Assembly: GCA_025934995.1 (NCBI GenBank)
Contig: JAICWC010000016.1
Coordinates: 1-39,720, forward strand
DNA: 39,720 bases
Direction: 5' to 3'
Origin: Thermoleophilia bacterium
GTDB lineage: Bacteria; Actinomycetota; Thermoleophilia; Gaiellales; Gaiellaceae
Each line of letters begins with the position of its first letter. Position 1 is the first letter of the stretch. Below the pieces are notes generated by a model. It was not told the DNA's origin, did not search any database, and saw nothing but the letters and a program-made list of their open reading frames with translations. The position numbers and the translations under genes were made by a program. Below, piece by piece: positions 1 through 39,720 of the stretch.

Positions 1-63
1 AACCAGAGCCTGAAGAAGCTCCGGGCTCTGGCCGACTCGATCAGCCTCAAAGACGTCGCGTAG
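1..63 (+). CDS. C-terminal end of an upstream CDS truncated by the window edge (...NQSKLKKLRALADSISLKDVA-type tail, read as NQSLKKLRALADSISLKDVA*)
   Basis: Frame 1 is open from base 1 to TAG at 61-63, 26 nt before the next start; too short to identify. Confidence 0.45.
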   Translation, partial: NQSLKKLRALADSISLKDVA

Positions 64-88
64 AGGGTCATTCGATAGCCTCGCTGCC

Positions 89-1423
89 ATGAACGAGACA
101 TGGCAGCGAGAGCTATCGGAGCTGATTTCGATCCCGTCGGTCAGCGCCGACCCCGCACACCGCGAGGACGTCAAGCGCGCAGGCGAGTGGGTCTGCGACT
201 TCATCCGCACGAAATGCGGCGGCACCGCCGAGCTGACGCCGTTCGGCGACAAGGAGCTCGCGCTCGGCGAGGTTCCCGCCTCGCACGACCCCGAGAGGGC
301 GCCGACCGTCTTCGTCTACAACCATTTCGACGTTCAGCCGCCGGCGCCGCTCGACCTCTGGGAGACGCCGCCGTTCGAGCTGACGATCAAGGACGAGTGG
401 GCGTACGCGCGCGGCGTCACCGACGACAAGGGGCAGCTGTTCATCATGCTGAAGGCGGCGCAGCAGCTCGTCGAGGCGAACGCGCTGCCCGTCAACCTGC
501 ATTTCGCCTGCGACGGGGAGGAGGAGATCGGCGGCACGACGATCGTCGACTACATCCGCACCGGCGCGGTCGACGCGCAGGCCGGGATCATCTTCGACGG
601 CGGCATGACGACCGTCGACAAGCCCGAGATCGAGCTCGCCGTGCGCGGCTTGATCGCGTTCGACGTGAAGGTGCGCACCGGCGAGCGCGACATGCACTCG
701 GGCATGTACGGCGGTGCGGCACTGAACGCCATCCATGTGCTGATGCGCTGCTTCGAGTCCGTGCTCGCCGACGAGAACGGGCTCCTGCCCGAGCCGCTGC
801 GCGCCGGGATCATTGCGCCGACCGAGGAGGAGCTGCAGGGGTGGAGCTCGCTGCCCCCGGGTGACCAGATGCTCGCCAATCAAGGCGCGAAGCCGCTGTA
901 CCCGAATGCCGGCGCGGACTTCTACAAGCGCACGTTCGCCGAGCCGTCCGCCGACGTGAACGGGATCATCGGCGGCAAGCCGGGCCTCCGGAACACGACG
1001 CTCTCGGTGCAGGCGTCCGGTGAGTTCACGATCCGGCTGGCGCCGGGTCAGGACCTGAACACCATCGGCTCCGCCGCCGAGCGGCTCCTGCGCGCCGCCG
1101 CGCCGACCGGCGCCGAGCTCGACATCACCTGGAAGGGAACGCCGCCGGGGATCGTCAACCCGGAGTCGCCTGTCGTGCAGCTGGCGCTCGACGCCTTCGA
1201 GAAGGTGGTCGGCGTGCGGCCGCTGCTGACCCGCGCCGGCGGGACGCTGCCGATCGTGCCGGCGCTCGCAGATGCCGGTATCCCGACCGTGATCAGCGGG
1301 TTCGGCCTGCCGGAGTCGAACGTCCACTCGCCGAACGAGCGGTTCCTGGCGCGCTACTTCGAGACCGGTGTCGAGACGGCGGCTGAGCTGTACGCGGCGT
1401 TTGCGAAGCTGCCTGCTTCGTAG
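89..1423 (+). CDS. M20-family metallopeptidase/dipeptidase
   Basis: 444 aa; M20 motifs YNHFDVQPP, DDKGQ, CDGEEEIGG, MHSGMYGG. Confidence 0.93.
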   Translation: MNETWQRELSELISIPSVSADPAHREDVKRAGEWVCDFIRTKCGGTAELTPFGDKELALGEVPASHDPERAPTVFVYNHFDVQPPAPLDLWETPPFELTIKDEWAYARGVTDDKGQLFIMLKAAQQLVEANALPVNLHFACDGEEEIGGTTIVDYIRTGAVDAQAGIIFDGGMTTVDKPEIELAVRGLIAFDVKVRTGERDMHSGMYGGAALNAIHVLMRCFESVLADENGLLPEPLRAGIIAPTEEELQGWSSLPPGDQMLANQGAKPLYPNAGADFYKRTFAEPSADVNGIIGGKPGLRNTTLSVQASGEFTIRLAPGQDLNTIGSAAERLLRAAAPTGAELDITWKGTPPGIVNPESPVVQLALDAFEKVVGVRPLLTRAGGTLPIVPALADAGIPTVISGFGLPESNVHSPNERFLARYFETGVETAAELYAAFAKLPAS

Positions 1424-1573
1424 CAGCGTCGCGATCGTCGCCGGCTGCGGCTCGCACGCGACGGCGCAGGCGAACGCCGACGCGCGGAGAAGAGGATGGT
1501 CCAGGCTGCCGGCGTTTCTCCGATCCCTCGAGTGAGGGACAGAGGAGGAACACCGGCTGCCGAAGTCCATCGC

Positions 1574-2569
1574 ATGGCGATGTCTGTCGACGATGCCTTC
1601 CACCGCCGCACGGCCGAGCTCGACGAGATCGGCGCGCGGCAGCGCGCCCGTCTGGCCGAGCTGGACGAGCGCAGCGAGCGTCTAGCCCGAGAGCAACGCG
1701 AGTTCGTGGAGCAGCGCCGCGCGCTCGAGGAGCAGCTCGCGCGGCGCGCCGAAGCGCTCACGGCCCGGGAGCGCGATGCCGACGAGCTCGAGCGGCGCGC
1801 GCGGGAGCTGGACGACCGTGCGGTGGAGCTCGAAGAATTGGAGCGCGTGCTCGACGAACGGACGCTTGCCATCGCGCGGGCGGCCGCCGGCCTCGAGGAG
1901 CGGGAATCGCGCGTCGCGGACCTGGAGCGGCGCGAGGCCATCGTCGGGCAGCGCGAGCAGGCGCTCGCGCGAGCCGAGGACGACGTCCTGATCGCGGAAT
2001 CGGTCGCCGAATCCCGCGCGCAGGAAGTCGCTGCGCTCGCCGAAGAACTGGCCGCGCGCGAGGCTTCGGTTTCCGCGCGCGAAACGGCCGTGAACGAGCT
2101 CGAGCAGTCGCTCGCCGCGCAACGCGAAGCGATCGACCGTGACCGCGCGGACGTCGACGCGAGGTCGGCCGACGTCGAGCGGCGATCGGTTCTGCTCCGA
2201 AAGCGTGCGATCCGGCTCGCGGATTCCGAGACGGCGGTGTCGCACCGCGAACGCGCTGCGCGTGCCCTCCTCGAGGAGGGGCGGAAGGCGGTCGAGTCCA
2301 GCGTCGAGGTCGCCGCGCGCGAGCAGTCCGTCGCTGCCGTCCTCGCGGAGCTCGACGAGCGCGGCCAGATGCTCATCGCCGCCGAGCAGGCATTGAGCCT
2401 CCGGGAGCGCGAGGTCGCCGACCGGCTCGACCGCTTCGTCGATGCCGAGGCGCTGCTCGAGGAGCGCGAGCGCGCCGTCGGCGAGCGCGAGGAATGGCTG
2501 GAGCGCCGCGAAGAGCTGCTGGCGGAGAGCGAGCAGGCGCTGCGGGGCCTCCGAGAAGCCCTCCGGTAG
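1574..2569 (+). CDS. Glu/Arg/Ala-rich coiled-coil protein of unknown function
   Basis: ORF 1496-2569; repeated ERE/LEER/ARE heptad-like segments along nearly the whole length. Start could be 1496 or 1574 (MAMSVDDAFHRR). Confidence 0.65.
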   Translation: MAMSVDDAFHRRTAELDEIGARQRARLAELDERSERLAREQREFVEQRRALEEQLARRAEALTARERDADELERRARELDDRAVELEELERVLDERTLAIARAAAGLEERESRVADLERREAIVGQREQALARAEDDVLIAESVAESRAQEVAALAEELAAREASVSARETAVNELEQSLAAQREAIDRDRADVDARSADVERRSVLLRKRAIRLADSETAVSHRERAARALLEEGRKAVESSVEVAAREQSVAAVLAELDERGQMLIAAEQALSLREREVADRLDRFVDAEALLEERERAVGEREEWLERREELLAESEQALRGLREALR

Positions 2570-2596
2570 GCAATCCGATCCCGCCCCGGGGGCGTA

Positions 2597-2610
2597 CTAC
2601 TTACAAGTAG
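2597..2610. promoter_or_regulatory. Perfect inverted repeat CTACTT-AC-AAGTAG, candidate operator
   Basis: Read directly; 32 nt upstream of the ATG at 2642; followed by palindrome GGAAATTCC (2610-2618). Confidence 0.5.
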
Positions 2611-2641
2611 GAAATTCCACCCGCGAATCGGAGGTGTCGCC

Positions 2642-3154
2642 ATGCGACGGCTGCCATTCAGGGTCGGAGGGCTCACGGCTGCGGTCGCGCTCGCGTTCGT
2701 CGCGGCCGGCTGTGGAATGGCTGTTCCAAGCAAGTCCGGCGCGGACAGCGTCAAGGTCGTCCCGTCGAGCGACGGCACGCGTCTCGTCGACGCGCAGGGA
2801 CGCTCGCTCTATCTCTTCGAGCGTGACGAGAAGGCCGACAGCTACTGCTACGGCGCCTGCGCCGCAGTGTGGCCGCCCGTCGAAGTCGACAAGACCCCGT
2901 CGGCCGCGGCCGGAGTTCCGGCCTCGGCGCTCGGAATGTTCAAGCGGGACGACGGCGAGATGCAGGCCACGTATCACGGGCACCCGCTCTACTACTACTC
3001 GGCGGATGCAAGCACGCCGGGCAAGACGCGCGGCGAGGACGTCGAGCAGTTCGGCGCCGGCTGGTACCTCGTCGGGCAGAACGGCAAGTCCGTCGAGCCG
3101 AAGGGTGACTCCGGCGGCTCGAACAGCTCGAACAACTCCGGAGGTGGCTACTGA
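2642..3154 (+). CDS. Secreted lipoprotein, COG4315-type repeat (predicted)
   Basis: Signal peptide with lipobox-like AAGC; LVDAQGRSLYLFERDEKADSYCYGACAAVWPPV and GHPLYYYSADASTPGKT are typical of the COG4315 secreted repeat. Confidence 0.8.
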   Translation: MRRLPFRVGGLTAAVALAFVAAGCGMAVPSKSGADSVKVVPSSDGTRLVDAQGRSLYLFERDEKADSYCYGACAAVWPPVEVDKTPSAAAGVPASALGMFKRDDGEMQATYHGHPLYYYSADASTPGKTRGEDVEQFGAGWYLVGQNGKSVEPKGDSGGSNSSNNSGGGY

Positions 3155-3597
3155 TGAGCACCGTTCTCGAACGGCGGACCGCGACGCGCCCGCCGCAGCA
3201 ATCCGTCGCGAACGTCGACGTTCGTCGCGAGCGGGGGACGGCGCTCAGGATCCTCGGCGCCGCCGCGATCCTCGTCGTCGGCGCAGTGCACCTCGAGCAG
3301 TACTTCGGCGTGCACTTCCGGGTCGTTCCGGTGATCGGCCCGCTGTTCCTCCTCAACTTCATCGGCTCGCTGGTGATCGCTGCCGGGCTGCTGCTGCCGC
3401 TCCGCAGGCTGCACGCTCTCTTCGCGCTCGGCGGCATCGGCATCGGCGTCGTCTCGTTCACGTTCCTCGAGTTGAGCGAGCACGGCGGCATCTTCGGCTT
3501 CCAGGACTACGGGTACCGCGCGGCGATCGTCGTCGCGCTGGCCGCCGAAGCTGCAGCGGCTGTTCTGCTCGCCGCTTACCTCCTGCTGCGTCGGTAG
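3154..3597 (+). CDS. Integral membrane protein, ~4 TM
   Basis: 147 aa, hydrophobic segments; start overlaps the stop of the upstream lipoprotein gene. Confidence 0.75.
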   Translation: MSTVLERRTATRPPQQSVANVDVRRERGTALRILGAAAILVVGAVHLEQYFGVHFRVVPVIGPLFLLNFIGSLVIAAGLLLPLRRLHALFALGGIGIGVVSFTFLELSEHGGIFGFQDYGYRAAIVVALAAEAAAAVLLAAYLLLRR

Positions 3598-3619
3598 GCG
3601 AGCCTCCGTGGCGGCGGCG

Positions 3620-3982
3620 TCAGTGCGACGCCGTCGTCACGGACGCGCCGTGATGATCGTGGTCGCAGCCGAGCCACTCGTGACCGAACTCGCGCATCGC
3701 GGCCGTGATCGGCAGGAGCGCTTCGCCCTTCGGGGTCAGGGTGTACTCGACCCGCGGCGGCGACTCCGCGTAGCTGTGCCGCTCGACGATCCCCTGCTGC
3801 TCGAGCTCGCGCAGCCGCTCCGCGAGCGTCCGGGGGCTGATCCCGCAGCACGAGTGTTCGAGCTCCGAGAAGCGGCGCGACCCCTCCGAGAGGTCGTGGA
3901 CGAGCAGCGCCGTCCACTTCGCGCCGATGATCTCTGCGCACGCCGCGACGCCGCAGGTCGCGGAGTCGTGGACGGAGTTCAT
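3620..3982 (-). CDS. HxlR-family winged-helix transcriptional regulator
   Basis: MNSVHDSATCGVAACAEIIGAKWTALLVHDLSEGSRRFSELEHSCCGISPRTLAERLRELEQQGIVER...VEYTLTPKGEALLPI is the HxlR signature. ATG starts also at 3994 and 4003; the longer ORF in the track is a read-through. Confidence 0.9.
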   Translation of the reverse strand: MNSVHDSATCGVAACAEIIGAKWTALLVHDLSEGSRRFSELEHSCCGISPRTLAERLRELEQQGIVERHSYAESPPRVEYTLTPKGEALLPITAAMREFGHEWLGCDHDHHGASVTTASH

Positions 3983-3999
3983 CGTGCGGCCCATCGAGA

Positions 4000-4917
4000 T
4001 CATTGTAGGAACGGAAGTGGACACGCGTCGATTTTCGGGATCACAAAGCGTGCAATCGTCCCGAAGCCGCCCGGGGCCGGCTTGCAGGCCTGGGCGACGC
4101 CCAGGTCGCAGGCGACCGAGAGGAAGATGAAGGCGTCCTCGATCGTGAACCCGTGCTCGTCGACGAGGAGCTTGGCCGCCTCCTCGCTGACGAGCTGAGC
4201 CGCGCCCTCGTAGGTGTCGTGAGTCGCATGGGGGAGCCAGGACTCGGCGAGCTCGGTCACGGGCCAGGTCGCCTGCTTCCCCTTCAGGACGTCGAAGCGG
4301 ACGTCGACCTCGCCCGCGATCTCGACGCCCGTGAAGCAGATCTCCCCGTCGCCCATCGAGGCGTGCATGTCGCCGACGGCGAACATGCCGCCCGGCTGAC
4401 GCACCGGGAAGTAGATCTTCGCGCCCTTGCCGTGGAAGTGATCGTCGAGGTTGCCGCCGTGCCGCCCGGCGAGCCCGTTCGACAGCTCCTCGCCGTCGGT
4501 CGCGACGCCGACGACGCCGACCATCGGCTTTGCCGGGAACGAGACACGGTCGTTCATCCTGATCACGCCGTCCTTCACCTCGAACAGCCGCGTCAGCGGC
4601 GACTGCACGTCCTCGATCAGCTGGCCGAAGCCGGGGATGAGCGTCGCGACGCCCCACTCGATCGGCCGCACGTCGAGGATCTCGGCGACGAGCGAGTCGC
4701 CGGGCTCTGCACCGCGCACCGCGACCGGCCCCGTCGCGCTGTTGATGCGCTCGAGGTCGATGTCCGTGACGAGGTCGTCCTCGCTGCGGATCTGGCCCGT
4801 GAAGCAGTCGTTCGTCTCGAAGGTGACGACGTCGCCCGGGTCGACCTCCAGCACAGGCTGGAGGTCGGGCCCGAACGACCAGACGACCTGGTCCCTAGAG
4901 AGCCGGTGCTGGGGCAC
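4000..4917 (-). CDS. Acetamidase/formamidase family protein
   Basis: 305 aa; DPGDVVTFETNDCFTGQI, GPVAVRGAEPGDSLVAEIL, GDMHASMGDGEICFTGVEI motifs. Confidence 0.93.
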   Translation of the reverse strand: MPQHRLSRDQVVWSFGPDLQPVLEVDPGDVVTFETNDCFTGQIRSEDDLVTDIDLERINSATGPVAVRGAEPGDSLVAEILDVRPIEWGVATLIPGFGQLIEDVQSPLTRLFEVKDGVIRMNDRVSFPAKPMVGVVGVATDGEELSNGLAGRHGGNLDDHFHGKGAKIYFPVRQPGGMFAVGDMHASMGDGEICFTGVEIAGEVDVRFDVLKGKQATWPVTELAESWLPHATHDTYEGAAQLVSEEAAKLLVDEHGFTIEDAFIFLSVACDLGVAQACKPAPGGFGTIARFVIPKIDACPLPFLQ

Positions 4918-6367
4918 TGTCGGGTGCGACCGTCTCGTCCTCGACGTAGACGCGGTCGATGTCCTTGAGCTTGTCGGGGCGCGCCATCACCACGAACGCG
5001 GTGAGCACGATCCCGAGGACGACCCACGCGATGTCGACCCAGTTGCCGTACTTCTCCGGGTAGACGGGCGGGTACTTCACGAACTGGTAGTAGAGCGGGA
5101 AGAAGAAGAGCACGATCCCGCCGATCGGCAGGACGAGATGCAGGAGCCAGTTGAACTGGTCGCGCGCCTTCGTCCAGTACCACCAGACGCAGCCGGCGCT
5201 GACGAGCATGTACACGAGGATCACCGGCGGCACCGCGAGCGTCGCGATCGTGAAGAAGCCGTTCAGCGGGCCCCACTTCCAGCCGAACAGCAGCGCGACG
5301 ACGAGCGCCAACGCGCTCATCCAGATGATCGCGACGTTCGGCGTCTTGAACTCCTTGTGCGTGCGCCCGAGCTGGCGTGGTGCGAGCCCGTTGCGCGCCA
5401 GCGAGTAGAAGACGCGCGTGGCCGCGTTCACGGCCGCGTTCGAGTTCGCTGCGATCGAGTTGCAGATCGCGAGGAACACGAGCACCCAGCCGCCGCCCCA
5501 GAAGACCTTGCCGAGGTTCCGCCACGGGTCGGCGTTCTTCGTCGCCTGATTGACGAAGTTGTCGAACCCGGCCCCGAACACCCACGCGTACGAGCAGAGC
5601 ACGTAGAAGAGGCCGATCGCGATCGCGGACCCGACGACGGCACGCGGCACGGTCCGCCGCGGGTTCTTCGCTTCTTCACCGAGCGGCGCCGACGCTTCGA
5701 AGCCGATGAAGGCGAGGATCGCGAACACCATCCCCTTGAAGACGCCGCTCCATGCGCCGGTCGCGTGATGCGGGTTGAAGGGCTGCAGGTTCAGGTCGCC
5801 GGCGTTCGAGAAGAGCATCCACAGCGACAGCGCCGCGAAGATCGCGATCTCGAACGCGCCGAGGATCACGCCGGCGGTCGTCGAGAGGCGGATGTCGCGG
5901 TAGGTCAGCAGGAAGACGATCACCGTCATCAGCACGACCCAGATCCACCACTGGCCGCTGTAGTGCCAGCCGAGCGAGTTCGAGAAGACGTCGCTCATCG
6001 CCCAGCCGAACTCGAGGTAGAGGAAGGGCGCGACCAGCGGCTGGAAGAGGATGAAGAGCCACGCCACGAGGAAGCCCGCCCACGGCCCGAGCGACCTGGC
6101 GGCGTACGTGTACAGGCCGCCCGCGGACGGGAACCGCTTCGCGAGCTGCCCGATCGCCGTCGCCGCGCAGATGCACGCGATCAGCGCGAGGCCGACCGAG
6201 AGCGGCAGCGCCTGCTGCGACTGCGGCACCGAGATGAAGATCGAGTACGCCACGGCCGCAGCCGGGGCCATGTGCGTGATCGACTGGAAGAGCACCTGCG
6301 GCAAGCCGATCGAGTGCTCGCGCAGATGGTCGAACCGACGTTCTCCCCCTGGTGCTGCGACCGCCAT
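4895..6367 (-). CDS. APC-superfamily amino acid permease
   Basis: 12-TM-like ORF from MAVAAPGGERRFDHLREHSIGLPQVLFQSITHMAPAAAVAYSIF; AGG-rich RBS upstream of ATG at 6367. The 6664 start in the track is an extension. Confidence 0.9.
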   Translation of the reverse strand: MAVAAPGGERRFDHLREHSIGLPQVLFQSITHMAPAAAVAYSIFISVPQSQQALPLSVGLALIACICAATAIGQLAKRFPSAGGLYTYAARSLGPWAGFLVAWLFILFQPLVAPFLYLEFGWAMSDVFSNSLGWHYSGQWWIWVVLMTVIVFLLTYRDIRLSTTAGVILGAFEIAIFAALSLWMLFSNAGDLNLQPFNPHHATGAWSGVFKGMVFAILAFIGFEASAPLGEEAKNPRRTVPRAVVGSAIAIGLFYVLCSYAWVFGAGFDNFVNQATKNADPWRNLGKVFWGGGWVLVFLAICNSIAANSNAAVNAATRVFYSLARNGLAPRQLGRTHKEFKTPNVAIIWMSALALVVALLFGWKWGPLNGFFTIATLAVPPVILVYMLVSAGCVWWYWTKARDQFNWLLHLVLPIGGIVLFFFPLYYQFVKYPPVYPEKYGNWVDIAWVVLGIVLTAFVVMARPDKLKDIDRVYVEDETVAPDSAPAPAL

Positions 6368-6395
6368 CTCGCCTCCTTGTGGGATCGGATGGGCG

Positions 6396-6407
6396 ATTTG
6401 ATCAAAT
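6396..6407. promoter_or_regulatory. 12-bp perfect palindrome ATTTGATCAAAT, candidate operator
   Basis: Read directly, in the 68-nt gap between amidohydrolase and permease genes. Confidence 0.5.
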
Positions 6408-6413
6408 GTCGCA

Positions 6414-6433
6414 CCGTCCGCGCAAGCGGACGG
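6414..6433. terminator. 8-bp perfect hairpin CCGTCCGC-GCAA-GCGGACGG; terminator or attenuator-like
   Basis: Read directly; starts 2 nt after the end of the amidohydrolase gene (minus strand). GCAA loop on the plus strand; no U-tract. Confidence 0.5.
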
Positions 6434-6435
6434 GA

Positions 6436-7926
6436 TCAATCCCAGGGCGGCGGGTTGTGCACCCAGCGGCCGGCGACCATGGTCGCGACGACGTGGACGT
6501 CGTCGAGATCCGACTCGTACGGGTCGCGGTCGAGGACGACGAGATCGGCGTAGCGCCCGGGGACGAGCGTGCCGCGGACGCGTTCGTCGTGCGAGAGCCA
6601 GGCCGGTGCGACGCACGTCGCGTGCAGCGCCTGCTCGAGCGTCAGCCGCTGGTCCTCGCGCCAATGCCGCCCGACCGCGGCCACGACTCCTGCCCAGGGA
6701 TCGAGCTCCTCGACCGGCGCGTCGGAGCCGTTCGCGACAAGGGCGCCCGAATCGAGCAGCGAGCGGAACGAGTACGCCTGGTCGAGCTTGTCCGGCCAGA
6801 AGCGCGCTGCGAGATGCTCGTCGGACGGGGCATGCGTGAACTGCGCCGACACCACCACGCCGAGTCGGGCGAACCGCGGCAGGTCGTCAGGGTGCACGCA
6901 CTGCGCGTGCTCGATGCGCTGTCGCAGTCCGAGCGGCTGCCAGACGTCGCGCGTCCGCTCGAACGCGTCGAGCGCCTCACGGTTTGCCTTGTCGCCGATC
7001 GCGTGCACGCCGACCGGCCAGCCGATCGCCGCCGCGTCACGGACGATCTCGGTGAGCTGGTCGCCGCTCGTGATGCAGACGCCGCTGCCGTCGAGCATCC
7101 ACGCCGTCTGCGAGCCGAGCGTGCCGTCCATGAACGCCTTCAGGTATCCGAGGCGCAGCATCGGCGAGCCGGCGCCGCTGCGCAGCCCGAGCTCGCGGAG
7201 GTGGGGGATGTTCTCCCACGGCGTCGACTGCCAGACGCGGAGCGTCAGCGGCGTCGACTGCTCCAAGCGCTGCCAGAGGCCAACGGCGCCGATCCAGCCG
7301 TCCTTGTCGTGGTATGCGACGACGCCGCGCTCGTTCGCGAGCCTCATCCCGGCGCGCATCGCCTCGACATACTCGTCGGGCGTGTATTCCAGATGGCGCT
7401 CCTTGAAGCGCCATGCCGACTCCTCGCGCAGCACGCCCGTCGGCTCGCCCTTCGCGTCGCGCTCGACGACACCGCCCGGGACGTCGAGGTCTCCGCCCGC
7501 GAGCGCGAGCGCAGCGCTGTTGAGCCACAGCGAGTGGAAGTCCTTCGAGATGAACGCCAACGGCTCATCGCGCGAGATCGCGTCGAGGTGCGCGCGCGTC
7601 GGCGGGCCGTCCGGCCACTCTGCATCGCGCCACCCGTAGCCGCGGTGCAGGCCGCTCGCGCGAATGCGCTCCACCGCGTCCGCTACCGAGATCGCGTCTT
7701 CGAGCTTGACCTCGCGCTTCGTCATCGCCCACGTCGGAAAGTGGACGTGCGAGTCGGTGAAGCCGGGCAGGACGCAGCGTCCGCGCAGGTCGACGACCTC
7801 CGGGGATGCGAGCGACGTCTCGTGCACGCCGACGCCGCCCGCAACGCGCTCGCCGGAGACGGCGAGCGCGCGGGCGATCGGGAGCGACGGGTCGAGCGTC
7901 CGGATGACGCCGTTCTCGAGGATCAC
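6436..7926 (-). CDS. Amidohydrolase, YtcJ-like (Amidohydro_3)
   Basis: 496 aa; LRGRCVLPGFTDSHVHFPTWAM, IGDKANREALDAFE, RIEHAQCVHPDDLPRFARLGVVVSAQFTH, NGSDAPVEELDPW. Confidence 0.93.
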   Translation of the reverse strand: MILENGVIRTLDPSLPIARALAVSGERVAGGVGVHETSLASPEVVDLRGRCVLPGFTDSHVHFPTWAMTKREVKLEDAISVADAVERIRASGLHRGYGWRDAEWPDGPPTRAHLDAISRDEPLAFISKDFHSLWLNSAALALAGGDLDVPGGVVERDAKGEPTGVLREESAWRFKERHLEYTPDEYVEAMRAGMRLANERGVVAYHDKDGWIGAVGLWQRLEQSTPLTLRVWQSTPWENIPHLRELGLRSGAGSPMLRLGYLKAFMDGTLGSQTAWMLDGSGVCITSGDQLTEIVRDAAAIGWPVGVHAIGDKANREALDAFERTRDVWQPLGLRQRIEHAQCVHPDDLPRFARLGVVVSAQFTHAPSDEHLAARFWPDKLDQAYSFRSLLDSGALVANGSDAPVEELDPWAGVVAAVGRHWREDQRLTLEQALHATCVAPAWLSHDERVRGTLVPGRYADLVVLDRDPYESDLDDVHVVATMVAGRWVHNPPPWD

Positions 7927-7939
7927 GGCGCCGAGCCTA

Positions 7940-8353
7940 CTAGCGGACGATCACCGTCAATCTGAGGACATTGTCCGGGCCTTTCGTGACGACGCCCTTC
8001 ATGTAGTCCTCGCCGGCTCTTGTCCCGAAGACGTACGTCCCCTTCTGCAGGAGCCGGAACGACCCATGCGAGCCGGGTGTGTGCATCGCGGGCGTGACGA
8101 GCGAGACCTTCGGGCCCGACAGCTGGTACAGCCTGTGCGGCATCACGTCGTTGTCGGTGACGGTTACCCGAGTCGCGGGACGGACGACGATCTTCTGCGA
8201 CGCCTTGAAGGCGCCGCCGTCCACTGACCACGAGTGGCACCCGACGAGCTGATGCCGGATGACGACCGACGTGGCGGGGGCGGCGGCGGCTGAAGCCGCC
8301 GCGATCGCGGCGGTCATCGCAGCGAGCACGAGTGTGGAGATGAGCTCGTTCAT
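7940..8353 (-). CDS. Secreted cupredoxin-like protein
   Basis: Signal peptide; VRPATRVTVTDNDVMPHRL and GSFRLLQKGTYVFGTRAGEDYMKGVV resemble a cupredoxin fold but lack the usual C-terminal CxxxH ligands. Confidence 0.6.
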   Translation of the reverse strand: MNELISTLVLAAMTAAIAAASAAAAPATSVVIRHQLVGCHSWSVDGGAFKASQKIVVRPATRVTVTDNDVMPHRLYQLSGPKVSLVTPAMHTPGSHGSFRLLQKGTYVFGTRAGEDYMKGVVTKGPDNVLRLTVIVR

Positions 8354-8427
8354 TCCGTGATCCTCGGCGCCGTGCGTTCGCTCCGCATCAGGCCTGATCC
8401 TGAACCCCAGTCCGTAGAATCCCGCGC

Positions 8428-9609
8428 GTGGCCTGGGACCGCCTCAGTCCCGAGCAGCGCGAGCTTCGCGACAGCGTTCGTGAGCTCGCACGTGCTCGGA
8501 TCGCTCCCAGAGCGGCGGAGATCGACGAGTCGCACGAGTTCCCGTGGGACGTCGTCGAGCTCTATCGCGAGAACGACCTCTTCGGGCTCTTCTTCGAGGA
8601 GCGCTACGGAGGCCTCGGCACGGGCACGCTGCTCGCCCTGATCGCGATCGAAGAGGTGTCGAAGGTGTGTGCGACGAGCGGCCTGATCCTCGCGGTGCAG
8701 GAGCTCGGATCGCTCGGGCTCAAGCTCGCCGGCACCGACGAGCAGAAGGAGCGGTTCCTGCCGAAGCTCGCAAGCGGGGAGTGGTTGTGCGCGTACGCGC
8801 TGACGGAATCCGGCTCGGGCTCCGACAGCGCCGCGATGCGTACGACGGCGCGGCTCGACGGCGACGAGTACGTCCTCAACGGCTCGAAGCGCTTCATCAC
8901 GAACGCCGGCGTTGCGCACCTCTACACGGTGTTCGCGAAGACGGATCCGAACGAAGGCCACGCGGGCATCTCGGCGTTCGTCGTCGAGGCGGACACCCCA
9001 GGCTTCGGGGTTGCGCGGCTCGAGCCGAAGATGGGCATCTCCGGGTCGACGACGGGCGAGTTGACGTTCGACGACGTGCGCATCCCGCGCGCGAACCTGC
9101 TCGGCTCGGAGGGGGAAGGCTTCAAGATCGCGATGCGCATCCTCGACCGGTCGCGTCCCGGCGTCGCCGCACAGGCGCTCGGGATCGCGCAGGGTGCGAC
9201 CGACTACGCGCTGGAATACGCGAAGACGCGTGAAACCATGGGGCGCCCGATCGTCCAGCACCAACTGATCCAGGCGAAGCTCGCCGACATGGAGACGGAG
9301 TGCGAGGCGGCGCGCGGACTGCTCTATCGCTTCGGAGAGATGTGCGACGACGGGGTCGACGGCGCGGAGCTGACGAAGGCGTCCGCGATGGCGAAGCTGA
9401 AGTGCGGCGACGTCGCGATGTACGCCTCGACCGAGGCCGTGCAGATCCTCGGCGGCTACGGCTACATCAAGGAGTACCCCGTCGAGCGCTTCATGCGCGA
9501 CGCGAAGATCACGCAGATCTACGAAGGGACGCAGGAGATCCAGCGGCTCGTGATCGCGCGCGAGATGGCGAAGGAATCGCGCGCCTTCCTGCTCGCCGGC
9601 GTCGCTTAG
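8428..9609 (+). CDS. Acyl-CoA dehydrogenase
   Basis: 393 aa; YALTESGSGSDSAAMRTTA, QILGGYGYIKEYPVERFMRDAKITQIYEGTQEIQ. Confidence 0.96.
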   Translation: MAWDRLSPEQRELRDSVRELARARIAPRAAEIDESHEFPWDVVELYRENDLFGLFFEERYGGLGTGTLLALIAIEEVSKVCATSGLILAVQELGSLGLKLAGTDEQKERFLPKLASGEWLCAYALTESGSGSDSAAMRTTARLDGDEYVLNGSKRFITNAGVAHLYTVFAKTDPNEGHAGISAFVVEADTPGFGVARLEPKMGISGSTTGELTFDDVRIPRANLLGSEGEGFKIAMRILDRSRPGVAAQALGIAQGATDYALEYAKTRETMGRPIVQHQLIQAKLADMETECEAARGLLYRFGEMCDDGVDGAELTKASAMAKLKCGDVAMYASTEAVQILGGYGYIKEYPVERFMRDAKITQIYEGTQEIQRLVIAREMAKESRAFLLAGVA

Positions 9610-9926
9610 CCGTCCTCGACGGCGTCCTCGGCTTTCTCCTTGTTCTCGACGATGTCGCCGTCCTTGAACAGGATCTTCTGCAGCGCGATCCGCCATTTGT
9701 CCTTGCGGCGCGCGAGGTATTCGAGCGACATCGCGAAGTGGAGGAACTCCTCCTGCTGCGCATCCTCCATGATCGCCTTCGCCTGCGAGTCCTGCTCGAG
9801 TGACATCCGCTGCTCGTACCAGCCGATCGCCTCGGCCTCCTCCTGGAGGGATGCGATCATCCGGGCGAACGTGCGGATCTCGGCGCTGAGCTCGTCGGCG
9901 GGTTCGTGGTACTGATCGGTCGGCAT
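9606..9926 (-). CDS. Ferritin-like protein of the encapsulated ferritin (EncFtn) type
   Basis: 106 aa: EEAEAIGWYEQRMSLEQDSQAKAIMEDAQQEEFLHFAMSLEYLARRKDKWRIALQKILFKDGDI resembles EncFtn (ExxxxWYxQR, EExxHxxMxLExL..KW...L...LF..G.I), recalled, not aligned. Confidence 0.8.
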   Translation of the reverse strand: MPTDQYHEPADELSAEIRTFARMIASLQEEAEAIGWYEQRMSLEQDSQAKAIMEDAQQEEFLHFAMSLEYLARRKDKWRIALQKILFKDGDIVENKEKAEDAVEDG

Positions 9927-10533
9927 GGCTGGAGTATTGGACGTTCCGTGGTTCGATGCGGTGGACAGGCGGCCGATCGCGGCGCAGCTGCCGTGGCCCG
10001 CGCTCGCCGGGAAGCGCTGCCTCGACATCGGCACGGCCGACGGCTTCTGGGCGCTCGAGATGGAACGGCGCGGCGCCGCAGACGTCCTCGCGACCGACGT
10101 CGGCACGCCGTTCGCGCGACACGCGCGCGAGCGCTTCGACGCGGTCGAGTCCAATGCGCGCTACGAGGAGCGCAGCGTCTACGACCTGGACGGTGAGTAC
10201 GACCTCGCGTTCATGGGCTGGGTCCTGCAGACGCTCGACGACCCGATCCGCGCGCTGAAAGCGGTGCGGGGCGTTGCGAAGCAACTCCTCCTCCTCGACA
10301 CGATCAGCGTGCCGTTGCTGTTCCTCCCGGCGCCCCTCGCCCGGCTCGACGCGCGCCGCGACGGCGGCGAGCTCTTCGTCTTCAATCCGCGCGGGATGCG
10401 CAAGGCACTCGAGCGAGCCGGCTGGCGCGTCGAGGCGCGGACGGGCGTCCTCCGCGACCGCTACACGATCCCGACCGGCTGGAAGCATCGAGCCGGCATA
10501 CGAGGGCGCTCGTGCGCAATGCTTGCCTCGTGA
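9925..10533 (+). CDS. SAM-dependent methyltransferase (class I)
   Basis: GKRCLDIGTADGFWALEMERRGAADVLATDV motif I; YDLAFMGWVLQTLDDP. Confidence 0.85.
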   Translation: MAGVLDVPWFDAVDRRPIAAQLPWPALAGKRCLDIGTADGFWALEMERRGAADVLATDVGTPFARHARERFDAVESNARYEERSVYDLDGEYDLAFMGWVLQTLDDPIRALKAVRGVAKQLLLLDTISVPLLFLPAPLARLDARRDGGELFVFNPRGMRKALERAGWRVEARTGVLRDRYTIPTGWKHRAGIRGRSCAMLAS

Positions 10534-11417
10534 AGCTCGACGGCATCCACCACGTGACGAACATCACCGGCGACGCGCCGCAGAACGTCGAGTACTACGT
10601 CAACCGGCTCGGCCTGCGGATGGTGAAGAAGACCGTCAACCAGGACGACCCGACCGTCTACCACCTCTTCTACGCCGACGAGCAGGGAAGCCCGGGCGCA
10701 GACATCACGTTCTTCGAGTACCCCGGTGCCCAACCGGGGCGCGCGGGCGCCGGCATGGTGCACACCGTCGTCTGGCGCGTCGCCTCGGAGGACGCGGTCG
10801 ACTTCTGGCGCGAGCGGATGGGAGGCGTGCCGTTCGAGGATCCCGAGGGGCTGCGACACGATCTCGTCGTCGCGCGCGTTCCCGACGCGCCGTTGATCGC
10901 CGACCATCCGGAGATCCCGCACGAGCTCGCGCTGCAGGGGTTCGAGGGAGTGCGCGCCTACGCGCGCGACGTCGAGCAGCGGACGGCCGACTTCCTCGAC
11001 TCGCTCGGCTTCGAGCGCGAGGGCAACACGTGGACGACGCGCGGCGCCGACCGCGGCGGGTGGATCGAGTACGACGAGGCGCCCACCGAGCCGGGGATCC
11101 CCGGCGCCGGCACCGTGCACCACGTCGCATGGTCCTGCGAAATGGACGAGCAGGAGGAATGGCGGCAGCGCGTGCTCGCCGCGGGCGGACGGCCGACGGA
11201 GATCATCGACCGCTTCTGGTTCCGCTCGGTGTACTTCCGCGAGCCGAGCGGCGTGTTGTACGAGATCGCGACGAAGGGGCCGGGCTTCTCGACCGACGAG
11301 GATCCTGCGCACCTCGGCGAGGCTTTGATCCTGCCGCCGGCGTTCGAGCACCTGCGCGCACAGGTCGAGCCGATGCTGACGCCCTTGCCGAACCCGCGTG
11401 CCGCTCACCGTTCTTGA
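10530..11417 (+). CDS. Glyoxalase/ring-cleaving dioxygenase (VOC superfamily)
   Basis: LDGIHHVTNITGDAPQNVEYYVNRLGLRMVKKTVNQDDPTVYHLFYAD; two VOC halves. GTG at 10530 overlaps the upstream TGA. Confidence 0.92.
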   Translation: MKLDGIHHVTNITGDAPQNVEYYVNRLGLRMVKKTVNQDDPTVYHLFYADEQGSPGADITFFEYPGAQPGRAGAGMVHTVVWRVASEDAVDFWRERMGGVPFEDPEGLRHDLVVARVPDAPLIADHPEIPHELALQGFEGVRAYARDVEQRTADFLDSLGFEREGNTWTTRGADRGGWIEYDEAPTEPGIPGAGTVHHVAWSCEMDEQEEWRQRVLAAGGRPTEIIDRFWFRSVYFREPSGVLYEIATKGPGFSTDEDPAHLGEALILPPAFEHLRAQVEPMLTPLPNPRAAHRS

Positions 11418-12003
11418 ACGCCCGCCCGCGGGCGAGGCGGAAGGCGCGCTCGTCCTGCTGCACGGCCGCGGCGCCGACCAGCACGATCTCTATCCGCTGC
11501 TCGACGCGTTCGACCCCGAGCGCCGGTTGCACGGGTACACGCCGCGCGGGCCGCTGTCGCTGCCGCCGCGCGGTGCTCACTGGTACGCGCTCGGCGGCAT
11601 CCCGACGCCGACGCCCGACCACTTCTTCGCGAGCTTCGACGCGCTCGCCGAGTTCCTCGATTCGCTGCCGTACCAGCGCATCGTCCTCGGCGGCTTCTCG
11701 CAGGGCTGCGTCATGTCGTACGCGCTCGCCCTCGGCCGAGGACGGCCCCGGCCCGCGGCCCTGCTCGCGCTGAGCGGCTTCATCCCGCGCGTCGAGGGGT
11801 TCGAGCTCGACCTGGAGTCGCAGTTCCCCCCGATCGCGATCGTCCACGGCACGTACGACCCCGTCATTCCCGTCGAGTTCGGCCGCGAGGCGCGCGACCT
11901 CCTGGTCGGCGCCGGGGCGGAGGTCACGTATCGCGAGTACCCGATCGAGCACTGGATCGACCCGCAGGCGATTCCGTTGCTGCGCGACCTCGTTTCGTCG
12001 TAG
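11398..12003 (+). CDS. Phospholipase/carboxylesterase-type alpha/beta hydrolase
   Basis: VLLHGRGADQHDLYPLLDAFDP, GGFSQGCVMSYALAL nucleophile elbow, HGTYDPVIPVEF. Confidence 0.92.
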   Translation: MPLTVLERPPAGEAEGALVLLHGRGADQHDLYPLLDAFDPERRLHGYTPRGPLSLPPRGAHWYALGGIPTPTPDHFFASFDALAEFLDSLPYQRIVLGGFSQGCVMSYALALGRGRPRPAALLALSGFIPRVEGFELDLESQFPPIAIVHGTYDPVIPVEFGREARDLLVGAGAEVTYREYPIEHWIDPQAIPLLRDLVSS

Positions 12004-12040
12004 GGTCAAGCCTCCGGGTCATTTAAGGGAGGACACGCAC

Positions 12041-12814
12041 ATGCGCAAGCTCGTACTGCTCGCTCTCGTCGCCGCGCTCGGCCTTGTTGCCGCCGGCGGC
12101 GCCGGAGCAAGCCATCGCCACGCAGCCGGGACGGCTTTCTCGTACTGCGACAACCCGACGTTCCCGCCGATGGAGAACGCGACGACCGGCGGCAAGCCGA
12201 CCGGCTTCGACATCGATTTCGCGAACGCGCTCGCCAAGCAGATGGGCGGCACCGCGAAGTACGTCTTCTCGTCGTTCTCCGGGCTGCTGCCCGCACTCGG
12301 CGCAAAGCGCTGCGACGTCGTGATCAGCGGCATCTTCGTCACGCCGGACCGGACGAAGCAGTTCCCGGCGGTCGCGTATATGCACTCGCACCGCGCGCTG
12401 ATCGTCTCGGGCGGCAATCCGAAGCACATCACCTCGCCCGCCGGCCTCAAGGGGAAGAGCGTCGCCGTGCAGCAGGGGACGAAGTACGAGGCGTACCTGA
12501 AGGCGAAGCAGAAGTCGCTCGGCTTCACGCTGCACAGCTATCCCGGTGACAGCGACGCGATCGGTCAGATCCTGATCGGCCGTGCCGACGTCGTGCTGAG
12601 CCAGGACACGTCGGCGGCGTACGCGATGAGCAAGCATCCCGGCAAGGTCGCGATCGGGTACCTGTTCCCGCAGACCGACAAGTTCGGCGTCTACTACCGC
12701 AAGGGCGATTCGATCGGCGCGAGGATCGCAACGGCGATCAAGGCGCTGAAGGCGAACGGCACGTTGACCGCGATCGCCAAGAAGTACAACATCCCGACGG
12801 GCGACGTGAAGTAA
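12041..12814 (+). CDS. ABC transporter substrate-binding protein, polar amino acid type
   Basis: Signal peptide; [36 protein letters not shown]_bac_3 signature. Confidence 0.93.
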
Positions 12815-12816
12815 CG

Positions 12817-13563
12817 CTGCTCGCGAGCTTCAGCACCCATCTGTTCTGGGAAGCGCTCTCCTCCAGGCCGTACTGGAGGGGAGCGCTTCTCGCGATCGAG
12901 CTGACACTCGTCTCGTTCGCGATCGCGATCGTCATCGGCTTCTTCCTCGCGCTCGGCCGCTCGAGCCCGCGCCGAGCCGTGCGGGGCTTCGTCTTCTTCT
13001 ACACGTGGATCTTCCGGGCGACGCCGACCCTGTTGCAGCTGCTGTTCATCTGGGACGCGCTGCCGGAGATATCGCACGTGTTCGCCGAGGGATGGTTCAC
13101 GCCGTTCATGGCCGCGTCGATCGCGCTGTCACTGAACGAGGCGGCGTACATGGCGGAGATCATCCGGTCCGGTCTCATCTCCGTCGATCCGGGTCAGGAG
13201 CTCGCCGGCCGCGCGCTCGGCATGTCGCGCCGCCGCATCCTCCGTCGCGTGATCGTGCCGCAGGCGGTGCGAATCGTCATCCCGCCGATGGGCAACGAGT
13301 TCATCACGCTGCTGAAGCTGACGAGCCTCGCGACGGTGATCTCGGTGACAGAGCTGCTGACTGCGTCGCAGAACTTCTATTCGACGAACTTCTCCTACCA
13401 GGAGGCGTTCTCGGCCGCCGCGCTGTATTACCTCTTCATCGTCTCGATCCTCATGTTCTTCCAGAGCCGGCTCGAGAAGCGGTTCACGTTCACCTCCGCA
13501 CGACGTCGCGTCCCGAACCTGCCGACCGCCGTTCCGTCCGGCCTGTCGCACGACGCCCGATGA
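12817..13563 (+). CDS. ABC transporter permease, HisM/GlnP type (start codon uncertain)
   Basis: [32 protein letters not shown]...[24 protein letters not shown] loop [27 protein letters not shown]. First canonical in-frame start is GTG 12979, but the first TM helix is encoded upstream; CTG 12817 is tentative. Confidence 0.85.
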
Positions 13564-14261
13564 GCGAGCTGCGCGGACAGGATCTCGTCAAGTACTACGG
13601 CGACCTCGAGGTGCTGCGCGGGGTCACGTTCGCCGTCGATCCCGGGCAGGTGAAGGTGATCGTCGGCCCATCCGGGTCCGGGAAGTCGACGCTGCTGCGC
13701 GTGCTCGCGGGTCTCGAGGCGCCGGACAGCGGTGTCGTCACGCTCGAGGACCGCGCGCCCGGGCCCGGCGAGGTCGGCATGGTCTTCCAGCGCTTCAACC
13801 TCTTCAGCAACATGTGCGCACTCGACAACGTCATGTGCGGCCTCGTCGAGGTGCGCAAGCTGCCGAAGGCCGACGCGCGCGAGCAGGCGCTCGCCTTCCT
13901 GGAACGCGTCGGCCTCGCGGACCACCATTCGAAGTTCCCGGACGAGTTGTCAGGCGGCCAGCAGCAGCGAGTCGCGATCGCGCGCGCACTCGTGATGAAG
14001 CCGAAGGCGATGCTCTTCGACGAGCCGACGTCGGCGCTCGACATCGAGCTCGTCCGCGAGGTGCTCGACGTGATGGAGGCGCTCGCACGCGACGGGATGA
14101 CGATGGTCGTCGTCACACACGAGATGCGGTTCGCGCACCACGTCGCAAGCTCGGTGCTGATGATGGACGACGGTCGCATCGTCGAAGAAGCGCCTCCCGA
14201 CCAGTTCTTCTCCTCGCCCAAGGAGGAGCGCACGCAGCGGTTCCTCGCGCTCGTCGAGTGA
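13560..14261 (+). CDS. ABC transporter ATP-binding protein, polar amino acid type
   Basis: Walker [10 protein letters not shown], signature [15 protein letters not shown], Walker [16 protein letters not shown] overlaps permease TGA. Confidence 0.95.
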
Positions 14262-15076
14262 AGTTGCTGCTTCTGGACGAGCGTTACCCACGCGGGCTGC
14301 TCGCAGGTTTCGAGGTCGTGTCGACGCCGCAGGAGGACGTCGTCGCGGTGTTGACGATGCCCGAGCGCCCTGTCGGCCCGGAGCTGTGCGCCCAGCTGCC
14401 CGGGTTGCGCGTCGTCGGCACGGCGACGGTCGGCTTCGACCACGTCGACGTCCCCGAAGGAGTCGCCGTCGTCAGCGTTGCGGACTACTGCACGGAGGAG
14501 GTCGCAGACCACACGCTGGCGCTGATCTACGCGCTGCTGCGGGGGATCGTGCCGCTCTCCTCGGGGCCGTGGGACGCGAAGTCGGCCGGGCCGCTGCGCG
14601 TCCTGCGTGGGCTGCGGGTCGGGATCGTCGGGCTCGGCCGCATCGGCTCGGCGGTGGCGGAGCGCGTGCGCGCCCTGGGAGCCGACGTGCTCGCGCATGA
14701 CATCCGTCCCATCCCGGACAACGTCTCTCTGGTCGACCTTCTCGCGGAGTCGGACGTGGTCTCGCTGCACGTGCCGCTGACGCCGGAGACCCGTCGCCTG
14801 ATCGGCCGTGACGAGCTCGCGTTGCTGAAGCCCGGCGCGCTGTTGATCAACACGGCGCGTGGCGCGGTCGTCGACGTCGACGCGTTGCTCGCGGCGCTCC
14901 GCGAAGGCCGGCTCGCCGGCGCCGCGCTCGACGTGTTGCCGACCGAGCCGCCGCCGATGCGGCCCGTCGCGCCGAACCTGATCGTGACGCCGCACGCGGC
15001 CTACTACAGCCCGGAGTCCGAGGCGCGCTCGTACCGCATGTGCGTCGCGCGGGTGCGCGAGGTGCTTGGCCGGTAA
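14258..15076 (+). CDS. D-isomer-specific 2-hydroxyacid dehydrogenase
   Basis: [28 protein letters not shown] Rossmann motif; [23 protein letters not shown] overlaps the upstream TGA. Confidence 0.93.
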
Positions 15077-16466
15077 GCGCGCAGTCGTGGTCGGCTCCGG
15101 CCCGAACGGGCTCGCGGCCGCGATCACGCTTGCGCACGCAGGGCTCGACGTCGTCGTGCACGAGGCCGGGGACACGATCGGCGGCGGCATGCGCACGGCG
15201 GAGCTGACGCTGCCGGGGTTCCGCCACGACGTCTGCTCCGCCATCCATCCGCTCGGCCGCTCGTCCGCCTGCTTCGCAGAGCTCGATCTCGCCGTGGAGT
15301 GGCTCGACTCGCCGGCGGCGCTCGCCCATCGGTTCGACGACGAGGAGGCGGCGCTGCTCCACCGCGGCGTCGACGAGACGGCGGCGACGCTGGGCGCCGA
15401 CGCGGCTGCCTACCGGAAGCTGATGCGGCCGATCGCGACGGCCTGGCGCGAGATCGAGCCGCTCGTCCTCGGGCCTTTCCCGCTCGATCCGCGCGTGCCT
15501 TGGCGCTTGCTGCGCGCGCTCGGCATGGCAGGCTCGTTGCGCGCCCTGCACGCTGCGCTCGCGACGACCGAGGGGCTCGCGCAGCGCAGCTTCACGAGCC
15601 GGCGCGGGCGATCGTTCCTGGCGGGCAACGCGGCGCACTCGATGCTCCCGCTCGACACGCGCCCGAGTGCGGGCTTCGCGCTCGTGCTGCTCACGCTCGG
15701 GCACTCGGTCGGCTGGCCGTTCCCGCGCGGCGGCTCGCAGGCGATTGCCGATGCGCTGGCAGCGAAGCTGCGCGAGCTCGGCGGCGAGATCGTCACGTCG
15801 TCGACGGTGGACGATCTGCCGCGCGCCGACGTCGTGCTCTTCGACACGGCGCCCCGCGAGCTCGCGCGCATCGCGCACCTGTCCGACTATGCGCGCGGCT
15901 ACCGCTACGGCCCCGGAGCGTTCAAGCTCGACTGGGCGCTCTCGGGCCCGATCCCGTGGCGCGACCCGCGCTGCGCGCAGGCGGCGACGGTCCATCTCGG
16001 GTGCACGTACGACGAGATCGCCCGTTCCGAGCACGCGCCGGGGACCGTCCCCCCGTTCGTGCTGCTCGCTCAGCCGTCGCTCTGGGACGAGACGCGCGCG
16101 CCGGCCGGAATGCACACGGCGTGGGCGTACTGCCATGTCCCGCATGCGTCGGACGTGGACATGACCGAGGCGATCGAGTCGCAGGTCGAGCGCTTCGCCC
16201 CGGGCTTCCGCGAGCGGGTGCTCGCGCGCAGCGCCCGCGGACCGCGCGAGCTCGAGGCGCACAACCGCAACCTCGTCGGCGGCGACTTGAACGGCGGGCT
16301 GATGGACCTGCGACAGCTCTACACACGGCCGGTCGCGAAGCTCGTCCCGTACCGCACGCCGCGCAAGGGCGTCTACATCTGCAGCGCGGCGACACCGCCG
16401 GGCGGCGGCGTGCACGGGATGTGCGGCTTTGCGGCCGCGAAGGTCGCGCTGCGCGACCTGCGCTAG
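15066..16466 (+). CDS. FAD-dependent phytoene dehydrogenase-like oxidoreductase
   Basis: VVVGSGPNGLAAAITLAHAGLDVVVHEAGDTIGGGMRT; C-terminal YICSAATPPGGGVHGMCGFAAA. Confidence 0.93.
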   Translation: MAGKRAVVVGSGPNGLAAAITLAHAGLDVVVHEAGDTIGGGMRTAELTLPGFRHDVCSAIHPLGRSSACFAELDLAVEWLDSPAALAHRFDDEEAALLHRGVDETAATLGADAAAYRKLMRPIATAWREIEPLVLGPFPLDPRVPWRLLRALGMAGSLRALHAALATTEGLAQRSFTSRRGRSFLAGNAAHSMLPLDTRPSAGFALVLLTLGHSVGWPFPRGGSQAIADALAAKLRELGGEIVTSSTVDDLPRADVVLFDTAPRELARIAHLSDYARGYRYGPGAFKLDWALSGPIPWRDPRCAQAATVHLGCTYDEIARSEHAPGTVPPFVLLAQPSLWDETRAPAGMHTAWAYCHVPHASDVDMTEAIESQVERFAPGFRERVLARSARGPRELEAHNRNLVGGDLNGGLMDLRQLYTRPVAKLVPYRTPRKGVYICSAATPPGGGVHGMCGFAAAKVALRDLR

Positions 16467-16888
16467 CCCTGCCGCACCTGGCCGCAGCCGACGAGCTTGC
16501 CGCCGGATCGCACTACGACGGCGAGCGGCGACGCCGTCAGCTGCGTCAGCGGCACCGGGACCGACCAGCCGGCCGTCGCAGCTTCGAGCGGGCCGAGCGG
16601 CTTCGCAAGCCGGAGCCCTTTCGGTGCGCCGCACGAGCCCTTGTCGAGCTCCGCCGTCGATCCTTTCGAGGCGGCGTGCGCGAGCTTCACCGACACCGAC
16701 GTCTTCGTGCCCCCGAGCGAACGGACCTGCGCCTTCCCGGCGACGCTGCCGTGCAGCCGGACGACGAGCGGACGGCCGAGCGGCTTCGTCACCGGCCGCG
16801 ACGGCTTGACGCGCGGCTTCTTCGTATTGTGCGCGCCGCCGCACCCCGCGAGCGCGAGCGCCGAGAGGAGAATGAGCGCGCGCGTCAT
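16463..16888 (-). CDS. Small predicted lipoprotein of unknown function
   Basis: MTRALILLSALALAGCGGAHNTKK lipobox; 141 aa. Confidence 0.7.
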   Translation of the reverse strand: MTRALILLSALALAGCGGAHNTKKPRVKPSRPVTKPLGRPLVVRLHGSVAGKAQVRSLGGTKTSVSVKLAHAASKGSTAELDKGSCGAPKGLRLAKPLGPLEAATAGWSVPVPLTQLTASPLAVVVRSGGKLVGCGQVRQG

Positions 16889-17811
16889 CGCAGGCCGGGG
16901 TGGGGGAGCGACGACGTGTCGACGACCTCGAAGTCCGCACCCGTGATCCGTCCGAGCGAGTGCAGATCGTCGTTCGACCACTTCGGATTCGGCGCGCCGC
17001 TGATGTACCAGTTGGAGCCGTTGTCGGCGACGATCATTCCGTAGGTCTTCAGCGCCTGTAGGACGATTCGCGCCTGCTTCGGGAAGTGCGAGATGTCGAC
17101 GTCCGCCTTCAGCCGGACGCGCAGTCCCATCGGCGGCAGCGAGGGATCGTCCGACGACGACGCATAGTGGCGCGCGGGGTAGACGTAGGCGCGACGGGTG
17201 CGCTCGACGGTGAAGCGCAGCGCATGGTCGATGCGGCCGCGGGCAACCTCGTCGTAGCGCGCGAGACCGGGGAAGATCGGGAGACCGGCGGCGTCGGCCG
17301 ACGTCCAACTCGCGGGCCGCAGCCTGTTCGAGCGGAGGTCGAAGATCGCGCCGGAGCCCGCGCTCCAGCCGGCGCCTGTGCGGCGCAGGTCGTACAGCTC
17401 GTAGAGCTTGCACGCGTCCTTGTCGACGAGCAGCGCATGTCGGTCGCCGTCGGACTTCGCGCCGCCTTCGATGTGCACCGTCTTCGGGATCGGATACAGG
17501 CCCTTGTCGGACTCGTCGGCGTAACCGAAATGCGGGCGGTAGCGCGACGTCTTCTTCGTCACGACGTCGAAGGGGATGCCGATCGGCTGCCCGTCGTACA
17601 GGCCGGACCCGAAGTCCGGATGCAGACCGACGTCGACGCCGATCGACGAGATGATCTGCGCGCTGTCCGCCGCGACCGGCAGCGCGTCGACGCGCTGGTT
17701 CCACGGGTTGTTCGCCGGGAAGATCGGGCACTTGGGCGCGGTCGGCAGCCGCGATGCGCTTGCAGAGGATGCGCAGAGCAGGGCGACGCTAGAGATCAGG
17801 AGGATCCTCAC
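16885..17811 (-). CDS. Secreted protein of uncharacterised family (NPWNQRV motif)
   Basis: GTG start, signal peptide RILLISSVALLCASSASASRL; PKCPIFPANNPWNQRVDALPVAADS. GTG overlaps histidine kinase stop. Confidence 0.75.
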   Translation of the reverse strand: MRILLISSVALLCASSASASRLPTAPKCPIFPANNPWNQRVDALPVAADSAQIISSIGVDVGLHPDFGSGLYDGQPIGIPFDVVTKKTSRYRPHFGYADESDKGLYPIPKTVHIEGGAKSDGDRHALLVDKDACKLYELYDLRRTGAGWSAGSGAIFDLRSNRLRPASWTSADAAGLPIFPGLARYDEVARGRIDHALRFTVERTRRAYVYPARHYASSSDDPSLPPMGLRVRLKADVDISHFPKQARIVLQALKTYGMIVADNGSNWYISGAPNPKWSNDDLHSLGRITGADFEVVDTSSLPHPGLR

Positions 17812-19175
17812 GCGGCGGGCAGGGTGACCACGACTTCGGTTCCCTCGCCCTCGCGGCTCCGAAACTCGATCGTGCCGCCGTGCTGCTCGACGAGGGCGTG
17901 GCAGATCGCAAGGCCGAGGCCGGTTCCCGGGATTGCGCGGCGTGTCGCGCTCGTGGCGCGAAAGAAGCGCGTGAACACCTGCCGCTGCTCGTCCGGGCCG
18001 ACCCCGATGCCGTTGTCGGCGACGACGAGCTTCGCGCCCTTGCCGTTCGTGCCCACCGTGATCGTGACGGTGCCGCCTTCCGGCGTGAACTTGACTGCGT
18101 TCGAGACGAGGTTGTCGAGCACCTGGGCCAGTCGCGTCGCGTCCCCGAGCACCGCCGGCGGGTCGTCGGTCACGACCTCGAGCGCGATCTTCTTCTCGAT
18201 CGCGGCGGGGTGTGCGGACTCCGCGGAGACACGCGCGAGCTCGCCGAGATCGACCGGCGCGAGCTCGAGCTCGATCCGATGCGCCTCGATCTGCGCGACG
18301 AGCAGCAGGTCTTCGAGGAGCGCGTGCAGCCGCTCGGTCGCGCGGCGAATCACGTCGAGGTATTGGCGGCCTGCGTCGCCGAGCGCGTGCTCTTCGTCCT
18401 CGAGCATCTCGAGGAAGCCGGAGATCGACGTCAGCGGCGTTCGCAACTCGTGCGAGACGGTCGCGACGAACGCATCTCGCATCCGGTCGAGCTCCCGGTC
18501 GGCGGTCACTTCGCGCAGTGTCCAGATCCGCCCCTCGGCGACCGGAGCGGTGTAGCCGCGGAAGACGCGACCGGTGCCGGCGACCTCGAACTCGTCGATC
18601 GTCGCGGCACCGGGCTCGCGCGCGAGCTGAATCATCCGCTCTCGATAGCGCTCGGGCTCGGTCACCTTGTCCGCGACCGCGAGGAGGCGCTCCGGGACCG
18701 TTCCCTCGAGCGGCAGGCCGAGCTCCATCGACATGCGGCGCAACGGCTTGTTCGAGATCAGCACCCGACCGTCGGCGTCCGTCAGCACGATGCCGTCGAG
18801 CGTCGCGTCGATCAGGGCCGTCTGGAGCGTCGCCGTCCCGCGCAGCGCGCGCTCTTGCGCGCGCAGCCGTAGTCCTGCGAGTGCGGAGATGACGCCGAGC
18901 ACGACCATCGCGAGTGAACGGACGACGACCTGGACGTTGTCCCACGCGGCGTCGTCGACGTGCATGGCGAAGATCCAGGCGACGACGGCGAGCGCGGCAG
19001 CGGCCACGCCGCCGATCAGCCCGAGGTCGAAGCCGAGGAGGGCGACCCACGGCGCGAGCGCGATCGTCCCGAGCTTCCCGGACCACGAGAACGCGAGCAT
19101 CGTCCCCCAGGTCGCGAGCAGTCCGCCGACGGCGAGAAAGCTGAGGAGGTACCGGCGCCGTGCGAACGAGAGCAC
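17808..19175 (-). CDS. PAS-containing membrane sensor histidine kinase
   Basis: N-terminal TM helices; VSHELRTPLTSISGFLEML H box, LVSNAVKFTPEGG N box, GTGLGLAICHALVEQHGG. Confidence 0.93.
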   Translation of the reverse strand: MLSFARRRYLLSFLAVGGLLATWGTMLAFSWSGKLGTIALAPWVALLGFDLGLIGGVAAAALAVVAWIFAMHVDDAAWDNVQVVVRSLAMVVLGVISALAGLRLRAQERALRGTATLQTALIDATLDGIVLTDADGRVLISNKPLRRMSMELGLPLEGTVPERLLAVADKVTEPERYRERMIQLAREPGAATIDEFEVAGTGRVFRGYTAPVAEGRIWTLREVTADRELDRMRDAFVATVSHELRTPLTSISGFLEMLEDEEHALGDAGRQYLDVIRRATERLHALLEDLLLVAQIEAHRIELELAPVDLGELARVSAESAHPAAIEKKIALEVVTDDPPAVLGDATRLAQVLDNLVSNAVKFTPEGGTVTITVGTNGKGAKLVVADNGIGVGPDEQRQVFTRFFRATSATRRAIPGTGLGLAICHALVEQHGGTIEFRSREGEGTEVVVTLPAA

Positions 19176-19205
19176 TCGCCGCAGTGTAGGAGTCCGCGCG
19201 GCGGC

Positions 19206-20240
19206 CTAAAGGGTGACGGCGGGATACTTCGCGCGAATGTCGTCGATGTAGGCGGCCAGCTGGTCGGCGAGCGTGTGGTCGGAGAGCTCGAGGACGTTCT
19301 CCGCGTTCAGCTCGCCGGAGTGGGAGAGGTTGAAGCTGCCGACGAAGACGACGTCGTCGACCACCGTCACCTTCGCGTGCATGTAGTCGTGAACCGAGCC
19401 CGGGCGGTACGGCGTGGAGTGCTTGCCCGAGAACGGCGCCCGGGTCAGCGACGCACGCAGGAGCGGGTCCTTCCACGGCGCGTTGCCGTTGTCGTGCCAC
19501 TGGCGCAGCACCTCCTGCACCTGCGTCAGGTCGACGACGCCGGCGAGGTCGACCTTGCCGTCGCTCGCCACCTGCGCGAGCGTGCCGAGAATCGGGCCCG
19601 AGCTGATCACCGGCGAGGCGATCCGGATCCGCCGCTGTGCGGTGCCGATCGCCTTGGCGATCCGGTGGGCGAGCTTGCCGCCTCGACCCGGGCAGAACCA
19701 GGCGCGGATCCCGTCGACCGGCGACTGATCGACCTTGCCGGTCTTCGCTACGTCGCGTGTCGTCCAGAGCGTCTCGAAGTCCTCGAGGTACCGCTCCGCG
19801 AGGCCCGCCGAGTCGACGGTGACGACGACGTTCTCCTCGCGCGTCCACGAGTCCGCCGTCCAGTTCGTCGATCCCGTCCAGACCGATGCGCGGTCCCTGA
19901 TCACGTACTTGTGGTGCATCAGGTCCGGCACGCCGGGAATCCCCTCGGTCGGGAAGGCCAGCGACTCGAGCAGGTCCGGCTCCGTCCGCGGCGGCGGCGG
20001 AACGGTCTGGCCGCCGGGGCAGTCCTTGTTGTAGGCGAGCCGCACGGCGACTCCCCGCTGCGCGGCGCCCTCGAGCGCGTCCCGTACCGTCTGCGCGAGC
20101 GGGTCGGGCAGCCGCACGTCGTAGATCGCGATCTCGAGCGTGTGCTCGGCGGCCGCGACGAACTCGGCGAGCGCCTGCGCGGTGCGCTCGGCCGGCTGGC
20201 CGCCGTCTACGAGCGTGAACGCTTGTACTCGCGCTTCCAC
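19206..20240 (-). CDS. Phospholipase D-like domain protein (two HKD motifs)
   Basis: HHKYVIRDRASVWTGSTNW and HAKVTVVDDVVFVGSFNLSHSGELNAEN; GTG start at 20240. Confidence 0.87.
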   Translation of the reverse strand: MEARVQAFTLVDGGQPAERTAQALAEFVAAAEHTLEIAIYDVRLPDPLAQTVRDALEGAAQRGVAVRLAYNKDCPGGQTVPPPPRTEPDLLESLAFPTEGIPGVPDLMHHKYVIRDRASVWTGSTNWTADSWTREENVVVTVDSAGLAERYLEDFETLWTTRDVAKTGKVDQSPVDGIRAWFCPGRGGKLAHRIAKAIGTAQRRIRIASPVISSGPILGTLAQVASDGKVDLAGVVDLTQVQEVLRQWHDNGNAPWKDPLLRASLTRAPFSGKHSTPYRPGSVHDYMHAKVTVVDDVVFVGSFNLSHSGELNAENVLELSDHTLADQLAAYIDDIRAKYPAVTL

Positions 20241-20746
20241 GTCTGGTACTCGTCGAGCTTCGCGGCCGAGTCGACGTCGCCGAGCGTGGGATGGTTCGGC
20301 GCGAGCGGCGCGGCCTTCTCGATCCCGAACTGCTTCGACAACACGGCGCCCATGCTCTTGATCTTCATCTCCCCGAAGCCGGGAAGCGCGGCGAGCCGCT
20401 TCTTCAGGTCGTCGCTGTCCTTCGCCTCGCGCCAGAGCCTCGACGCGTCGCCGCCGTACTCCTCGACGACGTGCTGAGCGAGGTCTTGCACGCGCTGCGC
20501 CATCGCGCCGGGGAAGCGGTGAACTGCCGGCTTCTGCTTGAAGACGTCGACGAGGTCGGTGCGCGCGAGCGTCGCCGGGTCGAGCGTGCCGAGGCGCTCC
20601 TTGATCTTCTGCGGTCCTGCGAAGGCGGTCGGAACGGTCACTTGCTGATCGAGCGCGAAGCCCACGAGCAGCGCGAACGGATCCTTCGCCAGCAGCCGGC
20701 ACGCGTCGACGTCAGTCGTGAACCAGAGAGCCTCGGGCGCCGCCAT
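20207..20746 (-). CDS. HhH-GPD-type base-excision repair family protein
   Basis: DPFALLVGFALDQQVTVPTAFAGPQKIKERLG and helix-hairpin-helix LAALPGFGEMKIKSMGAVLSKQFG. Confidence 0.8.
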   Translation of the reverse strand: MAAPEALWFTTDVDACRLLAKDPFALLVGFALDQQVTVPTAFAGPQKIKERLGTLDPATLARTDLVDVFKQKPAVHRFPGAMAQRVQDLAQHVVEEYGGDASRLWREAKDSDDLKKRLAALPGFGEMKIKSMGAVLSKQFGIEKAAPLAPNHPTLGDVDSAAKLDEYQTWKREYKRSRS

Positions 20747-20768
20747 CGCCCTCGATCCTACGCCGTCG

Positions 20769-21170
20769 CTAACAGGTGGTGACGGGGGCGGCGGAGGCGC
20801 CCGACGACCACTGCTGGTACGTGGCGAGCACCGTGTACGTATAGGCCGTCGAATGGGCGACGGTGTTGTCGATCCAGGATGTCGTCGCCGCGCTCACGGT
20901 CGCGACGATGGTCGAGTCGCGCACGATCGTGTAACCCGCAGCGAATGCCGACGTGCTCGCTGTCCACGTGACGGTGACCTGCTGCGTCTTGTTCTTGTTG
21001 CACTGCGCCGTCAGAGCTGCGGCGACACCCGTCGGAGGCTGAAGCGTCTGGGTCGAGACCGGTTGGACCGCGCTCCCGCTCGAGTTGAACATCGCGTACG
21101 CCGCGGTCGTGGTTCCACCGACCGCACACACGACGACCGCCAGGGCGATCGCGAGCCTAGGCCGGAGCAT
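20769..21170 (-). CDS. Secreted fibronectin type III-like protein
   Basis: Signal region MLRPRLAIALAVVVCAVGGTTTAAYAMFNSSGSA; QPPTGVAAAL...VTVTWTAS...AGYTIVRDS...YTYTVLATY Fn3 pattern. Confidence 0.7.
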   Translation of the reverse strand: MLRPRLAIALAVVVCAVGGTTTAAYAMFNSSGSAVQPVSTQTLQPPTGVAAALTAQCNKNKTQQVTVTWTASTSAFAAGYTIVRDSTIVATVSAATTSWIDNTVAHSTAYTYTVLATYQQWSSGASAAPVTTC

Positions 21171-21762
21171 CTTCGCTCCTGCGACGGCCGCCGATACCCC
21201 ACATCCGGGCGAGGGCGAGTATCGCCATCGACCCCGGGATGAGGATGACGGAAAAGAGATGGAAGGTGCGATCGCGCATCAGGTTGATCGCGTAGCCGAC
21301 CTTCGGAGCGACGGCGACGAGGCGCCACACCGTCGGCCCGTTCAGCTGCGCCGTCCACGGGTCGACGACGGTGTTGTTGTCGCCCTTCGTCTGGATGACG
21401 GGTGTCCTCGTTCCCTGTCCGCGCAGGATCGCGACGACGCGGTGCGTCTCGACCTGATGGGCGCCGACCGGAACTGCGTAGGAGATGACCTGACCGACGC
21501 GCAGGCGCTCGATCGGCTCCGGCCGCACGATCACGACATCGCCCGGCGAGAACGTCGGCTTCATGCTGGCGGAGAGCACCGTCAGCGTCCGGTAGACGCC
21601 GAGGTGGGGCAGGACCCCGAGCGCGACCACCGCGAGGATCGCGGCGAGGGTGGCAGTCCAGCCGGCGAGGCCCACGGCGAACCGCACGATCGAGCCGAGA
21701 ATCGGGGCGGCCGTGGCGGCCGCCCCGTTCTCAGATCCCAGTTCCACGGACGTCGAGGTCAA
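21157..21762 (-). CDS. Signal peptidase I, SipW/ER-type
   Basis: VLSASMKPTFSPGDVVIVRP (Ser), HRVVAILRGQGTRTPVIQTKGDNNTVVDPW (His and GDNN box). Confidence 0.87.
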   Translation of the reverse strand: MTSTSVELGSENGAAATAAPILGSIVRFAVGLAGWTATLAAILAVVALGVLPHLGVYRTLTVLSASMKPTFSPGDVVIVRPEPIERLRVGQVISYAVPVGAHQVETHRVVAILRGQGTRTPVIQTKGDNNTVVDPWTAQLNGPTVWRLVAVAPKVGYAINLMRDRTFHLFSVILIPGSMAILALARMWGIGGRRRSEDAPA

Positions 21763-21774
21763 CGTTGCCGCTCG

Positions 21775-22380
21775 TTACTTGCTGGTCGCGGTGCGCTGGG
21801 TGCCGTTGAAGGCGTAGGTGATCGACGTGCTCAGGCCCTGGAGCGCGTTCGTCGCCGCCGCGGGCAGCGCGAGCGTCACCAGGAGATGATCGGTCGAGGA
21901 GCCGCTCGAGAGCGCCGCGAGGCCGGAGAGCGAGGTCGTGTTGCCGACCGCTCCCGCGCCGAGGACGCTCGTGTTCGTGCCGCTGCACGTGTACGTGTAG
22001 GCCGGCGCGGTACCGGACTCCGTCCAGGCGACCGAGCACTTGTCGACCTTGACGGTCAGGCCGTTCGCGTCGGTGAGGAGCGCGTTGTTCGGCGTGCCGG
22101 AGGTCTGGAGGGTGACCGAGCCGAGCGGGTCGGTCGAGCTGCTCGTCAGGTCGACGGCGCGCTGGACGGTGTCGCCCGGCACGAGGCCCGAGGCGGCCAC
22201 GGTCAGGCGGTTGGCAGGGCCGGTCGCACCGAGGGCGATGGAGACGCTGCCGGAGCTGATCGCCTGGCTCGCCGAGGTCGAGCTGGTGAAGCTGGCGAAC
22301 GTTCCGAGGCCGGCAACGCTCGCCGCCGCGCCGAGAACTGCGATTGAACCGAACACCTTCATAAGAGTCGCGTGCTTCAT
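21775..22380 (-). CDS. TasA/camelysin-like protein with SipW-dependent-type signal peptide
   Basis: MKHATLMKVFGSIAVLGAAASVAGLGTFASFTSSTSASQAISSGSVSIALG; adjacent SipW-type peptidase gene. ATG at 22392 also possible. Confidence 0.78.
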   Translation of the reverse strand: MKHATLMKVFGSIAVLGAAASVAGLGTFASFTSSTSASQAISSGSVSIALGATGPANRLTVAASGLVPGDTVQRAVDLTSSSTDPLGSVTLQTSGTPNNALLTDANGLTVKVDKCSVAWTESGTAPAYTYTCSGTNTSVLGAGAVGNTTSLSGLAALSSGSSTDHLLVTLALPAAATNALQGLSTSITYAFNGTQRTATSK

Positions 22381-22500
22381 GGCTGATCTCATCCTTCGTT
22401 CGTGGACTGGATAGACCAGGTATCGCTCGCCGGGGCCGCCAAAAGGGGGTGGGCGGCGTATGAAACGCGTAGGAGCGCTCGGACCGGGTAGAGGGCTGCC

Positions 22501-22641
22501 ATGACCGGAAACCAGCCGATTCTCCGCGGGCAGGACGAGAACGCGCCGTTTCGCGCCTTCAGCCGGGTCTTCCTCGTGATCGCCGCCGTCGTCGTGCTCG
22601 TCGGCGTGGCGGCGTACGTGCTCTGGTCCGCGCTGAACTAG
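22501..22641 (+). CDS. Small single-TM membrane protein (46 aa)
   Basis: MTGNQPILRGQDENAPFRAFSRVFLVIAAVVVLVGVAAYVLWSALN*; not in the supplied ORF track because of length. Confidence 0.55.
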   Translation: MTGNQPILRGQDENAPFRAFSRVFLVIAAVVVLVGVAAYVLWSALN

Positions 22642-22922
22642 CGGAGCTCGGCGAAGTCCTTGACCTCGGCGCGCGCCTTCGCGCGATGCCGCGCGGCGTC
22701 GTCGCGCTCGTCGAAGTGCTCGTCGAGCCACGGCAGGATCTCCTCCTCGCCCGACAGCACCTCACCCTGCTCGGTGAGGAGCCGCGGAATCTCCATGCCG
22801 TCCGGCCGGTCGTCCTTGTCCGCGGCCACCTGATGTGCGACGAAGTCGAGGCCGAGCTCGGTCAGCCGCTGCCGCACTGCGTGCGAGTGCGGGCACCACT
22901 CCGCCTGCCACAGCTCGAGCAT
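22638..22922 (-). CDS. Glutaredoxin/GST N-terminal-like thioredoxin-fold protein
   Basis: MLELWQAEWCPHSHAVRQRLTELGLDFVAHQV; CPHS motif, IPRLL cis-Pro segment. Confidence 0.85.
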   Translation of the reverse strand: MLELWQAEWCPHSHAVRQRLTELGLDFVAHQVAADKDDRPDGMEIPRLLTEQGEVLSGEEEILPWLDEHFDERDDAARHRAKARAEVKDFAELR

Positions 22923-22938
22923 GGGGACGGAATCCCCC

Positions 22939-23793
22939 TCAGAGCCGGTCGCGAATCCCCTCGGGGATGAAGCCGAGCCGCTCGTAGCGCGCGAACGCCT
23001 CGCGCCAGCGCGGCTCGGGGGCGAACGGGCGGAGCGCGTCTGCGACCGCGTCGGCGTCGCCCTTCGCCGCAGCAGCGAGCGCCGCGCTCATCGCCACCTC
23101 GTCCGGTCGCAGCCCGGCCGCCCGCGCGAGCTCGATCTCCTCCTCGACCGACGTGTCGGGCCCGAACGACGCGCGGCGCCACAACGCCAGCCGGATCGCG
23201 AGCAGACGCCGCAGCTCCACGAGCGGTTCGGGATGGTCGTCGACGCGCAGGTCGACCGACCGCTTCCACGGCTCGGCGTCCGAGTCGCCCGGCACCACGA
23301 CGAGCGTCGCCGCCTGCCGGCCCCGGAAGTCGCCGCCCGCCGCCTCGCCGGCGTCGAGGGCCGCGAGCAACCGCTCGGCGAGCAGGCCGTGCGAGCGTTC
23401 GAAAGCCTCGAGCATCGCCGGCCACACGCCCGTCGACGCGAGCATGTTTCCCTGGGCTGAGGCGCCGTCCCGGGTCAGGTCGCCGCAGTCCGGGATGCAG
23501 GCGGCGCCGGTGTGCGCGGCGGCTCGCCCGTCGGCGGCGAGGAACGCGACCTGGCGGAAGTCGCGCCGGTCGTCCGCCGCGAGCAGCTCGGCGAGCGCCT
23601 CGTCCGGGCTTGCGCCGGCCGCGAGCAGATCGAGCCCGCGCGGCCCGTAGCCCTCCTCGGTGAACGACTGCGTGGCGACCGCGCCGACGCACGGACGCGC
23701 GTGAGCGCAGATGCCGACGCCGAAGGCCCGCGACTGCACGGCCACGCCGAGCTCTCCGGTGGCGGCGTCTCGCGCGACGATCGAGTAGGTCAC
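22939..23793 (-). CDS. DUF1028 family protein (Ntn-hydrolase-like)
   Basis: TYSIVARDAATGELGVAVQSRAFGVG, GAVATQSFTEEGYGPRGLDLLAAG, QGNMLAS; GTG start. Confidence 0.88.
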   Translation of the reverse strand: MTYSIVARDAATGELGVAVQSRAFGVGICAHARPCVGAVATQSFTEEGYGPRGLDLLAAGASPDEALAELLAADDRRDFRQVAFLAADGRAAAHTGAACIPDCGDLTRDGASAQGNMLASTGVWPAMLEAFERSHGLLAERLLAALDAGEAAGGDFRGRQAATLVVVPGDSDAEPWKRSVDLRVDDHPEPLVELRRLLAIRLALWRRASFGPDTSVEEEIELARAAGLRPDEVAMSAALAAAAKGDADAVADALRPFAPEPRWREAFARYERLGFIPEGIRDRL

Positions 23794-23812
23794 GAAGCCG
23801 AGAGTACGTCTT

Positions 23813-24406
23813 CTAGGCGGAGACGTAATCGAAGTCCGACGCGAATGCGCAGTTGCCGGACAACTCGAGCCCTGCGAGCGAGAGCTCGTCCGCGTAGAGC
23901 TCGCGGCCGGGGTGGTCGTACCCGGGAATCCCGCACGCGATCGGCGCGTCGGTCTCCACCCGCTGCGACGCGCGCAGCCGGATCTCGTCGCCGACGCTGA
24001 TTGCGCCGGACTGAACGACGAATCCGCTCGACTCGACGCCGACGAGATTCCGGGCCTTGCGGATCCACGGCAGCTTCGCGGTGTGCGGGCCGCCGAGCCC
24101 GTCGAGGAAGAGGCGCTCCAGCGCCGCGTGTTGGTCTTCGGCCGCACGATCGTCGATGTGCAGCGTCAGCGTCCACGGCGAGCCCGGCTCGTCGTCGTCG
24201 TAGCGGAAGACGAGCGCGACGCAGAGGCCGGCGACGTCGACGTCCCCGATCCAGCCGTCGTCGATCCGCCACGTCAGGAGCCCGAAACAGACGCCGTGCG
24301 TCGAGCGGCCCCCCTTGACGTTGCCGACCATCCGGCAAGGGCAGATCGCGTCGCAGTTGCAGGACTCGAGGTACGCGCCGCGGATCCGAAACGCCAGATC
24401 GCCCAC
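23813..24406 (-). CDS. DUF1326 domain-containing protein
   Basis: AYLESCNCDAICPCRMVGNVKGGRSTHGVCFGLLTWRIDDGWIGDVDVAGL; GTG start at 24406. Confidence 0.85.
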   Translation of the reverse strand: MGDLAFRIRGAYLESCNCDAICPCRMVGNVKGGRSTHGVCFGLLTWRIDDGWIGDVDVAGLCVALVFRYDDDEPGSPWTLTLHIDDRAAEDQHAALERLFLDGLGGPHTAKLPWIRKARNLVGVESSGFVVQSGAISVGDEIRLRASQRVETDAPIACGIPGYDHPGRELYADELSLAGLELSGNCAFASDFDYVSA

Positions 24407-24430
24407 GAGGGCGACTGTACGCTGATCCTC

Positions 24431-27400
24431 ATGAGCCCGCTCGACGTCTTCTCGGCAGAGACTCGCGCGTGGTTCGAGCGCACGTTCGACGGGCCGACAC
24501 CCGCGCAGACGAAGGGCTGGCCGGTGATCGCGACCGGCGCGCACACCTTGATCCAGGCGCCGACCGGGTCGGGCAAGACGCTTGCAGCGTTCCTCTACGC
24601 GATCGACCGCTTGACCGCGCAGCCGGGGGAAGGTCTGCGGGTGTTGTACGTCTCGCCGTTGAAGGCGCTGAACTACGACGTCGAGCGCAACCTGCGCGGC
24701 CCGCTGGCGGGACTGCAGTCGCAGCTGCGCGTCGCGGTGCGCACCGGCGACACGTCGCAGAAAGAGCGCCGCGACATGGTGCGTGCTGCGCCGGACATCC
24801 TGATCACGACGCCGGAGTCGCTCTTCCTGATGCTGACGTCGCAGGCGCGCGAGGTGCTGCGCAGCGTCGAGACGGTGATCGTCGACGAGGTGCACGCGGT
24901 CGCGGGGACGAAGCGCGGCGCGCATCTCTCGCTGTCGCTCGAGCGTCTGCAGCGCCTGACCGGCCGCGAGCCGCAGCGCATCGGCCTCAGTGCGACGCAG
25001 CGCCCCCTCGAGGAGATCGGCCGCTTCGTCAGCGGCGCGCGGCCGATCCAGCTCGTCGACGCAGGCGTCGCAAAGAAGCTCGACGTCGAGGTCGTCGTCC
25101 CCGTCGAAGACATGCGCGAGCTCGCGTCGAACGCGCAGCTCTCGCAACCCGAGTACGACCGCGGGCCTGCGGACGCGGGGATCACGCCGGGCCTCGAGGT
25201 CGGCTCCAACTCGATCTGGCCGTCGATGTATCCGGCGCTGCTCGAGCTCGTGCGCGCGCACCGCTCGACGATTGTCTTCGTCAACAACCGCCGGCTTGCG
25301 GAGCGCCTCGCCCTGAGATTGAACGATCTCGCGGAGGAGGCCGCCGGCGCCGAAGGCGCTCGGCCAGAGGTTCTGGCGCGCGCCCATCACGGCTCGCTGT
25401 CGCGCGAGCAGCGCACGCAGATCGAGGAGGATCTGAAGGCGGGCCGCATCCCGTGCCTCGTCGCGACCTCGTCGCTCGAGCTCGGTATCGACATGGGCGC
25501 CGTCGACCTCGTCATCCAGGTCGAGTCGCCGAAATCCGTCGCGCGCGGGCTGCAGCGCATCGGCCGCGCCGGTCACTCGCTCGACGAGGTCAGCAAGGGC
25601 CGCATCTTCCCCAAGTACCGCGCCGACCTGCTCGAGAGCGCGGTCGTCGTGCAGCGGATGCAGGAGGGGGCGATCGAGGAGACGCAGATCCCGCGCAACC
25701 CGCTCGACGTGCTCGCTCAGCAGATCGTCGCGATCTGTGCCGACGACGAGATCGAGGTGAGCGAGCTGCACACGCTCGTCCGCGGTGCGTACCCATTCGC
25801 AGAGCTCTCGCGCCCGCAGCTCGAGAACGTGCTCGACATGCTCGCCGGGCGCTATCCGTCCGACGAGTTCGCCGAGCTTCGCCCGCGCATCGTCTGGGAC
25901 CGGACGGCCGGCGTCATCCGCGGCCGGCCCGGGGCGCGCAGGCTCGCGGTGACGAATGCCGGCACGATTCCCGACCGCGGCCTCTTCGGCGTGTTCATCG
26001 TCGACGGCGGCGGCCGGGTGGGCGAGCTCGACGAGGAGATGGTGTACGAGGCGCGTGCCGGGCAGGTGATCATGCTCGGCGCGTCGTCGTGGCGGATCGA
26101 GGAGATCACGCGCGACCGCGTCCTCGTCTCGCCCGCGCCGGGCGTCCCGGGTGCGGTGCCGTTCTGGAAGGGCGAAGGCATCGGGCGCCCGTACGAGCTC
26201 GGTGCGGCGATCGGCACGTTCACACGCGAGCTGCTGGCGCAGCGCGACCCGCAGGTGCCGTATCTCGATGCCCGCGCGAATGCCAACCTCGTCGCCTTCC
26301 TGCGCGAGCAGGAGAAAGCGACCGGCGTCGTGCCGTCGGACCGCACGGTCGTCGTCGAGCGCTTCCGCGACGAGATCGGCGATTGGCGGATCTGCGTGCT
26401 GACGCCGTTCGGCGCGCGCGTGCATGCGCCGTGGGCGATGGCGGTCGCTGCGCGACTGCGCGAGTCGCTCGGCGTCGACGTGCAGTCGATCTGGTCCGAC
26501 GACGGCATCGCGTTCCATCTGCCCGATGCCGACGCGCCGCCCGACACGCAGCTCTTGCTGCCGACGGCGGAGGAGCTGGACGAGCTCGTGCTCGCCGAGG
26601 TCGGGCAGACGGCGCTCTTCGGCGCGCGTTTCCGCGAGAACGCGGCACGCGCGCTGCTCATCCCGCGCCGCCGCCCGGGCGAGCGCACGCCGTTGTGGCA
26701 GCAGCGCCTGAAGGCGCAGGGACTGCTGCAGGTCGCGCGCAAGTACGCGAGCTTCCCGATCGTCCTCGAGACGTACCGGGAGTGCCTGCAGGACGTCTTC
26801 GACCTGCCGGCGCTGAAGCAGCTCCTGCACGGGCTCCGCACGCGCCGGCTCGACCTCGTCGACATCGAGACCGGCTCGGCGTCGCCGTTCGCCGCCTCGC
26901 TGCTGTTCGACTACATCGCGACCTACATGTACGAGGACGACACGCCGCCGGCGGAGCGGCGTGCGCAGGCGCTCTCGCTCGACCGTGAGCTGCTGAAGGA
27001 ATTGCTCGGCCAGGAAGAGCTGCGCGAGCTGCTCTCGGTGGACGCGCTGCACGACGTCGAAGCGAGCCTGCGTCCGGTGCCGCAGCGCGACGCGGAGCAT
27101 CTCCACGACATGTTGCGGCTGCGCGGGGATCTTGCCGTCGGCGAGTTCGACGAAGCGCACGCGGCGATCCTCGAGGCGGAACGCCGGGCGGTTCGCGTCC
27201 GCATCGCGGGCGCGGAGCGTCTGATCGCGGTCGAGGACGCGGGGCGGTATCGCGATGCGCTCGGCGTCATGCCGCCGTCCGGCCTCCCCGACGCGTATCT
27301 CGACGGCGGCCCCGACTCGCTGCGCTCGCTCGTCGCCCGCTATGCGCGCGGCCGCGGCCCGTTCACGACCGCAGCGATCTCGAGCTGGTTCGGTATCGAT

Positions 27401-28726
27401 GTCGAATCGATCCTGCGGGAGCTCGAGCGGGAGGAGAAGCTCGTGCGCGGCGAGCTGCGCCCCGGCGGGACCGAGCGCGAATGGTGCGATCCCGACGTAT
27501 TGCGCCGGTTGCGGCGTGCATCGCTCGCCGCTCTGCGGCGCGAGGTGGAACCGACGGAGCAGGCGGCGCTCGGGCGCTTCCTGCCGCACTGGCACGGCGT
27601 CGACCGGCGTGCGTCCCTGCGCGAGGCGCTCGTGCCGCTGCAGGCGTTGCCGCTGCCGGTGTCGTTGTGGGAGTCGGAAGTGCTGCCGCGCCGCGTGACC
27701 GACTACCGCCGGGAGCAGCTCGACCAGCTGTGCGCATCGGGTGAGCTGATCTGGGTCGGCGCCGGCCTCGACCGTGTCGCGCTGTTCTTCCGCGAGGATG
27801 CGCCGCTCCTCGGCCGCCCGTCTGCTGCGCCCGAGCCGGAGGGGCCCGTCCACGACGCGATCCGCCGCGCGCTCGCCGGCGGTGCGCTCTTCTGGCCGAT
27901 CGTCCCGGAGCTCGAGGACGCGATCGCGCTGCCGGCGCTCTGGGACCTCGTGTGGTCCGGCGAGGTGACGAACGACCAGTTCGCGCCGCTGCGCGCCGAG
28001 CGGCGCTATCAGGCGCCTCGCGCCGATCGCCGTGTGCGTCGCTTCGCCCGCCAGCGTTCGGCCGCGGTGTCGCCGACGCAGGGCCGCTGGTCGCTCGCGG
28101 AGCCGCTCTTCGGCGCGCAGCAGCCGGACCGGCGCGCGCTCGCGGAGCTGCTGCTCGAACGACAGGGCATCGTCACGCGCGACGGCGTCCGGGGCGAAGG
28201 AATTCCCGGCGGCTACGGGGCGGTCTACTCCGAGCTCCGCGCGCTCGAGACGCTCGGCACCTGCCGCCGCGGCTATTTCGTCGAGGGGCTCGGCGGTGCG
28301 CAGTTCGCCCTCGGCGGCGCGGTCGAGCGGTTGCGCGAGCTGCGGCCGAAGGAAGGCGAGGAGGCCGAGCCGCTCGTGCTCGCCGCTGCCGATCCCGCCC
28401 AGCCGTACGGCGCCGCGTTGCCGTGGCCGAAGCGCTCGAACGGCCGCGCCGCGCGCGTCGCCGGCGCACACGTCGTCCTGCTCGGCGGCGAGCCCGCGCT
28501 CTTCATCGAGCGCGGCGGTCGTTCGCTCGTACCGCTGCGCGAGCCCGACGAGGAATGGCTGCGCATTGCGCTTGCCGCCCTCGTCTCGCACGTCCGGACG
28601 CGAGGCGGCAAGCGGCTCGCCGTGGAGCGCTTCGACGGCGAGCCGGTGGTCGAGACGATGGCGATGCCGCTCCTCGTCGAGGCCGGGTTCCTGGCCGGGC
28701 CGCGCCGAGCGGTGCTACGCGGCTAG
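24431..28726 (+). CDS. lhr: Large Lhr-type DEAD/DEAH ATP-dependent helicase
   Basis: MSPLDVFSAETRAWFERTFDGPTPAQTKGWPVIATGAHTLIQAPTGSGKTLAAFL; DEVH box VDEVHAVAGTKRGAHL; QRIGRAGH; 1431 aa with long C-terminal region. Confidence 0.95.
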   Translation: MSPLDVFSAETRAWFERTFDGPTPAQTKGWPVIATGAHTLIQAPTGSGKTLAAFLYAIDRLTAQPGEGLRVLYVSPLKALNYDVERNLRGPLAGLQSQLRVAVRTGDTSQKERRDMVRAAPDILITTPESLFLMLTSQAREVLRSVETVIVDEVHAVAGTKRGAHLSLSLERLQRLTGREPQRIGLSATQRPLEEIGRFVSGARPIQLVDAGVAKKLDVEVVVPVEDMRELASNAQLSQPEYDRGPADAGITPGLEVGSNSIWPSMYPALLELVRAHRSTIVFVNNRRLAERLALRLNDLAEEAAGAEGARPEVLARAHHGSLSREQRTQIEEDLKAGRIPCLVATSSLELGIDMGAVDLVIQVESPKSVARGLQRIGRAGHSLDEVSKGRIFPKYRADLLESAVVVQRMQEGAIEETQIPRNPLDVLAQQIVAICADDEIEVSELHTLVRGAYPFAELSRPQLENVLDMLAGRYPSDEFAELRPRIVWDRTAGVIRGRPGARRLAVTNAGTIPDRGLFGVFIVDGGGRVGELDEEMVYEARAGQVIMLGASSWRIEEITRDRVLVSPAPGVPGAVPFWKGEGIGRPYELGAAIGTFTRELLAQRDPQVPYLDARANANLVAFLREQEKATGVVPSDRTVVVERFRDEIGDWRICVLTPFGARVHAPWAMAVAARLRESLGVDVQSIWSDDGIAFHLPDADAPPDTQLLLPTAEELDELVLAEVGQTALFGARFRENAARALLIPRRRPGERTPLWQQRLKAQGLLQVARKYASFPIVLETYRECLQDVFDLPALKQLLHGLRTRRLDLVDIETGSASPFAASLLFDYIATYMYEDDTPPAERRAQALSLDRELLKELLGQEELRELLSVDALHDVEASLRPVPQRDAEHLHDMLRLRGDLAVGEFDEAHAAILEAERRAVRVRIAGAERLIAVEDAGRYRDALGVMPPSGLPDAYLDGGPDSLRSLVARYARGRGPFTTAAISSWFGIDVESILRELEREEKLVRGELRPGGTEREWCDPDVLRRLRRASLAALRREVEPTEQAALGRFLPHWHGVDRRASLREALVPLQALPLPVSLWESEVLPRRVTDYRREQLDQLCASGELIWVGAGLDRVALFFREDAPLLGRPSAAPEPEGPVHDAIRRALAGGALFWPIVPELEDAIALPALWDLVWSGEVTNDQFAPLRAERRYQAPRADRRVRRFARQRSAAVSPTQGRWSLAEPLFGAQQPDRRALAELLLERQGIVTRDGVRGEGIPGGYGAVYSELRALETLGTCRRGYFVEGLGGAQFALGGAVERLRELRPKEGEEAEPLVLAAADPAQPYGAALPWPKRSNGRAARVAGAHVVLLGGEPALFIERGGRSLVPLREPDEEWLRIALAALVSHVRTRGGKRLAVERFDGEPVVETMAMPLLVEAGFLAGPRRAVLRG

Positions 28727-28731
28727 AGGGT

Positions 28732-28906
28732 TGATGTGAAATTCGGCCGCCGCTGCGGGCGCGGCCAGACCAAGCCGGTCGACGCGGCCGGCGGCGTGGC
28801 GTAGCAGCGCTACGACTCGCGGACGGGCGTGGCGGAAGCGGGCGCGCAGCGCCCGCTGGCCGGCGCAGCGTCTGACGCGGCCGCAGCCCGGCCAATTTTC
28901 ACATCA
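28732..28906. repeat. Intergenic structured element with long imperfect inverted arms and internal hairpins
   Basis: Arms TGATGTGAAATTCGGCCG (28732-28749) and CGGCCAATTTTCACATCA (28889-28906) pair at 16/18; pairing extends to ~38 nt per arm. Internal hairpins CGTAGC-AGC-GCTACG (28800-28814) and AGCGGGCGC-GCA-GCGCCCGCT (28837-28857). Confidence 0.75.
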
Positions 28907-29713
28907 GGCCTTTAGCTCGGCGACGAGCTCGGCGACCGACTGCTCGCGGCACCGCGTCGCCCCGGTGCCGCCCATGAAGAGCGGGCCTCGCTCGCGCGAG
29001 ACCTGACGCTGCTGCGGGAACGGCAGCGGCGTCTCGTGCATCAGGTCCTGCAGCACGTCGTCACGAGCCGCGCGCATCGGGCGACCCGTATATGCGTCCG
29101 TCACGACCGTGTCGTGCGTGCGCAACGCCTCGAGGTGCTCGCGGGGGCGGCTGCATTCGTGCGTGAACAGGAACGCGGTGCCGACCTGCACGCCGACCGC
29201 CCCGAGCGCGAGCGCCGCGCGCACGTCGTCGCGGGTCGCGATGCCGCCGGCCGCGATCACCGGCACACCCGAGATCGCCGGCACGAGCTCGGCGAGCGGC
29301 ACGAGTGGGAAGCCGTCGAGAAACGAGCCGCGGTGTCCGCCGGCCTCCGCGCCCTGCGCGATGACGTAGTCGACGCCGGTCTCGCGCAGCACATCCGCCT
29401 CCGCGGCCGTCGTCGCCGTGCCGAGCACTTCGATGCCTGCGTCGTGCAACGGTGCGGGATCGACGAGGCCGAACGTGAAGGAGAAGTACGCGGGGCGCTC
29501 CTCCAGCACGACCGCGAGCGCGTCGTCGCGCAGGTACGGCGGCGCGAAGAGGTTGACGCAGAACGGGAGATCGGGCATCGCGCGAATCTCCGCGCGCAAG
29601 CCGTCTGCCGACATGCCCGCCCCCGCGATCGTGCCGATCGCGCCCGCTTCGCACACCGCCGCGGCGAAGCCGGGAGGCTGGTTGTTCGCCATCGGCGCCT
29701 GAAAGAGCTTCAC
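28904..29713 (-). CDS. Nitronate monooxygenase (NMO/2-nitropropane dioxygenase family)
   Basis: LFQAPMANNQPPGFAAAVCEAGAIGTIAGAGMS, VDYVIAQGAEAGGHRGSF, VIAAGGIATRDDVRAALALGAVGVQVGTAFL; GTG start at 29713. Confidence 0.92.
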   Translation of the reverse strand: MKLFQAPMANNQPPGFAAAVCEAGAIGTIAGAGMSADGLRAEIRAMPDLPFCVNLFAPPYLRDDALAVVLEERPAYFSFTFGLVDPAPLHDAGIEVLGTATTAAEADVLRETGVDYVIAQGAEAGGHRGSFLDGFPLVPLAELVPAISGVPVIAAGGIATRDDVRAALALGAVGVQVGTAFLFTHECSRPREHLEALRTHDTVVTDAYTGRPMRAARDDVLQDLMHETPLPFPQQRQVSRERGPLFMGGTGATRCREQSVAELVAELKA

Positions 29714-29714
29714 G

Positions 29715-30401
29715 TCACGCGGCAACGAGCTTGTACCCCATCCCGCGCACGGTGACGAGCCGCTCGGGCTGGGTCGCGTCCTTCTCGATCTTGCGGCGGA
29801 GATTCGAAATGTGCACCTCGCACGCATGCTCGTCGCCGACGTGCTCGCTCGCCCAGAGATGCTGCATCAGCTCGCGGCGCGAGACGACGCGCTCCGGCTG
29901 CTCCGCCAGCAGCGACAGCACCTTGAACTCGGACAGGGTGAGATGCACCCGGTCGCCGTCGACGGAGACCTCGTGTCGCCCGAGGTCGATCTGCAGGCCG
30001 CCGAGCCGGCGCACCGTCGCGCCGCCGGTGGCGCGGTCGAGGTCGCGCCGGCGCAGGATCGCACGCACGCGCGACAACAGCTCCGCGGTCGAGAACGGCT
30101 TCGTCACGTAGTCGTCGGCGCCGAGCTCGAGCCCGAGCACGCGGTCGATCTCGGCGTCGCGCGCGGTCAGCATCAGGATCGGCACGTCGCTCTCCGCGCG
30201 GAGCGCTCGGCAGACGTCGGTGCCGGACATCCCGGGCAGCATCACGTCGAGGATGACGATGTCGTAGGGACTCTGGCGAGCGCGTTCGAGCGCGGCCGTG
30301 CCGTCGCGCTCTTCGTCGACGTCGAACCCTTCGCGCCGGAGCATGAACGCGACCACGTCGAGGACGCCAGGATCGTCGTCGACGAGCAGGATCGAGCTCA
30401 T
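29715..30401 (-). CDS. OmpR/PhoB-family response regulator
   Basis: MSSILLVDDDPGVLDVVAFML, VILDVMLPGMSG, TKPFSTAELLSRVRAILRR, winged helix RELMQHLWASEHVGDEHACEVHISNLRRKIE. Confidence 0.96.
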   Translation of the reverse strand: MSSILLVDDDPGVLDVVAFMLRREGFDVDEERDGTAALERARQSPYDIVILDVMLPGMSGTDVCRALRAESDVPILMLTARDAEIDRVLGLELGADDYVTKPFSTAELLSRVRAILRRRDLDRATGGATVRRLGGLQIDLGRHEVSVDGDRVHLTLSEFKVLSLLAEQPERVVSRRELMQHLWASEHVGDEHACEVHISNLRRKIEKDATQPERLVTVRGMGYKLVAA

Positions 30402-32035
30402 GCCGGCACCTCGACGCGCACGCGCACCCGCTCGAGCTCGATGCGGACGAGCGTCCCCTTGCCGGGCGCCGAGTCCAGCTCGACGCGGCCGTCGAGCGTT
30501 CGCACCGCCTGCCTGACGATCGCGAGGCCGAGGCCGAAGCCTTCGGCGTCGCGGTCCTGGCCGCGGTAGAAGCGGTCGAACACGTGCCGCTGTGTCTCGG
30601 CGCTCATGCCGACGCCGGTGTCCTCGACCTCCACACGGAGGTTCTGTCCCACCTCGTACGCGCGTAACACGATCCGGCCCTCGCGCGTGTGCTTGGCCGC
30701 GTTCTCGGCAAGGTTGCGCACAGCCTGCTCGAGCAGGTCGCGGTTCAGGAACGCATCGAGCACCGCCGGCGCCTCGACCTGGATCGCGACGCCGTCGTGC
30801 GGGCGCACGTCCTCGGCGATCTCCTGCAGCAGCACGCCGATCTCGACGAGCTCCGCGCGCGGCCGCTCCTGACCGGCGTGCGCGCGCGCGAGCGTCAGCA
30901 GCGCGCGTGCGAGCCGGGCGAGCCGCTCGGCTTCGCGCGCGATGTGGGCGAGGAAACGGTCCCGCTCCACCTCGTCGTCCTTCGCGCCGGTCTGCAGCAC
31001 CTCGACCGCGCCGATGATCGTCGTCAGCGGCGTGCGCAGCTCGTGCGCGGCGTTCGTGACGAACTCGCGCTCGGCGAGCTCGCGGCGCTCCTCCTCGGTC
31101 AGGTCGTCGAGGACGATCATCACGTTGTCCGTCTCCGGCTGGGTCGGGATGCCGACGACCGCGACCGCGTGCTCCTCGTCCGGGCGCACGTGCGCCTGGG
31201 CGAGCGTGCCGTCGGAGTCGAACAGGTGCGCGGCGAAGTCGCGGAGCGAGAAGCCGGGCCAGGGGTCGGGCAGCGGATCGCCCTCGGCGAGACGGCCGCC
31301 GAGCATGCGTCGCGCCTCCGCGTTCGCGAAGCGGACGACCAGCTCGTCGTCGACGGTGACGACGCCCTCGTGCAAGCGCTCGAGCAGCATGCGCAGTCGG
31401 TCGCGCTCGCCTTCGAGGCGCCGGAACGACCGGCGCAGCTGTCGCCGCATCCGCTCGAAGCTGTGCGCGAGCGCGCCGAACTCGTCGCGGAAGCGGTAGT
31501 GCAGCGGCGTCTCGAAGTCGCCGAGTGCGATCGCTTCGGCGGCTCTCGACATGCGCCGCAGGCGCAACGCGATCAGCTGCGCGAGGATGACGCCGACGAG
31601 GAGCGACGCGATGCCTGCGACCAGGCCCGCCCTGAACGCCTGGTCGTTGAGGATGCCGATCGCAGCTGCGACGTCGGGGCGAACGTCGCGGGCGACGAGC
31701 ATGCCGCCGCGGAACGGGCGGCGGACGATGAAGACGCCTTCCCGGGCCTGCCCCGGCTGGGTGCCGGCCACGCGGCGGCCCCTCGCGTCGTAGATCGTGA
31801 GCTGGAGGCCCGAGCGGCGCTCGACCGACGCGACGATGCCGTTGGTCACGGGCTTGCCGGCGAGGAGCGAGGCGGCGACGGATGCGCTGTGCGCGGCGGC
31901 GTCCTGAGCGTTGATGCGGAGCGCGTGCTCGGAGCGCGACGAGTACTGCGAGACGACGATGGCCGTCGAGGTGGCGGCGACGACGGCAAAGGCCGCCCCG
32001 AGCCACCAGCGGACGCCGAAGAACCGTCTCGTCAT
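30398..32035 (-). CDS. HAMP/PAS-containing membrane sensor histidine kinase
   Basis: Two TM helices, HAMP region LRRMSRAAEAIALGDFETPLHYRFRDEFGALAHSFERM; AAHELRTPLTTIIGAVEVL; NLAENAAKHTREG; GFGLGLAIV. Confidence 0.95.
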   Translation of the reverse strand: MTRRFFGVRWWLGAAFAVVAATSTAIVVSQYSSRSEHALRINAQDAAAHSASVAASLLAGKPVTNGIVASVERRSGLQLTIYDARGRRVAGTQPGQAREGVFIVRRPFRGGMLVARDVRPDVAAAIGILNDQAFRAGLVAGIASLLVGVILAQLIALRLRRMSRAAEAIALGDFETPLHYRFRDEFGALAHSFERMRRQLRRSFRRLEGERDRLRMLLERLHEGVVTVDDELVVRFANAEARRMLGGRLAEGDPLPDPWPGFSLRDFAAHLFDSDGTLAQAHVRPDEEHAVAVVGIPTQPETDNVMIVLDDLTEEERRELAEREFVTNAAHELRTPLTTIIGAVEVLQTGAKDDEVERDRFLAHIAREAERLARLARALLTLARAHAGQERPRAELVEIGVLLQEIAEDVRPHDGVAIQVEAPAVLDAFLNRDLLEQAVRNLAENAAKHTREGRIVLRAYEVGQNLRVEVEDTGVGMSAETQRHVFDRFYRGQDRDAEGFGLGLAIVRQAVRTLDGRVELDSAPGKGTLVRIELERVRVRVEVPA

Positions 32036-32045
32036 GGGGGAAAGG

Positions 32046-32849
32046 CTACGCCGCGAAGCTCCGCATGGCGTTCACGGTTTCCGCAAGGCCGCCGGTGTAC
32101 GCGCCCGCGCCGGGCCCCCCGAGCACGATCTGCACGTCTTCGAGCGAGGGCAGCTCCTCGACGGGCACGGTTGTGACGCTGATCCCGAGCACCTGCGCCG
32201 ACTGCCGCCGCGCGAGCTCCGCCGCGTCGGCGAGCGGCGTGTCGGCGCCGAGGTAGGTCACCTTCCACCCGTCGCGGCGCAGCGCGATCGCGAGCATCAT
32301 CAGCCCGAGCTCGTGCCGCTCGCCGGGCGCGCACGCGAGGACGACGGTGCCGCGCACGCCCCAGCCGGCGTCGGCCAGGAGATGTCCGAGCCGTGAGCGC
32401 ACGGCCTCGCTGACGACGTGCTCCTCCGCGACCGTCAGCTCGCCGCGCTGCCAGCGCTCCCCGATCTCGCGGAGCAGCGGCGCGAGGATCTGCTCCAGCG
32501 TCTCGTCGACGTCGTGCAGCGCGAACGCCTGGTCGACGAGCAGGCCGATTGCCGCCGGCTCACCGGTGTCGACTGCGTCGAGGATCGCCTCGAGGTGATC
32601 GCGCGCGGTGCGCGCCGGCGTCACCTCGGCGGTCCCGAGCAGGTTCGCGGCCTCGCCGATGCGGTAGCCCTCGCGGAGCCGCTCGCACAGCCATTCGACG
32701 CGCGCGACGTCGCGCTCCGAGTAGCGCCGCTGACCGCCCGCGGTCCGGGTCGGTTGCAGGATCTGGTAGCGCTGCTCCCACTTCCTGAGTGTGTCCGGCG
32801 CGACGCCGGTGCGCCGCGAGAGTGCGGCGATGTTGAGGCCCGGGGTCAT
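32046..32849 (-). CDS. MerR-type regulator with B12-binding domain, CarH/LitR-like photoreceptor
   Basis: MerR HTH LNIAALSRRTGVAPDTLRKWEQRYQILQPTRTAGGQRRYSERDV; Wx9EH (WQRGELTVAEEH); ExHxxG (ERHELG); SVTT; GGPGAG. Confidence 0.9.
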   Translation of the reverse strand: MTPGLNIAALSRRTGVAPDTLRKWEQRYQILQPTRTAGGQRRYSERDVARVEWLCERLREGYRIGEAANLLGTAEVTPARTARDHLEAILDAVDTGEPAAIGLLVDQAFALHDVDETLEQILAPLLREIGERWQRGELTVAEEHVVSEAVRSRLGHLLADAGWGVRGTVVLACAPGERHELGLMMLAIALRRDGWKVTYLGADTPLADAAELARRQSAQVLGISVTTVPVEELPSLEDVQIVLGGPGAGAYTGGLAETVNAMRSFAA

Positions 32850-32884
32850 CCCTGTCAACTGCAATGCCCAAGTACGCTCGGGAT

Positions 32885-33646
32885 ATGCCCGAGGGCGACG
32901 CTCTGCTCCGCGCCGCGAAACGGCTGCAGGTGCTCGTCGGCCAGCGGTTGGAGGTCGAGACGCCGCACCCACGCGCCGCGATCAAGCACATCGCCGACCG
33001 GCTCGACGGCCTGACGCTCGATGCGGTCGACGCGGTCGGCAAGAACCTCCTGCTCCGCTTCGAGGGCGGGCTCGTGCTGCACAGCCACCTGCGGATGACC
33101 GGCCGCTGGCGGGTCGAGCCGCGCGGGACGCGACTCACGGGCCGTCCGTGGCTGATCCTGCGGGGCGACACGCACGAGGGCGTGCTCTGGAACGGGCCGG
33201 TGCTCGAGCTCCGCCGCGGCGACACCGCCGTCTCGCATCTCGGGCCCGACATCCTCGCCGAGCCGCCCGACCTCGACACGATGGTCGAGCGGCTGCGCGC
33301 GCAGCCGCCGGAGCGCGAGGTGGGGGACGCGCTGCTCGACCAGCGCGCCGTCGCCGGCATCGGCAACCTTTGGAAGGCGGAGGCCCTGTGGGATGCGCGT
33401 GTCTCGCCGTGGCGTCCGCTCGGCGAGGTCGCCGACGTGGAGCTGCGCGACGTGCTCGACGCCGCCCACCGCCTGATGAGCGCGTCGGTCGAGGGAACCC
33501 GGCCGCTGCGGCGCGCGTACCGCCGGGCCGGCCGACCGTGCCCGCGTTGCGGCACCCCCGTCCGTTCCTACCCGCAGGGCGGCGACGCGCGGACCGCGTA
33601 CTGGTGCCCGAACTGCCAGAGAGGGGGACACGAGCCGGCGGCGTAG
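32885..33646 (+). CDS. Fpg/Nei-family DNA glycosylase
   Basis: MPEGDALLRAAKRL N-terminus (catalytic Pro after Met), HSHLRMTGRW, LLDQRAVAGIGNLWKAEALW, zinc finger CPRCGTPV...YWCPNCQ. Confidence 0.94.
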   Translation: MPEGDALLRAAKRLQVLVGQRLEVETPHPRAAIKHIADRLDGLTLDAVDAVGKNLLLRFEGGLVLHSHLRMTGRWRVEPRGTRLTGRPWLILRGDTHEGVLWNGPVLELRRGDTAVSHLGPDILAEPPDLDTMVERLRAQPPEREVGDALLDQRAVAGIGNLWKAEALWDARVSPWRPLGEVADVELRDVLDAAHRLMSASVEGTRPLRRAYRRAGRPCPRCGTPVRSYPQGGDARTAYWCPNCQRGGHEPAA

Positions 33647-33659
33647 TAGGTGAGTTGCG

Positions 33660-34817
33660 ATGCGTTCGCCTCACCTGTACGACACGTTGCGCCGGTTCTG
33701 CCTCGGCGCGTTCGCCGCCTGGCACGGCGCCGACCTTCCGTTTGCCTTCGAGGAGCACGGTTCGTACGGGCGTCCGACGCTGTACGAGTACCGGCCGCTC
33801 GTGCGCGGCTTCGTCGAGGCGCACGCCGACCGGCTGCGCGAGCGCGACGACGTGCAGCAGGCGATCGCCGACCTGAAGCGCGAGCCGGCTGCGCGCATCT
33901 ACGAGGACCTGTATCGGACGCTGCTCGTCCCGCTGCTCGTGCGCACGGCCGAAGGCTGCGGCGGGTTCGACTGGGACGACAGCGCATTCGACCGCGCGTT
34001 CGCGGAGCTCGAGGAGTCGCTCTACGGCGACGGCCACTCGTACGGCGCAGTCGCGCCGCTCGTCGGCATCTCGATCGGCGCCGCGCAGATCGAGCTCGGC
34101 GACGGCATCCGCGTCCGGCAGGTCGTCTCCGGCGAGCTCGCCGCCATGTGGCCCGAGTCGGCCGGTCTCCTGCCGCGCGACTTCGGCCGTGAGCCGGACC
34201 GCTTGTGCGTGCTCGAGCTGCAGCGCTCGGTGGACGTCGACGTGCCCGATGCGCCCGGCGAGCTCGCGGACGCGGTGACCGCGTTACGGCTCGCGACCGA
34301 GGCGCCGCTCGCGGCGGGGCCCGTGCTGTTCGAGCGGCTCGACTGGCGGCCCTACGGGATCCGTCCCGTGCTGCCGATCGCGGCGACCGCGCCGCCCGGC
34401 GAGCCGACGCGGCTCGATCCGTTCCGCGCGACGGTGGCGGCGAAGCTGCGGCCGCTGCTCGCGCTCGCGGACGAGGACCCGCAACTCGGCGACGCGCTCG
34501 ACCGCTGGGAGCTGTCCTTGTTCCAGGGCGATCCGTTCCGCGCCGAGCAGCTGCGGCAGGCGTTGGACGCTGCTCTCGGCAACGGCGAGGGGCTGTACGC
34601 CGCGGGCATGCGGGCGGCTGCGTTGCTCGGGGAGACGGCGGAGGAGCGTGCTGCGCTCGCGCAGCGGTTCCGCGAGCCGACGCCGGATCTCGTTCGCCGA
34701 TTGGTGTTGGCCGTGCTCATGCACGGCGACCGCCGCACGTTGCTGCGCGAGCTCGACGGCGCCCTGCTCGGCCTCCAGGCAGGTCGGGAACGCGTTGCAG
34801 AGTTGCGCGCTTCCTGA
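33660..34817 (+). CDS. Uncharacterised protein, possible HEPN-like C-terminal helical region
   Basis: 385 aa, no confident family; C-terminal FRAEQLRQALDAALGNGEGLYAAGMRAAALLGETAEERAALAQRF...VLMHGD loosely resembles HEPN-type helices. Confidence 0.6.
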   Translation: MRSPHLYDTLRRFCLGAFAAWHGADLPFAFEEHGSYGRPTLYEYRPLVRGFVEAHADRLRERDDVQQAIADLKREPAARIYEDLYRTLLVPLLVRTAEGCGGFDWDDSAFDRAFAELEESLYGDGHSYGAVAPLVGISIGAAQIELGDGIRVRQVVSGELAAMWPESAGLLPRDFGREPDRLCVLELQRSVDVDVPDAPGELADAVTALRLATEAPLAAGPVLFERLDWRPYGIRPVLPIAATAPPGEPTRLDPFRATVAAKLRPLLALADEDPQLGDALDRWELSLFQGDPFRAEQLRQALDAALGNGEGLYAAGMRAAALLGETAEERAALAQRFREPTPDLVRRLVLAVLMHGDRRTLLRELDGALLGLQAGRERVAELRAS

Positions 34818-34830
34818 CGCAACAAGAAGG

Positions 34831-34855
34831 AAAGGCCCCGAGCGTCGGGGCCTTT
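34831..34855. terminator. Bidirectional intrinsic terminator-like hairpin AAAGGCCCCGA-GCG-TCGGGGCCTTT
   Basis: Perfect 11-bp stem with 3-nt loop between the ends of convergent genes 33660-34817(+) and 34889-35239(-). Confidence 0.88.
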
Positions 34856-34888
34856 CGTCGAGCTATTCGCGTGGCGCTACGGGTGTTC

Positions 34889-35239
34889 TCAGTGCTTGTC
34901 CTGCAGCAGCTTTGCGCCGGCAGAGACGCAGCGGCTGAACGGGCTGCCGGTGTGGCCGGCATCGTGCTTGTGCGAGAGCGCGGCGCACGCGACCTTCGGC
35001 GAATTCGTCGTGCCCTTGTTCAACTTCGCCATCGCGGTCACGCACTGGCTGAACGGGGTGCCCGGCGTGCCGGCGACGTGCGTCTTGCTCTGGTTCTGGC
35101 AGTAGAAGCCGAACGCGTGGGTCGTCGGCGGCTTGTGGTACTGGCTCGCCGCAGGAGAACCTGGCGCAGGCGGTTTCGCTGCGAATGCGAGCGCGGGCAA
35201 GACGAGCCCGAGCGCGGCGAACATCATGACCTTCTTCAT
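34889..35239 (-). CDS. Small secreted protein with duplicated Cys motif
   Basis: Signal peptide MKKVMMFAALGLVLPALAFAA; two repeats SKTHVAGTPGTPFSQCVTAMAKL and SHKHDAGHTGSPFSRCVSAGAKL; GAGAGG-type RBS. Confidence 0.82.
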   Translation of the reverse strand: MKKVMMFAALGLVLPALAFAAKPPAPGSPAASQYHKPPTTHAFGFYCQNQSKTHVAGTPGTPFSQCVTAMAKLNKGTTNSPKVACAALSHKHDAGHTGSPFSRCVSAGAKLLQDKH

Positions 35240-35439
35240 TGCATTTCCTCTCTATCCGGTCTCTCTATCTCATAGCCGGATATCTCGTTATCGAGCAAAG
35301 CTTGGACGACTACAGACGATAATCCCTCCATTTCGCGGATCTTTTACATCCGATTTACGTAGGCGACCGCGTTCAAGATGTGATCGCCGTTGCAGAGCTG
35401 CGCGCCTTCCGGCACACATGTCGCTCTAGCGTCCTCGGC

Positions 35440-35583
35440 ATGGACGAAGCGCGCGCTGTGCTCGAACGGCTCGAGCGGATCGAGGAGGCGGCCGACCGCG
35501 ACGAGCTGATCGCGGAGCTGCGCGAGCTCGTGCGCGAGGTCGAGGTCTGGGTCAGGGCGGAGGCTGCGATGATTCCCACGTGA
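35440..35583 (+). CDS. Small helical protein (47 aa)
   Basis: MDEARAVLERLERIEEAADRDELIAELRELVREVEVWVRAEAAMIPT; stop overlaps the GTG of the next gene. Confidence 0.55.
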   Translation: MDEARAVLERLERIEEAADRDELIAELRELVREVEVWVRAEAAMIPT

Positions 35584-36515
35584 CCCTTGCCCATTGGGAC
35601 GACGTCGAGCCCCGCCGGTCGGAGCGCCGGGGCCTCGGCGGGCTGTGGACGAACCTCGGCGGCGCCGCGGGCAGCGTCACGGTGGGCGTGAACCGGATCC
35701 AGCTCGCCGCGGGTGAGGTCTCGACGCCGGCGCACGTGCACGGGGCCGACGAGGAGATCTTCTTCGTGCTCGCCGGTTCCGGCCTGTCGTGGCAAAACGG
35801 CCTCACCTACGAGATTCGCGCCGGCGATTGCCTCGTCCACGCCCCGGGTGCCGAGGCGCACACGCTCCGCGGCGGCGACGGCGGCCTCGAGGTGCTCGCC
35901 TTCGGGAACCGCACCCGGGTCGGCGGCGCGCACCTGCCGCAGGTCGGGATTCGCTGGCTGAACCCGTCCTGGGCCGAGGTCGGCCAGGGCGAGAACCCGT
36001 TCGACCGGGACCAGAACCTCGACTGGCCGGAGCCGAGCCCGCGGCCGATGCGGATCGTCCACCTCGATGATCTCGAAGGCGAGTACGGCGGCATCGCGAA
36101 AGACCCGGGCCGCGCGGCCGGCGCGAAGCTGGCCGGGCTCAACTGGGTTGCGCTCCCGGCCGGCGAGGAGGGCGCGCCGCCGCACTGCCACAGCGCCGAG
36201 GAGGAGCTGTTCGTGATCCTCGACGGCGAGGGCGTGCTCGAGCTCTGGGCGAAGCCGGAGCCGGCGAATCCACTGCAAACGGCGCCGGCCGAGACGCATC
36301 CGGTCCGTCGCGGACACGTGATCTCGAGACCGGCGGCGACCCGCATCGCGCATGCGCTGCGGGCGGGCCCTTCGGGGATGACGTATCTCGCCTACGGCAC
36401 CCGCGAGCCGAACGATATCTGCTGGTATCCGCGCTCGAACAAGATCTTCTTCCGGGGTCTCGGCGTCATCGGGCGGCTGGAGCTGCTCGATTACCACGAC
36501 GGCGAAATTTCGTAG
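35580..36515 (+). CDS. Bicupin-domain protein
   Basis: Two cupin cores: PAHVHGADEEIFFVLAGSGLSW...PGAEAHTL and PPHCHSAEEELFVILDGEGVLEL. Confidence 0.9.
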   Translation: MTLAHWDDVEPRRSERRGLGGLWTNLGGAAGSVTVGVNRIQLAAGEVSTPAHVHGADEEIFFVLAGSGLSWQNGLTYEIRAGDCLVHAPGAEAHTLRGGDGGLEVLAFGNRTRVGGAHLPQVGIRWLNPSWAEVGQGENPFDRDQNLDWPEPSPRPMRIVHLDDLEGEYGGIAKDPGRAAGAKLAGLNWVALPAGEEGAPPHCHSAEEELFVILDGEGVLELWAKPEPANPLQTAPAETHPVRRGHVISRPAATRIAHALRAGPSGMTYLAYGTREPNDICWYPRSNKIFFRGLGVIGRLELLDYHDGEIS

Positions 36516-36558
36516 CTACTCTGGCTGCAGGGCCTCGGGTCGGGCCTCACTCTTTCTA

Positions 36559-37572
36559 GTGACGCTCTCGCGCATCCCACGTGCCGATAGCCGCGTTAGG
36601 TCAGCGGTGCGTCGTCATCTTGCAAATAAGAAGGTGCAGTTCCTCGTCAACGGGACGCTCGGTCTCCTGCTGCTCGGGGTCTCGCTCGTCAGCGCGCGCC
36701 ATTTCATGCACCAGGGCTGGCCGCTCCATCACGCGAACATGTGGCTCGTCGGCGTCGCCGCGGTTCTCTACCTCGCCGCCTATGCCTTCAAGGCCTGGGG
36801 CTGGCAGCGCCTCTTCCACGAGGACGTCCGTCCGACCGCGGGAGCGCTCGCCTTCGCCGGCGGCGCCGCGTGCGTCGGCGGCGTCGCGCTGCCGGGCCGG
36901 TTCGACGACGCGGTGCGCATCGCGTGTGTCAAGAAGTTTCCCGGCACGCGCGCCGGGCTCGGAACCGTCGGCCTCAGCCTGATCATCCTCGGCATGCTCG
37001 ACAACGCAGCACTCGCGCCGATGGCGTCGCTCGCCGCTGCGGACGCGAGCTCGTGGTCGGTGCGTGCGGGCTTCCTCGTCGTCGCAGCCGGCGGTGTTGC
37101 GGCAGCGGTCGTCGTCGCGATGGTGCCGAAGTTCGGCGGCATGCGGCGCGTCATGAAGTATCGCATCGGCCGCTGGCTCTCCGAGCACACGCAGTGCCGG
37201 CGCGAGTCGATCGCGGCGCTGATGCTCATCTCGGTCTCGTGGTCGCTGCGCGGCACGGCGGTCTTCCTCTTGCTGAACGCGCTCTCGATGAAGGGCGGCT
37301 ACATCCTCGCGCTCGGTTTCGTGTGCGCGTCGGCTGCGTCGGCCGCATTGCCGATCGGGCCGGCGGGCGCTGCGATGCAGGCGGGCGCGGGCGCGACGCT
37401 GCTCGCGCTGAACGGCGTGCCGAAGGCGGACGCGATCGCGTTCTCGGTCGCCGCGCAGGCGGTCGTCGTCGTGACCGGCGCGGCCGTCATCCTGCTCGTC
37501 ACCGCGTGGCAGATCCTGCTGCGCTTCAGGCTGCGTCGGCAGCCGGCTGTGCCTGCTGCTGCGGCCCGCTAG
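36559..37572 (+). CDS. Multi-TM protein, LPG synthase/flippase-like (UPF0104-type)
   Basis: 337 aa, ~8 TM; GGVALPGRFDDAVRIACVKKFPGTRAGLGTVGLSLII reminiscent of the AglD/LPG synthase TM family; GTG start. Confidence 0.65.
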   Translation: MTLSRIPRADSRVRSAVRRHLANKKVQFLVNGTLGLLLLGVSLVSARHFMHQGWPLHHANMWLVGVAAVLYLAAYAFKAWGWQRLFHEDVRPTAGALAFAGGAACVGGVALPGRFDDAVRIACVKKFPGTRAGLGTVGLSLIILGMLDNAALAPMASLAAADASSWSVRAGFLVVAAGGVAAAVVVAMVPKFGGMRRVMKYRIGRWLSEHTQCRRESIAALMLISVSWSLRGTAVFLLLNALSMKGGYILALGFVCASAASAALPIGPAGAAMQAGAGATLLALNGVPKADAIAFSVAAQAVVVVTGAAVILLVTAWQILLRFRLRRQPAVPAAAAR

Positions 37573-38956
37573 CGACGAAGTCCTCGCGCCGCACGAGCAG
37601 GAACGCGAGCGCCGCGCCGACGAAGAGGATGATCGCTCCGACGAGCAGGATCTCGTTCAGGCCGTTGACGAAGGCCTGCGGATCGCCCCGGCCGCTCGCG
37701 GCCGCCTGACTGCCGGCCTTCGACTGCAGTAGCGCGCCGAGGGCTGCGATTCCCGTTGCGATCCCGACCTGCCGGAAGGTGTTGTTGATGCCCGACGCCA
37801 TGCCTGCGCGCCGAGGCTCCACGACGCTGACGGCAGTCGCGGCGAGGGGCGCATTGACGATCCCGACGCCGACGCCGCCGACGATGAAGCCCGCGAGGAG
37901 CGTCGTCCAGCTCGAGTGCACGGCCACGCCGTGCATCAGCAGCAGCGCGACGCCGACGAGCGCGAGCCCGACGCCGAAGAGGAGACGGATCGGCACCCGC
38001 GACATCAAGCGGCCCGCGATCGGCGCCGCGAAGAACGACACGACCGACAGCGGCAGGAACCGGACGCCGGTCGCGATCGGCGAGTAGTGCAGGACGTTCT
38101 GCAGGTACAGCGCGAGGTAGAGGAACATCGAGAACATTCCCGCCGCGAGCACGAACGCGATGATCTGCGCGCCCGTGAACGTCGGCACGCGGAAGAGACG
38201 GATCTCGAACATCGGCTCGTGCCGCCGCCACTCGAAGAGCGTGAACACGACGAGGAGCACGACCGACGCGACGAGGAGCCCGATCTCGCGGCCGCTGCCC
38301 CAATGCCAATCGTTACCGCGCAGCAGGAAGAGCACGAGCGCGAACAAGCCGCCGGTGAACGTGACGAAGCCGACCGGGTCGAAGCCGCGGTGCTGCTCGT
38401 CGCGCGACTCGTGCAGCACGAGCCAGCCGACGACGATGCAGAGCGCGCCGATCGGCAGGTTGACGAAGAAGATCCAGCGCCAGCCGGCCCATGTCGTCAG
38501 CGCGCCGCCGACGAGCGGCCCGATCGCGACCGCGAGACCGACCGTGGCGCCCCAGATGCCGAAGGCGGTGCCGCGCTCGCGGCCGTGGAACTCCTGCGCG
38601 AGGATCGCGAGCGAGACGGCGAACATGATCGCGCCGCCGATCCCCTGGGCGCCGCGCGCGAGGTTGAGGAAGAGCGGCGAGGTCGCCGCACCGCAGAGTG
38701 CGGACGCGATCGTGAAGAGGCCGATCCCGGCGAGGAAGACGCGCTTCCGGCCGAGCCAGTCGCCGAGCGAGCCGGCGTTCAGCATCACCGTGGCGAGCAT
38801 CAGGGCGTAGGCGTCGACCACCCACTCGACGTCGGTGAAGGAGGCATGGAGCTCCTTCTGGATGTCCGGCAGCGCGACGTTGACGACCGTGATGTCCAGC
38901 AGGAGCATGAAGATGGCAACACACACGACGATGAGGGCGCGCCACTTGCGATCCAT
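37526..38956 (-). CDS. MFS transporter, DHA2 (EmrB/QacA) family
   Basis: MDRKWRALIVVCVAIFMLLLDITVVNVALPDIQKEL...GSLGDWLGRKRVFLAGI. Start at 38956 or 38974. Confidence 0.93.
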   Translation of the reverse strand: MDRKWRALIVVCVAIFMLLLDITVVNVALPDIQKELHASFTDVEWVVDAYALMLATVMLNAGSLGDWLGRKRVFLAGIGLFTIASALCGAATSPLFLNLARGAQGIGGAIMFAVSLAILAQEFHGRERGTAFGIWGATVGLAVAIGPLVGGALTTWAGWRWIFFVNLPIGALCIVVGWLVLHESRDEQHRGFDPVGFVTFTGGLFALVLFLLRGNDWHWGSGREIGLLVASVVLLVVFTLFEWRRHEPMFEIRLFRVPTFTGAQIIAFVLAAGMFSMFLYLALYLQNVLHYSPIATGVRFLPLSVVSFFAAPIAGRLMSRVPIRLLFGVGLALVGVALLLMHGVAVHSSWTTLLAGFIVGGVGVGIVNAPLAATAVSVVEPRRAGMASGINNTFRQVGIATGIAALGALLQSKAGSQAAASGRGDPQAFVNGLNEILLVGAIILFVGAALAFLLVRREDFVASGPQQQAQPAADAA

Positions 38957-39015
38957 GACCGGCAAGCTAATCAAACGGAAGGACTCTGCTACGTTGCTGC
39001 GAAAGGTGAGCGGCT

Positions 39016-39720
39016 ATGGCGCTCACGCGGCTGCTTCCGCGTCCGAATGTTCGGGCTGCGGCAGATAGGGGTCCCACTTTGGCCCGGGTCATTGTCTTTG
39101 CGAACCAAAAAGGCGGCGTCGCCAAAACGACGACCACGCTGAATCTCGGCGTGGCGCTGGCCGAGAAGGGCCAGAAGATCCTCGCCGTCGACCTCGACCC
39201 GCAGGGCAACCTGACGATGTCGCAGGGCTGGAACCCGGACGAGATCGAGCGCTCGATGTTCGACGTGCTCGTGCACAAGCTGCCGATCACCGAGATCATC
39301 CGGACGAGCGAGATCGACGTCGCCGTCTCCTCGATCGACCTCGCGGGCGCCGAGCTGGCGCTCTCGGCGATGATCGGCCGCGAGCGCGCGCTGGCGAATG
39401 CGCTGCTGCCGGTGCGCGAGGCCTACGACTGGATCCTCATCGACACGCCGCCGTCGCTCGGGCTGCTGACGATCAACGCCTTCGTCGCCTCCGCAGGCGT
39501 GATCGTGCCGGTGCAGACGGAGTATCTGTCGCTCCGCGGCCTCGTGCAGCTCGAGAACACGCTGGGGATGGTGCGCGAGAACCTCAATCCGGAGGTGTCG
39601 ATCATCGGCATCGTCCCGACCATGTTCGACAAGCGCGTCACGCACTCGCGGGAGGCGGACGAGATCCTGCGCGAGAATTTCGGCGGCGTCGTCTACCAGA
39701 CGAGGATCCGCAAGACGGTG
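39016..39720 (+). CDS. ParA/Soj-family ATPase (truncated by window end)
   Basis: RVIVFANQKGGVAKTTTTLNLGVALAEKGQKILAVDLDPQGNLT deviant Walker A; WILIDTPPSLGLLTINAF. Same frame open from ATG 39016; TTG 39079 is an alternative start. Confidence 0.93.
   Translation, partial: MALTRLLPRPNVRAAADRGPTLARVIVFANQKGGVAKTTTTLNLGVALAEKGQKILAVDLDPQGNLTMSQGWNPDEIERSMFDVLVHKLPITEIIRTSEIDVAVSSIDLAGAELALSAMIGRERALANALLPVREAYDWILIDTPPSLGLLTINAFVASAGVIVPVQTEYLSLRGLVQLENTLGMVRENLNPEVSIIGIVPTMFDKRVTHSREADEILRENFGGVVYQTRIRKTV

Follow-up and report, generated by a model that had tools for sequence, protein, structure and literature searches.

MITEs are usually regarded as decayed transposon remnants. Correia/NEMIS and ERIC (RU-1) are short MITE-like elements of intergenic regions that give rise to stem-loop transcripts (PMC2229807), and a MITE derived from IS982 exists in Cardinium cOegib (PMC9769881). 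The IS982 family is defined by inverted repeats ending 5'-AC and by direct repeats of variable length (PMC7335449). The window, that is, the whole stretch of 39,720 nucleotides from a Thermoleophilia bacterium analyzed here, contains a long palindrome between the lhr helicase gene and a nitronate monooxygenase (NMO) gene. This palindrome belongs to a previously unnamed family of ~170-base mobile elements in soil and sediment actinobacteria. Like Correia/NEMIS and ERIC, the family consists of small intergenic MITE-like elements with a stem-loop fold, the transcript being in this case predicted, but sequences, hosts, and ends all differ. To our knowledge, a fixed internal loop, restoration of stop codons, and changing types of terminal inverted repeat (TIR) have not been described for Correia/NEMIS or ERIC. 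The Cardinium cOegib MITE derives from its parent insertion sequence (IS) (PMC9769881), whereas the interior of the present family was not found in the IS, keeps its structure from genus to genus, and is bounded by several TIR types. Searches of open-access papers turned up no described family with this core.

The palindrome is very probably a non-autonomous element of the MITE type, in which the core acts as RNA or as a strand-specific single strand and constitutes cargo re-packaged with IS982-type ends. According to this model, an IS982-family transposase would act in trans on the TIR-bounded element, which would insert into TA, mostly within CTAG, and duplicate the TA. Where the element lands on a stop codon, TA and the element's G rebuild TAG, leaving the gene product essentially intact. 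The core, of nearly constant length, folds into a single long hairpin whose asymmetric internal loop is near-invariant, and it would function as RNA (or as one particular single strand) beyond being a mere DNA palindrome. The same core may have been re-packaged repeatedly with different IS982-type ends.

An earlier sequence-only reading of the window was correct about the palindrome's sequence and arms, its inner hairpins, and the genes around it. It had described a ~175-nt element, which is real, but its extent was set too small, as the element measures 187 bp and is flanked by TA on both sides (Table 1). The left arm does not start 5 nt past the lhr stop as had been proposed; the TAG stop (28724-28726) is itself composed of the flanking TA and the first G of the element. 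The NMO stop does lie within the right arm, as noted, and is supplied by the element. The arm motif occurs in the window at these two sites only, with a chance expectation of 0. The predicted fold energy of positions 28727-28910 is -121 kcal/mol, compared with -96.7 +/- 4.5 for shuffled sequences (z -5.4), and the full element reaches z -6.1. Within a family ranging from 168 to 191 bp, the window copy falls in a longer subfamily with an extra hairpin, together with L117 and L133; its 9-bp hairpin sits in the ~24 extra nt that most members lack. Owing to this extra hairpin, a covariance model of the core (R1) matches the window copy only partially (22 bits).

Table 1. Coordinates of the element, its parts, and its immediate flanks in the window.
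Feature	Position	Strand	Basis or remark
Whole non-autonomous mobile element	28726..28912	+ (predicted RNA strand)	Family alignments, TIRs, TA flanks; better fold on +
Left TA	28724..28725	.	Taken as one copy of the target-site duplication; bases 1-2 of the lhr TAG stop
Right TA	28913..28914	.	Taken as the second copy of the target-site duplication
Left TIR GAGGGTTGATGTGAAATTCGGCCG	28726..28749	+	Match to the TIR of IS982-like elements L138/L139/L142
Right TIR AAGGCCTGATGTGAAAATTGGCCG	28889..28912	-	Arm-motif search and family alignment
Conserved AGACCAAGC, 5' side of the near-invariant internal loop	28767..28775	+	Family alignment
Conserved GGCGCAGCGTCTG, 3' side of the near-invariant internal loop	28863..28875	+	Two family alignments
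Hairpin CGTAGCAGCGCTACG, core tip	28800..28814	+	Same or compensated among relatives
Region of the additional hairpin in the long subfamily (window, L117, L133)	28833..28857	+	~24 nt beyond other members; compensating stem changes
lhr helicase gene; TAG stop = TA + element's G	23912..28726	+	Pfam DEAD_assoc, WH_Lhr, and others; ORF end
NMO TGA stop, from the element	28904..28906	-	ORF reads into the element's right end

Searches of the genome itself and of relatives, which the sequence-only reading had proposed for recognizing a repeat family, revealed many dispersed copies across relatives. Regions matching the element are numerous and lie away from lhr and NMO; the copies measure ~168 bp, carry ends of the type GAGGSYTGATGTGAAA..., and are flanked by TA. 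The end pattern, which the left TIR of the window copy also fits, is present in 39 of the 103 genomes of the window's bacterial family, while the reversed control pattern occurs in none. A broad scan using one genome per species (84,980 species) returned 56 matching stretches, 47 of which, by our tally, come from Actinomycetota/Thermoleophilia MAGs; the other nine are scattered single matches, about the number expected by chance for such an 18-mer. R1, built from cores without the TIRs or the window's subfamily, has matches in 64 of 103 family genomes (E <= 0.01), those listed being full-length, with at least 36 copies per genome at the upper end. Across the phylum (E <= 1e-6) it finds the core in 2 of 397 sampled genomes, both from one other family of the class. 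Nearly all R1 matches inspected later carry related TIRs, even where the genome lacks the original end pattern. The exceptions L170 (G134:C105) and L214 (G475:C14) have ends that are not of the TAGA..TTGAT type, possibly reflecting another transposon family or decay. The window's own genome holds one full element and two short forms (G000:C86:12659-12693/L036 and G000:C157:706/L035), which consist of only the two ends (~45 bp) and lie at stop codons; further matches to the element in this genome resemble chance GC-rich similarity. Plasmid, phage, and viral collections gave no match to the element.

The same ends are found on ~980-bp elements (L099, L101, and L107), each with one ORF of ~290 aa. 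This ORF encodes an IS982-family transposase (NCBIfam NF033520, 152.1 bits against a cut-off of 130) with a DDE domain (PF01609). An IS630/Tc1-type partner, the first idea suggested by the TA flanks, was dropped when the ORF in the TIR-bounded elements matched the IS982 model. The partner resembles IS982 in its transposase score, its length of about 1 kb, and its single ORF, but its ends read GAGG... after TA, beside TA/CTAG, instead of the canonical 5'-AC inverted repeats, so it would represent at most a divergent branch of IS982. Matches to the partner transposase occur in 14 of the 103 family genomes, and the draft genome to which the window belongs, 88% complete, yielded none of this type. 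Transposase-linked TIRs are of the types TGATGTGAAA, TGATGTGGGTT, TGATCGGTAATT, TGATTCC, and TGATGCCACGG, the first four of which also occur on structured elements. Because its ends are common to these transposase-bearing insertion sequences, the structured element is classed as non-autonomous, of the MITE type, and judging from the common ends it is probably moved in trans by the IS982-like transposase.

Other TIR-bounded elements were also observed. One of ~1 kb (L088:1356-2361, G036:C16) carries an FRG-domain gene (PF08867) and no transposase; it is a passenger-gene transposon with the same ends, adjoined by a serine recombinase gene. Another of 808 bp (L098:1575-2382, G123:C87) likewise lacks a transposase and contains a 209-aa ORF without any Pfam or NCBIfam match, whose product is possibly a secreted lipoprotein. 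The IS982-like elements L145, L147, L153, and L154 bear the TIR TAGATGATTGATGCCACGG. None of the IS and passenger elements tested contains a core recognized by R1, and an origin of the core from the IS was rejected.

The structured elements have several features by which bacterial MITEs are recognized: they are short and multi-copy, have TIRs, and contain neither a transposase nor a conserved open frame. Their TIRs are those of an autonomous element in the same lineage. TA borders both ends in most copies, and three loci are empty in sister genomes. The empty loci emerged from joining the flanks of four insertions, at loci other than the window's, and searching 21 genomes, which gave junction-spanning matches for three in several sister species. 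The better conserved empty junctions show a single TA where the filled site has two, though the junctions have diverged such that the length of the duplication is not base-exact. At the window's locus, two genomes of the same genus (G009 and G013) have lhr and NMO near each other with no element between. The sequence-only reading had listed a palindromic mobile repeat among its candidates, which the dispersed family, TIRs, TA flanks, and empty sites bear out.

In 32 copies both ends are bordered by TA; of these, C precedes the left TA in 26 and G follows the right TA in 20, which suggests that the insertion target is mostly CTAG. In the window, whose GC content is 70%, TA occurs 349 times and CTAG only 12 times. 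By our tally under a simple codon model applied to 63 copies, 20 of them with approximate boundaries, the stop codon of a neighboring gene is exactly TA plus the element's G in 34, and convergent gene pairs flank 19. Since both ends of the element begin with G, TA plus G gives a TAG stop on either side, and insertion at a stop codon thus keeps the gene product essentially intact. The family is a clean instance of insertion at stop codons combined with their reconstruction. Either targeting or loss of harmful insertions may underlie this placement.

While the interiors of the copies are strongly diverged, most retain a length of 166-170 bp, and GGGG, CCAAGC, and GCGCCG keep their positions. The internal loop CCAAGC / GCGCCG is nearly invariant, with CCAAGC intact in 59 of 70 copies. 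In an alignment of 28 cores, with the long subfamily left out, double compensatory changes occur at 37 of 50 pairs. Paired cells amount to 87%, against 72% in shuffled and 32-42% in slid alignments, and double-change cells number 205 against 76 +/- 7 in shuffled ones, counts that are inflated because the copies are related and have a shared history. For the strand comparison, either the conserved motif or the model set the orientation of each copy; the CCAAGC strand gives the better RNA fold in 43 of 43 copies and in 27 of 27 further copies (70/70). The mean difference between strands is 22 kcal/mol in the first 43, falling to 4 if the fold may contain no G-U pairs. On the CCAAGC strand, GU:AC counts are 186:45, a ratio of 4.1 compared with 2.1 in shuffled sequences; for the best fold of the opposite strand they are 94:98. 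G-U pairs cluster at certain positions, and pairs dominated by Watson-Crick combinations show only a small excess (33:21).

Each reading frame of the core is interrupted in at least 70% of copies, and Rfam returned no family at gathering or relaxed thresholds. Covariation beyond controls and a strand-specific fold with G-U pairs, the latter weak in Watson-Crick-dominated pairs, are properties of a structured non-coding RNA, another candidate of the sequence-only reading that this signal supports. That reading would have taken a single copy, an absence of covariation, and unconserved arms as signs of a chance GC-rich terminator; none of the three holds for the family. The near-fixed length, near-invariant loop, compensatory pairs, and strand bias indicate that the interior is not transposon debris. 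The folded structure kept by compensating mutations is most likely RNA.

Double changes would also arise in a plain MITE, a neutral palindrome without RNA function in which quasi-palindrome correction, through template switching, rewrites one arm to match the other, and common history among mobile, related copies inflates the covariation counts. Such correction would, however, perfect the arms, whereas the asymmetric loop (CAA / GCCGY) lasts in very diverged copies; the near-fixed length, the many strand-specific G-U pairs, and the superior folding of one strand in all 70 copies compared also weigh against this explanation, which we regard as rather improbable. Alternatively, the fold could work in the form of single-stranded DNA while the element transposes or is replicated, a role that hairpins play in IS200/IS605-type elements. 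Strand asymmetry would then be accounted for without a bias in gene orientation, but the partner is a DDE transposase (PF01609), autonomous and passenger-gene elements have the same ends yet no core, and tolerance of G-U pairs is more typical of RNA. A role as single-stranded DNA rather than RNA is considered unlikely.

A further possibility is a host 3'-end device between convergent genes, either a bidirectional terminator, an RNase barrier, or an RNase III substrate. Nearly a third of the 63 copies are flanked by converging genes, a stop codon directly adjoins most copies, and Correia/NEMIS and ERIC RNAs influence neighboring transcripts (PMC2229807). The bidirectional terminator proposed in the sequence-only reading is not supported, however, because no T-run follows the stem and there are 0 terminator-like matches. 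The RNA strand shows no preferred orientation relative to adjacent genes although one strand is favored in folding, an observation at odds with a simple role in 3' UTRs, and CTAG insertion combined with loss of harmful insertions can explain placement at gene ends. A host device of this kind is assigned a low probability. A REP/BIME repeat mobilized by a RAYT transposase would likewise be palindromic, intergenic, and dispersed, but the ends of the present element are transposon inverted repeats common to IS982-like insertion sequences, long and flanked by TA; the partner is of the DDE IS982 type, the elements measure 168-191 bp, and there is no REP unit of 20-40 nt. This candidate is highly improbable.

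The core, which the preferred reading takes as RNA or a strand-specific single strand, is bounded by four or more transposon end types. A tree of 52 cores requires a minimum of 11 changes of TIR type, as against the 3 that would suffice, even though the types are still clustered; this is a quick tree with long branches. From these changes, cores appear to have swapped ends repeatedly, the alternative being convergent tracking of transposases by mutation. An interior conserved by structure while the ends match different transposases suggests that an RNA (or single-stranded) fold is what is propagated. It is quite possible, though somewhat less likely than not, that these elements form a new mobile-element class with a structured non-coding RNA as its essential cargo, an RNA core with a near-invariant internal loop that is present across genera and two bacterial families, repeatedly takes different IS982-type ends, and spreads near-harmlessly by virtue of rebuilt stops. 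The family accounts for a long palindrome that recurs among soil actinobacteria, a little-studied group, and with the conserved loop and the matched transposases, mobility and RNA function are both open to direct tests. A hybrid structured element (L105:4800-4969, G122:C123) combines an A-type end (TGATGTGAAA) with a B-type end (TGATCGGAAA), and L212 (G475:C8:9583-9857) holds two directly adjoining structured elements that differ in TIR type and lie on opposite strands.
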